A stretch of DNA of 64,000 nucleotides from Pseudomonadota bacterium (GTDB lineage Bacteria > SAR324 > NAC60-12), in the NCBI GenBank assembly GCA_004213175.1, contig SHAT01000005.1, forward strand, positions 1 to 64,000, given 5' to 3'. Position 1 is the stretch's first letter. Each line of letters begins with the position of its first letter. The notes under the pieces are model-generated. The model worked only from the letters and a program-made list of their open reading frames with translations. It had not been told where the DNA came from and made no database searches. Both the position numbers and the translations under genes were made by a program. Shown piece by piece: positions 1-64,000 of this stretch.

Positions 1-650
1 TGAAGGCGTAAAGGTTTTTTCCCTCAGGAACAAACTTTTTGTGGTCAGCTCGCGTTTAATTCCGGATTTCATGTCGAGCCACGCAAAGTTGCTTCAGCTC
101 AAGTTAAATTATTTCCTGAAGAAATTCCGATTGTAACACATTCAGGTTCATGCGGTGCGATGATCCGGAAACATTATACAGATTTATTTAATAATGATGC
201 ACTGCAGTGCAAGTCTGAATCTGTCGCGAAACAAACTTATGGATTAACCGAATTTCTAGTGCATGTACTGAAAATAAAATTTGAAGACCTTGGTAATCCT
301 ATTAAAGTAACGTGGCATACTTCCTGTCATGTAAAAAGGGAAATGGAAATTAGGGATGCACCGAAGAAGTTATTACGTCAGTTAAAAGATGTTGAATTAC
401 TGGAACTTGAAAGAGAAGATGAATGTTCCAGATTTGGGTGAACATTTGCGATTAAAGAACAGCACATTTCCTCAGCCATGGTTAAAGACAAGGTTAATGA
501 TATTTCAAAACTGGTGCAAATGTCCTTTTAGGTGGGGGCTGTGGTTGTTTATTGAATATTTCTGGTGCAATGGAACATTCTGGAAATAAAACAGCTCATC
601 AACAAATTGCGGAATTTATTTGGCAACGTACCACTCACAATAAATCTTAA
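1..650 (+). pseudogene. Decayed LutA/YkgE-type Fe-S (CCG-domain) protein, 5' end outside window
   Basis: Translating across breaks gives the C-terminal half of a LutA-like lactate-utilisation Fe-S oxidoreductase: FPQEQTFCGQLAFNSG, then THSGSCGAMI, then ECSRFG, then TFAIKEQHISSAMV and GGGCGCLLNISGAM. The reading frame is broken three times: a one-base shortfall in the T run at 15-20, an in-frame TGA at 439-441 where the family has Gly, and a one-base shortfall in the A run at 507-510. Two cluster-motif positions are also changed: the usual QTCCGQ reads QTFCGQ, and ECCGFGG reads ECSRFG-stop. Homopolymer indels alone could be sequencing error, but the Cys losses and the stop are substitutions, so real decay is more likely. 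ORF-track entries at 160 and 389 are fragments of it. Confidence 0.8.
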
Positions 651-663
651 AATAAAAAATAAT

Positions 664-1671
664 ATGGCTACAGAACAGATGAGTTTAGATCAAATTGAGA
701 TTCTGGCAAATGAAGCTCTGATAGGAGCTGGAACACTTCCAGAATCTGCGAAGTCAGTGAGCAAAGCAGTGAGGTCTGCAGAACGAGACGGTATCCCTAG
801 TCATGGTATGCTCTACGTTCCAATATACTGTGAACATGTAAAGTGTGGAAAAGTTGACGGGTCTGCAGTTCCTGAATTAATCCAACCACGCCAGTCTGCG
901 ATTAAGGTGGATGCAAAAACAGGTTTTGCACATCCTGCAATCGACGCTGGATTTAATGAATTAATTCCTCTCGTTAAATCGAACGGCTGTGCCGGACTCA
1001 CAATCTTTAATTCCTACAACTGTGGGGTATTGGGTTATCATGTGGAACGCCTTGCTGAAGCAGATATAGTAGGAATAGGCTTTACAAATTCACCGGCTTC
1101 TATTGCACCAGTAGGAGGAAAAAAACCGGTTATTGGTACAAATCCATTTGCTCTCGCAGTTCCTGATTCTGCTGGAGGCGCAGCTTTCGTGCTTGACCAG
1201 AGCGCAAGTGTGGTTGCTAAAAGCGAAATTATGATGCGTGCACGTGAAGGGGAATCTATTCCTGAAGGCTGGGCTCTTGATCCTGAAGGCCAAAGCACGA
1301 CAGATCCAGAAATTGCCCTCAAAGGAAGTATGGCCCCGAGCGGTGGTTACAAAGGTTTTGGGATAGGTTTGCTAGTTGAAGTTATGGCAGCAGCACTCAG
1401 CGGTGCGGTTCTTGGAATTCAGGCAAGTCCGTTTTCTGGCACTACTGGCGGCCCACCTAGGACGGGACAGTGTTTCATTGCCTTTGATCCGGAGGCATAC
1501 TCTGGTGCTGAATTTTATGAGCGTATCTCTGCACTTGTAGATGCGATCCAGAGTCAGGATGGCGCACGTTTACCTGGCGAACGCCGCAAAAAAAATAGAC
1601 AAAGAATAGAACTCGAAGGTGTAGAAGTTTCTCAATCACTGATTGAAAAAATCCGTTCATTTTGTGTTTGA
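664..1671 (+). CDS. Ldh2-family NAD(P)-dependent 2-hydroxyacid dehydrogenase
   Basis: 335 residues from the ATG at 664; the longer track ORF from 565 runs into the lutA remnant and is not favoured. The protein belongs to the malate/L-sulfolactate/ureidoglycolate dehydrogenase family (YlbC/AllD/ComC/YiaK type), which uses NAD(P)H on 2-oxo or imino acids. The catalytic His of the SHG motif is at about residue 47 (DGIPSHGMLYVP). The dinucleotide-binding stretch APVGGKKPVIGTNPFALAVP and the C-terminal GSMAPSGGYKGFGIGLLVEV block are intact. The family's usual SHHFG-type motif reads NSYNCG here, so the substrate may differ from the characterised members. It sits directly behind the decayed Fe-S subunit gene. 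Exact substrate unknown; (R)-sulfolactate or another hydroxyacid are possibilities. Confidence 0.85.
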   Translation: MATEQMSLDQIEILANEALIGAGTLPESAKSVSKAVRSAERDGIPSHGMLYVPIYCEHVKCGKVDGSAVPELIQPRQSAIKVDAKTGFAHPAIDAGFNELIPLVKSNGCAGLTIFNSYNCGVLGYHVERLAEADIVGIGFTNSPASIAPVGGKKPVIGTNPFALAVPDSAGGAAFVLDQSASVVAKSEIMMRAREGESIPEGWALDPEGQSTTDPEIALKGSMAPSGGYKGFGIGLLVEVMAAALSGAVLGIQASPFSGTTGGPPRTGQCFIAFDPEAYSGAEFYERISALVDAIQSQDGARLPGERRKKNRQRIELEGVEVSQSLIEKIRSFCV

Positions 1672-1775
1672 AAAATGTTAACAATTTAAACGCTCACCGT
1701 AATTCTCACTTTGCCTCCCTTGGGGATATTACAATCTTCAAAGAGAATTATATTTGAATGATTATATTTCAGAAA

Positions 1776-2003
1776 CTATTCTAAGCATTGAACACGTGCT
1801 CGTGTGTAAGGTCCAAAATCTTCTTCCTCTAAAATTTTAAAATCACCGTGGCAGTGTCTAAGTGCCCGCTCCTTTAACTGCTCACGTATTCCTGTTTTGA
1901 AAATTATGTATTGTGGTTCAGATACACAACTGAAGAGCGATAGCAGTAAAAGCAGTTTTGAACATAAGATTAAAATTTTCAGCATTTGCCTTTTAAGAGC
2001 CAT
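1776..2003 (-). CDS. Small probable lipoprotein (family of two in this window)
   Basis: 75 residues, overlapping the 3' end of rarA by 11 bases; a start at Met7 is equally possible. It has a strongly hydrophobic N-terminus ending in LLLLSLFSC, which resembles a type II signal peptide although Phe at -2 is unusual. The short mature part ends ALRHC..DFKILEEEDF..RVQCLE. This tail resembles the other mini-lipoprotein at 14215-14421 (AFERCGNKYKIIAYEDD..IKCLE), including both cysteines. Function unknown; probably periplasmic or membrane-anchored. Confidence 0.6.
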   Translation of the reverse strand: MALKRQMLKILILCSKLLLLLSLFSCVSEPQYIIFKTGIREQLKERALRHCHGDFKILEEEDFGPYTRARVQCLE

Positions 2004-4200
2004 TAGTCGTTTTCTTACAGAATTTCATGAACAGACAGACACTTCGCCACTTAACTATGTTTCCGGCCACTTCACTCAAGAAAATTTCCAGTAAATTATT
2101 CAACTGATCAGCAGTAAAATGTGATGATAAAAGTTTCCAGTAATTGGATTGACTATTTTCAGGTTGAACTGCAAACCATTGTTCGATTTGCGATGTCCGA
2201 ATTAGGGTTGGTGTGAAGAACTCTTTAACCTGCCAGCGAATGATGTCCCAATCCGCCGATTCCAGTTCATTACGCAGAGTTTTAGGTGTCCAGTTGCAGC
2301 GCGTGTTTTCAGAATCGTTATATATTTCCTCTTCTGCGGATTTTAGATTATTCAGAAATTTTGGTTCCATATTTCCTTCCGGAATTAGTTCTGAAAGACG
2401 CTGTCCAAGTGCAGGCACTGTTTCCACGATGACGAAGAAACCATCCGGTAAAATCCAAGGTTTTAAAGTTTCCAGGAAGGCTGTTTTATTTTGGTGGTTT
2501 TGCAGTATGTTACGCCCAACAATCCGTTCAAAACCTAAATCAGGAATTTCGAATGCCTTCGGATTTCCGGAACTGTCCTGTACTATTTTAGGTTTAATTC
2601 CAGAAGATGGATTTTTGAACATTGTGCTGAGTGTTTGTTTTTCTTCGGAAGAATATACAAGCGCATAAAGATTTTCTTCAGGAATCTGACGCAGAAATTC
2701 ACCGAGTAGTAACCCGTCTGCGGCATTAAGAACAAGTGCCATAATATTACGTGATAGTTTGCTCCATTTTAGCAAAATGTCACGGATTTCATTAAGTAAT
2801 TCGCCTGAACTGCCAATGGTTCGGGCTTCCCAGTAATTTGAGTTTTCTGATTGTTCAACCGCTGATTGAGAAAGAAAAGCTGCCAGTTGGGCTTCCCGAT
2901 GTCTTGCCACATTATCCTTGATTGTTGCTTCATAACCTTGATTGGACGGCTGATAAAAAATCCTCCCCTGTAAAACATCCGGAAGGTATTGCTGTGCAAC
3001 CCAGTGATCACGGAATGCATGCGGGTAGAGGTAACCTTCTCCGTGACCAAATGCCTTCCCGTCTCGGTTTCCATCTTTGAGCATGTCAGGGACCTCGTCA
3101 GATTTTTCCTTACGTACGACCGAAATTGCGTCAAAAAAAGCGAAAACAGAGTTGCTCTTTGGTGCAGTACTTAAATATAAACAAGATTGTGCAAGGTGGT
3201 AACGTCCCTCCGGCATTCCTACATAATCAAATGCCTGTGATGCGGATGTAACAACAGCTAATGCGTGTGGATCTGCCATTCCTACATCTTCACTGGCAAA
3301 AATGAGCATTCTTCGAAAAATGAATCTCGGGTCTTCACCTGCCTCTATCATTTTCGCCATCCAAAAAAGTGCAGCATCCGGATCTGAACCACGCATAGAT
3401 TTAATAAAAGCGGAAATTGTGTCAAAATGTGCGTCTCCGTCTTTGTCATAAAGTACTGCCCGTTGCTGAATTGATTCTTCTGCAATTTCCAAAGTTATCT
3501 TTAGGATATCTTCAGAGTTAGCTTCACTTGTTAGCACCGCTAGTTCGAGCGCATTTAATGCAGTCCTGGCGTCACCGCCAGCTACATTTGCAAGGTGCTG
3601 ACGAGCACGGTCTTCGATGACTATTTTTTTTTCTCCAAACCCACGTTCCGGATCTGAGAGTGCTTGTAAGATTATATCCTCAACTTCATCTGAATTAAGG
3701 GATTGAAGCTGAAAAATTCTGGATCGGCTTACGAGTGCTTTGTTGACTTCAAAATATGGATTTTCTGTAGTCGCACCTATTAAGATTATGGTACCGTTTT
3801 CAACATGTGGTAGAAGGGCATCCTGTTGAGCTTTGTTGAAACGGTGAACTTCATCGATAAACAAAACAGCACGTTGCTGTTGTTCTGCGCGTGCTTTTTT
3901 GGCGGTTTCTATACAATTACGGATTTCAGTGATTCCTGATAAAACCGCATTTATGGAAATAAATTCAGCTTGAGTTGTATTGGCAATTATACGGGCAAGT
4001 GTAGTCTTGCCTGTTCCTGGAGGTCCATAAAAGATCAGGCTCGACAATTGATCAGCCTGAATGGCACGTCGCAAAAGACGTCCCGGTGCCAAAATGTGGC
4101 TTTGGCCGACAAACTCTTCAATTGTCCTCGGACGCATACGGTCCGCTAAAGGAGCTTCTTTACGGATTTGAATTTCGTGTGTGTGTTCAAATAAATTCAC
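1993..4200 (-). CDS. rarA: RarA/MgsA replication-associated ATPase fused to a methyltransferase-like domain
   Basis: 735 residues, against about 440 for ordinary RarA. The N-terminal part is a AAA+ clamp-loader-like ATPase acting at stalled replication forks: Walker [10 protein letters not shown] at about residues 59-67 and Walker [10 protein letters not shown], followed by the MgsA C-terminal region ([23 protein letters not shown]). From about residue 440 a second domain follows with features of a SAM-dependent methyltransferase fold: [16 protein letters not shown] like motif [13 protein letters not shown], and a strand [16 protein letters not shown]. RarA-plus-extra-domain fusions are known in cyanobacteria and some other bacteria. 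The start codon is GTG; the next ATG would remove the conserved [11 protein letters not shown]-terminus. Divergent from ligA. Confidence 0.92.
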
Positions 4201-4257
4201 TTAGAAGCCTGTCTATTTTTAGAAATGAATGGAACTTTTACTACTGAGTTTATATAG

Positions 4258-6336
<2,079 letters not shown>

Positions 6337-6435
6337 ATGAACTGATTCGTAACTAATACTTGCTGTATGAGAACATTGTTTAATAATATCAATTATTAAT
6401 TTCCTTATTCCTGATGTAAGCTATAAGGGTTCTAA

Positions 6436-6600
6436 ATGGAAAGGCATAGCACCTGGAAAAAATTCAAGAGCTTGTTTCACGAAATTCAAATAGATACTCT
6501 TATTGGACTTGAATTAAAATCTGTCTTTCTGGTCAAGTCTGAGATGAAAATAGAACAAAATTATCAGGATATACTAACCAGTATTAAGAATATTAGCTAA
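6436..6600 (+). CDS. Possible small ORF of 54 residues
   Basis: This lies in the 391-base ligA-galU spacer and is below the track's size limit. An ATG preceded by AAGGG at a six-base distance opens a 54-codon frame, MERHSTWKKFKSLFHEIQ... ending SIKNIS. The product would be a soluble, basic, helical peptide with no signal sequence. I recognise no family. The good Shine-Dalgarno spacing is the only positive evidence, so it may be a chance ORF. Confidence 0.3.
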   Translation: MERHSTWKKFKSLFHEIQIDTLIGLELKSVFLVKSEMKIEQNYQDILTSIKNIS

Positions 6601-6610
6601 ATTTGAATTG

Positions 6611-6638
6611 ATACTGAGAATTTCAGTATATTTTCTTT
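6611..6638 (+). terminator. Possible hairpin/terminator upstream of galU
   Basis: A perfect 7-bp stem (ATACTGA / TCAGTAT) with a five-base loop is followed by a T-rich stretch (ATTTTCTTT). The stem has low GC, so termination would be weak. It could end a transcript of ligA or of the small ORF at 6436. The rest of the 6601-6727 spacer is AT-rich and holds nothing else I recognise. Confidence 0.35.
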
Positions 6639-6727
6639 ACAAACACTGTTAGATAATTATCTGCATAGAAATATTCTAACTACTGAATACTGAAGATCAC
6701 ATAAAAACATATTACTTGAAAATATAA

Positions 6728-7612
6728 ATGAAAGGTGTAATTTTAGCCGCTGGCTATGCGACTCGTTTTTTGCCTGCCTCAAAAACAATCCCCAAGGAAA
6801 TGTTTCCTCTGATTGACCGTCCGGCCATTGATTTCATTGTACAGGAAATGGTTGATTCAGGTATACACGATATCTTGCTGGTATCTTCGCGCAGAAAAAA
6901 AGTAATGGAGGATTATTTTGATCGTGAAGTAGAGCTTTCTTCCGCATTTTCGGAGTCCCAAGAATATGAAAAACTGAAAGTAATAAAACCGATAAAGGCT
7001 AATATTTTCACACTGCGTCAGCAGTATATGATGGGTACAGGGAATGCGTTGATGTTGGTGGAACCGTTTGTGAATAATGAACCGTTTGTGGTAGCCTATC
7101 CGGATGATATTGTGTTGGGTGAGAAACCTCTTTCCAAACAACTGATTGAGACCTGGGAAAAAACTGGCGACACAGTTTTGAGTGTTCAGGAATTGAGTGA
7201 AGATCAATTATCGCGTTACGGTGTGATTAATAAGGAAGGTGAAGGAAAAATTATGAAAGTCAAAAATATGGTGGAGAAACCGAAACCTGGTACGGCACCC
7301 AGCCGCTTTGTTTCTTTCGGACGTTATCTCTACACGCCAGAACTTTTTAATGCACTGCGAGCTAGCGACAAAAGACAATCTTCAAAAAGTGAATTTACTC
7401 AAACGGAAGCCATCAACCAAATGGCCAAAAATAGAAACGTTTCAGCGTTACAATTCGAAGGAACACGTTATGATTTGGGAGATCCACTGGGGTTTCTGAC
7501 TTCCGCAATGCAAATAGGTTTGCAGCGCATGGAATTCAAGGGTGATTTACTAGATGAAATGCGGAGACTGCTTAAACTGCATGACGATCCTAAGGGGGAA
7601 AACATCCATTAA
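6728..7612 (+). CDS. galU: UTP--glucose-1-phosphate uridylyltransferase
   Basis: 294 residues, typical length. It makes UDP-glucose from UTP and glucose-1-phosphate, feeding surface polysaccharide and LPS synthesis. The nucleotidyltransferase signature GYATRFLPASKTIPKEMFP is at the N-terminus, followed by the substrate-binding segment FVVAYPDDIVLG, then YGVINKEG and MVEKPKPGTAPS. The gene stands alone between two long spacers. Confidence 0.96.
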   Translation: MKGVILAAGYATRFLPASKTIPKEMFPLIDRPAIDFIVQEMVDSGIHDILLVSSRRKKVMEDYFDREVELSSAFSESQEYEKLKVIKPIKANIFTLRQQYMMGTGNALMLVEPFVNNEPFVVAYPDDIVLGEKPLSKQLIETWEKTGDTVLSVQELSEDQLSRYGVINKEGEGKIMKVKNMVEKPKPGTAPSRFVSFGRYLYTPELFNALRASDKRQSSKSEFTQTEAINQMAKNRNVSALQFEGTRYDLGDPLGFLTSAMQIGLQRMEFKGDLLDEMRRLLKLHDDPKGENIH

Positions 7613-7762
7613 ATTCATTTTTCTGTTGTTTCTGTATAATGCTTTAATCCTCTGTTTTAGTTTCATGGATGTTTTTTACACCAGGAAATCTCTGACTGTA
7701 AATATATCATAGTCCAAAATAAATCCACCAAGATTTAAATCAGTCTTTAATAGAAAAAGTAG

Positions 7763-7910
7763 TTGACTTCTAACTTGCATAAACTATTTGTTTACTCCCC
7801 TTGGTATATAAAGAACAAACCATCATCAATATTTGTACCACCGGGGAGGAAGCTGAGTTGTCTGTCATTTCACTGAGGCAAATAATTTTAAGTATTTTTC
7901 AGTGATTCTG
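7763..7910 (+). other. Structured spacer: promoter-like site plus two stems (possible RNA element)
   Basis: Most of the 408-base galU-phosphatase spacer has no ORF. Inside it, a TTGACT box at 7763-7768 is followed about 25-30 bases later by CTCCCC-TT-GGTA (7795-7806), which can pair with TACCA-C-CGGGGAG (7836-7848). A second pairing joins TCACTGA (7872-7878) and TCAGTGA (7901-7907). The GC-rich first stem stands out in an AT-rich spacer. This could be a 5' leader of the downstream phosphatase gene or a small RNA. It matches no riboswitch class that I can recognise, and the -10 box is poor. Confidence 0.35.
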
Positions 7911-8020
7911 TAAAGTAATCTGAATTATGAAAAGTAATTTTACTAAATAAAGTGTATAAAAAATTGATTTATCTATTTTTTATATCAGTAACATAAATAA
8001 TCAAACAAGGAAAAATAATA

Positions 8021-8632
8021 ATGAAAGAATCGGAAATAATATTAATCCGCCATGGCGAGACTGAGTGGAATTCTCAGCAGCGTATGCAGGGGCATTCTAA
8101 CAGTGATCTTTCCGCAGAGGGGCGGGACCAAATTCAGGCGCTCGGTAAATGGATGAAAAACGTCTCCTTTGATCACATTTATTCCAGCGATTCTCAACGT
8201 GCCCAGCAAACTGCAAAGGCAATTACTCAGTATTCAGGACATACGCTGCAACTTGATCAACGTATCCGCGAAAAAAATCTTGGTGTTTTCGAAGGACTAA
8301 CATCTGATGAAGCTAGAGGAAGATTTCCAGATGTATATCACCTTTTCAAAACTTCAGGCAGAAACTATGTGATCGATAAAGGAGAAAGTACTCAGCAGCT
8401 TCTGGATCGTTCTTTGGAATTCATTGAAGACATACGTTTAAGACATCCGGATCAAAGAGTTGTGATGGTTACGCACGGCGGGGTCGTGAGGGTTTTAATG
8501 AAGTATACACTCGGGCTGTCCATCGATACCCCCACAAATTTCCTGATTAAGAACACTGGAATTTTTCGTTTAATCTGGAAAGAAAATTGGCTGGTTAAGC
8601 AAATGGGTGTAGTTTCTCATTTGGAAAAATAG
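8021..8632 (+). CDS. Histidine phosphatase family protein (phosphoglycerate-mutase-like)
   Basis: 203 residues. The N-terminal LIRHGETEWNSQQRMQGH motif holds the catalytic phospho-accepting His of the RHG superfamily. The second conserved His lies in VVMVTHGGVVRVLM. The family includes cofactor-dependent phosphoglycerate mutases, GpmB/CobC-type phosphatases and others; size and sequence fit the GpmB/CobC-like phosphatases better than glycolytic mutase. It is preceded by a good ribosome-binding site (AAGGAAAAATAATAATG) and the structured spacer above. Physiological substrate not predictable. Confidence 0.88.
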   Translation: MKESEIILIRHGETEWNSQQRMQGHSNSDLSAEGRDQIQALGKWMKNVSFDHIYSSDSQRAQQTAKAITQYSGHTLQLDQRIREKNLGVFEGLTSDEARGRFPDVYHLFKTSGRNYVIDKGESTQQLLDRSLEFIEDIRLRHPDQRVVMVTHGGVVRVLMKYTLGLSIDTPTNFLIKNTGIFRLIWKENWLVKQMGVVSHLEK

Positions 8633-8697
8633 AAACAACCATTTTTTCATTCATGTGATAATCTGGCATTGGCGTTTAATTTCTAAATCTATACTAT

Positions 8698-9498
8698 TTG
8701 ACCTTATACATATTAGCTGTAATCTTGAAAATTCTTAAAATACTTAGCGGAATAAAACAAGAAAAATTGTTGTGGGAAAATAAGGTCTCTGGAGTAACAG
8801 TTCAGGTTTGGGAAAAGGATGATCGCCGCGAATTACGTTTTGGCAACCATATTATGCAGAGCGTTATATTAAAAAAACATCCTGATCAATTGGTATTACC
8901 TTATTCCCGTTTCATGGTGCTTGGACTGCTTTTCTGTCCTGCCCCAAAATCAGTTTTGCATATAGGTCTTGGGGGAGGCAGTATTGTACGCTGGATGCAC
9001 GGCGAGTTCCCTGATCTTAAGCAAACTGTCGTCGAAGTCAATTCTGGAGTAATAGAGGCAGCACACCGTTTTTTTGAGTTACCGTATGACAAACGTTTGC
9101 GAGTGTTGTGCGCGGATGCAGCAGAGAGTATTCCAACTCTAAAGGAAAAATATGATCTCATTATCCTTGATGCTTTTGGTGATTATGGGGCTCCTGAAGA
9201 ACTTAAAGGGATTGATTTCTTAAACAAACTTCGCACTTGTATGAATCAACAGAGTTGGCTTGTGGGAAATTTGTGGACAGTGACTGGAGATTTTGAAGAA
9301 AAGCGTGGGCTTTGGAAATCCACTTTTCAACAGGTATTGGAAGCACGTGCAAACCGGAAGGGAAACATGATTCTTTACGGCAGCAAACTTCCACAACTTC
9401 CAGAGAAGAAGGAATTTGAAGATACGGCAAAAAAATTACAAAAACTTCATGGGCTTGAATTTCGCAAAATGCTGGGTGAATTACATAAGGTGTTTTGA
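8698..9498 (+). CDS. Spermidine-synthase-like (SpeE fold) methyltransferase-type protein
   Basis: Up to 266 residues from a TTG start; no in-frame ATG occurs before the conserved region, and a second TTG at 8725 is also possible. The SpeE-like Rossmann core is visible: SVLHIGLGGGSIVRWMH (nucleotide-binding glycine loop), TVVEVNSGVIEAAHRFF, and LIILDAFGDYGAPEEL. Many such stand-alone proteins are annotated spermidine synthase although their activity is unproven. No SpeD/AdoMet decarboxylase is next to it, so polyamine synthesis is only one option. Confidence 0.75.
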   Translation: MTLYILAVILKILKILSGIKQEKLLWENKVSGVTVQVWEKDDRRELRFGNHIMQSVILKKHPDQLVLPYSRFMVLGLLFCPAPKSVLHIGLGGGSIVRWMHGEFPDLKQTVVEVNSGVIEAAHRFFELPYDKRLRVLCADAAESIPTLKEKYDLIILDAFGDYGAPEELKGIDFLNKLRTCMNQQSWLVGNLWTVTGDFEEKRGLWKSTFQQVLEARANRKGNMILYGSKLPQLPEKKEFEDTAKKLQKLHGLEFRKMLGELHKVF

Positions 9499-9643
9499 AG
9501 TTAATTCCTTATTTTTTCTATAGAGATTGTGGAGGAATTATATAGAAACAAATAGGTTTACAATATTTGTCTTCAAGAAAGTACCGTAATGTCGTAAATT
9601 TAAAATCTCTCCCATTGTCACTAAATTCCATAGAGTGTTTCCT

Positions 9644-9711
9644 AACTTTCTATAGATCTTCACAAGTGCAAGTCTCCCAAGCTCTTCAAACGATTCAACT
9701 TTCTATAAATC
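9644..9711. repeat. Short imperfect direct repeats in convergent spacer
   Basis: AACTTTCTATAGATC at 9644-9658 recurs as AACTTTCTATAAATC at 9697-9711 (14 of 15 bases), 53 bases apart. A related TTTCTATAGAGAT lies near 9514-9526. They sit between the convergent ends of the SpeE-like gene and the transglycosylase; the second copy overlaps the transglycosylase stop codon. Meaning unknown; may be chance. Confidence 0.3.
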
Positions 9712-11914
9712 ATGAACTATAGATTTGTTTATACAGCTTGTAACTACGATATACTCTTTTAACGTATTCTCTTGTCTCAGAGAATGGAATTTGTTCAACA
9801 AAGGCATCAATGGATTCCCCTCTCCAACGATTGATCCATTTGATCATGTTGTGAGGACCTGCGTTATAACTTCCTGCAGTGTGAATCAATTCAGATTTGA
9901 ATCTTTCTGCAAGACTTCCCAGATAAAGTGTGCCAAGACGGGTATTTAATTCTGGATTGAAGATTTCATCTTTTTGATTGAGTTTGATTTTCTTTTTTCG
10001 TGCTACGTATTTTGCTGTAGCTGGCATCAATTGCATCAAACCCATAGCTTTGCTTGAAGACAGTGCCAGTGGATCAAAGTGGCTCTCTTCACGCATGATT
10101 GCCAGGGCAAAATAAGGATCAATTCCCGCCTGATTAGCAAAACTCTTCAACTGTGACCAGTATGGCCTTGGGTAAGCCAGTTCCCAGAGAGGATGTCCCC
10201 CTACTTCCAGAGTTACGAGGTGCGGCAGATAATAATTCGCTATTACTCTGAGCACAGAATAATACTCACCTCTGCGGTGAAGGAGATGACTAACATGCCA
10301 ATTACGTGTACTATCTTTATAACGACCTAGACCTGCAAACAATTCTTTGAGTGCCTGCTCCGGTTCTGAAATATCAAAAAGAAACTCTGTTCTCTCGAGC
10401 AATTCTCTGGTATTTGTGCTTAGTTTTTCTGTAGGCTTTGAGTAAAGTTTTGCTTTACGTGTTTTGATTATCGACAAAATACCTTCAGGAACATCTTCTG
10501 ATGAAATCAGACGCATTCCGTAATAGGTGTTAGGTTTTTGAAGAATCAGTTGTTTGAAGCTTTTTGCGGCAAGATCTGGACGACCACTTTCTTCTAAAAA
10601 TTTGCCCTTCCAGAATAGTAACTTGGCTTTCATTTCAGAATTATAAATCCTTTTCTTGAGTCCTATATTAATGTATTCCAATGCTTTCTCAAAATTCTTT
10701 TGCTGTTTGTACGACCATGCGAGTTCCCATGCTGACTTAGTGGCCAGTCTATGTTTAGGAAATTTTCGGAGAAGGCGATCCCACCAAAATTGTGCTTTAC
10801 TGATTTCAGCATCCAAACGGTAACGGGTGGCAAATGTATAAAACAAAACAGGAAGTTTTTTTGCTTTATTATTAATTTTTTCAAGTTGATAAATAGTACT
10901 TCTTCCAGCAATAATATTTTTACGTTTAATATATGAACGTGCCTTCCAGTAGAGCTGAACTTCCTTTCCTAAAGACCATTTTTGTGAAAGGATTCCCTGT
11001 TTCTGGAGCTTTATAATCAGACCATAATATCTTTCCTTGAAAAGGGCTTTTAGGTATTCTTCTCCAAGTATTTTCACTATTTTTTTGCTTCTCCCTTTTC
11101 TCAGTTGCTGAAGATGTTTAATCAGGTATTTGTTCAGTCCCAGTTTTGACAGACTTCTGACACGACTTGAAAGCTCTGCTTCAGATATTCTTTTAAGTTG
11201 ATCTGCATTCAGGTTTTTGTGGGAGAGAATAGCAGTTTTTTTATCTATCGGAAACTGCCATCCTAAGACCTTATATTTGTGCTCAAGCTTTATTCCTTTC
11301 AGCTTTGCTCCACGAAGATAAAGTTTATGTATTTTATAGTCTGAGAGAAACCATTTGTAGTTTTTCCGAGTGTCATGCAGCAGATTAAAGATTTGACTAG
11401 TTTCTTTATCAGTATTGAATTCACTCTTAATGTATTTACGGAGTGGATCAAGGTAATAATTCTTTTCCGGAAGTTTTAGTAATTTTCGGATACTGACAAT
11501 TGCTTCACGATGCCGATCAGACTTTAGTAAGACGAGAATATTTTGAAAAATCCATGCATCTCTGAATTCTGATTCCGGAGTTTGTTTAAGACTTTTGAGC
11601 GCTAATTTGAAATTCCCAATCTCCCGATGACATTTTGCTTTTAAAATCCGTGATCCACTCCATAAAATATTGTTATTCCAAGACTTTGGTTTTGATAAAT
11701 TATTCAACTGATGGATTAGCTCCTTGCAGTTACCACTTTCATACAGTTGAGTGAAAGGTTGCAAGGAAGGCCTTTTATGAGCAGAAATAGAACTCAAGGG
11801 TATCAGTAAGGCAAAAACAAAACATATCGTTCTCGCAACCTTCCAAGATTTACTACAATATTTGAAGTTAACTAAATTGGAAAGTCCCGTTAATTGCTTG
11901 AAACCCTGAAACAT
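9710..11914 (-). CDS. Soluble lytic murein transglycosylase (Slt70-like)
   Basis: 734 residues. An N-terminal hydrophobic segment (TICFVFALLIPLSSISA) directs export after a rather long cytoplasmic lead. A long alpha-helical, TPR-like superhelical region follows (about 60-560), then a C-terminal lysozyme-like SLT domain: FALAIMREESHFDPLALSSS with the catalytic Glu, AMGLMQLMPATAKYVA, and HTAGSYNAGPHNMIKW. It cleaves the MurNAc-GlcNAc bond of peptidoglycan to anhydro products in the periplasm. The overall architecture matches Slt70 although the helical part is weakly conserved. Confidence 0.93.
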   Translation of the reverse strand: MFQGFKQLTGLSNLVNFKYCSKSWKVARTICFVFALLIPLSSISAHKRPSLQPFTQLYESGNCKELIHQLNNLSKPKSWNNNILWSGSRILKAKCHREIGNFKLALKSLKQTPESEFRDAWIFQNILVLLKSDRHREAIVSIRKLLKLPEKNYYLDPLRKYIKSEFNTDKETSQIFNLLHDTRKNYKWFLSDYKIHKLYLRGAKLKGIKLEHKYKVLGWQFPIDKKTAILSHKNLNADQLKRISEAELSSRVRSLSKLGLNKYLIKHLQQLRKGRSKKIVKILGEEYLKALFKERYYGLIIKLQKQGILSQKWSLGKEVQLYWKARSYIKRKNIIAGRSTIYQLEKINNKAKKLPVLFYTFATRYRLDAEISKAQFWWDRLLRKFPKHRLATKSAWELAWSYKQQKNFEKALEYINIGLKKRIYNSEMKAKLLFWKGKFLEESGRPDLAAKSFKQLILQKPNTYYGMRLISSEDVPEGILSIIKTRKAKLYSKPTEKLSTNTRELLERTEFLFDISEPEQALKELFAGLGRYKDSTRNWHVSHLLHRRGEYYSVLRVIANYYLPHLVTLEVGGHPLWELAYPRPYWSQLKSFANQAGIDPYFALAIMREESHFDPLALSSSKAMGLMQLMPATAKYVARKKKIKLNQKDEIFNPELNTRLGTLYLGSLAERFKSELIHTAGSYNAGPHNMIKWINRWRGESIDAFVEQIPFSETREYVKRVYRSYKLYKQIYSS

Positions 11915-12046
11915 ATTTTTATCAGTTGGTATAGTTGGTGCTTGTTAATGCTCGACAAAGTTAATACTGCTATCAGCTTTTTAAAAAAGAATTAGCAAAT
12001 ATCTTGCCTCGATTTACAAATAACATTTATTTCATTAATAAAACAA

Positions 12047-12784
12047 ATGAAGAGTGAAGTGAAGCAAATGGACGATGAGTTACCGGATAAACACAAAGAT
12101 CTAGATACTGATGAATCTTCAGATACTTTAGTGCTACAACCCTTGATCTTAAAACAAACATCTCATAACACTAAAGGTACTAAGGCGCAGCCTTATGTAT
12201 TTGGTTCAGAAACTTATGATGTATACAGTAACCCTAAAAATCCTTTTATGGTGGGAATAATTGCTTCGGAAACAGACCGAATACAACTAGACCCCGTCAA
12301 TACTCAAAATCTTTTTCAACAAATTGAGAAAAACTCAACCTATTCACTTGAGTATCCACTCAACATTTCTGCACACCGTAAACGTAAGCTTTTGCCTGCT
12401 CAGGAAGTTTCATCAGCAGGAGGAAATAAAACTTTAGAAGTCGGAGAAGAGAAACTTAAAACTGCTTCTAAGGAATATCTGCCGCGCGAAAAACTAAAAG
12501 AAGACAAACGAAAACTAGAGGTATATATTCAAAATTTTTTTATATATTTCCTGAAACGTCTTGGGGAAGAACCTCGGGAGCTGCCAGTGATCATTAATGA
12601 ACTCGTCCCTTTATTTGTTGAACATCAAATTCGGATTCGCTTTTATGAAGCTTTCCGTCAAATACACAAAATGGAGGATTTGATCATCACCCTAGAAAAA
12701 ATAAGCAGTGATTATGAATTAGAAAATTTTGAGCTTTTCTGTAGCGCTATTTTTGTCTTTTACAGTTCCCTGAGTAATGATTAG
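12047..12784 (+). CDS. Uncharacterised protein, 245 residues
   Basis: I do not recognise a family. The intact frame is divergent from the transglycosylase and lies 54 bases upstream of alr, so co-transcription with alr is likely. The first 30 residues are acidic (DDELPDKHKDLDTDESSD), the middle is probably disordered and basic in places (AHRKRKLLPAQE), and the last 90 residues look folded and helical (KLEVYIQNFFIYFLKRLGE...). No signal peptide or transmembrane helix is obvious. The C-terminal helical part could be a protein-interaction domain; this is inference. Confidence 0.7.
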   Translation: MKSEVKQMDDELPDKHKDLDTDESSDTLVLQPLILKQTSHNTKGTKAQPYVFGSETYDVYSNPKNPFMVGIIASETDRIQLDPVNTQNLFQQIEKNSTYSLEYPLNISAHRKRKLLPAQEVSSAGGNKTLEVGEEKLKTASKEYLPREKLKEDKRKLEVYIQNFFIYFLKRLGEEPRELPVIINELVPLFVEHQIRIRFYEAFRQIHKMEDLIITLEKISSDYELENFELFCSAIFVFYSSLSND

Positions 12785-12838
12785 CATTAAGTATTAAATC
12801 CTGAACCTTCACTCTTGAATCTCAAATCCGTTTTTTAA

Positions 12839-13948
12839 ATGAGGCCTTCATTCGTTGAAGTTGATCTAAACAATTTAAGACATAATCTTTCTCTGATACG
12901 CGGGCACACAGAAAATAAACCGGTCATGGCGGTTGTCAAGGCAAATGCTTATGGGCATGGTATGTTGAAGGTAGCCCAGCTTTATGAAGAGTTAGGTGTA
13001 AACTGTCTTGGTGTGGCTTTACTGGAAGAAGGGATTTTGTTACGTGATTCTGGAATAAGTTTGCCGATTGTTGTTTTTGGGGGAGTGTTACCACAGCAAA
13101 TTCATAAATACCTGGAATGGGATTTAGAATTTTTTGTCTCATCTCCTGAAGTTTTGCGAGTTGTGGAAACAATTTGTAAATCTGCCGCAGAACAGGCGAC
13201 TGTCCATCTTAAGCTGGATAGTGGAATGGGGCGTATTGGAATCAATACCTCTGATTCGGATTGTTTTATTGAAGAAGCGGTCAAAGCAGAACACATAAAA
13301 GTGAAAGGTGTATGTTCACATTTGGCTTGTGCTGATGATCCTGAAAATCCATTAACGATGAAACAAGTTGAGAGGTTTTTATCAGCTGTTTCAGTTTTTG
13401 AAAGACTTGGTGCGGAGATTCCTATTAGACATCTCTCAAATTCTGGAGGAGTACTTTACTTTCCTGAAACACATCTTGATCTTATACGACCTGGAATTTT
13501 GCTATATGGAGTATATCCTGATGTTACTTGTCCACATGTTCTGGATGTGCTTCCTGCCCTACAGTTGAAATCCAAAGTTACTTTTCAAAAATCTATTAAA
13601 ACTGGAATATCAGTAGGATATGGAGAGTCTTGGACTTCATTAAGCGACTCGGAAATTTCGACAGTACCTCTAGGTTACGGTGATGGTTATATGAGGCAAC
13701 TTTCAAATCGCGGAGAGGTCCTGATAAATGGGAAATTCAGGCCAATTGTAGGCAGAGTCTGTATGGACCAGTTTATGGTAAATTGTGGAAATGAAGTAAC
13801 TAAAACCGGAGACGAAGTTGTTTTGATCGGTCAACAGCAAGACCAATGTATCACGATTGAAGAAATTTCTGCTTTGGCAAATACAATTCCATATGAAATA
13901 TTGACCAATCTTAATGAGCGACTTCCCCGAATTTATTTCAACGAGTAA
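12839..13948 (+). CDS. alr: Alanine racemase
   Basis: 369 residues, normal length. A PLP enzyme converting L- to D-alanine for peptidoglycan. The PLP-binding lysine is Lys34 in AVVKANAYGHG. Other family blocks are LKLDSGMGRIG, HLSNSGG, RPGILLYGVYP, the catalytic-tyrosine region SVGYGESW and GRVCMDQFMV. It follows the unknown gene at 12047 closely and lies near the transglycosylase, giving a small cell-wall cluster. Confidence 0.97.
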   Translation: MRPSFVEVDLNNLRHNLSLIRGHTENKPVMAVVKANAYGHGMLKVAQLYEELGVNCLGVALLEEGILLRDSGISLPIVVFGGVLPQQIHKYLEWDLEFFVSSPEVLRVVETICKSAAEQATVHLKLDSGMGRIGINTSDSDCFIEEAVKAEHIKVKGVCSHLACADDPENPLTMKQVERFLSAVSVFERLGAEIPIRHLSNSGGVLYFPETHLDLIRPGILLYGVYPDVTCPHVLDVLPALQLKSKVTFQKSIKTGISVGYGESWTSLSDSEISTVPLGYGDGYMRQLSNRGEVLINGKFRPIVGRVCMDQFMVNCGNEVTKTGDEVVLIGQQQDQCITIEEISALANTIPYEILTNLNERLPRIYFNE

Positions 13949-14100
13949 CGATATTGACTTGCTTGATATTTATAAAATAGTTAAGTTTAAATTTCTTATA
14001 AATACATTAGTAATATTTTAAATAAGAATTCCAGTCAATATTGAAAAGAGTGTAAAAAAGTTTTCATTCTTTAAGATAATTCAAAAAATTAGGTTTAGAG

Positions 14101-14199
14101 ATGAATGGGAATATTTTAGCAATAAGTTTTGCGATTTTGAATATATGTTTTGTACTTCCGATAGGCTATTTTATGGTTATGGATATTTTGCGAAAATGA
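14101..14199 (+). CDS. Possible 32-residue membrane peptide
   Basis: An ATG frame too short for the track encodes MNGNILAISFAILNICFVLPIGYFMVMDILRK, which is one hydrophobic helix with a basic end, as in small inner-membrane proteins. The upstream TTTAGAG is a weak ribosome-binding site. It ends 16 bases before the convergent lipoprotein gene. No family recognised; the composition could arise by chance in AT-rich DNA. Confidence 0.3.
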   Translation: MNGNILAISFAILNICFVLPIGYFMVMDILRK

Positions 14200-14214
14200 T
14201 TTCAAGCGGACCAT

Positions 14215-14421
14215 TTAATCATTTTTCTCTAAACACTTAATGATTGCAGTGTCATCCTCATAAGCAATTATCTTGTATTTATTCCCGCACCGTTCAAAAG
14301 CATTGATTTTTAATTCTTCAGGTTTCATGGCTTTTACATAAAAATAAGAATTTGATGTTTCACAAGCACAGTTCAACCAGATTGTAGCCAAAATTAGCAA
14401 AATCCATTTTTTTTTCATCAT
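14215..14421 (-). CDS. Small probable lipoprotein (second copy of the family)
   Basis: 68 residues beginning MMKKKWILLILATIWLNCAC, a short lipoprotein-type leader with two candidate cysteines. The C-terminal half, AFERCGNKYKIIAYEDDTAIIKCLE, resembles the 75-residue protein at 1776-2003, suggesting paralogues of one family of mini-lipoproteins. Function unknown. It lies between alr and the LTA-synthase-like gene with its own spacer on both sides. Confidence 0.6.
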   Translation of the reverse strand: MMKKKWILLILATIWLNCACETSNSYFYVKAMKPEELKINAFERCGNKYKIIAYEDDTAIIKCLEKND

Positions 14422-14596
14422 AATTTAGTGTTGCATTTTTTGCATAAGCTCAGTGCGTACCAAAACGAGTTGCGCTTTGTTTTTATCAAAGCTTTAATAA
14501 GCCAAATTTTCTTCTTTGCTTTTTATTTTAAATCATCTATTTTTTTTATAGAGTAATTTTTTTACGCACAAAGTTAATTTTCTCTCTGATCCAGAT

Positions 14597-16456
14597 TTAC
14601 GGTGCCCATCTGTTCTGCCTTGTTAAATCATATGCTAGTCTATCCCACGCAAGTAATCGTGCTTCCAATTTGTCAAAATAAGATTCTGACACATTATTGA
14701 CCAATTCTCTGTATTCCATGCGGCGGATTAAAGAATGTTTCAGATAAGCTCTGTCCGTGATTATTCCAATGAGTGACCCTTCACGTACAAGTGCTTCTGA
14801 TTCTTGTTCATGCAATAAAGTAGATCCAAGTGCAGTGTATTGTGTGTCCAAGCCCATGAAATCTAAAAAGGTTGGCATTAAATCAAGCTGAGAAGTAACT
14901 GTTTCAACTATCTTGGGTTTCATCAGGTGTGGTGCATAAAAAATTAAAGGAATCCTGAATCTTTCAAGAAAATCTCCTTTCTGGAAATGAGCGAGGACGT
15001 GATCTGCAGTAATCACAAAGATTGTTTTATCGAACCATTGTTCTTTTTTTGCCTTGTTTATAAACTCTCCGATTGCCCAGTCAGTATAATTTAAAGAGTT
15101 CAGATAACCGCCTTCTTCAGTTTCATGATGAGGATGACGGTTGAAAGGAGCCGTGAGCTTGGGAAAAGGAGTGTGATCTGTGCTAAGATTTATAAAAGCC
15201 ATGAAAGGGGTTTTCTGGTTTTTGATCTTTTTCAAACTAAACATCAATGTCTCATAGTCCCATCCGAGGTAACGGTCCTTCTCTTCCGGGAGATAATCCA
15301 ATAAAAGGGGCATATCTTCTTTGCCATAATATTCGCTAAAACCGATAGAACTTGCAATAGCCTGAGCTAGGAATGATTCTCTCAGTGTGCTATTGACAAA
15401 AATAGTTGAAATTCCACTCTGTTCCGCAAGTGCTGCAATTTTTGAATAATTTGCGGAAGTATTTGCAATTGTAGGCAGTCCCAATACAGAGGGCATACCA
15501 GTCAGAACCGATTGTGCTCCATCAATACTGCGTTGACCGTGCGAATAAAATCGATTGAACTTCCAACCTACTTTACTCAATTTGTCCAAATTCGGTGTTA
15601 TTTTGTAATCATTTCCCCCAAAACTATCAACATAACGTGGAGTAAGGCTTTCTACAAAAAGCACAATTAGGTTATTTTTTTTGCCATACGTTGACACAAT
15701 ATTTTTGGATAACGGGAATGTCCTATTCCAGAAGTCATTGGGCAAATTTAAGGTTTTTGTGATTTGAGAATTTGAAATTGATAGACGATCAACAGGTGGG
15801 GATAAACTTGAGTGGGATGCAGAAAAAACTCCGTTCAAAACCAAGTGCCCGAAACTACTATTTCCTGAAGAAAATGCATGTACAATGGCCAGAGGTTTCA
15901 TCCCGATACCTCCTCGCCCAGCAATAACAACGAAAACAAAAAATATTATGAATTTAGCCCAGTGCATGTTTGCCATTACTACTCTGATTTTGCAGAGCCT
16001 GAGCCAGTAAAGTAGACCTAAAAAGACAGTCCCAAACCAGACCGCTAAGTAACCTGGATTTGCCGTCGCTTCACTGATTAAATATTTTATGTCTTTTCCT
16101 AAAAACAATAATTCGTTTGTCATGTGCCTTTTCACATAACCGAAATAAATAACGTCACCAATCAACAGTGTGCCTTCTAAAACGAATACAAAAAACACAA
16201 TACTGGAAAGAGTTACATGCCACCATTTCGAAGTGCACCAGTGAAACGGGAGAGCCATTAAAAGTAATGGTATTCCTGAAAAAACCAATAAAGATGCCAG
16301 ATCAAACCGAAATCCATATAAAAAAGCCAGTATGACATTACTTAATGAGAGTGAACTGAAGTTTTGATAGTGAACCAAAAAAATCCCAATTCTTGCTATT
16401 AGAAAGATTCCAATTCCGATAATGAGATAATAAAAAATCTTTATAAAGATGCTCAT
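14597..16456 (-). CDS. LTA synthase/MdoB-type sulfatase-fold membrane transferase
   Basis: 619 residues. About five N-terminal transmembrane helices (to about residue 170) precede a large periplasmic alkaline-phosphatase/sulfatase-fold domain. Metal-site motifs are visible: NLIVLFVESLTPRYVDSFGG at the start of the domain, GQRSIDGAQSVLTGMPS at the nucleophile position, FINLSTDHTPFPK, and VITADHVLAHFQ. Relatives transfer phosphoglycerol (LtaS, MdoB/OpgB) or phosphoethanolamine to envelope glycans or lipids. A Gram-negative host makes an MdoB-like or other envelope-decorating role more likely than lipoteichoic acid synthesis. Substrate uncertain. Confidence 0.88.
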   Translation of the reverse strand: MSIFIKIFYYLIIGIGIFLIARIGIFLVHYQNFSSLSLSNVILAFLYGFRFDLASLLVFSGIPLLLMALPFHWCTSKWWHVTLSSIVFFVFVLEGTLLIGDVIYFGYVKRHMTNELLFLGKDIKYLISEATANPGYLAVWFGTVFLGLLYWLRLCKIRVVMANMHWAKFIIFFVFVVIAGRGGIGMKPLAIVHAFSSGNSSFGHLVLNGVFSASHSSLSPPVDRLSISNSQITKTLNLPNDFWNRTFPLSKNIVSTYGKKNNLIVLFVESLTPRYVDSFGGNDYKITPNLDKLSKVGWKFNRFYSHGQRSIDGAQSVLTGMPSVLGLPTIANTSANYSKIAALAEQSGISTIFVNSTLRESFLAQAIASSIGFSEYYGKEDMPLLLDYLPEEKDRYLGWDYETLMFSLKKIKNQKTPFMAFINLSTDHTPFPKLTAPFNRHPHHETEEGGYLNSLNYTDWAIGEFINKAKKEQWFDKTIFVITADHVLAHFQKGDFLERFRIPLIFYAPHLMKPKIVETVTSQLDLMPTFLDFMGLDTQYTALGSTLLHEQESEALVREGSLIGIITDRAYLKHSLIRRMEYRELVNNVSESYFDKLEARLLAWDRLAYDLTRQNRWAP

Positions 16457-16732
16457 TATATATTATATGCGGGATTTGTTTTAAGTTGCTCTTAATTATT
16501 AATGTTGATAAAATTGAACATTGAAATACTCTCAACTTAGAACCTTGCACAACAAAATTCAAGAACAAATTCATATTGAACATCTCTGGCTTTTTTAAAT
16601 ATCATTGTCTTGATTTGGACTTGATCATGGTTTTATTTATAAACAAAACATGATGAGAAACGAAATTCTTTTTTTATTGATGACATGACTCTAAACCCAA
16701 ATTGTAATGTCTTGCTTTAATAAATAATTTAA

Positions 16733-16761
16733 TTGACTGGGCTTAATTATCTAGATAACAT
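16733..16761 (+). promoter_or_regulatory. Predicted sigma70-type promoter for rplY
   Basis: TTGACT (-35) is separated by 17 bases from TAACAT (-10), ending 49 bases before the rplY ATG. The remainder of the 354-base spacer 16457-16810 is AT-rich with no ORF, tRNA or recognised RNA; the promoter for the divergent sulfatase-like gene presumably also lies here. Confidence 0.5.
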
Positions 16762-16810
16762 AAAAGATTAATTTTTTTTGTAAGTAACCCATCCACTAGA
16801 TGGAAAAATC

Positions 16811-17479
16811 ATGTCAGAGAATCAATTAGCTGCAAATATTCGTAGCACCAAAGGTAAATCAGCCAATCAAAAATTAAGACAATCGGGTAATATCCCAGCA
16901 ATTCTTTACGGACCTAGGGGGAATATTTTGCTGGAGATGGAAGAAGAACCTACCCGTCATCTTCTCGAAAAAATGACCGGTATGCACGAACTCGTGCCAA
17001 TAAAAGTAACCGATTCTAACAGTGGAGATTGCTGGACAGCGCAGGTTGTACTAAGGGAAGTGCAGAAACACCCATATAAACATTTTCTTACACATCTTGA
17101 TTTTTGGGAACTTCCTGCATCAAAGGAGCAGCTTGTACGTATACCAATTGAAGTGACAGGTGATTCGCCCGGTGTTAAAGGCGGTGGTGTTCTACAAATG
17201 GTAGTCCGGGATATACCAGTACTTTGTCTTCCTACAGATATTCCATCCTTTGTTGAGTTAGACATTTCAAAATTGGAATTAGGTGATTCAATTAGAATTC
17301 AGGATATTGAATTGCCTGAAAAAGTTTCTCATAGTACTGAGGAAAATTATGCTGTAATTTCAATTGTTGGGCGTGCAAAAGAAGAAGAGGTAGTAGAAGA
17401 AGAAATTAGTGAAGGAGAAGAAGGCTCCGAGGAAGCTACCGTAGATTCTGAGGAAGAAGAGACAGCAAACGAAGAGTAA
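16811..17479 (+). CDS. rplY: 50S ribosomal protein L25 (long, CTC-type)
   Basis: 222 residues: an N-terminal 5S-rRNA-binding L25 domain (RQSGNIPAILYGPRG), the C-terminal TL5/CTC beta domain (LDFWELPASKEQLVRIPIEV, GDSPGVKGGGVL), and a very acidic tail (EEEVVEEEISEGEEGSEE). It binds 5S rRNA in the large subunit. It is followed after 34 bases by pth, the usual rplY-pth pairing in bacteria. Confidence 0.96.
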   Translation: MSENQLAANIRSTKGKSANQKLRQSGNIPAILYGPRGNILLEMEEEPTRHLLEKMTGMHELVPIKVTDSNSGDCWTAQVVLREVQKHPYKHFLTHLDFWELPASKEQLVRIPIEVTGDSPGVKGGGVLQMVVRDIPVLCLPTDIPSFVELDISKLELGDSIRIQDIELPEKVSHSTEENYAVISIVGRAKEEEVVEEEISEGEEGSEEATVDSEEEETANEE

Positions 17480-17513
17480 CCCTGAGAAAGTACTGAAATA
17501 GGAAAGGGCGGGC

Positions 17514-18077
17514 ATGAAGCTTGTGGCCGGCTTGGGAAATCCGGGCAAAGAGTATGAAGGAACGCCTCACAATGTTGGCTTTCAGGTGGTGGATATACTC
17601 CTGAAAAAGTTGGGTCTTGGCGAATTTCAGCAGAAGTTTCACAGTCAGTATTTGCGTACGACATTGAAAGGGGATGTATGTATTTTTCTAAAACCTCAGA
17701 CTTACGTGAACCGAAGTGGTCTTGCTGTAGCTGAATGTGTAAATTATTACAAGATTCCTGTTCAGAATTTAGTGGTTATTTCTGATGATCTTGAACTGCC
17801 GCCAGGCAAAGTTCGTTTTCGAAACGGTGGCGGTCACGGTGGACACAACGGTCTACGTTCCATTATAGACTCATTAGGGGACAGGCAGTTCCGAAGAGTC
17901 AGGATAGGTATAGGCAGGCCTTCCGGAAAACAGGATGTGGTTGGACATGTTTTGAGTCGTTGGTCTATGGCTGAAGAAAATTTAGCTTTGAAAGGTATTG
18001 ATCAGGTGCTGACTGAACTAATCAGTTTTTTGGAAACTTCAAAATTTGAGAATACTTCATTTTTTGTAAGTGATTAG
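17514..18077 (+). CDS. pth: Peptidyl-tRNA hydrolase
   Basis: 187 residues. It releases tRNA from prematurely dropped peptidyl-tRNAs. Family residues visible: Asn10 in GLGNPG, catalytic His19 in TPHNVGF, the NRSG segment, VISDDLELPPGKVRFR with the catalytic-site Asp, and GGGHGGHNGLRSI. Co-directional with rplY and ychF. Confidence 0.97.
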   Translation: MKLVAGLGNPGKEYEGTPHNVGFQVVDILLKKLGLGEFQQKFHSQYLRTTLKGDVCIFLKPQTYVNRSGLAVAECVNYYKIPVQNLVVISDDLELPPGKVRFRNGGGHGGHNGLRSIIDSLGDRQFRRVRIGIGRPSGKQDVVGHVLSRWSMAEENLALKGIDQVLTELISFLETSKFENTSFFVSD

Positions 18078-18130
18078 GTTTGAGTATTTTCAACTTAAAA
18101 AATCAAAACGCATAATGTTTCTTGAAGAGA

Positions 18131-19222
18131 ATGGCTTTAGAAGTTGGAATTGTTGGTTTGCCGAATATAGGGAAATCCACCCTTTTTAGCTCTTTAACCA
18201 AGGTAAAGGCAGTAGCGGCTAATTATCCGTTTTGTACGATTGATCCAAATATAGGAATAGTTCAACTGCGTGATCCACGGATGAAGCGTTTGATAGAACT
18301 TGTAACTCCCGACCGTATTGTGCCTGCAACCCTTCAGGTTGTTGATATCGCTGGACTTGTGAAGGGTGCTAGTCAGGGTGAGGGCTTGGGGAACAAATTT
18401 TTAAGCCATATTCGACAGGTTCATGCAGTAGCACATGTGGTACGTTGTTTTGAAGATCAGAATGTAGTGCATGTTGAAGGATTGATAGATCCCATCAGAG
18501 ATGTAGAGGTTATTCAGACTGAATTGATATTGTCAGATCTTGAGCAGACTGAACGTAAAATAGAACGGCTTTCACGCCAACTAAAAAGTGACAGTTCTTT
18601 GGCACCACAAATAACTATTTTTGAGCGTCTGAGGGATTTTTTGGGTGAAGGTAAATTTGCACGTAGAATGGAATTCAGCGAAGAAGAAAGGACCTTGATA
18701 GCTGAATTAAATCTGCTGACTATGAAACCTTATCTTTATATTGCAAATATATCTGAAGACGGACTCAAAAACCAGGAAGACCATCTGGAGCGGTTGAATG
18801 AGTTAGCATTGGCAGAAGGGGTGGAAGTTATTCCTATTTGTGCTCAGGTAGAATCGGAACTGGCGGAAATGGAAGATGAGGAGTCTGAATTATTTATGGA
18901 AGAGCTTGGGATAAACAGTTCCGGACTCGACCAACTTACTAATTCCGGTTATAGGATGCTCGATCAGATTACTTATTTCACTGCAGGAAAACAGGAAGTG
19001 CGTGCCTGGGAAATCCGAAAAGGCACAACCGCTCCTGAAGCTGCAGGTAAAATACATACCGATTTCGAGAAAGGCTTTATCCGTGCCGAAGTCTTTCATT
19101 TTGATGACATCGACCGATTAGGTTCTGAATCATCAATAAAGGAAGCCGGTAAATGGCGTCTTGAAGGCCGAGAATATGTGGTGCAGGATGGAGACATAAT
19201 GCACTTTCGTTTTAATGTTTAG
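18131..19222 (+). CDS. ychF: Redox-regulated ribosome-binding ATPase YchF
   Basis: 363 residues from the ATG at 18131 (MALEVGIVGLPNIGKST), the normal N-terminus; the track's TTG at 18122 adds only three residues. An OBG-family P-loop protein that prefers ATP: G1 GLPNIGKST, G3 DIAGLVKGAS, and a C-terminal TGS-like domain (TYFTAGKQEVRAWEI, FIRAEVFHFDD). The pth-ychF order is common in proteobacteria. A good terminator follows at 19249. Confidence 0.97.
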   Translation: MALEVGIVGLPNIGKSTLFSSLTKVKAVAANYPFCTIDPNIGIVQLRDPRMKRLIELVTPDRIVPATLQVVDIAGLVKGASQGEGLGNKFLSHIRQVHAVAHVVRCFEDQNVVHVEGLIDPIRDVEVIQTELILSDLEQTERKIERLSRQLKSDSSLAPQITIFERLRDFLGEGKFARRMEFSEEERTLIAELNLLTMKPYLYIANISEDGLKNQEDHLERLNELALAEGVEVIPICAQVESELAEMEDEESELFMEELGINSSGLDQLTNSGYRMLDQITYFTAGKQEVRAWEIRKGTTAPEAAGKIHTDFEKGFIRAEVFHFDDIDRLGSESSIKEAGKWRLEGREYVVQDGDIMHFRFNV

Positions 19223-19248
19223 CATTTGTCTATTAACAAATTGCCTAG

Positions 19249-19274
19249 AGCAAAGGAATTTACTTTTGCTTTTT
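19249..19274 (+). terminator. Rho-independent terminator after ychF
   Basis: An 8-bp stem AGCAAAGG / CTTTTGCT (one G-T pair) with a six-base loop AATTTA is followed directly by TTTT. It separates the rplY-pth-ychF unit from rpsF-rpsR-rplI. Confidence 0.65.
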
Positions 19275-19290
19275 CCTTGTTCACTAAGGT

Positions 19291-19323
19291 GGACTTATTG
19301 ACATTTCAATAATCCGAAAGGAA
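19291..19323 (+). promoter_or_regulatory. Candidate S6:S18 autoregulatory leader
   Basis: Immediately before rpsF, GGA-C-TTATTGA pairs with TCAATAA-TCC around the loop CATT: a 7-bp plus 3-bp stem with one bulge. It is followed by G, forming a CCG trinucleotide, then the AAAGGAA ribosome-binding site. Known rpsF leaders carry a stem with a conserved CCG that the S6:S18 complex binds to repress translation. The position and CCG fit; the identification is by eye only. Confidence 0.4.
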
Positions 19324-19328
19324 TATAA

Positions 19329-19796
19329 ATGACAGGATATGAACTTGTTTTCATTACAGACCCTAACCTCAGCGAAAAGGATCAGGCGGTTGTATTAAAA
19401 AAATTTAAAAAAAACCTCACAGAATTTGGGGGTAAACTCATTCATGAATATGTATGGGGGCGCAGAAGATTGGCTTACGAAATTGCAGGTAATGATTTTG
19501 GTGTATATCACGCTTGGTACTTTACAGGTATTGGGAAAACTGTAGATGAATTACAGCGCCAATTTGGTTTCTCTGATGATGTTTTACGTAATCAAATTGT
19601 CAAAACAGAAGACCTTGATGCAGAAGCTTCATTTTTACATAACTTAATACCTCCTAGAGAGGAAACTTTAGGAAAAGATAAAGTTGAAAAGTCTGTCGAG
19701 GATGTAACAAAAGTATCAAAAATGACTGAGATTGAATCTGAAATTGAAACTGAGGCAGAAACTTTAGAAAAAGTTGAAACTGATTCCGTAGATTAA
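19329..19796 (+). CDS. rpsF: 30S ribosomal protein S6
   Basis: 155 residues. The S6 core MTGYELVFITDPNLSE, GRRRLAYEIAGNDFGVY and a helical end are present, followed by a roughly 45-residue extension that is acidic at the end (EIESEIETEAETLEKVE). Forms the S6:S18 pair on the small-subunit platform. First gene of rpsF-rpsR-rplI; a 118-base gap precedes rpsR. Confidence 0.97.
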   Translation: MTGYELVFITDPNLSEKDQAVVLKKFKKNLTEFGGKLIHEYVWGRRRLAYEIAGNDFGVYHAWYFTGIGKTVDELQRQFGFSDDVLRNQIVKTEDLDAEASFLHNLIPPREETLGKDKVEKSVEDVTKVSKMTEIESEIETEAETLEKVETDSVD

Positions 19797-19914
19797 AGAT
19801 TAAGAAGTGTGAAAGATACAGAGAAAACTACTCAATGACTCAGAACTGACTTTAAGCCTTTTGATTTTCATACAATTTTAGTTAGTATAATAAAACTTTT
19901 AGAAAAAATTAATT

Positions 19915-20247
19915 ATGTTAAAAAAACGAAAAAGATCCCATCTTCGTCGTAAACGTATACCAACAAGTATATTGCTGCGCAGCAAACGCAAAGTTTGTCC
20001 TTTTAAAGAAGCTGGAATTGAACGTATTGATTATAAGGATGTTGAGTTACTAAAAAGTTATGTGACTGAAGGTGGAAAGATTATTCCAAGTCGTATTTCA
20101 GGAGTTTGTGCTGCTAATCAGAGGAAGTTAAAAATTGCAATTCGACGTGCTCGTAACCTTGCGCTACTTTCACCAATGAAGGGATATGTGGCGCAACAGG
20201 TTATTGTCAATCGAGGTATTTCGGAAAACTCAAATAAAGATCTATAG
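19915..20247 (+). CDS. rpsR: 30S ribosomal protein S18
   Basis: 110 residues, longer than the usual 75-85. A basic N-terminal extension ([12 protein letters not shown]) and a short C-terminal tail flank the S18 core: [50 protein letters not shown]. Binds 16S rRNA together with S6. No strong ribosome-binding site precedes the ATG. Confidence 0.96.
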
Positions 20248-20313
20248 TAAATCAAATATTTATAAAATAAAGTACGAATCATGAAACAGCTACATACAAA
20301 ATAAGGAAATGCC

Positions 20314-20862
20314 GTGAAGTTAATATTAATTGAAGATGTTACTAATTTAGGTTCTTTGGGTGACATAATTGAAGTAAAAGCAGGCTATGCTCGAAATCAT
20401 TTGCTTCCAAAAGGGATGGCACTTTTGGCAACAGGTAAAGACTCTAAAGAATTACGTCACCGCTTGCAGCATCTTGAAAAACTGCGTGCAGGAAAAATTG
20501 CACTTGCTAATGAACAGGCAGAAAAACTCAATGCTCTTAAATTGGAAATCCTCCGTAAAGCCGGTCTTGGTGGAAAATTATTTGGTTCTGTTACGAACCG
20601 TGATCTGGTAGAATTGCTCAAAGAAAATGGCTTTGAGATAGAACGGCGAGCTATTTTGTTGAATTCACCCATTCGAAACGTAGGCACACATCAATTCTCT
20701 GTTCGAGTGCACACGGAAGTTACGGTAACATTACAAATCAAGGTAATTGGGGACATAGATGAAACATCAGCGTCTGAAATGTCCAAAGAAGAAGATTCTG
20801 ATGTTCCTATAATGGACACTGCAGAACTTGAAGAACTTGAAGATCCCGAGAAAATTGAATAG
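20314..20862 (+). CDS. rplI: 50S ribosomal protein L9
   Basis: 182 residues from a GTG start preceded by AAGGAAATGCC. The N-terminal domain MKLILIEDVTNLGSLGDIIEVKAGYARNHLLP is diagnostic, then a long connecting helix, the C-terminal RNA-binding domain (AGLGGKLFGSVTNRDLVELL) and an acidic tail (EELEDPEKIE). Terminator downstream. Confidence 0.97.
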   Translation: MKLILIEDVTNLGSLGDIIEVKAGYARNHLLPKGMALLATGKDSKELRHRLQHLEKLRAGKIALANEQAEKLNALKLEILRKAGLGGKLFGSVTNRDLVELLKENGFEIERRAILLNSPIRNVGTHQFSVRVHTEVTVTLQIKVIGDIDETSASEMSKEEDSDVPIMDTAELEELEDPEKIE

Positions 20863-20887
20863 GAGTTAATGCTACGTTCATTAAAGT

Positions 20888-20924
20888 TAAAGGCTTTTTA
20901 AGATTGCTGCCTTTAGCTTTTTTT
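20888..20924 (+). terminator. Rho-independent terminator after rplI
   Basis: A 7-bp stem TAAAGGC / GCCTTTA is followed by GC and a seven-T run. It closes the rpsF-rpsR-rplI unit ahead of dnaB. Confidence 0.6.
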
Positions 20925-20995
20925 GAGGAGATTATTGTACTACACTACTACCTATATCCTAATCTTTGATTCTATTCTCGATTTCTGTAGTTTCA

Positions 20996-22411
20996 ATGCT
21001 GTCTTCCGAAAAAAGAAAACAAAATACAATGGTTCCCGATCCTTCATCGAGGACACACTCGCAAGCTTCTGATCTTAATGAATTGCTGCCTCATGACAAG
21101 ATGGCAGAGCAGGCTGTGTTGGGAGCGATTATTATTCAGAATTCAGTACTTTTGCAGATTCTGGACATCCTTACTTCAGACGATTTTTTTTCTCCGGCGC
21201 ATCAATTCATTTTTGCAGCCATGCAGGAAATGGCATCGCAGGAACCTCCTGTCCCTATTGATGAACTGACCCTTCTAAACCATTTGGAATCCAGACAGCA
21301 ACTTGAACAAACAGGTGGGGTGGATTATTTAAATGAGTTGTCAAAGAAAACCCCAGTTGCCGAAAATGCTGAGTTTTACGCACAAATTGTAAGAGAAAAA
21401 GGTCAACTCCGTGACATTATCCTTACAGCCCATGAAGTTGCAAAACGCGGTCAGGAAGGGTCTGCTGAAAATATTTCTGATTTCATCTCTTCAGCTACTG
21501 AACGCTTGCAGTCAATAGATGCGCGTACACGTCTTAAAAGTTATACTCATCTCAAAGAAATTCTTGCTACAAACTTTGAAGAATTAGAGAAAATTTCTGA
21601 CTCACCGGAAAATGTAACAGGAGTTCCAACCGGTTTTGCTGAATTGGACGAACTGACACGTGGTTTACAAAATGGCGATTTAATCATTCTGGCCGGCAGA
21701 CCTTCAATGGGTAAAACGGCACTAGCAGTGAATATGGTACTTTATGCTTCAGCACATGCTAAAATTCCGTCACTAATCTTCAGTCTTGAAATGCCCAAAG
21801 AACACATTGCGATGCGACTGATATGCAGCGAAGCAAAAGTAAATAACAGGAAATTACTTGTTGGGGATCTAGAACAGGAGGATTGGGACAAACTGATGGA
21901 AGGTACTACAAGGATGATGGAAGCTCCACTGTTAGTAGATGACCGATCAGGTATTAATCCTAATTATGTAAGACAGGTGATCCGCCAGGCCAAAAAGGAA
22001 TTTCCTGAACTTGGACTTGTGGTAATTGATTATGTTCAACTGATGCAGAGCAACATGCGGAATCCTTCACGAGAGCAGGAAATATCTGAAATATCACGAT
22101 CATTGAAAGGTATTGCAAAAGAATTTTCTCTGCCATTGGTCGTTTTGTCTCAGTTGAACCGTGGGCTTGAGAGGCGTACTGAAAAACGGCCTATGATGTC
22201 TGATTTGCGCGAATCGGGTGCACTTGAACAGGATGCGGATTTGATAGTCTTTATTTACCGGGATGAAGTTTATAATCCTGATACAGAGGACAAGGGCATT
22301 GCTGAAATAAGTATTGCAAAACATCGAAATGGTGAAATAGGGATTAAACGCCTCGCTTTTATTGGACAGTATACTAAATTTGCCAATTTAGCTCTTGGTA
22401 CAGGTAGTTGA
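20996..22411 (+). CDS. dnaB: Replicative DNA helicase DnaB
   Basis: 471 residues from the ATG at 20996; a TTG at 20966 or an ATG at 21029 are alternatives. Hexameric 5'-3' helicase at the fork. N-terminal primase-interacting domain (MAEQAVLGAIIIQNSVL), linker, then the RecA-like domain: Walker A GRPSMGKTALA, LIFSLEMPKEHIAMRL, Walker B LVVIDYVQLM, and LSQLNRGLERR with the DLRESGALEQDAD end motif. No intein. The rplI-dnaB order is a conserved bacterial neighbourhood. Confidence 0.97.
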   Translation: MLSSEKRKQNTMVPDPSSRTHSQASDLNELLPHDKMAEQAVLGAIIIQNSVLLQILDILTSDDFFSPAHQFIFAAMQEMASQEPPVPIDELTLLNHLESRQQLEQTGGVDYLNELSKKTPVAENAEFYAQIVREKGQLRDIILTAHEVAKRGQEGSAENISDFISSATERLQSIDARTRLKSYTHLKEILATNFEELEKISDSPENVTGVPTGFAELDELTRGLQNGDLIILAGRPSMGKTALAVNMVLYASAHAKIPSLIFSLEMPKEHIAMRLICSEAKVNNRKLLVGDLEQEDWDKLMEGTTRMMEAPLLVDDRSGINPNYVRQVIRQAKKEFPELGLVVIDYVQLMQSNMRNPSREQEISEISRSLKGIAKEFSLPLVVLSQLNRGLERRTEKRPMMSDLRESGALEQDADLIVFIYRDEVYNPDTEDKGIAEISIAKHRNGEIGIKRLAFIGQYTKFANLALGTGS

Positions 22412-22414
22412 AAT

Positions 22415-22448
22415 AATTGCAGTTAACTTGAAAAGAGTAACTGCAATT
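22415..22448 (+). terminator. Perfect 11-bp hairpin after dnaB
   Basis: AATTGCAGTTA pairs exactly with TAACTGCAATT across a 12-base loop, starting three bases after the dnaB stop. The following sequence (CAATTATATGGG) lacks a real T run, so it may be a weak or factor-assisted terminator or an mRNA 3'-end stabiliser. Confidence 0.5.
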
Positions 22449-22579
22449 CAATTATATGGGACTATAGTGATGTTCTTCAAAATCATTACGTTTAGACTAG
22501 TTTTCAAGACAAAAATCAGCTACGAAATTAAAATAAAGATGATTGATCTGCAAACATAAGTTAATCTGAAATATTTTTG

Positions 22580-23578
22580 ATGATGCAAAACATAGAAGAA
22601 TTGCAGGAATATCTATTCAGTTTAACGAATGGTGTAAATCTGTCAGGTCAAACAGTTACTGCTGCTCCAGGAGGCTTGCCGACTCCGTGTTTCCCGAATG
22701 TAATAGAGAAAGTTTTAAAGATTTTGACTGGGGACGAATGGGACGAACTGACTGAACGTGCACAGAATTACCTTAAATGGATTTCAGTAAAAGCTGAATG
22801 TATCGACGCTCTTGCTCCTAGACAAGAACATACAACGACACATGGATTTGAGTTGTTGGCTATGGACAGAGATGCAAATAGTTTTGGTGAAATAGTAGAT
22901 CGTTCACAAGAATTATCTATTCCTTCGGTATTGGTACGTTTTGCTTCACTGGTAGCTACATTTCTGACTGTTCGTTTACTGAGACAACACATGGAAAGTG
23001 ATCAGGAAAGTATGCCTTCACTGACATTTTCGCAAAATGTTGACTCTTTTTATTTGAATTATCCCCGAACATTAAAGATACTCTTGGAATTGTTTCCGGA
23101 GTATCATGAAATGTTTTATTTTGAAATCAATGAAGAAGTCACCGAAGATTATTTAACTACCATACGCGCACTTGCGGAAGATTTGGGAATACGGCTCGCT
23201 CTCGATGATACAAACAAAATGAATGTAAACGTGCATCATCAATTGCTGGACCTTGCAGATTGGATCAAGATTGACTTTCAGGCGACAGCGTATCTGGAAG
23301 AGCAGTTGTTGGGTGGTGAAGGAGAAAATATTATACAGCATTTTGAAGAATATGCTCATGGCGCAAGGTCTCCGGTTATTGTGTTTGAAGGACTTCAGGA
23401 AACTTCACCTTTAAAAGTGTTTTTTGAAGAACGTTGGAAAATTCTTGATACAGTACTTTACTATCAAAGCAGGGAGCGCTTGCCAGTTCATCCCTGGAAC
23501 AAATATTTTGGTTTAATTCAGGACTATCATGAAGACAAATATGGGCTCTTTTTTAAAGGATTGATCAATGATAAATAA
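22580..23578 (+). CDS. Degenerate EAL-domain-like protein
   Basis: 332 residues from the ATG at 22580 (ATG at 22583 equally likely). An N-terminal alpha-helical half of unknown type precedes a C-terminal half that follows the EAL (c-di-GMP phosphodiesterase) pattern: FYFEINEEVTEDYLTTIRAL, LGIRLALDDTNKMN in place of ALDDFGTG, and LADWIKIDF like the IKID strand. The diagnostic EAL triad and most of the catalytic acidic network are not visible, so catalysis is unlikely; a c-di-GMP or protein-binding role is possible. Its last 11 bases overlap the start of the beta-propeller gene. Confidence 0.65.
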   Translation: MMQNIEELQEYLFSLTNGVNLSGQTVTAAPGGLPTPCFPNVIEKVLKILTGDEWDELTERAQNYLKWISVKAECIDALAPRQEHTTTHGFELLAMDRDANSFGEIVDRSQELSIPSVLVRFASLVATFLTVRLLRQHMESDQESMPSLTFSQNVDSFYLNYPRTLKILLELFPEYHEMFYFEINEEVTEDYLTTIRALAEDLGIRLALDDTNKMNVNVHHQLLDLADWIKIDFQATAYLEEQLLGGEGENIIQHFEEYAHGARSPVIVFEGLQETSPLKVFFEERWKILDTVLYYQSRERLPVHPWNKYFGLIQDYHEDKYGLFFKGLINDK

Positions 23579-24857
23579 GTGTTTCCTAAGTCTTAATTTA
23601 CGAATGGTTATATTATTATTATTTGTAAGTTCAGGAACGTTATCTGTTGTAACATGCAGTTCTTCAGACATACCTACAGAATCAAGTGCTGTGCCTTCAA
23701 TTGTTTCCGGGACAGTCTTTGAGTCTGTGGTTGAATATGATGCGGGAGAAAACCCACTTGGCATTACCTTAGGAGATCTCAATGGAGACAACAAAAATGA
23801 TATTCTTGTAACAAGTCCCAGGAAGCAGGATGGAATATCAACTACCGCAGACGGTAGCATGACTCTATTTCTTAATAATTCTTCTTCTACAAGTAGTTTC
23901 CCATTTTCATCAAGCACTATTAGTCCCGTTACCGCTGACTGGAGACAGGATGTGATTTCAGCTGATTTTACAGGAGATAACAAAACTGACCTGGTGGTTA
24001 CACAAACAGATCAGGACAAAATTAAATTGTTACGAAACGACGGTAACGCTAATTTTACAGATAATGGTAGCTTGACTTTAGGTGATGTGCCGATCAAGCT
24101 GATTTCTGGAGACTGGAACAGCGACAATCAAATCGATTTGATTGTGGTAAATCGTGATAACAGCAGTATTTCTATTCTTCAAAACAGCAATGGAGTATTT
24201 TCTGTTTCTCAGACTTTGTCTGTCAGTGAGCATCCAATACAGGTTGCCAGCGCCGATTGGGATGGTGATAATGATACAGATCTGGCTGTTTTGTCAAAGG
24301 AGAGTACTATGGTTCAAATCTGGTTAAACAGCGGAAGTGGTATTTTCAGTGCTCAATCTAATACATATACAGTAGGCAGTTTGCCAATCGATATGATTTC
24401 AGGAGACTGGAATTGTGATTCAAATCAAGACCTCGCGGTTAGTAATTTTGGAGACAGTACCCTTTCGCTGATTTACGGAAATGGCACTGGAAATTTTGAT
24501 TCACCCCTTACAATAAGTACTAGAAGTGGCCCAAGGACAATGGTTGCCGCGGATTTTGATAATGACAGTAAAATGGATTTTGTGGTAGGACACAAATTTC
24601 TTGTTAGTACGTCCGGATCAGCTCTTATTACAGGTGATTTTTCACTGACACTCAGTGACAATGGTTCCTCTACAGGTTATGTTACCCCTGTTTCATTTGC
24701 CGCTAGCCTAGATAAAGGGGGCGCTGCACCTGCTGATTTGGCAATTTCATACGTCGATAATGATTCTAAATTAGACCTTTTGATTACTCTGCCGTTTAGT
24801 AAAAAAATAGCACTGCTTTCCGGAAAACAATATTACGGTAATCTCTCCTGTCCCTGA
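23568..24857 (+). CDS. FG-GAP/VCBS-repeat beta-propeller protein, exported
   Basis: 429 residues. The N-terminal leader (MVILLLFVSSGTLSVVTC) resembles a signal peptide, perhaps of lipoprotein type with CSSSD after the cut. Seven Asp-rich calcium-loop repeats follow: GDLNGDNKNDILV, ADFTGDNKTDLVV, GDWNSDNQIDLIV, ADWDGDNDTDLAV, GDWNCDSNQDLAV, ADFDNDSKMDFVV and YVDNDSKLDLLI, enough for a seven-bladed propeller. Probably extracytoplasmic and ligand- or surface-binding. The start codon lies inside the end of the EAL-like gene, with AAGGA upstream, suggesting translational coupling. Confidence 0.85.
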   Translation: MINKCFLSLNLRMVILLLFVSSGTLSVVTCSSSDIPTESSAVPSIVSGTVFESVVEYDAGENPLGITLGDLNGDNKNDILVTSPRKQDGISTTADGSMTLFLNNSSSTSSFPFSSSTISPVTADWRQDVISADFTGDNKTDLVVTQTDQDKIKLLRNDGNANFTDNGSLTLGDVPIKLISGDWNSDNQIDLIVVNRDNSSISILQNSNGVFSVSQTLSVSEHPIQVASADWDGDNDTDLAVLSKESTMVQIWLNSGSGIFSAQSNTYTVGSLPIDMISGDWNCDSNQDLAVSNFGDSTLSLIYGNGTGNFDSPLTISTRSGPRTMVAADFDNDSKMDFVVGHKFLVSTSGSALITGDFSLTLSDNGSSTGYVTPVSFAASLDKGGAAPADLAISYVDNDSKLDLLITLPFSKKIALLSGKQYYGNLSCP

Positions 24858-25074
24858 TTTTTATATTCAGATTGACTGGTGATGTTAACAGAACTACACT
24901 CTTAAAACTGTTTCTTTGGATATTGTTCAACTAAAGGATACTCTTTTATACTGTTTTTGTTATTCATTTTTTGAGATAATACAAAACATTCAGTGGAGTA
25001 AAATAACAAAGTACCTTGCTTTAAAAATATTTTAATTCAAGTACTACAAAAACACACATTCACAAAAAGGCAAT

Positions 25075-25905
25075 ATGCTGATTGTAGGAACATGGGGGGC
25101 TTTGTTGCTTTATATTATCAGTTGGATATCTGGGCTTTTCCCGCCTTTTGACAAAACTTCCAGCTCAAAGTTTCAGATATGGACTGAGCTTATAGGAATT
25201 CGAGTTGGCTGGATTATTCATACTTTTGCTTTGCTTGGATTATTATGGACTAAATCAGTATGGCCCACAACTTTTGTAAGTGATATACTTAGCGTTGCCT
25301 CATGGGTTAGTATATTGTTAATACAGGCCTTACCAGAAAGGCTGCCAAGTTTAGTTAACACGTCAATAGTTCGGCTTTTTGCAATTCTGCTGCTGGGGTT
25401 ATCTCTCATTATTTTTCAGTTTCAAATCTCGACGAGTGAAATTGTATCTGATAAAACTTGGCTTTATCAGGTTTTGCTTGGATCTCACATAATCATACTT
25501 ATAGCAGGTTATGTTATGCTGGGAGTCGCCTGTGTATCCAGCACCATCTTTCTATATCAGGAGCACCATCTAAAAACAAAACTCGTAACCTCGATGATGA
25601 TCCGTTTCCCTGCACTGGTTACACTGGACCGTCTCAGTTGGCAGGGAACCCTATGGGGTTTTTTGGCTTTGAGTATAGGTATTATGCTGGGGATATTAAT
25701 AAATAAAGATGATCAGTCTTTAATGGCAAACTTAAGATTTGGGGCATCGATTAGTGCCTGGTGTGTGTTTGCTATGCTATTACTGTTGCGCCAACTGCAA
25801 GTTATTCGTTCCAGTTGGAAAGCAATTTGGCCGATTGTAGGATTTAGCCTAGCATTAATGTCATTAATAGTGGAAATATTAAGATTGAATCTTCAAGAGT
25901 TCTAA
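25075..25905 (+). CDS. CcsA/HemX-like polytopic membrane protein
   Basis: 276 residues with about eight transmembrane helices. The central VLLGSHIIILIAGYVMLGVACVSSTIFLYQEHHLK block resembles the CcsA/HemX cytochrome c assembly family (LH..LGY...A......LYL.QE). The tryptophan-rich haem-handling motif of true CcsA is not visible, so the HemX/YpjD subgroup fits better. Such genes usually sit by hemA; here hemA is 25 kb away. A 217-base spacer upstream is AT-rich and featureless. Confidence 0.6.
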   Translation: MLIVGTWGALLLYIISWISGLFPPFDKTSSSKFQIWTELIGIRVGWIIHTFALLGLLWTKSVWPTTFVSDILSVASWVSILLIQALPERLPSLVNTSIVRLFAILLLGLSLIIFQFQISTSEIVSDKTWLYQVLLGSHIIILIAGYVMLGVACVSSTIFLYQEHHLKTKLVTSMMIRFPALVTLDRLSWQGTLWGFLALSIGIMLGILINKDDQSLMANLRFGASISAWCVFAMLLLLRQLQVIRSSWKAIWPIVGFSLALMSLIVEILRLNLQEF

Positions 25906-25964
25906 TAAATATAGTTATTTATCATATCAGCAAAGAACGTAATGCATAAAACTAATCCGCAAAA

Positions 25965-26918
25965 ATGAAACAGGCTGCTAGTGAAAAAGATCTTTTAGAC
26001 ATTGAGAATGATATAGAGAGGATTCAAACTGCAATTAAAAATAAATTGGGTGTATCAAATCCTTTTTTAGCAGATATTGCTCACCATATAATTACTCCTC
26101 ATAACAATTCAACTAGATCTAGGCTGTTGCTGCAAAGTGCAAATCTCTTTAAGAAACCAGATGAAGATGTGATTGAAATAGGTTGCACTTTAGAATATTT
26201 GCACACGGCCTCTGTGTTGCACCGGCATATTAAAAAGCCTGAAAACGCAAGGCGTCACATGAAGCATGTCCAAAAATTATGGGGCTCAGAGGCAAGTGTT
26301 TTGCTGGGTGATTATCTCCTTTCGATATCATTTCAAATCTTAACACGCTTAGGTAATTTGGACGTGCTGGAATGTGTTTCTCTCGCTACACAAAATATTT
26401 CAATGGGACAAGTGCTTGAAATTTCAGAGCCTACTCTCACTGCGTCTCCAAAACACTGGCGGAATGTAACTCGTGATAAAATTGCGGGGCTATTTGGTGC
26501 AGGCGCTAAAAGTGCTGCTTACTGGGCAAATGCTTCTCAAGCTACAGCATCTACCTTGTATGCATTTGGCGAAACTGTGGGCATGGCAGCTCAACTTAAA
26601 ACCGAGCTTGATGTTATTGATGATGAGGAACGGTTTAAAGAGACATTGAAAGAAAAGGAATTATGGTTTCCTCTCTGCTTTTTACTTCACGAATGTTTAA
26701 CGAAAAGTGAATTAAGTGAAATGACAGAAAAATTGCAGGAAGATTTTGAACTGGAGAAAATGATTAGAGAGCTTAGAGTGCTTTTCAAACAACATAATCT
26801 GCATGAAAAAATGAAAGCGGAGGCCGTGCTGGAGTTGATAAAAGCAAAAGAATGTCTTGAACAACTTGAATTGGATTCAACTTCTCTTCAACCTTTAACT
26901 TCATATTCAACGATTTGA
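25965..26918 (+). CDS. Polyprenyl-synthetase-family protein lacking both Asp-rich motifs
   Basis: 317 residues aligning with IspA/IspB-type trans-prenyl synthases. The flanking sequence TLEYLHTASVLH and LWGSEASVLLGDYLLSISFQIL is unmistakable. The first catalytic DDxxD (normally LLHDDVVD) reads VLHRHIKKP, and the second (normally FQIVDDLLD) reads AAQLKTELDV. The GKRLRP diphosphate-binding motif is also altered (NSTRSRL). Prenyl transfer needs Mg2+ held by these aspartates, so the protein should be inactive as an enzyme; a regulatory or subunit role is possible. The reading frame is intact and its stop is one base before the next start, suggesting co-translation with the isomerase gene. Confidence 0.85.
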   Translation: MKQAASEKDLLDIENDIERIQTAIKNKLGVSNPFLADIAHHIITPHNNSTRSRLLLQSANLFKKPDEDVIEIGCTLEYLHTASVLHRHIKKPENARRHMKHVQKLWGSEASVLLGDYLLSISFQILTRLGNLDVLECVSLATQNISMGQVLEISEPTLTASPKHWRNVTRDKIAGLFGAGAKSAAYWANASQATASTLYAFGETVGMAAQLKTELDVIDDEERFKETLKEKELWFPLCFLLHECLTKSELSEMTEKLQEDFELEKMIRELRVLFKQHNLHEKMKAEAVLELIKAKECLEQLELDSTSLQPLTSYSTI

Positions 26919-26919
26919 T

Positions 26920-27732
26920 ATGCCAGAATCACTGAAAATAAAGATTGATTCAGCAATTGCAGAAATTGAATTAAACCGTCCGGACAAAGCAAATGCGATT
27001 GATGAAGATCTATGGTTTTCCTTAGAAGATTGTTTTCGTGAATTAGACGAAACTGAAGCAGTTCGAGTGTGTATCCTGAGCGGTGTCGGTAGTCATTTTA
27101 CTTCAGGAATTGATCTTAAATTTTTACAGTCAGTAGGCCAGGAAGTTGAACATTTTAAATGTGAAGGGCGTAAACGTGAATATTTGCGACGCAAAATAAT
27201 AAAACTTCAGGCTGCATTTACACAAATAGAAAAGTGTCGCAAACCAGTTCTAGCTTCAATTCACGGGGGTTGTATAGGTGCGGGTGTTGATTTAATAAGT
27301 GCCTGCGACCTTCGTTACTCAACAAGTGACGCAGTCTTCCAGATAAAAGAAATTGATATTGGGCTAACCGCTGATGTTGGAACTTTACAGCGGCTTCCCA
27401 AGTTGATACCACGTGGTATTGTTCACGAATTAGCCTACACGGCGCGTAAATTTTCTGGCGAAGAAGCACGTGAATTTGGTTTGGTTAACAGTTGTTATGT
27501 TGATCATGAATCCTTAATTAGTGAAGTCCGGAATATTGCTGAACAAATCGCAGGAAAATCACCTTTAGCCATTCGCGGAGTTAAGGAAATGCTATTACAC
27601 TCGCGTGATAATTCAGTTGCAGACGGACTTGATTATGTAGCAACATGGAATTCCGCCATGCTTCTTTCTTCTGATTTGGAGGAGTCTTTAATGGCGATGT
27701 TGCAAAACCGTTCTGGTGAATATAAGGATTGA
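26920..27732 (+). CDS. Enoyl-CoA hydratase/isomerase, delta3,5-delta2,4-dienoyl-CoA isomerase-like
   Basis: 270 residues of the crotonase fold. The segments GAGVDLISACDLRY and FQIKEIDIGLTADVGTLQRLP closely follow eukaryotic ECH1, including the Asp, Glu and Asp catalytic positions of that dienoyl-CoA isomerase. A role in beta-oxidation of unsaturated acyl-CoAs is likely. Coupled to the pseudo-polyprenyl-synthetase gene upstream. Confidence 0.85.
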   Translation: MPESLKIKIDSAIAEIELNRPDKANAIDEDLWFSLEDCFRELDETEAVRVCILSGVGSHFTSGIDLKFLQSVGQEVEHFKCEGRKREYLRRKIIKLQAAFTQIEKCRKPVLASIHGGCIGAGVDLISACDLRYSTSDAVFQIKEIDIGLTADVGTLQRLPKLIPRGIVHELAYTARKFSGEEAREFGLVNSCYVDHESLISEVRNIAEQIAGKSPLAIRGVKEMLLHSRDNSVADGLDYVATWNSAMLLSSDLEESLMAMLQNRSGEYKD

Positions 27733-27842
27733 GGATTTTACATTATCTCTCGACTGTAGTCTACAATTATATTTTTCATGCAAGCGCTGTATCAATCGCT
27801 GAGCAGACAAAATTTCGAAATTATCTGGTAAAATTATATTAA

Positions 27843-30800
27843 ATGATACCCCGCCTTAGTCATCCGGAAAGTACACCTGAAATTGTGCAAAGTTTTCTGG
27901 CAGAGCTGCGTCAAAGTAGTTTTTCAGGGGACATTCAGCATGATTATGGAACACGTCTTATAACATCAACTGATAACAGCATTTATCAGGTGCTTCCTCA
28001 AGCAGTTGTTTTTCCGAAAAACACAGGTGACATCGAAGCGGTGCTACTCTTAACAGCTCAGCAGAAATTTTGTCAAAGTATAAAAATTACAGCACGCGGC
28101 GGAGGTACCGGTACCAATGGGCAGTCACTTACTAAAGGCATCGTGCTTGATTGTTCGCGTTATATGAACCGTATTCTTGAAGTGAATATTAAGCAGGGTT
28201 GGGTACGTGTAGAACCGGGTGTGGTTCTAGACCAATTAAACGAACATCTTGTGCCGCATAGTGTATTTTTTGCGCCCAATTTGTCCCCGAGTAATAGGGC
28301 AACTATTGGTGGGATGGTCAATACAGATGCTTGTGGAAAAGGTTCTCGTATTTACGGACGAACCAGCGACCATGTTTTAGAGTTGTCTTGTGTTCTTTCT
28401 AACGGAGAAACTCTTGAATCAGTTCCTCTAGATGAAAACAATCTAAGTGCATACAAACAAAAACCTGGAGTAGCGGGTGAGGTGTTTAAAGTTGTTGATC
28501 AAATTGTTCTGGAAAAAGCAGATTTGATTGATGAAGTTTTTCCTAATATGAGCCGTTTCATGACTGGTTACAATTTAGCGAAAGTTTACGGTAATTCGGA
28601 AAAAAACTTTAACTTAAACTATTTACTTTCGGGATCGGAGGGCACATTAGCAGTTTTGAGTGAGCTCAAACTGCGTTTGACGGATTTACCTAAATACAAA
28701 AGACTCCTAGTTGTAAAATACGAACAATTTGATGATGCGCTTCGTGATGCACAAATTTTGGTTGAGAGTGATCCGGCCGCGATTGAGACAATTGACGAAA
28801 AAATTCTCAGTCTGGCAAAAGAAGATGAAATATATTTAAAAATTAAAGATTTCATTGAAGACGAAAAACTTAAGTCTGGGAAAATAAATCGACCGACTCG
28901 TACCATCAGTCTAATTGAATTTTGCGGAAACAATAAAAACAAATTGGAAAATCAGATTTCTGCGCTATGTAAAATCATTGATGCGAAGAAAAATAAATCT
29001 GGAGAAGCAACGGGTTACTACAAGACTGCTGATCCTCAGGAAATAAAAAGTCTGTGGAGTTTAAGAAAAAAAGGTGTTGGACTTTTGGGTAACACAAAAG
29101 GAGAGCGCAAACCACTGCCTTTTGTGGAAGATACGGCTGTTCCTCCGGAAAATCTGGCGATCTACATTCGTGATTTTCGTAAATTACTTGAATCATATGG
29201 TTTGGAGTACGCCATGTTCGGGCATGTTGATGTAGGGTGTTTGCACGTTCGTCCCGCGTTAGATTTGAAAAATCTGGAGGAGGAAGGCTGGATACGTGAG
29301 CTTTCAGATCAAGTGGTGGCGCTGGTTAAAAAATACGGTGGTGTGATGTGGAGCGAACACGGTCGTGGTTATCGTAGTGAATACACAGTAGAATTTTTTG
29401 GTGAAGAACTGCATCATGATTTAAGACGCATCAAAGAAGCGTTTGATCCGGAAAATCGTCTCAATCCGGGAAAAATTGTCACCCCGATTTCTCAGGGTAC
29501 AGATAAAGTGGTGTCTATAGAAGGGCCTTTAAGGGGACATAAAGACCGGCAGATTGCTCCGGAATTGTTGAAGGAATATGAAACTGCAGTTAACTGTAAC
29601 GGTAACGGTGCTTGTTTCGATTATTCATCTAAAAATGTGATGTGTCCTTCTTCCCGGATTACACGTAACAATGTCCATTCTCCGAAGGGCAGGGCTGGCA
29701 TGATGCGGGAATGGCTCCGGTTGGTTTCCTTGTCTTCGGGAATAGAAGCTTCGACATCAAATAATTCAAGTTCGAATTTGAGCGGTTTTCTTCAGATGAA
29801 CTCCGCTGCTAAAAATTTTTTCTATAGTTCCTACAACAAAATAAAAAATACTATTCGTAAAAATCATGGTGAATATGATTTCTCCCATGAAGTTTATAAA
29901 TCAATGGCTGGATGTTTAGTCTGCAAAGCTTGTGTGACCCAGTGTCCGGTACATGTAAATGTCCCAGAATTCCGTTCAAAATTTTTAAACCATTATCATT
30001 CCAGATATTTACGTCCACTCAAAGATTATCTGGTTGGCTCAACTGAAACAGTCGGACGTTTATTTTCAAACATACCACGTACGGCAAACACGATAATAAA
30101 GTGGCCTTTGATTCGCAATTTTATGGAGGAAAAAATTGGTTTAAGAGATTTTCCTTCATATAGTCCTGAATCTGTTCGGCAACGTCTGCTTGATTCAAAT
30201 GCGGCTGAATTCGATCTGGATAATTTTAACTCTTTTTCACAGCAAGAGCATGAAAGTAGTGTAATCTTTGTTCAGGATGCATTCACTTCGTTTTATGAGT
30301 CTCAGCTTGTGCTTGAATTTTATGAATTACTGAGAAAATTGAACTACAATGTTTATGTAGCGCCATTTCATCCAAATGGTAAACCACTGCTCGTAAAAGG
30401 TTTTTTAACCCAATTCCGTAAAGTTGCAGAAAAAAACGCAAAGTGGCTGTCACATATCGCGTGCTCCAGAATTCCCATGGTCGGACTTGATCCCAGCGTG
30501 GTTTTGACTTATCGTGATGAATATTTAAAAATTCTTGGAGAAAATGAGTTGCCTTTTAAGGTCCTGTTGCCACAGGAATTTTTAGTTATGAATTCAGCTA
30601 AACATAGTAATTATGTGGCTGTTGTTTCCAAAAAATTACAGGAATATCAATTGTTGGGACACTGCACTGAAAAAACCGATGCCCAGCTCTCACAGAAGCA
30701 ATGGAAGGAAGTATTTGAGACATTTGGATTGTCACTGAGTCTGATACCTGCAGGTTGCTGTGGAATGGCTGGAACTTATGGACATGAAACAGAACATTAT

Positions 30801-31004
30801 GAAGAATCACGTGGAATCTATGATTTAAGCTGGAGCGATAAAATTCCGCAAGATCCTTTTTTGCGACAAAACATTTTGACCACCGGTTTTTCCTGCCGTA
30901 GTCAGATAAAACGTTTTGAAGGTTTTCGGCCATTACATCCTCTTCAGGTTTTACTAAGAGAAATAAAATCGGGTAGTTTAGAAAACAGTTCAGCGTCTGC
31001 CTGA
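27843..31004 (+). CDS. YdiJ-type FAD/Fe-S D-2-hydroxyacid dehydrogenase
   Basis: 1053 residues, close to E. coli YdiJ (about 1018), which oxidises D-2-hydroxyglutarate. Order: N-terminal MIPRLSHPES, FAD-binding PCMH domain (RGGGTGTNGQSLTKG, SPSNRATIGGMVNTDACGKGS), FAD-oxidase C domain (FGHVDVGCLHVRPAL, WSEHGRGYRSEYT), an Fe-S region (CNGNGACFDY..MCPSSRITRNN and CLVCKACVTQCPVHVN) and a C-terminal CCG-type cysteine domain (AGCCGMAGTYGHE). Dehydrogenase and Fe-S electron-transfer parts are thus fused in one chain. Confidence 0.93.
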   Translation: MIPRLSHPESTPEIVQSFLAELRQSSFSGDIQHDYGTRLITSTDNSIYQVLPQAVVFPKNTGDIEAVLLLTAQQKFCQSIKITARGGGTGTNGQSLTKGIVLDCSRYMNRILEVNIKQGWVRVEPGVVLDQLNEHLVPHSVFFAPNLSPSNRATIGGMVNTDACGKGSRIYGRTSDHVLELSCVLSNGETLESVPLDENNLSAYKQKPGVAGEVFKVVDQIVLEKADLIDEVFPNMSRFMTGYNLAKVYGNSEKNFNLNYLLSGSEGTLAVLSELKLRLTDLPKYKRLLVVKYEQFDDALRDAQILVESDPAAIETIDEKILSLAKEDEIYLKIKDFIEDEKLKSGKINRPTRTISLIEFCGNNKNKLENQISALCKIIDAKKNKSGEATGYYKTADPQEIKSLWSLRKKGVGLLGNTKGERKPLPFVEDTAVPPENLAIYIRDFRKLLESYGLEYAMFGHVDVGCLHVRPALDLKNLEEEGWIRELSDQVVALVKKYGGVMWSEHGRGYRSEYTVEFFGEELHHDLRRIKEAFDPENRLNPGKIVTPISQGTDKVVSIEGPLRGHKDRQIAPELLKEYETAVNCNGNGACFDYSSKNVMCPSSRITRNNVHSPKGRAGMMREWLRLVSLSSGIEASTSNNSSSNLSGFLQMNSAAKNFFYSSYNKIKNTIRKNHGEYDFSHEVYKSMAGCLVCKACVTQCPVHVNVPEFRSKFLNHYHSRYLRPLKDYLVGSTETVGRLFSNIPRTANTIIKWPLIRNFMEEKIGLRDFPSYSPESVRQRLLDSNAAEFDLDNFNSFSQQEHESSVIFVQDAFTSFYESQLVLEFYELLRKLNYNVYVAPFHPNGKPLLVKGFLTQFRKVAEKNAKWLSHIACSRIPMVGLDPSVVLTYRDEYLKILGENELPFKVLLPQEFLVMNSAKHSNYVAVVSKKLQEYQLLGHCTEKTDAQLSQKQWKEVFETFGLSLSLIPAGCCGMAGTYGHETEHYEESRGIYDLSWSDKIPQDPFLRQNILTTGFSCRSQIKRFEGFRPLHPLQVLLREIKSGSLENSSASA

Positions 31005-31023
31005 CAATCTCAGTGAGTAAAGA

Positions 31024-31359
31024 ATGGAAGAAATTAATTTTGAAGATTTTCAACAGGTTAAAATCCTCACAGGAACTATTCTGGAGGTGGACCTTAATCC
31101 GAAGGCATCTAAGCCGGCTTATGTGTTACGCATAGATTTTGGTCAGCACGGGATAAAAACCAGTTCAGCGCAAATAACAAAAAATTATCAACCGGAAGAT
31201 TTAAAAGGTCTACAAATTTCGGCTGTTGTGAACTTTCCAGTAAAACGCATCGCCGGAGTTAAATCGGAGGTGCTGATACTGGGAGCCTATTCTGAAGATA
31301 ATGGGGTAGTTCTGCTGACTCCAACGGAATCTGTTGAGGATGGATCGTTGGTCGGTTGA
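31024..31359 (+). CDS. csaA: CsaA-like tRNA-binding-domain protein
   Basis: 111 residues, all OB-fold tRNA-binding (EMAP/Trbp111-like) domain: FQQVKILTGTILEVDLNPKASKPAYVLRIDFG, SSAQITKNYQ, GLQISAVVNFPVKRIAGVKSEVLILG. CsaA binds tRNA and has been described as an export-related chaperone in Bacillus. Its last 73 bases overlap the convergent acyltransferase gene. Confidence 0.92.
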   Translation: MEEINFEDFQQVKILTGTILEVDLNPKASKPAYVLRIDFGQHGIKTSSAQITKNYQPEDLKGLQISAVVNFPVKRIAGVKSEVLILGAYSEDNGVVLLTPTESVEDGSLVG

Positions 31360-32267
31360 GTCTTTTTTAGCTTCATTGTTGAGTCATTCTGAATATTACT
31401 GATTAATGTGTCCTTGCTTTCCCAGAGCTCATTCAGACACTTCCTGACAGCTAATGATCCTCCTTTGCCCCTAATTGTTTCCAGTGACGGTACGTGTCCT
31501 TCTCCAAGCTTCAATGGTTCTATACGAACTACTATCCGAGGGACCCTGCCCTGCATCAAGTCAGTCAAATTTGGAGAAGAGTGGCCAGGATAAACCAGAG
31601 TTACGTTAAGTATTGCAGTCAGTTCGTCTCCTAAACTGCTCAAAACGGTGTGTATTCCACCAGCACGCGGCTTAAGTAAATGCTTGAAAGATGATTTAGT
31701 ATTATCGTGTTTTGTTTTTGTGAAACGTGTACCTTCTGGATAGTTCAAAATTGTTACGGGATGTCCCAGTAATTTTTCACAGGACTTCTTCGCTGTTTCT
31801 ATATCTTTACCGCGTAGTTCAGGAAACTTTATCAGGCTCTCTTTTGAATAACGTTTCATGGTCGGATATTCAAGCGCCCAAAGAGCTTGTCCCAAAAAAG
31901 GGACCCATACCAATTCCTGTTTAATGAAGAAACGCAAAAATGGAATCTTTTTGAAAAAAACACCTTGTGCGACTAGAATATCCAGTAGCGAAAGATGATT
32001 GCTGATGACAAGATATATTCCATCCGGACTTAAATTTTCCAAGCCATCAATATCCCACTCTATATGAAAAAATATTTTTAACAGGAAATTATTTGTTATG
32101 ATGAAACCACCTGCAATCCAGTATGAAATTCGTCCCCAAAAATTACGCCATGCACTGATCGGAATTAATAATTTTATGGGGGCACACAGGCTTACAAGAC
32201 TACCGTGAAATGCAGTGTTTAGTGTAATCAATATTATAAAAATAGGAGTCCGGATTATATTGGTCAT
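31287..32267 (-). CDS. PlsC-family 1-acylglycerol-3-phosphate acyltransferase (YihG-like)
   Basis: 326 residues from the ATG at 32267; the track's TTG at 32282 adds five. N-terminal membrane segments are followed by the acyltransferase box NHLSLLD, a FLRFFIKQELVWVPFLG block and LNYPEGTRFTK. The length and the AKKSCEKLLGHPVTI region resemble YihG-type enzymes rather than the shorter PlsC. It probably acylates lysophosphatidic acid or a related lipid at the inner membrane. The last 24 residues are encoded antisense to csaA. Confidence 0.88.
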   Translation of the reverse strand: MTNIIRTPIFIILITLNTAFHGSLVSLCAPIKLLIPISAWRNFWGRISYWIAGGFIITNNFLLKIFFHIEWDIDGLENLSPDGIYLVISNHLSLLDILVAQGVFFKKIPFLRFFIKQELVWVPFLGQALWALEYPTMKRYSKESLIKFPELRGKDIETAKKSCEKLLGHPVTILNYPEGTRFTKTKHDNTKSSFKHLLKPRAGGIHTVLSSLGDELTAILNVTLVYPGHSSPNLTDLMQGRVPRIVVRIEPLKLGEGHVPSLETIRGKGGSLAVRKCLNELWESKDTLISNIQNDSTMKLKKTQPTNDPSSTDSVGVSRTTPLSSE

Positions 32268-32394
32268 AAGTAGTAGTAACAAAGCGTTAGCTAAATTATT
32301 TGAATGTCCACTTTATACAAAACTCAAAGCTGCTGAAACACTGTGATAATGACAGAATGTGTTAATTATTTCAAGTTGTTGAAATGAATCTAGA

Positions 32395-33900
32395 CTAAAG
32401 TGAGTTAGTATTTTTGCTTGCAAAGCGTTGGATATCCTGTATATCCATTGGGGGGAATAACCAGTAATCGGGAACATAACCTGAAGGTGAAACCGATTTT
32501 GCTTGGTGGTTAAGGTGAAGACGATGACTGAATGAAAGCATTATTCTTGAGTGCTTCAACTGGAAAATTGGGCCAGAAGTGTTCTTGGGAAAAGGACCAG
32601 TATTTGATCCAATTAGAACTCCCTGAGGGATCTGTTTTGTCAAAGCAGCCAAAAATTGACAGCCGTTTCCGCAATGCTGGTTGGCCAAGACAATCAAACG
32701 TGTATTCCACTTTGGGGAATTTCTGTTACCGTTGAAAATGAACTTGGTCTCTATCCATTTTTCGGCAATTCCTTTTTCTCTTAAATGCTTCCCAAGGGCC
32801 TTCAACTGAAGACTTTTTTGCTCAAGCTGATCCTGACCTATTAGTAAACGCATCGATGAATGATGTAGGTTCCACTGGACCCGGTTTAACAGTCCTTTTA
32901 TGATTGGAATTGTATGACGTTCCTTAACGATTACGTTTTTCCAATGGTTGCGGGTATAATGTTTCAACCATTTTTCAAAAAATGCAAAGCTCCCGTTTCT
33001 GTTACCTCTTACGTCAATAATAAGCGTAGAGGATTTTCTTAATTTTCGAGCTAATTTATGAAATTCTTTGACCGTTATTTCTTCAGAATTAGCATCCCTG
33101 TACCATCGTATATACGGCGTTCTTCCACTTATGTAATCATAAACAGGCGTTTCCGGTTGATTTAATTCTGCTTCCGGTATAAGCAGCGGTAATAGGATTT
33201 TTTGTTTTTCACCTGAATCATTTTCAAATATGCAATCAAGCGGCTCAAGTTGATGATTAGCTTGTTGCCCCATCATAAAAATTTCTTCAGACTGTCTCAG
33301 TGGTAAAATGGGAAAAAAAATCTCCTGTTGAGTTTTACAACCGACGTACCAGTGGTTTACTATCTTTTTATAAAAATTCATGGTTGGTAAGACTCTGAAA
33401 CGCCCGTTATCATGAGCCAGGCGTATACCAGAAAAAAAAGCAACTTTAGGTTCAACACGAAGAACATAATGTCGATTTTTTATAAAAAGATCGGTTCTTA
33501 AATTACCGTCATTAGTGAATTCCAAAGACTTTATCAATTTTTTTTGAAAATGATGCGTCAGAATAGGATTTTTGTTTTTTGATAATTGATCCAACAAACT
33601 TTGGATTGCAGATTCCCATTTTACTCCAGACTTTTCAATGATTGGGGAACGTACATAGTTCTCTCGCAGCAAGCTTTCTACCTGTAAAATGTCTGCATGC
33701 ATTAGATCTTTTGAAAGAAACAAGGGACCGTTCCCGGAAAAATCGAGGTTTGGGATTGTCTCGGTACCTTGAGAATTTACAACGTAGAATAATAAAAAGA
33801 TAGACGTAATGCTAAAAGTTTTTGCAATTTGTTGAAACTCAGAAATACGGAATTTCTCAACTATTTTATAAAACAACTTAAATGCCTGTAAATATTTCAT
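32395..33900 (-). CDS. S41-family (C-terminal-processing) peptidase-like protein, exported
   Basis: 501 residues from the ATG at 33900, overlapping rsmA by 23 bases; the track's longer start at 33954 would run further into rsmA. A hydrophobic segment (SITSIFLLFYVVNSQGTE) follows the basic N-terminus. The S41 core is recognisable: SSTLIIDVRGNRNGSFAFFEKW and LIVLANQHCGNGCQFLAAL, then GVLIGSNTGPFP. At the position where S41 peptidases have the catalytic serine (SASASE-like) the sequence is CGNGCQ, so it may be inactive or unusual. Function not predictable. Confidence 0.65.
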   Translation of the reverse strand: MKYLQAFKLFYKIVEKFRISEFQQIAKTFSITSIFLLFYVVNSQGTETIPNLDFSGNGPLFLSKDLMHADILQVESLLRENYVRSPIIEKSGVKWESAIQSLLDQLSKNKNPILTHHFQKKLIKSLEFTNDGNLRTDLFIKNRHYVLRVEPKVAFFSGIRLAHDNGRFRVLPTMNFYKKIVNHWYVGCKTQQEIFFPILPLRQSEEIFMMGQQANHQLEPLDCIFENDSGEKQKILLPLLIPEAELNQPETPVYDYISGRTPYIRWYRDANSEEITVKEFHKLARKLRKSSTLIIDVRGNRNGSFAFFEKWLKHYTRNHWKNVIVKERHTIPIIKGLLNRVQWNLHHSSMRLLIGQDQLEQKSLQLKALGKHLREKGIAEKWIETKFIFNGNRNSPKWNTRLIVLANQHCGNGCQFLAALTKQIPQGVLIGSNTGPFPKNTSGPIFQLKHSRIMLSFSHRLHLNHQAKSVSPSGYVPDYWLFPPMDIQDIQRFASKNTNSL

Positions 33901-34693
33901 TTTGATCAATTTTAAGGTAATCACTAAACAAATCCATCCATTCTTTAAAATCAAGTGTCTCCGGACGACGAAGACTAAAACTTTCGCGCAGAGAATCCCC
34001 GCGATTTTGATACCATTCTGGAAAATGCTGGCGTATCCCGTTCATCAGAGTTTTTCTTCGCTGTTGAAACAACAGCTGACTCCACTTGAGGAAATGTTTT
34101 TCATTTTCAGGAGTGAGCCCGGAAGTACGAGGTAAAAGTTGTATTAACGCAGAATCCACCTTCGGAGCAGGTTTAAAAGATTCAGGTGGTATATTTGCGA
34201 TAATTGTACGCTCAAATCCCAATGCTCCTACCAGAGACAAGGGGCCATAAACTTTTCCGGATTCAGGAGTTGCACAAATTCTTTCTGCAACTTCCAATTG
34301 CACCATGAGTGTTAAAGATTGCCAAGCATTACGGAAGGGTAGCATTTTTAGGATCAGTGGAGTTGTAATATTGTATGGCAAATTTGCTACCACTTTTGCA
34401 GGTGCAGGAATTAATCCAGAAAATTCTTCCGGACTCAGTTCCATGGCGTCCATTTCAAGCAGCGTGAATTTTTTTTCACTTTTGAAACGTTTTCTTAACA
34501 TTATACACAATTCGGGGTCTATTTCTATGGCAGTGACTTCTGAGTTGCACTCTAGCAAAGCGGTAGTTAAGATGCCGAGGCCAGGACCAATTTCCAAGAT
34601 TGAATCACTATTTTTAACATCTGCAGCCAGAACTATTGAATCAACCACTTCCTGTTGAATTAAAAAATTTTGACCCCACTTTTTTTTTGCCAT
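33878..34693 (-). CDS. rsmA: 16S rRNA dimethyladenosine transferase
   Basis: 271 residues. It dimethylates the two adjacent adenines near the 3' end of 16S rRNA. N-terminal KKKWGQNFLIQQ, SAM motif ILEIGPGLGILTTALL, acidic EIDPELC, catalytic VVANLPYNITTPLI and the C-terminal domain with FQQRRKTLMNGIRQ. First gene of the leftward rsmA-S41-like pair. Confidence 0.97.
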   Translation of the reverse strand: MAKKKWGQNFLIQQEVVDSIVLAADVKNSDSILEIGPGLGILTTALLECNSEVTAIEIDPELCIMLRKRFKSEKKFTLLEMDAMELSPEEFSGLIPAPAKVVANLPYNITTPLILKMLPFRNAWQSLTLMVQLEVAERICATPESGKVYGPLSLVGALGFERTIIANIPPESFKPAPKVDSALIQLLPRTSGLTPENEKHFLKWSQLLFQQRRKTLMNGIRQHFPEWYQNRGDSLRESFSLRRPETLDFKEWMDLFSDYLKIDQNEIFTGI

Positions 34694-34871
34694 TAGTCCT
34701 TCATGTTGGATGAATTTTGTATAATACAGAAAAGACGTTTGTTTAGGAAAATTAGTTTAAATATTGTTATTTTTTACAGAATTATTTTTCACTTAAAGCA
34801 TAGTTGTATTTTAAAAGAGTGTTTCGATAAAAGCAAACCTCTGTTTCTTAGATTACTTTTTAAAAAAATGT

Positions 34872-34900
34872 TTGACTTATTGATCAGATTGAAATATTTT
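34872..34900 (+). promoter_or_regulatory. Predicted promoter for the moaA leader
   Basis: TTGACT and TATTTT are separated by 17 bases. Transcription from here would begin near 34907, about 20 bases before the structured moaA leader. The rest of the rsmA-moaA spacer (34694-34871) is AT-rich and shows nothing else. Confidence 0.45.
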
Positions 34901-34924
34901 CAAGTAGGCATTTAAAATTATATT

Positions 34925-35022
34925 TATCTCCGATTCGTTGAAACCTAAGGGATCAACTATGGTTTGGCGAACGATAGGGCTGATAGGGAAACTGATCTGC
35001 CTCCCGAGTTTGGAAAGGAGAA
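34925..35022 (+). promoter_or_regulatory. Candidate molybdenum-cofactor (Moco) riboswitch before moaA
   Basis: A GC-richer, ordered stretch fills the moaA leader. TCTCC (34927-34931) can pair with GGAGA (35017-35021), which contains the moaA ribosome-binding site. Inside, AAACC (34941-34945) pairs with GGTTT (34961-34965), and GGGAAACTGATCTGCCTCCC (34986-35005) can form a further hairpin. The GGGAA..GCCTCCCG sequence and location before moaA recall the Moco RNA motif; no covariance search was run. The track's upstream moaA start at 34938 lies inside this element and is rejected. Confidence 0.45.
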
Positions 35023-35027
35023 ACTCC

Positions 35028-35975
35028 ATGATTGACCTGCACGGTCGAAATATTAATAAACTCCGTATATCCCTGACTGAGGTCTGCAATATGGCCTGCA
35101 CATACTGCGTTACCAGTTTGAGTGATCATAAGCGTGTGCCTGATGAATTAAAAACAGAGCAGATGTTAAGATTAGTCCGGATGCTGAAGGATTATGCTGG
35201 AATAGAAAAAGTACGTCTAACTGGAGGTGAACCTTTACTGTATCCAAACCTGATCACGATTGTTTCCGGTATTCATGAAATGGGAATCACTAGCATAGGT
35301 ATGACAACAAACGGTCAACTACTCGCCAGAAAAGCAAAAGATCTCGCTGAAGCAGGACTAAAAAATGTTAATTTTAGTTTGGACTCACTTGATCCTGAAA
35401 ATTTTAAAAGGATGGGACGTGTTGGAAAACTTCATAAAACCCTTGAAGGTATTGATGCATGTTTAAAATATGGATTGAGTGTCAAAGTCAACATGGTGGT
35501 AATGAAGGGTGAGAACGATGATGAAATTGTTAAAATGCTTGAATATGGTGTAGTACATGGAGTCGAGATACGTTATCTTGAACTAATGGGTATGGGGCCT
35601 CTACACAAGAATGGTGATCAAAAATTGGTGAGTATGGAGGAAATACTTGAACAAATTTCTGCCAAGTATGATGTTCAACTTGTTTCATCAGAATCAGACT
35701 CAACTTCGATTAGATACTGGGTTCCGGGTGGTTATTTTGGAATTATTCCTAATAATAGCGCTCCATTCTGTTCTACCTGTTCACGTTTACGTTTAACTTC
35801 CAATGGACAGTTAATTGGTTGCTTAAGTAATCCCTCAAGAGTCTCAGTTAGTCATTTATTAGAGCAAAATGATCCTGAAGATGCACTGCAAAAACTTGTG
35901 AAAAAATCGATTTCCTACAAACAAGATGTAACTTTCACCGGTTCTTCTCTTGTCATGTCAAAGGTAGGTGGTTAG
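35028..35975 (+). CDS. moaA: GTP 3',8-cyclase (molybdenum cofactor biosynthesis)
   Basis: 315 residues from the ATG at 35028, preceded by GGAG at a seven-base distance. A radical-SAM enzyme that starts Moco synthesis. First Fe-S motif CNMACTYC (Cys20, 24, 27 from this start), VRLTGGEPLLYPNL, and the second cluster motif FCSTCSRLRLTSNGQLIGCL with three cysteines. The protein ends in the Gly-Gly tail (SKVGG) needed by MoaA. No other moa gene is in the window. Confidence 0.93.
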   Translation: MIDLHGRNINKLRISLTEVCNMACTYCVTSLSDHKRVPDELKTEQMLRLVRMLKDYAGIEKVRLTGGEPLLYPNLITIVSGIHEMGITSIGMTTNGQLLARKAKDLAEAGLKNVNFSLDSLDPENFKRMGRVGKLHKTLEGIDACLKYGLSVKVNMVVMKGENDDEIVKMLEYGVVHGVEIRYLELMGMGPLHKNGDQKLVSMEEILEQISAKYDVQLVSSESDSTSIRYWVPGGYFGIIPNNSAPFCSTCSRLRLTSNGQLIGCLSNPSRVSVSHLLEQNDPEDALQKLVKKSISYKQDVTFTGSSLVMSKVGG

Positions 35976-36109
35976 CCTACTTATATGTAAGGTAGAGTAA
36001 CACTTGCGTTTTATCCCTGCTTCCTGTAAAAAACTATAATCCTTTTAGAGCGAAACTATAGTTGGACACAACAAAGTTTTGAACCACATTTTTTTAAGAA
36101 GCTATCTCT

Positions 36110-37693
36110 ATGCGAGCATATTTTTTACTAACCACGGTTGCCATTCTTGGCATAAATGTGGTTTCTTTCTTTTATCTCCCGGAAGTTCTCTGGTCAATGG
36201 TCGTTTTTGGACCGCTTATTTTGCTAGGATTGTATGATATCACGCAAAAATCTCACTCTATCCTGAGAAATTTTCCTGTATTAGGGCATATGCGTTTTCT
36301 GCTTGAGGAAATTCGTCCAGAAATTTACCAGTATTTTGTGGAGTCAGATACGAGTGGGCGTCCTTTCAGTAGGGAACAGCGAACTGTTGTCTATTCACGT
36401 GCTAAAAATACAAGGGACACGATCCCTTTTGGTACTGTAGAAGAGGTATATGAGACTGGATACGAATGGGTCAACCACTCACTCAGCCCAAAGAAAATGG
36501 AGCATGGAGATGTACGGGTAATGATTGGTGGACCTGAATGCAAACAGCCATATTCTTCCAGCATCCTCAATATCTCCGCAATGAGTTTTGGTGCATTGAG
36601 TAAAAATGCCATTATAGCTCTTAATCAAGGTGCTAAAATGGGAAGTTTTTCCCACAACACTGGAGAAGGAGGAGTAAGTCCCTATCATCTCCAGGGAGGT
36701 GATTTGGTTTGGCAGGTTGGAACAGGTTATTTTGGTTGCCGTGATAAAGAGGGTAAATTTTGTTCTGACAGATTTACTGATAATTCGTCCAGAGAACAAA
36801 TAAAGATGATTGAAATAAAGCTCTCTCAAGGCGCAAAACCAGGACATGGTGGAATCTTACCTGCAGCTAAACTCACAGAGGAAATTGCAAAAATTCGCGA
36901 AGTGCCTATGGGGCTTGATGTTGACTCTCCGCCAGGTCACTCTGCATTTTCTAACCCTCTTGAACTGATGGAATTCATCTCTAAGTTACGTGAACTTTCC
37001 GGAGGGAAACCTATTGGTTTTAAGCTATGTGTTGGAAAACGCAGGGAATTTATCGCGATATGTAAAGCAATGCAAGAAACCGGAATATTACCGGATTTTA
37101 TTAATGTAGACGGCGGGGAAGGAGGAACCGGTGCTGCTCCTATGGAATTTTCAAATCACATCGGAACTCCGCTGGTCGAGGGTTTGATTTTTGTGCATAA
37201 CGTTTTGGTTGGATATGACTTACGGGAAAAAATTAAGGTTATAAGCAGTGGTAAAATGACATCTGGATTTGGACTGGTAAAACGTCTTGCTTTAGGAGCA
37301 GACATTTGCAATTCGGCAAGAGCTATGATGATGGCACTAGGATGCATTCAGGCTAGAAAATGTAACTCGAACGTCTGCCCGGTAGGAGTCGCTACACAAG
37401 ATAAAAGTTTATATCAAGCGCTTGTTCCTGAAGACAAGAGTAGACGAGTTAATAATTATCATAAAAATACTGTTGACAGTGCCTGCCAAATAATGGGGGC
37501 AATGGGATTGGGAAGCGCTACAGAATTAAGGCCATGGCACTTGATGCGTCGAATTGAGGCTTACGAAATCAGAAACTTTTCAGAAATATACGAATATATC
37601 GAAGCGGGATCTTTGCTACAAAAAAACAAACCTGAAAGTTATGCTCGAGCCTGTGATGCAGCGCGTTCTGATAGTTTTACTGCTATAAATTAA
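36110..37693 (+). CDS. Membrane-anchored FMN-binding glutamate-synthase-domain protein
   Basis: 527 residues. Two N-terminal transmembrane helices (to about residue 45) precede a glutamate synthase central/FMN domain without the glutaminase domain: SAMSFGALSKNAIIALNQG, NTGEGGVSPYHLQGGD, KPGHGGILPAAKL, DVDSPPGHSAF, NVDGGEGGTGAAP. The cluster cysteines CIQARKCNSNVCPVG are intact. Such stand-alone proteins are widespread but their reaction is mostly unproven; glutamate synthesis would need partners not seen here. Neighbours are moaA and a ThDP enzyme. Confidence 0.9.
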   Translation: MRAYFLLTTVAILGINVVSFFYLPEVLWSMVVFGPLILLGLYDITQKSHSILRNFPVLGHMRFLLEEIRPEIYQYFVESDTSGRPFSREQRTVVYSRAKNTRDTIPFGTVEEVYETGYEWVNHSLSPKKMEHGDVRVMIGGPECKQPYSSSILNISAMSFGALSKNAIIALNQGAKMGSFSHNTGEGGVSPYHLQGGDLVWQVGTGYFGCRDKEGKFCSDRFTDNSSREQIKMIEIKLSQGAKPGHGGILPAAKLTEEIAKIREVPMGLDVDSPPGHSAFSNPLELMEFISKLRELSGGKPIGFKLCVGKRREFIAICKAMQETGILPDFINVDGGEGGTGAAPMEFSNHIGTPLVEGLIFVHNVLVGYDLREKIKVISSGKMTSGFGLVKRLALGADICNSARAMMMALGCIQARKCNSNVCPVGVATQDKSLYQALVPEDKSRRVNNYHKNTVDSACQIMGAMGLGSATELRPWHLMRRIEAYEIRNFSEIYEYIEAGSLLQKNKPESYARACDAARSDSFTAIN

Positions 37694-37759
37694 AGAAATT
37701 AATTCAGGAACAATTTTTAAAGAATATCCTGAACCTATAACTGATAACTGAAAAATATT

Positions 37760-39403
37760 ATGAAATCATCTGATTTATTTATCAAGGTACTTGAGGAAGA
37801 AGGGGTTGAATATATTTTTGGTGTTCCAGGTGAAGAAAATCTGGATTTCCTCAATTCACTAAAAGACTCATCAATCAAACTGATCTTGACACGACACGAA
37901 CAAGCTGCAGGATTTATGGCTGCTACCTACGGACGTCTAACTGGTATGACAGGAGTATGTCTATCGACTCTTGGGCCTGGAGCCACGAATCTTGTAACAG
38001 CTGCCGCATATGCTCAACTTGCTGCTATGCCGATGGTTATGATTACAGGTCAAAAACCGATTAAGCATAGTAAGCAGGGTAGGTTCCAAATTTTGGATGT
38101 GGTTGAAATGATGAAACCATTAACAAAATACACTCATTCGATTGTGAGCGGTAATAACATTCCCTCGCGAGTAAGAGAAGCCTTCCGGATTTCTCAGGAA
38201 GAACGCCCCGGAGCGGCGCATTTGGAACTGCCGGAAGATGTTGCCGGAGAGGACGTTAGTGAGACTCAGCCTTTACCGCGTAGCCGTGCGCGTCGTCCAA
38301 TTGCAGAAGGGAAGGCAGTCAAGCAAGCAGTGGAAATGATTGAGAAAGCAAAAAGTCCGTTGCTTTTAATTGGGGCAGGATCCAACCGTAAGATGCCCGC
38401 CCGTATGCTGCGCTCCTTTGTGGATAAAACTAATATTCCGTTTATCAGCACGCAAATGGGAAAAGGAGTCCTTGACGAACGAGATCCTTTGTTTCTTGGA
38501 AATGCAGCACTTTCAGCTAATGATTTCCTGCATCGAGCTATTGCGAATGCGGATTTAATTATCAATGTTGGTCACGATGATATTGAAAAACCTCCATTCA
38601 TTATGGAAAGTGATTCATTTGAGGTAATTCATATTAACTTCTCATCAGCTGAAGTTGATCCTGTTTATTTTCCTCAACTTGAAGTTATTGGTGACATTTC
38701 TAACAGTATTTGGCAAATAAAAGAGAGAATTCTTCCGCAGGGTTCGTGGGACTTTAGTTATGCCTTAAAGGTCAAAAAAGCAGTAGATGCACACCTTCTC
38801 GAAGGAGCAGACGACCCGCGATTCCCGATGCTGCCTCAACGTTTTGTGGCTGATGTAAGGGAGGCAATGCCCTCTAATGGTATAATCGCTCTCGACAATG
38901 GTGTTTATAAAATATGGTTTGCTCGTAACTATAAAGCTTACGAACCTAACACAGTTTTGCTTGACAACGCTTTGGCCACTATGGGCGCAGGCCTACCTTC
39001 GGCTATGGGTGCGCATATGGTTCATCCGGATCGCAAAGTAATGGCGATTTGCGGAGATGGTGGCTTCATGATGAACGCGCAGGAACTTGAAACTGCGGTC
39101 CGCCTTAAAATGAATTTAATCTGCCTAATTTTACGTGATAATTCATATGGTATGATCCGATGGAAGCAGGCAAACTTAGGCTTTAAGGATTTTGGCCTGG
39201 AATACGACAATCCTGATTTTGTTAATTTTGCGAAATGTCACGGAGCACACGGATATCGAGTGGAAAAAACTGAAGAATTTGTTCCACTATTGAAAAAATG
39301 TCATGATATACCCGGAGTTCATGTGGTTGAACTACCAGTGGATTATTCCGAAAATGATCGAATTCTTAATCACGAAATTAAAGAAAGAAGTCAAAAAATT
39401 TGA
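37760..39403 (+). CDS. ThDP-dependent acetolactate-synthase-like large subunit
   Basis: 547 residues with the three-domain fold of ThDP decarboxylases/synthases: N-terminal FGVPGEENLDFLNSL and TRHEQAAGFMAATYGRLTG with the catalytic Glu, central domain ITGQKPIKHSK..LLLIGAGSNRK, and the C-terminal ThDP motif ICGDGGFMMNAQELETAVRL..LILRDNSYG. It is of the type usually annotated acetolactate synthase large subunit. No regulatory small subunit gene is adjacent, so catabolic acetolactate or another 2-oxoacid reaction is as likely as branched-chain amino-acid synthesis. The flavoprotein gene follows after 24 bases. Confidence 0.88.
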   Translation: MKSSDLFIKVLEEEGVEYIFGVPGEENLDFLNSLKDSSIKLILTRHEQAAGFMAATYGRLTGMTGVCLSTLGPGATNLVTAAAYAQLAAMPMVMITGQKPIKHSKQGRFQILDVVEMMKPLTKYTHSIVSGNNIPSRVREAFRISQEERPGAAHLELPEDVAGEDVSETQPLPRSRARRPIAEGKAVKQAVEMIEKAKSPLLLIGAGSNRKMPARMLRSFVDKTNIPFISTQMGKGVLDERDPLFLGNAALSANDFLHRAIANADLIINVGHDDIEKPPFIMESDSFEVIHINFSSAEVDPVYFPQLEVIGDISNSIWQIKERILPQGSWDFSYALKVKKAVDAHLLEGADDPRFPMLPQRFVADVREAMPSNGIIALDNGVYKIWFARNYKAYEPNTVLLDNALATMGAGLPSAMGAHMVHPDRKVMAICGDGGFMMNAQELETAVRLKMNLICLILRDNSYGMIRWKQANLGFKDFGLEYDNPDFVNFAKCHGAHGYRVEKTEEFVPLLKKCHDIPGVHVVELPVDYSENDRILNHEIKERSQKI

Positions 39404-39427
39404 AGGGATTGAGAGGGAACATTCTGA

Positions 39428-40900
39428 ATGAAAAACTATGATCTGTGCGTAATCGGCGGAGGTCCATCAGGTTATGCCGCTGCAATGCGAGCGGTAGATT
39501 TTAATAAAAGTGTCCTGCTTGTTGAACGTGACCGTATTGGTGGTGCTGGAATTTATGACGGTGCGCTTTCCTCTAAAACATTTTGGGAAATTTCCAAAGA
39601 ATACTCTTCCTTCTGTAAAAAAATGCAACACTACGGTTTGGAAGAACCTGTTGTGCATTTTAAGAATGTTCTACAAGAAGTAAATTCCGCAGTTTTTGAA
39701 CGTTCAGATCAACTTGAAGAACATCTGAGGTTGGTTATTAAAAAGCGACCGGAGTCATTTCGTTTTGTCAAAGGAAACGGACGTTTAATCAGTGAAAATG
39801 AAATTGAACTGGAATCTGAATCCGGAAAAGAAAAAATATTTGCAAAAAATATTATAATTGCTACCGGAAGTCGCCCCCGGAAAATCCCCAGTATTACAAT
39901 TGATGAAGATATCATCATGACCAGTGACGGTATCAGTTCCCTTGAAGAGTTCCCGGAAAGTCTGGTAATCCTTGGTGCTGGAGTCATTGGCTGCGAGTTT
40001 GCCACTATCTTTTCCAATTTTAAAAAAACAAAGGTACATATAATTTCGAAAGACGACCGGATTTTGCCTTTTGAAGACCCTGATCTCGCTCTTGTGGTTG
40101 AGTCAAATTTAGAAGCTAATGGGGTGCTTATTCATAGGGAATCAAAACTTGAAAAAATGGAAATAGAAAATGGTCGAGTGGAATATATCCTTGTACATCC
40201 TGACAGGAGAAAAGAGGTTTATCATGCGGAAAAAGCCTTGGTATCAGTGGGGCGCATTCCAAATATAGAAAATACAGGTTTGCGAGAATTAGACGTTGAA
40301 CTGAGTGCTGCAGGGCACATTGTAGATAATGATACTCAAACCAGTATTACTAACATATACGCAGTGGGAGATATTACCGCAGACATTGCACTGGTTAACG
40401 TAGGAGAGCTTGAGGGGCGACATTCAGTAGAAAAAATGTATGGTAAAGGAAGACGTAAAATGCTTTATGAAAATATTTCAACAATTATGTTCCTCAATCC
40501 TGAAGTAGCTGGGGTTGGGATGAATGAACAGCAAGCACAAAAAGCAGGACTTAATTACCGGCTTGCCAGCTTTGATTACCGCTGCATTCCTCGTGCTGTG
40601 GCGATGCGTAATACTCAGGGTTTTTTCAAAATTCTTGTAACTGATGATGATAAAATGAGAATCCTTGGATTACGTGCAGTTGGCGAACACGCTTCTAGTG
40701 CGATTCAGGCTGTTGCTTTGTTGATAGCTACTGAAAAAGGTATTGATGAATTAGCCGAATTAATACATCCCCATCCATCAATTATTGAAGGTATACAAGA
40801 ATGCATACGAATGCTTCTTGGAAAATCAATATATAAACCCTATATTTTTCAGGAACTTCTAAACTGTAGACACTTCAAGGATGGTAAATACATTGATTGA
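39428..40900 (+). CDS. Dihydrolipoamide-dehydrogenase-fold flavoprotein without redox disulfide
   Basis: 490 residues. FAD motif CVIGGGPSGYAAAM, NAD(P) motif LVILGAGVIGCEFATIF, ATGSRPRKIP, the second FAD motif ITNIYAVGDITADIALV and the C-terminal HPHPSIIEGIQE His-Glu segment match the Lpd/SthA/MerA family. The active-site disulfide region, normally GGTCLNVGCIPSK, reads GGAGIYDGALSSKTF and has no cysteine. It therefore cannot cycle a thiol like Lpd and may resemble soluble transhydrogenase or another NAD(P)H oxidoreductase. Likely co-transcribed with the ThDP enzyme and perhaps pyk. Confidence 0.87.
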   Translation: MKNYDLCVIGGGPSGYAAAMRAVDFNKSVLLVERDRIGGAGIYDGALSSKTFWEISKEYSSFCKKMQHYGLEEPVVHFKNVLQEVNSAVFERSDQLEEHLRLVIKKRPESFRFVKGNGRLISENEIELESESGKEKIFAKNIIIATGSRPRKIPSITIDEDIIMTSDGISSLEEFPESLVILGAGVIGCEFATIFSNFKKTKVHIISKDDRILPFEDPDLALVVESNLEANGVLIHRESKLEKMEIENGRVEYILVHPDRRKEVYHAEKALVSVGRIPNIENTGLRELDVELSAAGHIVDNDTQTSITNIYAVGDITADIALVNVGELEGRHSVEKMYGKGRRKMLYENISTIMFLNPEVAGVGMNEQQAQKAGLNYRLASFDYRCIPRAVAMRNTQGFFKILVTDDDKMRILGLRAVGEHASSAIQAVALLIATEKGIDELAELIHPHPSIIEGIQECIRMLLGKSIYKPYIFQELLNCRHFKDGKYID

Positions 40901-40943
40901 AAAAAACTGAATCTACCCATTTAATAATAGATAATCTAATTTA

Positions 40944-42344
40944 ATGCTTAGCACAAAAATTATATGTACCATTGGTCCTGCCAGTGAATCAACTGATATG
41001 TTGATGGATCTTGCTAGAGAAGGGATGAATGTCGCACGACTAAATTTTTCCCATGGAACACATAGTTCTCACCAACAAATTATAGAAAAAATTCGTGAAC
41101 TGAATAAACAAAGACAATTTCCGGTTGCAGTTTTAATGGATACGCAAGGGCCGGAAATCAGGACAGGAGACCAGGAAATTAAGCTTGTCCCCGGGGAACG
41201 CATTACCATCAATACTCCTCCAAATAAGGAAAAAGAAGGTATACTGTTTGTAGACTATCCGTACCTGATAAAAGATCTGGAAATTGGCAATCGTATTTCG
41301 ATTGATAGTGGTTTGATGTGTTTGGAGGTTTTGGCAAAAAGTGAAATAGGTCTGGAATGTGAAATAATTTACGGAGGTTGTGTCAGGGGACATAGACACG
41401 TCAATTTACCCGGAACTATTGTTAAATTGCCAGGAATTACAGAAACTGACAAGCAAGATATTTTATTTGGAATTGAGCAGAATATAGACATAATCGCGTT
41501 GTCCTTTGTTAGAAACGCCGAAACGATAAGGGAAGTCAGGGACTTGTTGGGAGATAGCTCTGAGCATATCAAACTTATTGCCAAAATTGAGAATCAGGAA
41601 GGTGTTGATCGTCTCGAAGAAATTGCCAAAGAAGCCGATGGCGTAATGGTCGCACGCGGTGACTTGGGAATTGAGGTTGAGATGGAAGATGTTCCTCAAA
41701 TTCAAAGACAGATTGCTTTCTTGTGTGCAAAATACGGTAAACGTCTGATTGTAGCAACTCAAATGCTCGAATCGATGATTGAAAACCCTGTTCCAACGAG
41801 GGCAGAAGTCTCTGATGTTGCAAACGCAGTCTTTGAACAGACTGATGCAATTATGCTTTCAGGAGAGACTTCTGTTGGAAGATATCCTGCCCATTCAGTG
41901 GAAATACTGGCGAGGATTGCGAGACGTACCGAGGATTATCCGGGATTAAATTCTACTGAAAAATTAGTGAAAGTTCAGCATGGACAACATTTGGCGGAAT
42001 CTGCTATTCAAATTGCTACTAATTTAAAAATACGTGCAGTTGTTGTGATTACACGTAATGGCCGGGGAGCACGCTATCTCTCAAATCTCAGGCCACATAA
42101 GATTAACATTTATTCGTTTACAAATAGTGTTAAAGTCTTGTCTTCGATGATTCTCTATAGAGGTGTTTATCCTTTTCTCATGGAATTGCAGGAAAATCCA
42201 GAGATGAGCATTCAGGATGCATTAAGTATTCTTCATGAAAAGGAAGGTTTTGAGCCAGAAGAAAAAGTAGTTGTGCTGGCTAACATTCTTACGGGTGAAG
42301 GTTATTGCACGTCTCTGCAGATACGATCTATTCCGACTATTTAG
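40944..42344 (+). CDS. pyk: Pyruvate kinase
   Basis: 466 residues. It converts phosphoenolpyruvate and ADP to pyruvate and ATP. Visible: KIICTIGPASES, MNVARLNFSHGTH, LMDTQGPEIRTGD, IIALSFVRNAETI, LIAKIENQEG, MVARGDLGIEVEMEDVP and the signature ATQMLESMIENPVPTRAEVSDVANAVFEQTDAIMLSGET in pieces. It follows the flavoprotein gene by 43 bases and would supply pyruvate, the substrate of the ThDP enzyme upstream. Confidence 0.97.
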   Translation: MLSTKIICTIGPASESTDMLMDLAREGMNVARLNFSHGTHSSHQQIIEKIRELNKQRQFPVAVLMDTQGPEIRTGDQEIKLVPGERITINTPPNKEKEGILFVDYPYLIKDLEIGNRISIDSGLMCLEVLAKSEIGLECEIIYGGCVRGHRHVNLPGTIVKLPGITETDKQDILFGIEQNIDIIALSFVRNAETIREVRDLLGDSSEHIKLIAKIENQEGVDRLEEIAKEADGVMVARGDLGIEVEMEDVPQIQRQIAFLCAKYGKRLIVATQMLESMIENPVPTRAEVSDVANAVFEQTDAIMLSGETSVGRYPAHSVEILARIARRTEDYPGLNSTEKLVKVQHGQHLAESAIQIATNLKIRAVVVITRNGRGARYLSNLRPHKINIYSFTNSVKVLSSMILYRGVYPFLMELQENPEMSIQDALSILHEKEGFEPEEKVVVLANILTGEGYCTSLQIRSIPTI

Positions 42345-42369
42345 CTTGGTTACGTTCAGCAACTTTGTT

Positions 42370-43611
42370 TTATAAGTTAGAACTCGCTGAAAAAACGAGA
42401 GTGAGTGATTCTCGTGTAAGCTTTCTTGTTTCCGTGCTTCCACTGTATAACCAGGCTTTCCCTGAACCGGAAGTATATATCGTACCTAATGTGAGCGAAG
42501 ATGAGGACGAGTAAGAGGTGTACCCAAAACTTGCGCCATGGATATCTAAATATTCGTACGGAGCTGTTGTTGATGAATCCGGTATGGGAAGGTTTGTATA
42601 GTTGGTGAACAAACCAAAACGTATTGCATTCGTAGGATTGAGGTAATATTCCATACCGCCTGAGTAGTTCAAGATGTTCGCACGTCCTATTTCTGATGTC
42701 TGGTAATAATCAACGTCTATTGTATAGAGTAGCGAAGGAGTCGGGAAATAAGATATTCCCCAGGCCAAGTGCAGGGGAAACTTGCGTTTTTCTTCTGAAT
42801 TAGTGCGATTCATTAAGGTTAATAGACTTGGTGTACCGGTACTGTTATCTGTGTTGTGAAAAGAAACATCACCCTGAAAAGATGAGTTAAGTAGAACAGA
42901 TTGATCTACTGTCATGCCAACTGTGAGCAAACTCCAAGGACTCCACTGCAAACCAATTTTAGGCATCAAACCATCTTCTCTCAGCTTCCTGCTTTCATAA
43001 TAAACCTCATATCCATTGTCATCAGCACTTTCCAAGAAATAGTGGTATTGACGCATAAAACTGCGGTATTGATAATATAGAGTCAGTCCAAAAGAAAGGC
43101 GGTCTCCAAATTTCATTGCTGCTGAGGGTCCCATAAGGTAAGTTATGTCCTCTGAGTGAAGACTTTGATAATATTTTTTTACAGTGCTGAGAGGATTATC
43201 AAATACCAGATCCTGGTGTTCGATAAAAGCTTCAGGAACAACGTATGAAAAACAAAATGAATAATTTTTGTAATTTTTCAGCACGCCAAAATAGTTAGGT
43301 ACCAGCGCTTCGCTTTCACGAACCCAATCTTCAGTACCAATCGCTTCGGAGTATACTGTTTTCATTTTGTGCAGCATATTACCACTACCTGAAAGACTGT
43401 CTCCAACCGCATAGGCAATTCCGGCTGGGTTGTAGTAGCATCCAGTACTGTCATCTGAAATGGCCACGTAGCTACCACCCATTGTTGCCGCACGTTCACC
43501 GATCAGCATATTTTTATAGTGAGCATTATCAGCGTGCAACTGCATGGGAGCAAAGACGACACAAATCAAAATACTAAAGTGAAACCATAATTTTCTTAAA
43601 GCGTTTTTCAT
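42370..43611 (-). CDS. FadL/OmpP1-like outer-membrane protein
   Basis: 413 residues from the ATG at 43611; the track start at 43683 lies further inside the M48 gene. A signal peptide (LWFHFSILICVVFAPMQLHA) is followed by GERAATMGGSYVAISDDSTGCYYNPAGIAYA, the N-terminal plug pattern of FadL/OMPP1 long-chain fatty acid and hydrocarbon transporters (GxAxxAxxDDxSAxxxNPAGL). Alternating beta strands follow to a C-terminal LTLVFSASSNL. Ligand unknown. Last gene of the leftward run, overlapping the M48 gene by 38 bases. Confidence 0.8.
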   Translation of the reverse strand: MKNALRKLWFHFSILICVVFAPMQLHADNAHYKNMLIGERAATMGGSYVAISDDSTGCYYNPAGIAYAVGDSLSGSGNMLHKMKTVYSEAIGTEDWVRESEALVPNYFGVLKNYKNYSFCFSYVVPEAFIEHQDLVFDNPLSTVKKYYQSLHSEDITYLMGPSAAMKFGDRLSFGLTLYYQYRSFMRQYHYFLESADDNGYEVYYESRKLREDGLMPKIGLQWSPWSLLTVGMTVDQSVLLNSSFQGDVSFHNTDNSTGTPSLLTLMNRTNSEEKRKFPLHLAWGISYFPTPSLLYTIDVDYYQTSEIGRANILNYSGGMEYYLNPTNAIRFGLFTNYTNLPIPDSSTTAPYEYLDIHGASFGYTSYSSSSSLTLGTIYTSGSGKAWLYSGSTETRKLTRESLTLVFSASSNL

Positions 43612-44413
43612 TTGTCTTTCCCTGAATTTTGTCCAGCCCATTCCTGTTAATAAACTCATTGAGTTTGCTGTATCTGAATTCAATAGTCGGGTGAGTTTTA
43701 GAAAGTACTACAGCTTTACCTTTTGCCAAATGCGGTTTTAAGGATTTTAAAAAATCTAGATAACTTCGTGGATCGTAACCTGTTGCAATCAGCATTTCCA
43801 GTGCTTTTTGATCAGCATCGAGCTCATCATCTTTGGAGAGACCTTCTTCCATCAGCATTTTAAATGCAAGGTCATTCAGACGTTCTATTGCGATTTTTGC
43901 GCTGAGAGAAGCACCACCTAAGACTTGGGCTATTCCTGATGTAACCGAACTGTCAGTACTTTGAAGTTTAAGTTTGCGGATAATGTGTTTTTGACCTACG
44001 TGCACCAGTTCGTGAGCCAATACACCCGCGAGTTGTGCTTCATTTCGCATTAGCTTAAGTGCTCCCAGAGTGACAAAAATATAACCCCCGGGGGCTGCAA
44101 AGGCGTTAATATCTTCGGTATCTAGAATGCCGAAATAATATCTAATTTCCGGGCGTCCGAGTTGCGCGGAGATACCTGTTCCAATTTGGGAAACATAGCG
44201 GACCTTTTTCTCGTCCCGTAGGATTTTATATTTCCCTAGGATTTTAGCAGCAACTCCACGGCCAAAATCAATTTCACGGTCAGTATTTGCTTCCTGATTT
44301 TTCCAAAATATATGATGTGCACGCAAGCGGGATTCATGTGTCTGTGCTGAGGAAGCAAAGCAAAAATAACAAATGGAAACGAATAACCAGAGATAGTTAC
44401 GTAATTTTTGCAT
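43574..44413 (-). CDS. M48-family periplasmic metalloprotease (BepA/LoiP-like)
   Basis: 279 residues with a signal peptide (YLWLFVSICYFCFASSAQ). The zinc site is LAGVLAHELVHVGQKH (HExxH) with the downstream acidic ligand region KDDELDADQKALEMLIATGYDP. FAAPGGYIFVTLGALKLM is typical of the BepA/YfgC group, which helps outer-membrane protein assembly or degradation. No TPR domain follows, so it is a short form. Encoded between an SH3 protein and a FadL-like porin, fitting an envelope quality-control role. Confidence 0.92.
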   Translation of the reverse strand: MQKLRNYLWLFVSICYFCFASSAQTHESRLRAHHIFWKNQEANTDREIDFGRGVAAKILGKYKILRDEKKVRYVSQIGTGISAQLGRPEIRYYFGILDTEDINAFAAPGGYIFVTLGALKLMRNEAQLAGVLAHELVHVGQKHIIRKLKLQSTDSSVTSGIAQVLGGASLSAKIAIERLNDLAFKMLMEEGLSKDDELDADQKALEMLIATGYDPRSYLDFLKSLKPHLAKGKAVVLSKTHPTIEFRYSKLNEFINRNGLDKIQGKTNEKRFKKIMVSL

Positions 44414-44419
44414 TATTAA

Positions 44420-44956
44420 TTACTCTGTTAGGGTTAAAAATATTACAGAGTTTTCTTCATCGAATGGTCTATTTTCCAACCACTCCAGTGCAGCATAATC
44501 CGTTTGAAATGGACTGATTTTTTTGCCTTTGCTGTCCAATAAACCCTTCACACCGACAACCGCGGAAAAGGTGCGTAACCTTAGTCTACGGCCTGATGCA
44601 GACTGGAGTTGAACTTTTTGTCCTAAAATCAGTTTTTTCCTTTTAACAGGAAATTTTGAGATTTGCCCACGTAAAAGCCATCCCTGATTTTCTCCAGCTT
44701 TAACCTTTTGCCAAATTCCTTTGCTCACTAACGGTAGTACTTTTGTACCTCGTTTCAGTTTGAAGGAACTTTTGCTATGAATAGAAGGTTGCTCGCGCAA
44801 TACCGCTCCCATTCCCTTAATATAACCTGTATTATTAACTGCGAATACTGAGGAAAGAAAAAAAGTCAATAGCAGGAAAATACCCGCAAAAATTTGTAGG
44901 AAAATATTTATGCTATGAAAACTAGAGTCAAGTTGTTTTTGAGACTTGGTTATCAT
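44420..44956 (-). CDS. Exported bacterial SH3-domain protein
   Basis: 178 residues from the ATG at 44956 (190 from the track start at 44992); either overlaps the lspA 3' end. A membrane or signal segment (IFAGIFLLLTFFLSSVFA) precedes an SH3b-like domain: GAVLREQPSIHSKSSFKLKRGTKVLPLVSKG..WQKVKAGENQGWLLRGQIS. Such domains bind cell wall or proteins in the periplasm. The second half has no recognised domain. It ends six bases before the M48 protease start, so the two are probably co-translated. Confidence 0.75.
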   Translation of the reverse strand: MITKSQKQLDSSFHSINIFLQIFAGIFLLLTFFLSSVFAVNNTGYIKGMGAVLREQPSIHSKSSFKLKRGTKVLPLVSKGIWQKVKAGENQGWLLRGQISKFPVKRKKLILGQKVQLQSASGRRLRLRTFSAVVGVKGLLDSKGKKISPFQTDYAALEWLENRPFDEENSVIFLTLTE

Positions 44957-45452
44957 TTTTTGAAAATAATAGAGGAATGATAAAGAAAACAACTCCTAGG
45001 CTAATGAAACAATCGGCAAGGTTGTTGACGAAGAAACTTGTTTCATACCAACGAAAGTGGAAAAAATCCGTTACATAACCATATACCACTCTATCGATTA
45101 AATTTCCGGCCGCACCAGGTAAAACACAGACAAGTCCTGAACGAGTAAAAAAGTCTAACTCATTCCAGTAGCGTGTTTGATAAAAGATCATTGCGATCAC
45201 TGCTACTGAAGATACCCCAACTAACAGAGGAATGCGAAAAGAATCTGATATATCTGAAAAAATGCTGAAACTTATACCACGGTTTTGAACATGAGTTAAG
45301 TCTATGAAATTTGTTAACAGCTCTGTTATTTCATATAGAGGGATTTCCGCTCTAACCCATATTTTTGAGCCTAGATCAAGCCCCAGAAGTAGTATCATGA
45401 TTAGCAAGCTTAATCTGAAGGAAGGTGTTGATAATGTTTCAAAAGTATTCAA
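44928..45452 (-). CDS. lspA: Lipoprotein signal peptidase (signal peptidase II)
   Basis: 174 residues with four transmembrane helices. The two catalytic aspartates are in GAAGNLIDRVVYGYVTDFFHF and VNNLADCFISLG. It cleaves prolipoproteins after lipidation, consistent with the lipoproteins predicted in the window. Its start overlaps the hisS stop by four bases. Confidence 0.96.
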   Translation of the reverse strand: MNTFETLSTPSFRLSLLIMILLLGLDLGSKIWVRAEIPLYEITELLTNFIDLTHVQNRGISFSIFSDISDSFRIPLLVGVSSVAVIAMIFYQTRYWNELDFFTRSGLVCVLPGAAGNLIDRVVYGYVTDFFHFRWYETSFFVNNLADCFISLGVVFFIIPLLFSKNDNQVSKTT

Positions 45453-46732
45453 GCAGCTTGCCCCGCAGAAGAAATTAAATCTGTGATATTTATTGGATTC
45501 TGTTCACGAAGTTGCATGTCTCTAATAACCACCTTCTCCTGTTTCAATTCTTCCGGAAAAAGCAGTATCGCAAATTTTGCACCGGATTCATTTGCCTCAT
45601 GGAGCGATTTCTTCATTTTTTTCATGCTAAAATTACAATCCACAATTGCACCTTTTGAACGTAATTCATTCGCAATTTTTAATGCGATTCCGACCTGTTC
45701 ATTGTCAAAAGGAATTATAGTGTAATCCAGTGTACGCGTCAACTCCGGAAAGCGTTCCAACTCTCTAAGTACATCTAAAACAACCACATCACCAAATCCG
45801 AAACCAACCGCAGGCACGGATTTTCCGCCGTATGTTGAAAGAAGAGAATCATATCGCCCACCACCGCAAATTGCGCGGTGCTGTTTTTCGGGACTGTTGA
45901 TCTCAAAAACAGCACCTGTGTAATAAGATAATCCTCTGACGATGGAAATATCAAATTGCAGATAATCGCTGTATCCTGCAGTATCCATTAACTGTAGCAA
46001 GTGTTGTAATTCATCTATACCCTCTGTGTGCTGCAACTCTTCTTTCAATTCCTGCAGGTTCGTTTTTGTTAAATATTCATTTAAATGCTGTACCTGCGAA
46101 GATGTCATTCCAACATCTTTCAGCATTGTGCCTAGTGTCTCAGGAGATACTTTGTCGCGCTTATCCATGATAACGAGAATTGCGCTATGGAGTTTCTCCG
46201 TTACATTCAATTGACTAAGTATAGCGTTTAAGATGCGACGGTCATTGATAAAAACACGAATATCTTTTGCAGAAAGTCCCATTGATTCACATGCCGATAT
46301 GAGTAGCATCAGAATTTCTGCTTCTGCCACCATATCCGGTTGACCGATGATGTCTGCATTCCACTGAAAATGTTCACGCCGACGACCTTTGGTCATACGT
46401 TCATAACGAAAACATTGTGGCATCGAAAACCATTTGATTGGGAATAATAATGATTTTGTTCTTTGAAGAACCAGCCTTGCCAGTGATGGTGTCATTTCCG
46501 GGCGCAGACTTAAGCGCCTACCTCCCTTGTCTTCGAAGCTGTATAGCTGTTTACTTATTTCATCACCTGCTTTCCGAATATAAAGCTCCTCATGTTCCAA
46601 TACACATGTATCATATTCTTCAAATCCGGCTTGTTCCGAAACACTGCGCCAAACTTGAAATAACCAGTTGCGCATCCGCATTTCGTCAGGGAAGAAATCA
46701 CGGGTCCCCTTGACAGGCTGTAAGTCAATCAT
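45449..46732 (-). CDS. hisS: Histidyl-tRNA synthetase
   Basis: 427 residues, class II. Motif-1 region KGTRDFFPDEMRMRNWL, motif 2 FRYERMTKGRRREHFQWNADIIG, the histidine-specific RGLSYYTGAVFEI, motif 3 GGGRYDSLL..VPAVGFGFG and a C-terminal anticodon-binding domain. Located in the leftward run between the uracil-DNA glycosylase and lspA. Confidence 0.97.
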   Translation of the reverse strand: MIDLQPVKGTRDFFPDEMRMRNWLFQVWRSVSEQAGFEEYDTCVLEHEELYIRKAGDEISKQLYSFEDKGGRRLSLRPEMTPSLARLVLQRTKSLLFPIKWFSMPQCFRYERMTKGRRREHFQWNADIIGQPDMVAEAEILMLLISACESMGLSAKDIRVFINDRRILNAILSQLNVTEKLHSAILVIMDKRDKVSPETLGTMLKDVGMTSSQVQHLNEYLTKTNLQELKEELQHTEGIDELQHLLQLMDTAGYSDYLQFDISIVRGLSYYTGAVFEINSPEKQHRAICGGGRYDSLLSTYGGKSVPAVGFGFGDVVVLDVLRELERFPELTRTLDYTIIPFDNEQVGIALKIANELRSKGAIVDCNFSMKKMKKSLHEANESGAKFAILLFPEELKQEKVVIRDMQLREQNPINITDLISSAGQAA

Positions 46733-46786
46733 AATCTATATATTCTTATGCTGTGTATTAAAAATATTGAATTTGCTGAGGGACCT

Positions 46787-47698
46787 TCACTGTTGAAAAG
46801 CCAATTCTGGGATTTTTTTAAAGTCATCCCAGGCCTGAGACATAGCGGAACGATTTCTTAAAAGGTATGAAGGGTGAAATGTCGGCAGCGTTGTCCAATT
46901 TTCGTATCGCATAATTCTCCCGTGCGCCTTGGTAATTCCAGGCAGTTCCGGAATCAAAGTCTTTGAGGGCACATTACCCAGCGTGACTATCAATTTCGGA
47001 TTTATTAATTCAATTTGTTGTCTCAGGGCAGGCATGCAGCATGAAATTTCTGCTGGCGTAGGGTTCCTGTTATTAGGAGGTCTGCATTTTACAATGTTGG
47101 TAATGTATACATCCTGCCTTTCAATTCCTAATGTGTTTATCATCTTGGTCAACAACCTTCCCGCCCGCCCTACAAAAGGCTCTCCCTGAGCGTCTTCTTC
47201 TGCTCCAGGACCTTCTCCTATAAACATCACTGCTGCTTGCTGAATGCCTCGGCCAAAAACCAGATTTGTCCTGGTTTTCCCAAGTTCACACTTTTGACAA
47301 GATTTATACTTTGCAGCTAATTTTATCAAGCTTGAAAAATTATCAGTGGTTTTTTGCTGAGGTGGAAATTGAGCAAATACCTCTGTTACGGTTTTTTTCA
47401 TTACTGCTGAATTACTTTCCTTGAAAGCTGAAATACCTGTTGAAGGTGGATATACCGCAGTATCAATTTTTTCATCATTAATTTTTAGCACAGGTTGATT
47501 TTGTGCAGACAGTTTGTAGTTAGCGCCTTCGAGCTTTACAGTTATTTCAGTTTTTGTACACATCATTTCTTCTAACCCATCCAGCAACAGCTTCAGCTTT
47601 ACTTTGGGCATAGCTTCGATATTAATGTAATTTAGCCCTTTTTTATGAAGAGATTGCAATTGATTTTCTAATTGCAACAACAACGTTGGATAGTCCAA
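46787..47698 (-). CDS. Family 4 uracil-DNA glycosylase (Fe-S type)
   Basis: Up to 303 residues from a TTG start; the first in-frame ATG comes 28 codons later, so the N-terminus is uncertain. The C-terminal 200 residues are the UDG family 4 domain: cluster cysteines CQKCELGKTR, FIGEGPGAEEDAQGEPFVGRAGRLL, ITNIVKCRPPNNRNPTPAEI, and TFHPSYLLRNRSA with the conserved His. It removes uracil from DNA. A roughly 100-residue N-terminal extension of unknown function precedes it. Confidence 0.93.
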   Translation of the reverse strand: MDYPTLLLQLENQLQSLHKKGLNYINIEAMPKVKLKLLLDGLEEMMCTKTEITVKLEGANYKLSAQNQPVLKINDEKIDTAVYPPSTGISAFKESNSAVMKKTVTEVFAQFPPQQKTTDNFSSLIKLAAKYKSCQKCELGKTRTNLVFGRGIQQAAVMFIGEGPGAEEDAQGEPFVGRAGRLLTKMINTLGIERQDVYITNIVKCRPPNNRNPTPAEISCCMPALRQQIELINPKLIVTLGNVPSKTLIPELPGITKAHGRIMRYENWTTLPTFHPSYLLRNRSAMSQAWDDFKKIPELAFQQ

Positions 47699-47801
47699 AA
47701 TTTTCTCTGTTAAGAATGATTTTTGTATAACTGTTTATACTTGCCGTGCTCTCATACTCATTATGAAATTTGCCAAACTAAATTCTACTATTTTTGTATA
47801 T

Positions 47802-49157
47802 TTATAAAATATAACGACTTAAATCCTGATTTTTCAATAAGTTAGAAATTCGGCTTTTAATATATTCCGGAGTTACAGATATCTTTTGACCTTTCAATTC
47901 CGGCGCAGTAAAGCTAACTTCTTCAAGCAGTTGCTCCATAACTGTGTGAAGTCTGCGTGCACCGATATTTTCGGATTCTTCATTAATTTGACAGGCAATT
48001 TCCGCAATGGTGTCAATTGCGTCTTTGGTAAATTCCAACTCAACACCTTCTGTTCTCATCAACTCTGTATATTGAACTATCAGTGCATTTTTTGGTTCAG
48101 TCAGAATTCGCACAAAATCTTCCCGACTGAGTGACTGTAATTCAACACGTATTGGAAATCTTCCCTGCAGTTCCGGAATCATGTCAGACGGTTTTGTAAG
48201 ATGAAATGCTCCTGCGGCAATAAAAAGGATATGGTCTGTTTGAACTGGTCCATATTTGGTGTTGACGGTTGAACCTTCCACAATCGGTAACAAATCTCTC
48301 TGTACGCCTTCTCTGGAAACGTCTGGTCCCTGAGAATGGCTTCGGCGCGAAGCTACTTTATCAACTTCATCCAAGAAAACTATACCGCTTTGTTCAACAC
48401 GTGTTACTGCTTCACGTGATACTTCTTCCATGTCAATAAGTTTGCTGACCTCTTCTTGCTGCAAAATTTTTCTCGCTTCATCAATACTGACACGTCTCCG
48501 TTTTGACTGTTTGGGCATCATATTTGAGAGCATGTCTCGAATATTCATGTCCATATTGTCGTTCATTGAAACCGGCATAAATTCCATCACAGCACCGGAA
48601 GGGCGTTCGGATACATCCAGCTCAACCATGCGATCATCTAAAACTCCGGAGCTAAGTTTTTTCCGGAATTTGTCTCGAGTCGGGTTTTCCGTTTTATTAA
48701 CTGAAGATTCTTCATCCTTTTTCTCTGCCGGAGGGAGGAGTAGATCCAGTAGACGCTCCTCTACCATTTCTTTTGCGGCTTCCTGTTTGCGCTCCATTTG
48801 CTCATGACGTACCATATTGACTGAATAATCTGCCAAATCGCGAATCATTGATTCAACATCACGTCCCACATAGCCAACTTCAGTAAATTTGGAAGCCTCA
48901 ACTTTTACAAAAGGAGCATTGACTAATCTGGAAATTCGACGAGCAATTTCAGTTTTGCCGATACCTGTTGCTCCGATCATTATGATGTTTTTTGGTAAAA
49001 TTTCATCTTTTAAATCTTCATCAAGTTGTAGACGTCTCCAGCGATTGCGTAGAGCTACCGCTACAGCTTTTTTTGCGTCAGTCTGACCTATTATGTAACG
49101 GTCCAATGCTACTACCGTTTCCTGCGGCGTCATATTTAGTTCTGTTGCAGATTTCAT
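47802..49157 (-). CDS. hslU: ATP-dependent protease ATPase subunit HslU
   Basis: 451 residues. AAA+ unfoldase: [26 protein letters not shown] start, Walker [12 protein letters not shown], the pore segment [18 protein letters not shown], the I-domain insertion (about 120-230), Walker [10 protein letters not shown] and the C-terminal SRYIL tail that docks on HslV. Encoded four bases after hslV. Confidence 0.98.
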
Positions 49158-49161
49158 TTGT

Positions 49162-49683
49162 TTAGTATTTCAATTCTTCGTAGGTAATTTTGTCATTGGT
49201 ATAGATACAAATATCAGCGGCAATTTTCATGGATTTTTCTGCAATTTTACGTGGGCTGATTTTCGTTTCCATTAGAGCACGTGCAGCTGCAAGGGCATAC
49301 ATTCCTCCTGACCCTATTCCTATCAGTCCATCATCAGGTTCAATTACATCCCCGTTTCCTGAAATAACAAGTGAGGCCTCTGCACTTGAAACCGCGAGTA
49401 ATGCTTCCAGATTACGAAGCATTTTGTCTGTCCTCCATTCTTTGGCAAGTTCAACAGCTGAGCGAAGGAGCTTCCCGTTGTACTGCTCGAGTTTTTCATC
49501 AAATTTTTCAAAGAGAGTGAAGGCATCTGCGGTTGAACCAGCAAAACCAGCAATAACCTTTCCGTCAAAAGTGTTGCGCAGCTTACGTGCCGAAGGTTTC
49601 ATAATGGTGTTCTGCATGGAGACTTGTCCGTCGCCCGCCATTACAATTTGGTTGTCCTTGCGTACGCAGAGAATAGTTGTCAT
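49162..49683 (-). CDS. hslV: ATP-dependent protease peptidase subunit HslV
   Basis: 173 residues. After Met removal, Thr1 ([22 protein letters not shown]) is the nucleophile of this proteasome-like peptidase. [20 protein letters not shown] and [14 protein letters not shown] are conserved. Forms the HslUV complex with the adjacent hslU product. Confidence 0.98.
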
Positions 49684-49792
49684 AAGTTTGTATTGTAATT
49701 TGTTTATCTAGACTTCATATTTATCATAGCAGTTGTGAAATTTTTGTCCAGACGAGAGAAAAACTCGTCGAAATTCAATGTGGGAATTTTGG

Positions 49793-50359
49793 TTATTGTT
49801 CATGTATTGCTAAAAAATATGCCACAACATATTTATATCCGCTCCAGAGAGAAATAACAGTTGAAGCCCATAGAATGACAATTCCAACCTCATGGGTTGG
49901 GATTCCAATGGTTGGGTAGTGAATGATTAGGAAGCCCACTGCAAACATTTGTGAGATGGTTTTTAGTTTTCCTCCGGAACTGGCTGAAATAACAATTCCT
50001 TCTACCGCTGCGATGGAACGTAAGCCGTTAACTATAAATTCACGGGAGATAAGAATTACAGTTAACAGAGCGGGAGCTCTATCAATTCCCACCAGTAAAA
50101 CAAGTATTGATCCAATCAAAATTTTGTCAGCAACAGGGTCAAGTAATTTGCCTAGCTTAGTTGTTTTTCCTTGATGGCGAGCCAGTACACCGTCCCAGTA
50201 ATCTGTCAGGCAGGCGAATAAAAAAACTAGCCATGTACTGAACAAAATCCAGTGCTCGTCCCTACCAATTACGATGCCTGTATAAATAATAGGCACCAAT
50301 GCCACACGCAATGTAGTTAAATGATTTGCGGTAAACCATTTGGAGAAGAAAGCAACCAT
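49793..50359 (-). CDS. pgsA: CDP-diacylglycerol--glycerol-3-phosphate 3-phosphatidyltransferase
   Basis: 188 residues with several membrane helices. The CDP-alcohol phosphatidyltransferase signature is complete: DYWDGVLARHQGKTTKLGKLLDPVADK. It makes phosphatidylglycerol phosphate. N-terminal WFTANHLTTLRVALVPI fits PgsA. First gene of the leftward run, divergent from hemA. Confidence 0.94.
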   Translation of the reverse strand: MVAFFSKWFTANHLTTLRVALVPIIYTGIVIGRDEHWILFSTWLVFLFACLTDYWDGVLARHQGKTTKLGKLLDPVADKILIGSILVLLVGIDRAPALLTVILISREFIVNGLRSIAAVEGIVISASSGGKLKTISQMFAVGFLIIHYPTIGIPTHEVGIVILWASTVISLWSGYKYVVAYFLAIHEQ

Positions 50360-50513
50360 GAAAAATATTCCTGTCTTGAGTTTTTTTGTTCAAATGTATA
50401 TGATGCGCGTATGAACGGAAAAAAGCAATTTCCCTTTGTGTGCGAATTAATTTTATAAATTTATTGTAGAGAAAATTAGCAAAAAACTAGACTACCAAAA
50501 ATCTTTATTGCTT

Positions 50514-51827
50514 ATGCGTTTCAATGTAATCGGTTGGAATTTCAGAAAAACTCCTGTTGAAGTAAGGGATAAACTGGCACTGACTCCAAAACAACAGTTA
50601 GAACTTGGACAGCAGATCAGTCGGCGTTTCAATTTAGATGGTGTTGCAATTCTTAGCACATGCAATCGTACAGAGTTTTATCTTGTAAACGCAGAACAGC
50701 AGTTGAGACAAATCATAGAGATGTTGGAAACGTATTGGAAACTTGACGAACTGAAGGAAAGTGTTTATACCATTCATAATTTGGACGGAGTGAGACACCT
50801 CTTCAGGGTTGCTTCGAGTTTAGAATCGATGGTGCTTGGAGAGCCCCAGATTCTTGGTCAGCTCAAAGATTCTTTTCAATCTTTCAGTAATGCTGAATTG
50901 ACCGGAAAACTTCTTCATCCAATATTTACACGTGCTTTTTCAACTGCCAAGCGTGTCCGAACTGAAACAACAATTGCCAGTAATGCTGTTTCTATAAGCT
51001 ATGCTGCCGTGGAGCTCGCAAAACATATTTTTGAGGATCTTTCAAAACAAAGTGTGATGGTAATCGGTTCCGGGGAAATGGCTGAATTAGCGATCAAACA
51101 CCTGATGCGGAATGGTATTTCACAACTGTTTGTTACCAACAGGACCTTTGCAAGTGCAGCAGAACTTGCTGAGAAATTTAAAGGGATGGCTGTACAATTT
51201 GATCATCTTGGACGTCATCTTCATGAGGCGGATATTGTCATAAGTTCAACCGGTGCACGTGATTATATCATCAAGCTTGAACTGGTTAAGCACTGTTTGA
51301 GAATGCGTAAAACTAACCCAATGTTTTTTATAGACATTGCTGTACCCAGGGATATTGACCCTGAAATAAATAGGCTAGACGGCGCATTTTGTTACGATAT
51401 TGATGATCTGCAATCTCTTGTTTCAGAAAACCAGGAGGAACGCAAGAAGCAGTCTGTAATAGCAGAAGAAATTATCGAGGATGAATTAGCGGAACTGGAA
51501 CTATGGTTTAAATCTTTGTCCGTTGTTCCGACTATCAAAAGCTTGCGTAAAGCCTTTCATTCAATTGCCAAAGATGAAATGGAGAAAAGTTTCGGACGTA
51601 TGAAAAACATGCATATGTCAGAGCGTAAAGAAGTAGAATTAATGGTACACAGGCTAGTACACAAATTACTGCACGATCCATCGCATAATCTCAAGAAAAT
51701 CTCTCATTCGGAAGATGCACATCTTTATTTGGATACGCTAATAAAAATCTTTGACCTAAATCCAACCCCTCTTAATCTGGAACAAACAGGAAACAAACAA
51801 TCCAGACTAAAAGTAATCAAATCATAA
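50514..51827 (+). CDS. hemA: Glutamyl-tRNA reductase
   Basis: 437 residues from the ATG at 50514; the track's TTG at 50508 adds two. It reduces Glu-tRNA to glutamate-1-semialdehyde, the first step of the C5 haem route. Catalytic Cys50 in LSTCNRTEFY, SLESMVLGEPQILGQ, NADPH domain VMVIGSGEMAELA, and a C-terminal dimerisation helix region. Three bases separate it from hemC. Confidence 0.97.
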   Translation: MRFNVIGWNFRKTPVEVRDKLALTPKQQLELGQQISRRFNLDGVAILSTCNRTEFYLVNAEQQLRQIIEMLETYWKLDELKESVYTIHNLDGVRHLFRVASSLESMVLGEPQILGQLKDSFQSFSNAELTGKLLHPIFTRAFSTAKRVRTETTIASNAVSISYAAVELAKHIFEDLSKQSVMVIGSGEMAELAIKHLMRNGISQLFVTNRTFASAAELAEKFKGMAVQFDHLGRHLHEADIVISSTGARDYIIKLELVKHCLRMRKTNPMFFIDIAVPRDIDPEINRLDGAFCYDIDDLQSLVSENQEERKKQSVIAEEIIEDELAELELWFKSLSVVPTIKSLRKAFHSIAKDEMEKSFGRMKNMHMSERKEVELMVHRLVHKLLHDPSHNLKKISHSEDAHLYLDTLIKIFDLNPTPLNLEQTGNKQSRLKVIKS

Positions 51828-51830
51828 CTC

Positions 51831-52793
51831 ATGCCCAACGCTTTTTTGACAAGCGGTTCAAGGGGACTTACTTTTAAGATTGCAACCCGCGGAAGTCCTT
51901 TAGCTTTATGGCAAGCGCGATGGGTGCAGGAAAAAATCCTTAAAAAGTATCCTGAAGTATCTGTAGAATTATTAATACTAAAGACTACAGGTGACCGCAT
52001 TCAGGATCGTCCGCTTTCTGAAGTAGGCGGTAAGGGACTATTTGTCAAGGAATTGGAATCAGCTCTTCTTGACAAGCGAGCTGATATGGCAGTGCACAGT
52101 ATGAAAGACGTCACAGGAACTTTACCGGAAGGTCTGGGAATTTCAGTAATTGCAAAAAGAGAAGATCCCGGAGATGCGTGGATCTGTCCAAAATATGGAT
52201 GCATTGACGATGTTCCGCTGGGCACAGTGGTGGGAACAAGTTCATTTCGCCGTGCTTCACAGTTAAAGCATCACCGGCCGGATTTGCTTGTTTGTAGTTT
52301 GCGAGGTAATGTAACCACTCGACTCCGGAAACTTGATGAAGGAGAAGTTGATGCTACAATTTTGGCTGTTTCTGGACTAAAACGCATTGAACTTGAAGAG
52401 CGTATCACCGAAGTGCTCCCAATGGAATGGATGCTTCCGGCAATTGGTCAGGGTGCTATTGGAATAGAAACAAGAATTGATGATCAGCAGACGCTGAGTC
52501 TCATTCAGCATCTCAATGATCAAGATACTTGGGATTGTCTAATTGCGGAGCGTACCCTGCTGACTGAGTTGGAAGGTAATTGTCAAATTCCACTAGCCGG
52601 ATATTGTATCTTAAATGGAGATAAATTGTTTTTGCGCGCCTTAATTGCGGATCCGGAAGGTAAGTCAGTTTTACGCTACGAGGCATGTGCCTATCGCCGA
52701 GACTCGGTTCAGCTCGGTCGGAAGGTTGCATATTGGTTGCAGAAAAATGGTGCGGAGGAAATCATAAATAAAGTTCATGCCTCCAAATTATAA
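51831..52793 (+). CDS. hemC: Hydroxymethylbilane synthase (porphobilinogen deaminase)
   Basis: 320 residues. It polymerises porphobilinogen on a dipyrromethane cofactor attached to the Cys in LEGNCQIPLAGYC. N-terminal IATRGSPLALWQA, KGLFVKELESALL, ADMAVHSMKDVTG with the catalytic Asp region, GTSSFRRASQLK and RGNVTTRLRKL are intact. Co-transcribed with hemA. Confidence 0.97.
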   Translation: MPNAFLTSGSRGLTFKIATRGSPLALWQARWVQEKILKKYPEVSVELLILKTTGDRIQDRPLSEVGGKGLFVKELESALLDKRADMAVHSMKDVTGTLPEGLGISVIAKREDPGDAWICPKYGCIDDVPLGTVVGTSSFRRASQLKHHRPDLLVCSLRGNVTTRLRKLDEGEVDATILAVSGLKRIELEERITEVLPMEWMLPAIGQGAIGIETRIDDQQTLSLIQHLNDQDTWDCLIAERTLLTELEGNCQIPLAGYCILNGDKLFLRALIADPEGKSVLRYEACAYRRDSVQLGRKVAYWLQKNGAEEIINKVHASKL

Positions 52794-52848
52794 GTTATGA
52801 AATTAATATTTAAAGCTCTCTCACTTTACAATTAAATAATAAAAACTC

Positions 52849-54249
52849 ATGAATCAATACTGGAAAATAGCTGTTATCGGTTCTGGACCAGCTGGTTTTT
52901 ATGCAGCGGGCGAGCTTTTACGGCAGAAGTCTTGGGAAATAAAAGTTGACATGTTTGAACGCCTACCTACTCCTTTTGGATTAGTACGCGGAGGAGTTGC
53001 GCCTGATCATCAGAAAATTAAATCTGTGCAAAAAATATATACGCGTATTGCGGAAAATGAGAATTACAGGTTTTTTGGAAATGTAGAGTTTGGAAGAGAT
53101 ATTTATCGGGCTGATTTAATGGAAATCTATGACGCAGTCATTTATTCAGTCGGTAGCCCCACTGACCGTAAACTTGGAATTGGAGGAGAGAATTTGTCCG
53201 GTAGCCACTCTGCGACGGAGTTTGTTGCGTGGTATAATGGGCATCCGGATTTTTGTGATTATAAATTTGATTTGTCCGCGCGTAATGCATTTGTGATTGG
53301 AATTGGAAATGTAGCTCTTGACGTGGCGCGGGTTCTGGCAAAAACTCCGCAAGAACTGGAAAAAACTGATATTGCTGATTATGCGCTTGAAGCACTACGA
53401 ACCAGTCAGCTTGAAGATATCTGGCTCTTAGGGCGCCGAGGACCATTACAGGCAGCGTTTTCACCCGCAGAGTTAAGAGAGTTTTTGGAACTTGCTGAGG
53501 CAGATGTGATTGTCGAGAAAAATGAGCTTGAACTGGATGCTGAAAGTCAGAATATTCTGGAAAATAATGCCAATAATGATACTAAGAAAAATATTGAAAT
53601 TCTAAAGAAAATTTCTGAAAAAGAGGTTTCCGGTAAAAAGAGACGGGTTCATATTATCTTTCTTACTTCGCCTGTCGAAATTTCTGGAAATCAAAAAGTT
53701 GAAAAAATCAGCATGGTACGAAATCAACTGGTGAAAATGGAAGATGGTAGTTTGGTCCCACAGGCGTCTGCAGAAATTAATGAAGCAGCAGCAGGGCTTG
53801 TTTTCCGTTCAATCGGTTATTATGGTAAGCCTCTTTCAGATCTGCCATTTGATCAAAAAACAGGTACAATTCCTAATGAATGCGGTCAGGTCAAAGATCC
53901 AGAAGACGGCAATATCCTTCGGGAAAGAGAGTATGTCGCAGGTTGGATAAAGCGTGGTCCAAGTGGTGTGATTGGTACTAATAAACAGGATGCAGTGGAA
54001 ACCGTGCATCGTATGCTGGGGACTTTCTTAAAAGGAAAAATGGAAGCTGGGAAAAATTGTACAAATCTGGATATTGTTTCACTACTCGAAAACCGTAAAG
54101 TTGAGTATGTTTCATTTTCGGACTGGAAACTGCTTGATGCTCATGAAACTGAAGCCGGTCAAAAAAAGGGGCGTCCCAGAGTAAAGATAACCTCAAAAGC
54201 AGACATGCTGTCTGTAATCCGTCAAAAAAAACAATTAAAAATTCAGTGA
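52849..54249 (+). CDS. Ferredoxin/adrenodoxin--NADP+ reductase (FprA-like)
   Basis: 466 residues. FAD motif AVIGSGPAGFYAAGELL, DMFERLPTPFGLVRGGVAPDHQKIK (diagnostic of the adrenodoxin-reductase/FprA family), NADP domain VIGIGNVALDVARVL with LLGRRGPLQAAFSPAELREF, and C-terminal YVAGWIKRGPSGVIGTNKQDA. It transfers electrons between NADPH and ferredoxin. It converges on pyrD with a seven-base overlap. Confidence 0.95.
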   Translation: MNQYWKIAVIGSGPAGFYAAGELLRQKSWEIKVDMFERLPTPFGLVRGGVAPDHQKIKSVQKIYTRIAENENYRFFGNVEFGRDIYRADLMEIYDAVIYSVGSPTDRKLGIGGENLSGSHSATEFVAWYNGHPDFCDYKFDLSARNAFVIGIGNVALDVARVLAKTPQELEKTDIADYALEALRTSQLEDIWLLGRRGPLQAAFSPAELREFLELAEADVIVEKNELELDAESQNILENNANNDTKKNIEILKKISEKEVSGKKRRVHIIFLTSPVEISGNQKVEKISMVRNQLVKMEDGSLVPQASAEINEAAAGLVFRSIGYYGKPLSDLPFDQKTGTIPNECGQVKDPEDGNILREREYVAGWIKRGPSGVIGTNKQDAVETVHRMLGTFLKGKMEAGKNCTNLDIVSLLENRKVEYVSFSDWKLLDAHETEAGQKKGRPRVKITSKADMLSVIRQKKQLKIQ

Positions 54250-55418
54250 TCCGTCCCTATCGCTTCAGAAACACTCTTGTATCCGTCCTTTTTCAATAAA
54301 TTTGCCAGTTCCGCTTTAACTTTTAGGACAATACCCGGACCTTCGTAAATCAAGGCGGTATAAATTTGCACAGCTGCCGCTCCAGCTTTAATTTTTTCGT
54401 AAGCATCAGCTCCGTTAAAAATCCCTCCAACGCCAATGATTGGTATTCCTTTACCTAGTTCCGCAAATAAATTCCTTATCATCGCGGTGCTCTTCTTCTG
54501 AAGGGGTTTACCGCTCAAACCTCCTGTTTCTGTTTGAAACTTACTTTTTAATTTTGTGCGTTCAACAGTAGTATTGGAGGCAATTAGACCTTGAATTGAA
54601 AATTCCTGGATAACACGGCTAGTATTTTCCAATGATTCTTCATCCGTGTCAGGAGCAAGTTTGACAAGCAATGGGGTTTTGCGTGAAAAATTCTTGTCGA
54701 GTTTGTCACGCTTTGCACAGACAGAATCCAGTAAAATTCTCAGGGCTTCTTTTTTCTGTAGTTTCCGCAAATTTTCTGTGTTTGGCGAACTGATATTCAG
54801 TGTGAAATATTCAGCAAATGGATAGAGTGTACTGAGCGCGGAAACATAATCTTCAGAGGCTTTATCTATTGCTGTATCATGATTCTTGCCAATATTTATT
54901 CCTAACATTCCAGATGCAATATTTGCATGATAATCTTTAGAACATTCAAAAATATGTGTATCTGCTGGCTTTATTTTTAATCTGTTCGTATTCAGTCTTT
55001 CGGCCATTTTACATGCTCCCTGATTATTGAAGCCCATGCGGTTAATAACCGCCTGATCCTCTTTCAGGCGGAAAAGTCTAGGCCGAGGATTTCCTTCTTG
55101 CGGACGTGGAGTTACTGTTCCTATTTCTACAAATCCAAAACCGAGTGCGAATAGTGAGGGATGGATTCGGCCGTCTTTATCAAATCCAGCCGCTAGTCCT
55201 ATAGGATTTGTAATATTTTTAACAAAGAGTTGTGTGCGCAATAGCGGGTTTTCATAAAAAAATTGGCTACGTAAAAGTGAGTGGAAACCAGGAAGTTTTG
55301 AGAAAATTTCCACACTCGAGAGCATACGATCGTGCATTTTCTCTGCGTCTCTTGAGAATAAAAAAGGACGTAGTTGGCGGTAAAGATAATTTAATGGTGC
55401 TATCAATTTTCGACCCAT
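54243..55418 (-). CDS. pyrD: Dihydroorotate dehydrogenase (quinone), class 2
   Basis: 391 residues, about 50 more than E. coli PyrD. An N-terminal membrane-associating segment (LNYLYRQLRPFLFSRDAEKMHDRML) precedes the FMN barrel: NPIGLAAGFDKDG, NRMGFNNQG, catalytic Ser in NISSPNTENLRKLQ, SNTTVERT, and IIGVGGIFNGADAYEKI. An extra segment sits between NNQGACKMAERL and LGINIGKN (about 30 residues, including THIFECSKDYHANIAS). It overlaps the AMMECR1 gene by 16 bases, so the two are co-transcribed. Confidence 0.95.
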   Translation of the reverse strand: MGRKLIAPLNYLYRQLRPFLFSRDAEKMHDRMLSSVEIFSKLPGFHSLLRSQFFYENPLLRTQLFVKNITNPIGLAAGFDKDGRIHPSLFALGFGFVEIGTVTPRPQEGNPRPRLFRLKEDQAVINRMGFNNQGACKMAERLNTNRLKIKPADTHIFECSKDYHANIASGMLGINIGKNHDTAIDKASEDYVSALSTLYPFAEYFTLNISSPNTENLRKLQKKEALRILLDSVCAKRDKLDKNFSRKTPLLVKLAPDTDEESLENTSRVIQEFSIQGLIASNTTVERTKLKSKFQTETGGLSGKPLQKKSTAMIRNLFAELGKGIPIIGVGGIFNGADAYEKIKAGAAAVQIYTALIYEGPGIVLKVKAELANLLKKDGYKSVSEAIGTDH

Positions 55419-55957
55419 GATTCAGATTCAAAGCAAAATAGTTCTGCATTTTGATCTTGCCAACTTTCCTGAGGTAAACCCGCTTTAATGCAAAGTTGTT
55501 CCAGATATGTGATCCTGTCCCAAGCTTGGGATAGTGCAACTTCTGGCAAAAATAGTCCACCAGATAAACCTTTTTTGATTTGAAGTCCGTGTTTGCCAAC
55601 CACCACATCTTGTGGCTTTATTGTTGTCATTGCAGACAGGAGATTTATTCCAATGCTTAATTTTGGCAACTCTTCAAGTGTAACCTGAGGGAAACGCGAA
55701 TCTTCTATAGCAGATGAAATTGCTGTTTTTGAAACTGCTTCAATTAAAGGATAACGGGCTTCTGTATGACCGATACAGCCACGCAATTCGCCGAAAATTC
55801 TTTTTCTTAAAGTTACGAATACTGCTCGCTTCTTTTGTAATTCGAGAGACTCTGCTTGCAAATTATTATCTGGCATGTTTTTTAGATAATTATTTATTGA
55901 TCCCCGTGCAACCCTCAAAAGTATATTCTTATTTTCATCTGAAAGAGTAGAAGTCAT
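55403..55957 (-). CDS. amrA: AMMECR1-domain protein (AmmeMemoRadiSam protein A)
   Basis: 184 residues covering the AMMECR1 domain: KKRAVFVTLRKRIFGELRGCIGHTEARYPL with the invariant RGCIG, DSRFPQVTLEEL, and a C-terminal GLLPE-like block GGLFLPEVALSQAW. In many genomes it sits with Memo and a radical-SAM protein; neither partner is in this window. Biochemical role unsettled. Confidence 0.88.
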   Translation of the reverse strand: MTSTLSDENKNILLRVARGSINNYLKNMPDNNLQAESLELQKKRAVFVTLRKRIFGELRGCIGHTEARYPLIEAVSKTAISSAIEDSRFPQVTLEELPKLSIGINLLSAMTTIKPQDVVVGKHGLQIKKGLSGGLFLPEVALSQAWDRITYLEQLCIKAGLPQESWQDQNAELFCFESESWVEN

Positions 55958-56012
55958 GAGGATTATAGCTGATATTTTAAAAGAATTAAAATTGATTTGT
56001 TAATTTGATTAA

Positions 56013-56095
56013 CCTACAAGTCTTATATTCACCCGATAACAAGATTTGTAGGCTTGATTCTATTTTAGATGCTATTAAATAGCGGAGCTATTTTT
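56013..56095. other. Long hairpin followed by terminator-like stem (orphan)
   Basis: In the 553-base spacer 55958-56510, CCTACAAGTCTT (56013-56024) pairs with AAGATTTGTAGG (56041-56052): 12 bp including one G-T, with a 16-base loop. At 56077-56093, AAATAGC-GGA-GCTATTT followed by TTC looks like a compact terminator. No gene on the + strand lies upstream to terminate. It could be the 3' end of a small + strand RNA, or an attenuator-like leader of the leftward amrA gene. The rest of the spacer is very AT-rich and without an ORF. Confidence 0.4.
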
Positions 56096-56447
56096 CATTA
56101 ATTGCTTTCACGATTTTTAAGTATGTTTCAGAGTAGATAGTATCATATTGATGTGTTGAAAAAACTTCAAAATATAGTTTTTGATTAATTTTTACAAATT
56201 TTCTTATAGAATCATAACAAACCGTTGAAAGTGTATCTCTATTATTAGTTATAACTTTAAAACTGTAATAGATAATTTAATTGATTAAAATTAATAAATT
56301 TATTATTTATGGGGAAAAAATAAGTATTATAATATTTAAAAAAACTTTATTTTTTGTGCGTATTATTATTACTTTTGCAGGATCAAACTCAGTCTTGTGA
56401 AACTTATTTTGTAAATCCTCCAGAAATAGTCTTAATCCAGCAAAAAC

Positions 56448-56475
56448 TTGCCGTTATTGTCGGATTGTGGATAAT
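56448..56475 (+). promoter_or_regulatory. Predicted promoter for the LiuC-like gene
   Basis: TTGCCG and GATAAT (five of six -10 bases) are separated by 16 bases, 35 bases before the ATG at 56511. Confidence 0.4.
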
Positions 56476-56510
56476 ATATTTTTTTAGGAACCACTTATTT
56501 TATAATAATC

Positions 56511-57305
56511 ATGATGAATTTTAAAACATTGATTCTAACTATTGACGAACGTCAAATAGCTACTCTGACTCTTAATCGCCCAGAGGTTCATAATGTACTC
56601 AGCCTGGAAATGATTCGTGAAATACGTCAGGTGGTCATGGATTTAAATAAGCTTCAGGATGTGCGTGCTGTAATATTAACAGGTAAAGGTAAGTCTTTTT
56701 GTGCTGGAGCTGATTTGCGCTGGATGCAAAAAATAGTGGCACAAAAACGTCAAGATAGAATTTCAGAAGCTACCGAATTGTCAGAAATGCTTTCTGAGTT
56801 AGACCAACTAAGAATGCCTCTAATTGGCCGAATCAATGGACTCTCTTTTGGGGGTGCTATAGGTTTAATAGCCTGTTGTGATATTACGATAGCCGTTGAA
56901 GATGCACTATTTTCTTTGACAGAAGTTTTATTGGGATTGTTGCCAGCAACTATTTCACCTTATGTATTACGACGGATTGGCGCATCAAACGCACGGAGAG
57001 TGATGCTCAACGCTCACCGTTTTGCTGCGGCAGAAGCAGTTGTTTTAGGTCTAATCTCAAAAAGTGTATCTGCGGAAAAACTGGATGAAGCAGTTGAAGA
57101 GGAAATTTCAGAGCTTCTACATTGTGCTCCGGAAGCAGTTTCCGCTACAAAAATTCTAATTGCGGAAGTTCGCGGAAAAGAACCGGATGATGTGCGTAGT
57201 TTAACTGTCGAGAAATTGGCAAATGCCTGGGAGTCTGAATCAATTAAGGAAGGGATTGAAGCTTTCTTCAGCAAACGTAAACCTGCCTGGGATCATCAAT
57301 ATTGA
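56511..57305 (+). CDS. Enoyl-CoA hydratase/isomerase, methylglutaconyl-CoA hydratase (LiuC)-like
   Basis: 264 residues of the crotonase fold: LTLNRPEVHNVLSLEM, oxyanion-hole GKSFCAGADLRWMQ, LSFGGAIGLIACCDI and ALFSLTEVLLGLLPATISPYVLRRIG. The AGADLxWM and SEVxLGLxPAxISPYV pattern is that of LiuC/AUH in leucine and isoprenoid-acid breakdown. No other leucine-degradation gene is nearby, so the exact substrate is uncertain. Confidence 0.82.
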   Translation: MMNFKTLILTIDERQIATLTLNRPEVHNVLSLEMIREIRQVVMDLNKLQDVRAVILTGKGKSFCAGADLRWMQKIVAQKRQDRISEATELSEMLSELDQLRMPLIGRINGLSFGGAIGLIACCDITIAVEDALFSLTEVLLGLLPATISPYVLRRIGASNARRVMLNAHRFAAAEAVVLGLISKSVSAEKLDEAVEEEISELLHCAPEAVSATKILIAEVRGKEPDDVRSLTVEKLANAWESESIKEGIEAFFSKRKPAWDHQY

Positions 57306-57419
57306 TTAGTTGTGATAAAACTGTAGAAAATTAATAAAGCATTGTACAAGTTTTCTATACTCAGAAAAAACAGAGAAATATTTTATCAAAAATTAATATT
57401 TCATAAATCCTGAGAAAGA

Positions 57420-58079
57420 ATGAAAATCATAATAACTCTAAAATACGGAGGGTTCATTTTAGCAGTTTTTAGCATAATTATAGCAGGTAGTATTGATGCC
57501 ACTGCGCAGGTTGAGAATACTACAATAAACGAACTTAGTTCAGCATTATCTGGGGAAAAGTATGCTACTCCTGCTACTGTATTTGGCGGTGTCGGCCGGA
57601 AATATCCAACATGGCAGGCAGGATTAGACTTGCTCATACTTAGTAGTCCTCATTATAAAGCGTTCCGAAATCAATTTGAACTAAGCGATCGTGTCGTTTG
57701 GGGTGAGTGGTGGTACAGTGACGGCTTGGGAGTAAAAGCTTTGTATTCAGAACAATCCTTCACGATGTTTGGTGAAAGGGGGAATGGTCCGCAGGCTAAA
57801 ACGAATCATCTCGGATTTTTGACAAAAATACAGCAAACTCTCGTTAAACCATGGAAAATGAGTGCTGGATTGGGATTGGCAAAAACAGAGTTTGTTCTCG
57901 AGAATCAAATTAAACTGGGTAATTCACTGATGAGTGAATTAAGGATTGGATTTGAATTATTAGCAAATTTTTGGACGGAAGTAGGAATATTGACCATAGA
58001 CAGTTCAAGCGGAGGTGGTTCAGGGGATCAGCGGCTAGGTTCTACAGGATATTTGTTTGGATTTAGTTACGGATTTTAA
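57420..58079 (+). CDS. Uncharacterised exported protein, probable small beta-barrel
   Basis: 219 residues. An N-terminal signal sequence (GGFILAVFSIIIAGSIDATAQ) is followed by alternating hydrophobic strands with aromatic girdles (FELSDRVVWGEWWYSDGLG, LVKPWKMSAGLGLAKTEFVL, ANFWTEVGILTI) and a C-terminal TGYLFGFSYGF ending in Phe, as in outer-membrane barrels. No named family recognised. It lies 38 bases upstream of the TerB/DUF2225 gene. Confidence 0.65.
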   Translation: MKIIITLKYGGFILAVFSIIIAGSIDATAQVENTTINELSSALSGEKYATPATVFGGVGRKYPTWQAGLDLLILSSPHYKAFRNQFELSDRVVWGEWWYSDGLGVKALYSEQSFTMFGERGNGPQAKTNHLGFLTKIQQTLVKPWKMSAGLGLAKTEFVLENQIKLGNSLMSELRIGFELLANFWTEVGILTIDSSSGGGSGDQRLGSTGYLFGFSYGF

Positions 58080-58117
58080 ATAAGAGACAATTCACAAATT
58101 ATTTAGTCTGGAAAATT

Positions 58118-59674
58118 ATGCAGTTACCAAATTTAGAAGAAATGTCAGCGGAAGAAAAATTGTGGTTTGCATACTCAATTGCAGGAATGGTGGTTGCTGA
58201 TGGACATACTGATCCCTCAGAAATGAGTTTTCTGCGTGATGCAATAAATTTCTTGCAAGACAAGGAAGAAATCAACAAAATCATGGTTGTAATTAAAGAG
58301 GGTAAAACCCCAGAAATGAAGCCTTTGGATATCGATCCAAAACAATCATTCTTAATGCTTAAATATTTAGCTCAGTTAATGGTTGTAGATGCAGATTTAT
58401 CAACAAAAGAAATCAGTTTTTTCCTTTTGACCGGTAGGTTATTGGGTTTTAATAATGATATCCTAAACAAATTATGGAAAAGTGCCCGTGCTATGTTGGA
58501 AAAGGATCTCCCCGTAGGATTTATTGAGACTTCTAATTTTAAAGAAAACGTTAGTTTGATGAAAATTGATGATACTGGATTTTCTTTCCGTCTAGGGAAA
58601 GCTTTGATGCCAAAAGTTAAAATAAGGCTTAGGGTTCGAAAGCCTCTCCAAGCAGAAAATACTATTGAAGGGGATGATACATACTGGGACTGGGTTACTT
58701 GTCAAATGTTTAAGCAGTCTAGTGTTAAATTTGATGAAGGTTATTACATGGTGAGAGCAACTTTTGAACAAAAATTAGCGGATCATCATGGGATATTACA
58801 GCTTATACATCCAGAAAATTATGCTGTTGTTACAGATGGGGGATTCTTTAAACCAAATAAAGATTCTCTTTTAGGGAGTTATGTAAAATGTTATATCTGT
58901 GATACTTCAGAAATTAAATTTTATGTCCTTCACAGCAAGAGTATGATAATAGAGGGTAACATATTTGGAGTGCCTAGCTATATCAGGTCTGTAGGTAAAA
59001 TGGAGTTTTGTGATTTTAATTTGATTCAAGTTGCGTCCTGCCCAAAATGTGGATTTTCGAGTAACGACAGAGAACACTTTAAACGTTTAAAATCAGATGT
59101 GCCAATGTTTTCAGTGGAGAAATTTTCTGAAGGTTGGAATGATAAAATCTCACCGTTACTCAAAAAAGCTAAGGAATCTGGGGAAAAATTTTATGGTGAA
59201 GATCGAGATACAAATCACGGTATACTCTCATATGAATTAGCAATTGCAACATTTGAACAACTGGCAAGTATCACCCCCGATGTTCAGAAAAAAACAGAGT
59301 GGCTTCGAAAACAGTCTTCAATGCTGATGACTATTTCAGAGTTGCAGATGGAGAATAAGGATAGGGGTGGTGCAGAAACAAACCTTAAAAAAGTATTTGA
59401 TCTTTGGGATCCTGTCTTTGAAAAACTGAAAGGTACTGTAATAATAAATGTTTGCACATTATTATTTCAGATCAAGATCTACTTCAATGACCTTCAAATT
59501 GCAGCTAATTATATGAAATTTTTAGATAATTATGATCCTGATGGTCAACTTGTGGAAGGTACAGAGGAGCACAAGGCACTTAAGTTAGGTGCTGCTAAAT
59601 TAAAAGCAACCTTTGATGACCGTGAAATACTTACAAAAGAAAAATTGAAACGTTTTCATCTTGATGACTCGTGA
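58118..59674 (+). CDS. TerB-like plus DUF2225-like domain protein
   Basis: 518 residues, apparently cytoplasmic. The N-terminus (about 1-130) resembles the TerB/tellurite-resistance helical fold, with repeated acidic segments VVADGHTDPSEMSFL and VVDADLSTKEISFF that could bind metal. The centre (150-270) may hold a PilZ-like beta domain (about 20 residues around KVKIRLRVRKPLQAEN), but this is tentative. From about 265 a DUF2225-like unit has CYICDT and CPKCGFSSNDREHF, a probable zinc site, then helical TPR-like repeats. No function known. Its end overlaps the next start by up to 11 bases. Confidence 0.75.
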   Translation: MQLPNLEEMSAEEKLWFAYSIAGMVVADGHTDPSEMSFLRDAINFLQDKEEINKIMVVIKEGKTPEMKPLDIDPKQSFLMLKYLAQLMVVDADLSTKEISFFLLTGRLLGFNNDILNKLWKSARAMLEKDLPVGFIETSNFKENVSLMKIDDTGFSFRLGKALMPKVKIRLRVRKPLQAENTIEGDDTYWDWVTCQMFKQSSVKFDEGYYMVRATFEQKLADHHGILQLIHPENYAVVTDGGFFKPNKDSLLGSYVKCYICDTSEIKFYVLHSKSMIIEGNIFGVPSYIRSVGKMEFCDFNLIQVASCPKCGFSSNDREHFKRLKSDVPMFSVEKFSEGWNDKISPLLKKAKESGEKFYGEDRDTNHGILSYELAIATFEQLASITPDVQKKTEWLRKQSSMLMTISELQMENKDRGGAETNLKKVFDLWDPVFEKLKGTVIINVCTLLFQIKIYFNDLQIAANYMKFLDNYDPDGQLVEGTEEHKALKLGAAKLKATFDDREILTKEKLKRFHLDDS

Positions 59675-61223
59675 AAATAAAATGGTTGAACTATTACAGC
59701 AAGAAAACACATCTGAAGTAGGAAAGGAAGATGAAAATCTGATTTTGCTACTACTAAGTTCGGATTTGCGTGATCGTTACATGAAAACTCTAGTGGATCG
59801 TCTGATAAAAATAGGCGTAGTAGTTGCCATAGAAGAAATAGATTTTCCTAAAGAAAAAAAGGAAAAATATGAATGGATATTGAATTTTTCAGGTAATATT
59901 CCCAAAGGTAAATCTGCTGATTTGAAAAACAGTAAGTTGATTTTTCGAGTTCTGGGGAAGGCTGAATTAAAGCAGGATAAACTTGATTCTGGAGATTCTG
60001 AAAAACTGGCAAAAATTGTTAAACGCTACAATAAACTTCAAGAATCATGTTTGGTACGCGAAAAAAATCCTAAATTTGACAAGTTGGCTTTGACTGATGC
60101 CGTTTTACGCAGCAGGAGAGAACTTATTTTACAGTACAAAGATCATGTAAGTAGACTCGATGAAAAAATTTCTAAGGTCGAAAAATCATATTATCTGGGC
60201 ATTGGATATATTCTCAGCACAGCAATTGAGAAAATTACTGGTGTCGCGGTTTTAGACAATTTGATGAAAGGCTTGATTTACGTCATGATTATTGATGATC
60301 TTGACAAACGTACTCAGGATGGTTTGGTTGAAATGGATTTTAGCAGGAAAGTGTTATCTTATATGTCGACAAGTGTTTTTTCAAATAAGCTACAGAAGTT
60401 TCGTGAGGACCATTCAGATGATGAGATGGCAAATGCAAATATTAGAGATTTTGTTTTTAATGCTGAAGACTTCGAGAAAGTAGATATCGTCTTTTTTAAC
60501 TCCTGGAAATTTACTGAAGATTCTTTCCCGGTCAAAGTTGCTTTACGTAAAAAAACTATTATCAGTAAGGAGGAAGAGCGCAAATTAAATCGAAAAGACG
60601 AGACTCCCGCAAAAATTGAACGGGAAGAAACTGCATTAGCAAAAGTTAAAGCTAAATACAAAAATGTAATGGCAGAGATAAGTAAAATAGAAAAATTCCA
60701 TGTAGATGATGAAAGTGCATATGAAACCCAGAATAATTTAAGAAGAAGGTTGTTGAAAGATATAAAGATTCGCGAGCTAAAATTAAAAGAGCTGAGACGT
60801 CCTGTTAAAGCAGGTGGTGAGGAAAAGATCATGACTTTTGATTTGTTTGAAATCTTTAAAAGCAATCAGTCATTCATTGACCGCATGGCGGATAAAGCCA
60901 GTTCTTTGGGATTTGGAAGTTTTTTTGGTATGGGGCATGATGATAATCATACTAGTTTTGAAAAATTAATTGAAATGGCTCGTTATTCAAAAGATAGGAT
61001 TAGAGTTTTGAATCAACTAGAAAAAATCAATGCTCAAACAACTAAATTGGCAAAACAACTTGATCATTATGTAGAAAAAAATGAACTGATGGCAACAGTT
61101 GAAAGTCCAGTATCATCAGGCGATACAAAATATCAACCGTTGCTTGATGAACATATTTTAGACTGTCTAGAGCTCGCTGCGTTAAGTTGTGAAATTTCTT
61201 TTTTGTCTGAAGTTAATGGCTAG
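59664..61223 (+). CDS. Uncharacterised 519-residue protein
   Basis: I do not recognise a family. The start is the ATG at 59664 inside the end of the previous gene; an ATG at 59682 is an alternative and TTG 59661 gives the track version. No signal peptide. The N-terminal 60-100 residues (ENLILLLLSSDLRDRYMKTLVDRLIKIGVVVAIEEIDF) look like a small alpha/beta unit. The rest is rich in Lys and Glu with probable coiled coils (REETALAKVKAKYKNVMAEISKIE) and a Gly-rich stretch SLGFGSFFGMGHDD. Translational overlap with the TerB/DUF2225 gene suggests the two products work together. Confidence 0.75.
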   Translation: MTRENKMVELLQQENTSEVGKEDENLILLLLSSDLRDRYMKTLVDRLIKIGVVVAIEEIDFPKEKKEKYEWILNFSGNIPKGKSADLKNSKLIFRVLGKAELKQDKLDSGDSEKLAKIVKRYNKLQESCLVREKNPKFDKLALTDAVLRSRRELILQYKDHVSRLDEKISKVEKSYYLGIGYILSTAIEKITGVAVLDNLMKGLIYVMIIDDLDKRTQDGLVEMDFSRKVLSYMSTSVFSNKLQKFREDHSDDEMANANIRDFVFNAEDFEKVDIVFFNSWKFTEDSFPVKVALRKKTIISKEEERKLNRKDETPAKIEREETALAKVKAKYKNVMAEISKIEKFHVDDESAYETQNNLRRRLLKDIKIRELKLKELRRPVKAGGEEKIMTFDLFEIFKSNQSFIDRMADKASSLGFGSFFGMGHDDNHTSFEKLIEMARYSKDRIRVLNQLEKINAQTTKLAKQLDHYVEKNELMATVESPVSSGDTKYQPLLDEHILDCLELAALSCEISFLSEVNG

Positions 61224-61266
61224 TTGGTATTAAAATTAATTAAAAAATATCTTATTAAATTAGTTT

Positions 61267-62766
61267 TTACATACCTCCTACAGTCATTTCTGAGACCAAC
61301 ACAGTTGGAAGACCTACCCCTACTGGGACACTTTGCCCATCTTTCCCACAAGTCCAGATGCCTTCGCTCATAGCGAAATCGCTACCTACCATACTGATTT
61401 TTGACATTGCATCAGGACCATTTCCTATTAAGGTAAAATTTTTTATTGGAACTGTTTTTTTGCCATCTTCAACCAGCCAGGCAACTGTGGGGACAAAGAC
61501 AAAATCACCATTCGAAATATCTACTTGACCGCCACTGAACTCTTGACAATAAATCCCTTTTTTAACTGATCTGATAATTTCCTCAGGATCTGATTCACCA
61601 TTAGCAAGGTAAGTGGATGTCATGCGCGGTATCGGATAATGCGCATAAGATTCACGCCTACCATTTCCTGTAGGATTTGTACGGAAGTGCTTCGCGCTTA
61701 TTCGGTCATGCATGTAATTTCGCAAGATTCCTTTTTCGATAAGTAAATTTTCAGAAGAAGGAATTCCCTCATCGTCAAAATTTATTGCCCCTCTTTCATT
61801 TTCTATGGTTCCGGAGTCATAAATTGAACACAAATCTGAAGCAACCATTTCTCCAATTCTATCACTGTATGCAGAAGTTCCTTTGCGGTTAAAATCTGCC
61901 TCTAGTGGATGTCCAACAGCTTCATGTAGTAATATCCCTGATTGGGCAGGTCCTAAAATGACAGGTAGCAAACCGGAAGGTGCCTGCACAGCGTCTAGAA
62001 GTAAAATTGCTTCAGCAGCAGCCTGTTTTCCTAAAATTTGCGCATGATCTGCCTTTTTTAAATAATCAAGACCAACTCGTCCTCCAATTCCAGAGGATCC
62101 ATTTTGAATATTGTTCCCATCCTGTGAAATGCAATGTACATTCATTCTGAACATTGGTCGAGTATCCCTCAAAATGTCGCCGTCTGAAGTAACAACCTGT
62201 GTCATATTGAGAGCATCCATCATGGCTACTGTAACCCTATTTATTCTGTCATCGTAGGCTCTGGCAAATGCTTCCGTACGTTTGAGCATTTCAATCTTTT
62301 GAGTTAGCTCCAGATCTGTAACTGTCTCGAGTATAGGATAATAATTTTTTGGTACCAGTTCGTTGAATCTGAAACCTTCCTCAAGTGAAACTTCTCTGCT
62401 GGAAGCAATGGAGGCTGCAGTTCGCGCTGCGTGTAACATGGGTTTCAAATCAAAATCTTCACTGAAGGCATATCCCGTTTGATCATTCTGAATTACTCTA
62501 ATTCCAACTCCCGATACCACAGCTACAGCAGAATTTTTTATAATTCCATCTTCCATAACCACTGAATTTCGAGTGCTATACTCAAAGTGGATGTCTGCAA
62601 AATCTCCACCATGGCGCAGTGCAGCGCTCAGCAACTGATGTACAACAGTCTGGTCAATGCCCATTTCCTTTTCAAACAGTTGTTTAACGGCTTCTACTGC
62701 TGTCAAAGTCTGGGTTAGCTGGTGAGCGATGTTTTTTCTTTCCAGTGAAATTTTAGTACTATTCAT
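61267..62766 (-). CDS. tldD: Metalloprotease TldD
   Basis: 499 residues. Zinc motif GILLHEAVGHPLEADF (HExxxH) and the downstream GRRESYAHYPIPRMTSTYL are diagnostic. TldD acts with TldE/PmbA to cleave unfolded or modified peptides, such as microcin B17 leader and CcdA. No tldE lies within the window. Ends convergently with the unknown 519-residue protein gene. Confidence 0.96.
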   Translation of the reverse strand: MNSTKISLERKNIAHQLTQTLTAVEAVKQLFEKEMGIDQTVVHQLLSAALRHGGDFADIHFEYSTRNSVVMEDGIIKNSAVAVVSGVGIRVIQNDQTGYAFSEDFDLKPMLHAARTAASIASSREVSLEEGFRFNELVPKNYYPILETVTDLELTQKIEMLKRTEAFARAYDDRINRVTVAMMDALNMTQVVTSDGDILRDTRPMFRMNVHCISQDGNNIQNGSSGIGGRVGLDYLKKADHAQILGKQAAAEAILLLDAVQAPSGLLPVILGPAQSGILLHEAVGHPLEADFNRKGTSAYSDRIGEMVASDLCSIYDSGTIENERGAINFDDEGIPSSENLLIEKGILRNYMHDRISAKHFRTNPTGNGRRESYAHYPIPRMTSTYLANGESDPEEIIRSVKKGIYCQEFSGGQVDISNGDFVFVPTVAWLVEDGKKTVPIKNFTLIGNGPDAMSKISMVGSDFAMSEGIWTCGKDGQSVPVGVGLPTVLVSEMTVGGM

Positions 62767-62827
62767 TAATCTATTGGATTATTATATTTCATGTTATATA
62801 TTTTTGCTGTCTTTTAGAAATCAGTAA

Positions 62828-63955
62828 TTAGCTGAACTTATTCTCAATACATCTTGCTGCTTTTTCATATGCTCCTTGATCACCTAGCATTGAACGTGTT
62901 TTTTCTAATTCACTGATCATATTTTCACGATAGTCTTTATCCTGTAACAGTCTTATTCCTGTTTCGGCGACTTTTTTGGAATTGAAGTCATTTTGTAATA
63001 ATTCAGGAACAATTTCCTTTCCTGCTAATATATTGACCAATCCAATAAACCTAGTATTTGCAAGATAACGCGCGATCCAAAAAGTTATCTGAGAAACTTG
63101 ATAAACAATCGCAAATGGTTTCAATGCAAGTCCGGTTTGCAGTGAAGCCGTTCCTGATGCAACTACTGCGGCATCGCATGCTTGGATAGTTTCAAGAAAT
63201 TGTTCCCGGATCAATGTGACTTTAACATTTACAGGTTCAATTATTTCTTTTACTTCATTTATATCAAGTGATTCTGCAACAGGAATGATAAAGTTTATCT
63301 CGCCGACTTCCTCTTGAATAAGCGGGAGGCTTTTCAGCAAAGTCGGAAGATGTTTCCTTATTTCACTCGGCCGGCTTCCAGGGGCAATAGCGAGAATAGG
63401 TAGATCATCCAGGAGTCCATACTGTTCGAGAAATGCTCTGTTGTCTTTTTCATCTATTTTTTGATCCAGCAGCGGATGTCCGACCCAGCTGACATCAACA
63501 CCAGCCTGCTGATAAATCCTTTCTTCAAAAGGAAAAAGCACTATCATTTTGTCAATCACACGTTTGATGGTTTTCAATCTGCCTTTTCTCCATGCCCAGA
63601 TTTGAGGACTATTGAAAAAAATTACCGGGATCCCTTTTTCTTTTGCATAAGCTGCGAGTTTGAGGTTGAACCCTGGATAATCAATCAAGATCAAAACGTC
63701 CGGACGCTCCTCATCTAGAGCATTACGCATTCTCCAAAGTGTCTTGTAAAGCCTCGGAAGATGACTGATAACTTCAACTAAGCCATGTGTCTGCAAAGTA
63801 TCGAGCATGTAATAAGGACGAAAATTTTCCCTTAACATTTTCAAACCGCCGATACCGTAAAAATCTAAATTATCATTGTTTCTTGCAAGGCAACGGATCA
63901 ATCCTGCTCCATGAACATCTCCTGAAACTTCCCCGGCAATCATCATTATTTTCAT
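62828..63955 (-). CDS. lpxB: Lipid-A-disaccharide synthase
   Basis: 375 residues from the ATG at 63955 (the track uses the TTG three bases upstream). It joins UDP-diacylglucosamine and lipid X in lipid A synthesis at the inner membrane. MKIMMIAGEVSGDVHGAGLI, LILIDYPGFNLKLAAYAKEKGIPVIFFNSPQIWAWRKGR, FEERIYQQAGVDVSWVGHPLLD and AVVASGTASLQTGLALKPFAIVYQ are family hallmarks. Proof that the host makes LPS. The last 42 bases of the window upstream are noncoding. Confidence 0.97.
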   Translation of the reverse strand: MKIMMIAGEVSGDVHGAGLIRCLARNNDNLDFYGIGGLKMLRENFRPYYMLDTLQTHGLVEVISHLPRLYKTLWRMRNALDEERPDVLILIDYPGFNLKLAAYAKEKGIPVIFFNSPQIWAWRKGRLKTIKRVIDKMIVLFPFEERIYQQAGVDVSWVGHPLLDQKIDEKDNRAFLEQYGLLDDLPILAIAPGSRPSEIRKHLPTLLKSLPLIQEEVGEINFIIPVAESLDINEVKEIIEPVNVKVTLIREQFLETIQACDAAVVASGTASLQTGLALKPFAIVYQVSQITFWIARYLANTRFIGLVNILAGKEIVPELLQNDFNSKKVAETGIRLLQDKDYRENMISELEKTRSMLGDQGAYEKAARCIENKFS

Positions 63956-64000
63956 CAATTATTTCAAAGTGGAGTCCGTTTTATCTGTCTGTAAAACGCA

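Follow-up and report, generated by a model that had tools for sequence, protein, structure and literature searches.

The gene at positions 25965–26918 (forward strand) of the window, the 64,000-nucleotide stretch of a SAR324 genome analysed here, encodes a D-less polyprenyl-synthetase paralogue of 317 amino acids, which we call ps. We propose that ps probably serves solely as the non-catalytic subunit in a long-chain trans-prenyl diphosphate synthase of heteromeric type, and that IspB is its most likely partner. We favour this reading because ps is not expected to carry out the chemistry, its pairing surface is kept, it is inherited together with IspB and it is under purifying selection. The pairing of ps with IspB, its stoichiometry and its effect on chain length or activity are what we infer from these observations. 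"Polyprenyl synthetase", the automatic label for ps, is misleading.

The ps frame starts with ATG, runs for 317 codons and ends with TGA at 26916–26918. The ATG of the next gene lies at 26920, which leaves one base between the two genes. Both the open frame and the one-base gap had been noticed in the first-pass annotation and were confirmed on the sequence. The same annotation had called the product a full-length polyprenyl-synthetase homologue, and this was borne out by a Pfam profile search, in which ps matched PF00348 over residues 34–266 with an E-value of 6.4e-30 and 104.6 bits (cut-off 27). The AF2 model of ps, computed with 21 orthologues, has a mean pLDDT of 86.6 and a pTM of 0.86, and the profile and the fold both place ps in the PF00348 homology family. 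As found with Foldseek, the nearest solved folds are IspB-type octa- and decaprenyl synthases, with TM-scores of up to 0.81–0.85 against the E. coli octaprenyl synthase (3wjk/3wjo). PDSS2 and Dlp1 were not among the best structure-library matches. The sequence matches of ps among solved structures are also octa- and decaprenyl diphosphate synthases.

In trans-prenyltransferases the two Asp motifs form the Mg2+ sites, and the IPP site consists of the GGK lysine, the KxxR arginine and the RR pair. ps was aligned with the IspB-like protein of the same genome. The first motif, LHDDVVDGAETRR in the IspB-like protein, reads LHRHIKKPENARR in ps, where the former DDxxD (codons 87–91, 26223–26237, forward strand like all features given here) is now RHIKK. 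The second motif changes from FQIVDDALDY to AQLKTELDVI, with TELDV in place of DDxxD (codons 213–217, 26601–26615). The alignment agrees with the replacements by RHIKKP and KTELDV reported earlier from the sequence of ps. It also revealed a loss that had not been mentioned: GGKRLRP of the IspB-like protein is HNNSTRS in ps, and the IPP-binding lysine is gone. At this GGKxxR site (codons 48–51, 26106–26117), the lysine is replaced by N48, whereas R51 is kept.

The losses are uniform in the family. None of the 24 family orthologues has Asp at any of the three Asp positions of the first motif. In the second motif, the first Asp is found in one orthologue, the middle one in 18 (E in the other six) and the last one in two, and the intact motif in none. 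The GGK lysine is absent from all 24, and the second IPP lysine, that of RKxTLP, is present in three. With neither the first motif nor the lysine in any of the 24, and no intact second motif either, chance is excluded. The residues that replace the motifs differ among genera (R or Q at one position; H, N, K, Q or R at another; a variable third position). The basic residues that are kept include R51 of KxxR (24/24), R96 (24/24) and R97 (22/24) of the RR pair downstream of the first motif (codons 96–97, 26250–26255), K172 (23/24, with R in the remaining one) and H80 (16/24). Of the marks of a catalytic trans-prenyl diphosphate synthase, namely the first DDxxD, the second DDxxD and the GGK lysine, ps has none. 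Because residues of the Mg2+ and IPP sites are lost, the known ionisation chemistry is not expected of ps. In the most diverged orthologue (L132/L153, genome G022, contig C5), DD persists at the second motif (LQIHDDAQTC). This remnant is consistent with stepwise loss of the motif and may represent an intermediate.

The dN/dS of ps was 0.11–0.33 in 13 pairwise NG86 comparisons, which excludes neutral drift and points to purifying selection. For IspB, the values were 0.13–0.22 in genus-level pairs and 0.06–0.07 in two pairs from other genera. The mirror-tree correlation of ps with IspB was 0.93 and so did not stand out from the 0.88–0.95 obtained with control genes.

Helices E and F make dimer contacts in trans-prenyltransferases (PMC7261888). 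The AF2 model of ps has helices at residues 109–129 and 132–152, which by alignment, from their position after the first motif, would correspond to E and F. The presumed dimer interface thus spans codons 106–152 (26280–26420), as judged from conservation, the AF2 model and the published interface (PMC7261888). We compared the column entropy of the 24 D-less proteins with that of 26 IspB proteins of the same family. Over residues ~106–152 it was 0.63 bits per column in ps and 0.61 in IspB, whereas over the rest it was 1.75 and 1.06, respectively. Residues 106–152 are the only stretch of ps as conserved as in IspB (Mann-Whitney p 4e-7), and the same contrast appears when ps is set against 24 diverse canonical synthases (p 5e-8), both p-values being indicative only, since related sequences and columns are not independent. 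When 47-column windows were moved over the whole protein, the smallest difference between ps and IspB was found in the window starting at residue 105. Columns that are conserved in IspB are kept by the D-less proteins within 106–152 (0.40 bits) and not elsewhere (1.36 bits). The ratio of E/F entropy to that of the rest was 0.87 in the 24 diverse canonical synthases, 0.59 in SAR324 IspB and 0.36 in the D-less set. The consensus sequences of ps and IspB are 57% identical within the E/F region and 25% elsewhere. The E/F region of ps is near that of IspB (WGNEASVL.GDYLLS) and unlike that of the short-chain synthase (HGTALALNSGDALL). At the end of helix F (codons 149–152, 26409–26420), the invariant GExxQ of IspB is changed to GQxxE in the D-less clade. 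The swap E149Q occurs in 24/24 and Q152E in nearly as many, and it recalls the GQxxD form of short-chain synthases.

The genome of the window (G000) encodes three PF00348 proteins: an IspB-like protein (contig C56, 247.7 bits), a short-chain IspA-type protein (contig C47, 190.5 bits) and ps (105 bits). The search for canonical enzymes suggested with the first annotation therefore yielded both an IspB-like and an IspA-type synthase, and both Asp-rich motifs are kept in each. The ispB gene is not linked to ps. Just upstream of it, at 2311–6894 (L157) of contig C56, lies a gene for a 1527-residue protein; it runs 8 bases into the start of ispB. The protein combines ACCA/Carboxyl_trans acetyl-CoA carboxylase carboxyltransferase, biotin carboxylase and biotin-carrier domains, and the same arrangement occurs in genome G004 (L158). 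It is unusual to find such a carboxylase, with everything in one chain, next to ispB.

In a sample of 31 genomes from the eight genera of the SAR324 family, ps was found in 24 genomes and in all eight genera. All 24 carriers also have an IspB-like gene with all motifs kept, so that the D-less homologue coexists with an intact long-chain synthase in every case. The closest orthologues of ps come from genomes whose titles read SAR324 cluster, Candidatus Lambdaproteobacteria or Deltaproteobacteria. A scan of named genomes returned 80 loci, of which 21 are ps orthologues. The other 59 (L055–L113) have canonical motifs apart from single-residue variants, although the scan was pattern-based and D-less proteins elsewhere, unrelated to ps, could escape it. 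In G020, a 92% complete genome, no ps was found: one of the genes that flank ps in its genus-mate is there, but ps is not next to it. Therefore, IspB without a ps partner may be sufficient in some members of the family. ps was also not found in G006, G008 and G027–G030. Its usual neighbour was likewise not found in these six genomes, so an assembly gap and gene loss are indistinguishable there.

In a maximum-likelihood tree of 87 proteins, the D-less proteins form one clade (100/100), in which the inner order is unsure owing to the long branches of L132 and L026. Beside it lies a group (97/77) that includes SAR324 IspB (92/81) as well as IspB proteins from outside the family but within its order and class. 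This position of the clade indicates that the duplication predates the family. The tree thus traces ps to a duplicated IspB-type synthase, with the duplication no later than the base of the SAR324 family. One orthologue (L017, genome G010, contig C3) is ~15 residues short at the N-terminus, with a stop just upstream and a TTG start, and its branch is long; either degradation or use of a different start may explain this. Genus g2 has a further protein of ~395 residues, which matches ps only over residues ~31–131 (E ~1e-12) and is possibly another odd relative of the prenyl synthases. It is encoded on contigs C299 of G017, C163 of G024, C96 of G027, C226 of G028, C14 of G029 and C261 of G030.

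Upstream of ps lies a cytochrome c assembly gene of CcsA/CcsB-like type (25075–25905, PF01578, 5.8e-09), which adjoins ps in at least three genera. The gene that follows ps encodes a crotonase/enoyl-CoA hydratase of PRK06142 type (26920–27732, NF004794, 4.8e-106) and is adjacent to it in two genera. Within the genus of the window, the order CcsA-like gene, ps, crotonase and FAD-linked oxidase is constant, and a single base separates ps from the crotonase gene. In genera g3, g5 and g6, however, the neighbours of ps are unrelated to this set, so the neighbours do not define the function of ps. Operon context was dropped as a functional clue, as the CcsA-ps-crotonase arrangement occurs only in part of the family. 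The gene at 27843–31004 encodes a 1053-residue protein that by eye appears to combine FAD-linked oxidase and Fe-S parts, similar to glycolate/lactate oxidases. It is syntenic across the genus and also in g4 and g8. Another gene syntenic across the genus, at 22577–23578, encodes a conserved protein that matches the EAL domain with 19.6 bits (cut-off 31.3). Its product is possibly a degenerate c-di-GMP-related protein.

MenA is present in relatives of the window's genome, and MqnA/D was not found in the genus; the long-chain polyprenyl product therefore probably serves menaquinone by the classical route. The futalosine pathway was rejected on the same grounds. In the window's own genome, which is 83% complete, MenA was not found.

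In the scheme that we suggest, a duplicated IspB-type synthase was stripped of its metal-binding Asp motifs and of the lysines that bind IPP, but not of helices E and F. Its partner would most likely be the cell's own intact IspB-like protein. This IspB would do the chemistry and ps would stabilise it; ps would also shape the product tunnel near the interface and in this way set chain length or activity. MenA would then use the polyprenyl diphosphate for menaquinone. The basic residues that remain allow a further reading of such a complex. ps could be a subunit that senses isoprenoid diphosphates, reading IPP or the product and tuning menaquinone chain length or flux allosterically. This reading, which rests on retained diphosphate-binding arginines and lysine combined with the loss of metal binding, is decidedly doubtful.

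The first-pass annotation had left the choice between a regulatory subunit and a protein with a new ligand. Conservation of helices E and F favours the subunit, yet these helices suit a homodimer of ps equally well. The main alternative, raised by the same basic residues (R51, R96, R97, K172 and, in 16 orthologues, H80), is that ps, as a pseudoenzyme, forms homodimers, binds either an isoprenoid diphosphate or some other anionic ligand, and serves as sensor, carrier or regulator independently of IspB. Its place in a conserved cluster with the CcsA-like and crotonase genes in the genus would agree with such a role, but the gene context varies across the family. Moreover, neither the metal positions nor the two IPP lysines (that of GGK and the second one) are maintained and the residues there vary, the active-site columns show relaxation and no newly fixed pattern, and the former active-site loop (residues 90–103, including R96–R97) has a pLDDT below 50. 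A ligand role of this kind is possible but unlikely.

The partner could also be the short-chain synthase, since an IspA-type protein with both Asp motifs (L002) is encoded in the same genome and small subunits of plants pair with short-chain synthases (PMC7839719). However, the tree places the origin of ps with IspB, and its E/F region resembles that of IspB, which makes this pairing very unlikely. Purifying selection, the full-length fold and the invariant polar residues H86, Q149 and S154 would fit an enzyme with a new, metal-independent activity. We regard this as highly improbable, as the residues at the motif positions vary by genus, unlike a newly fixed catalytic site, and conservation is highest at the interface. 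Decay or a sequencing or assembly artefact, to which the shortened, long-branched copy of G010 might point, can be practically dismissed: the frames are open in 24 separate assemblies, including AG-439-L22 (whose record title does not carry MAG), the motif loss is uniform, dN/dS is low and the origin of ps is older than the family. The earlier argument against decay is upheld, and the two findings that it named as contrary, close relatives with DDxxD and a near-neutral dN/dS, were not seen among the 24 family orthologues and the 13 pairs.

The preferred reading of ps as a partner of IspB has counterparts in known systems. IspB, a homodimer, shares fold, length and the E/F helices with ps and gives its best sequence and fold matches, whereas both Asp motifs and the IPP lysines are lost in ps. 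HexA and HepS are short, highly diverged proteins. Like ps as proposed, HexA (Micrococcus luteus) and HepS (Bacillus) are bacterial non-catalytic subunits of long-chain synthases, but ps keeps an IspB fold at full length, the latter as the earlier annotation had held. Membership of ps in this group was rejected, since HEPPP_synt_1 (PF07307) scored 13.7 bits against a cut-off of 30 (E 0.047) and the length also speaks against it. In HexA/HexB, the small subunit HexA may control chain length (PMC7839719).

The small subunits of plant GPPS and GGPPS (mint GPPS.SSU, SSU-I/II) are, like ps, non-catalytic paralogues without DDxxD. Mint GPPS consists of an active subunit and a non-catalytic small subunit, and plant small subunits pair with an active large subunit and alter product length or activity (PMC7839719). 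In contrast to ps, they make short-chain products in plants and have a separate origin. Dlp1 and PDSS2 (the latter in human mitochondria), the D-less subunits of the S. pombe and human decaprenyl diphosphate synthases, also lack the Asp motifs and have an intact long-chain synthase alongside; Dps1/Dlp1 and PDSS1/PDSS2 form heterotetramers that require both members (PMC4049637). Dlp1 and PDSS2 are eukaryotic and serve ubiquinone, whereas the ps clade groups with bacterial IspB. The proposed likeness concerns function. To our knowledge, the known bacterial heteromeric long-chain synthases have a short, strongly diverged small subunit, and full-length D-less partners come from eukaryotes. In the open literature, subscription papers aside, the non-catalytic partners are eukaryotic, plant or short bacterial proteins, and we found neither a bacterial partner that is both D-less and full-length nor any account of SAR324 ps. 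Heteromeric prenyl synthases with an inactive subunit are thus known already, and what would be new is a full-length D-less version in SAR324 bacteria. If this is true, the way in which isoprenoid chain length is set by an inactive subunit could be studied in a small bacterial system, and the PDSS2 arrangement arose more than once, here in an abundant marine bacterial lineage.
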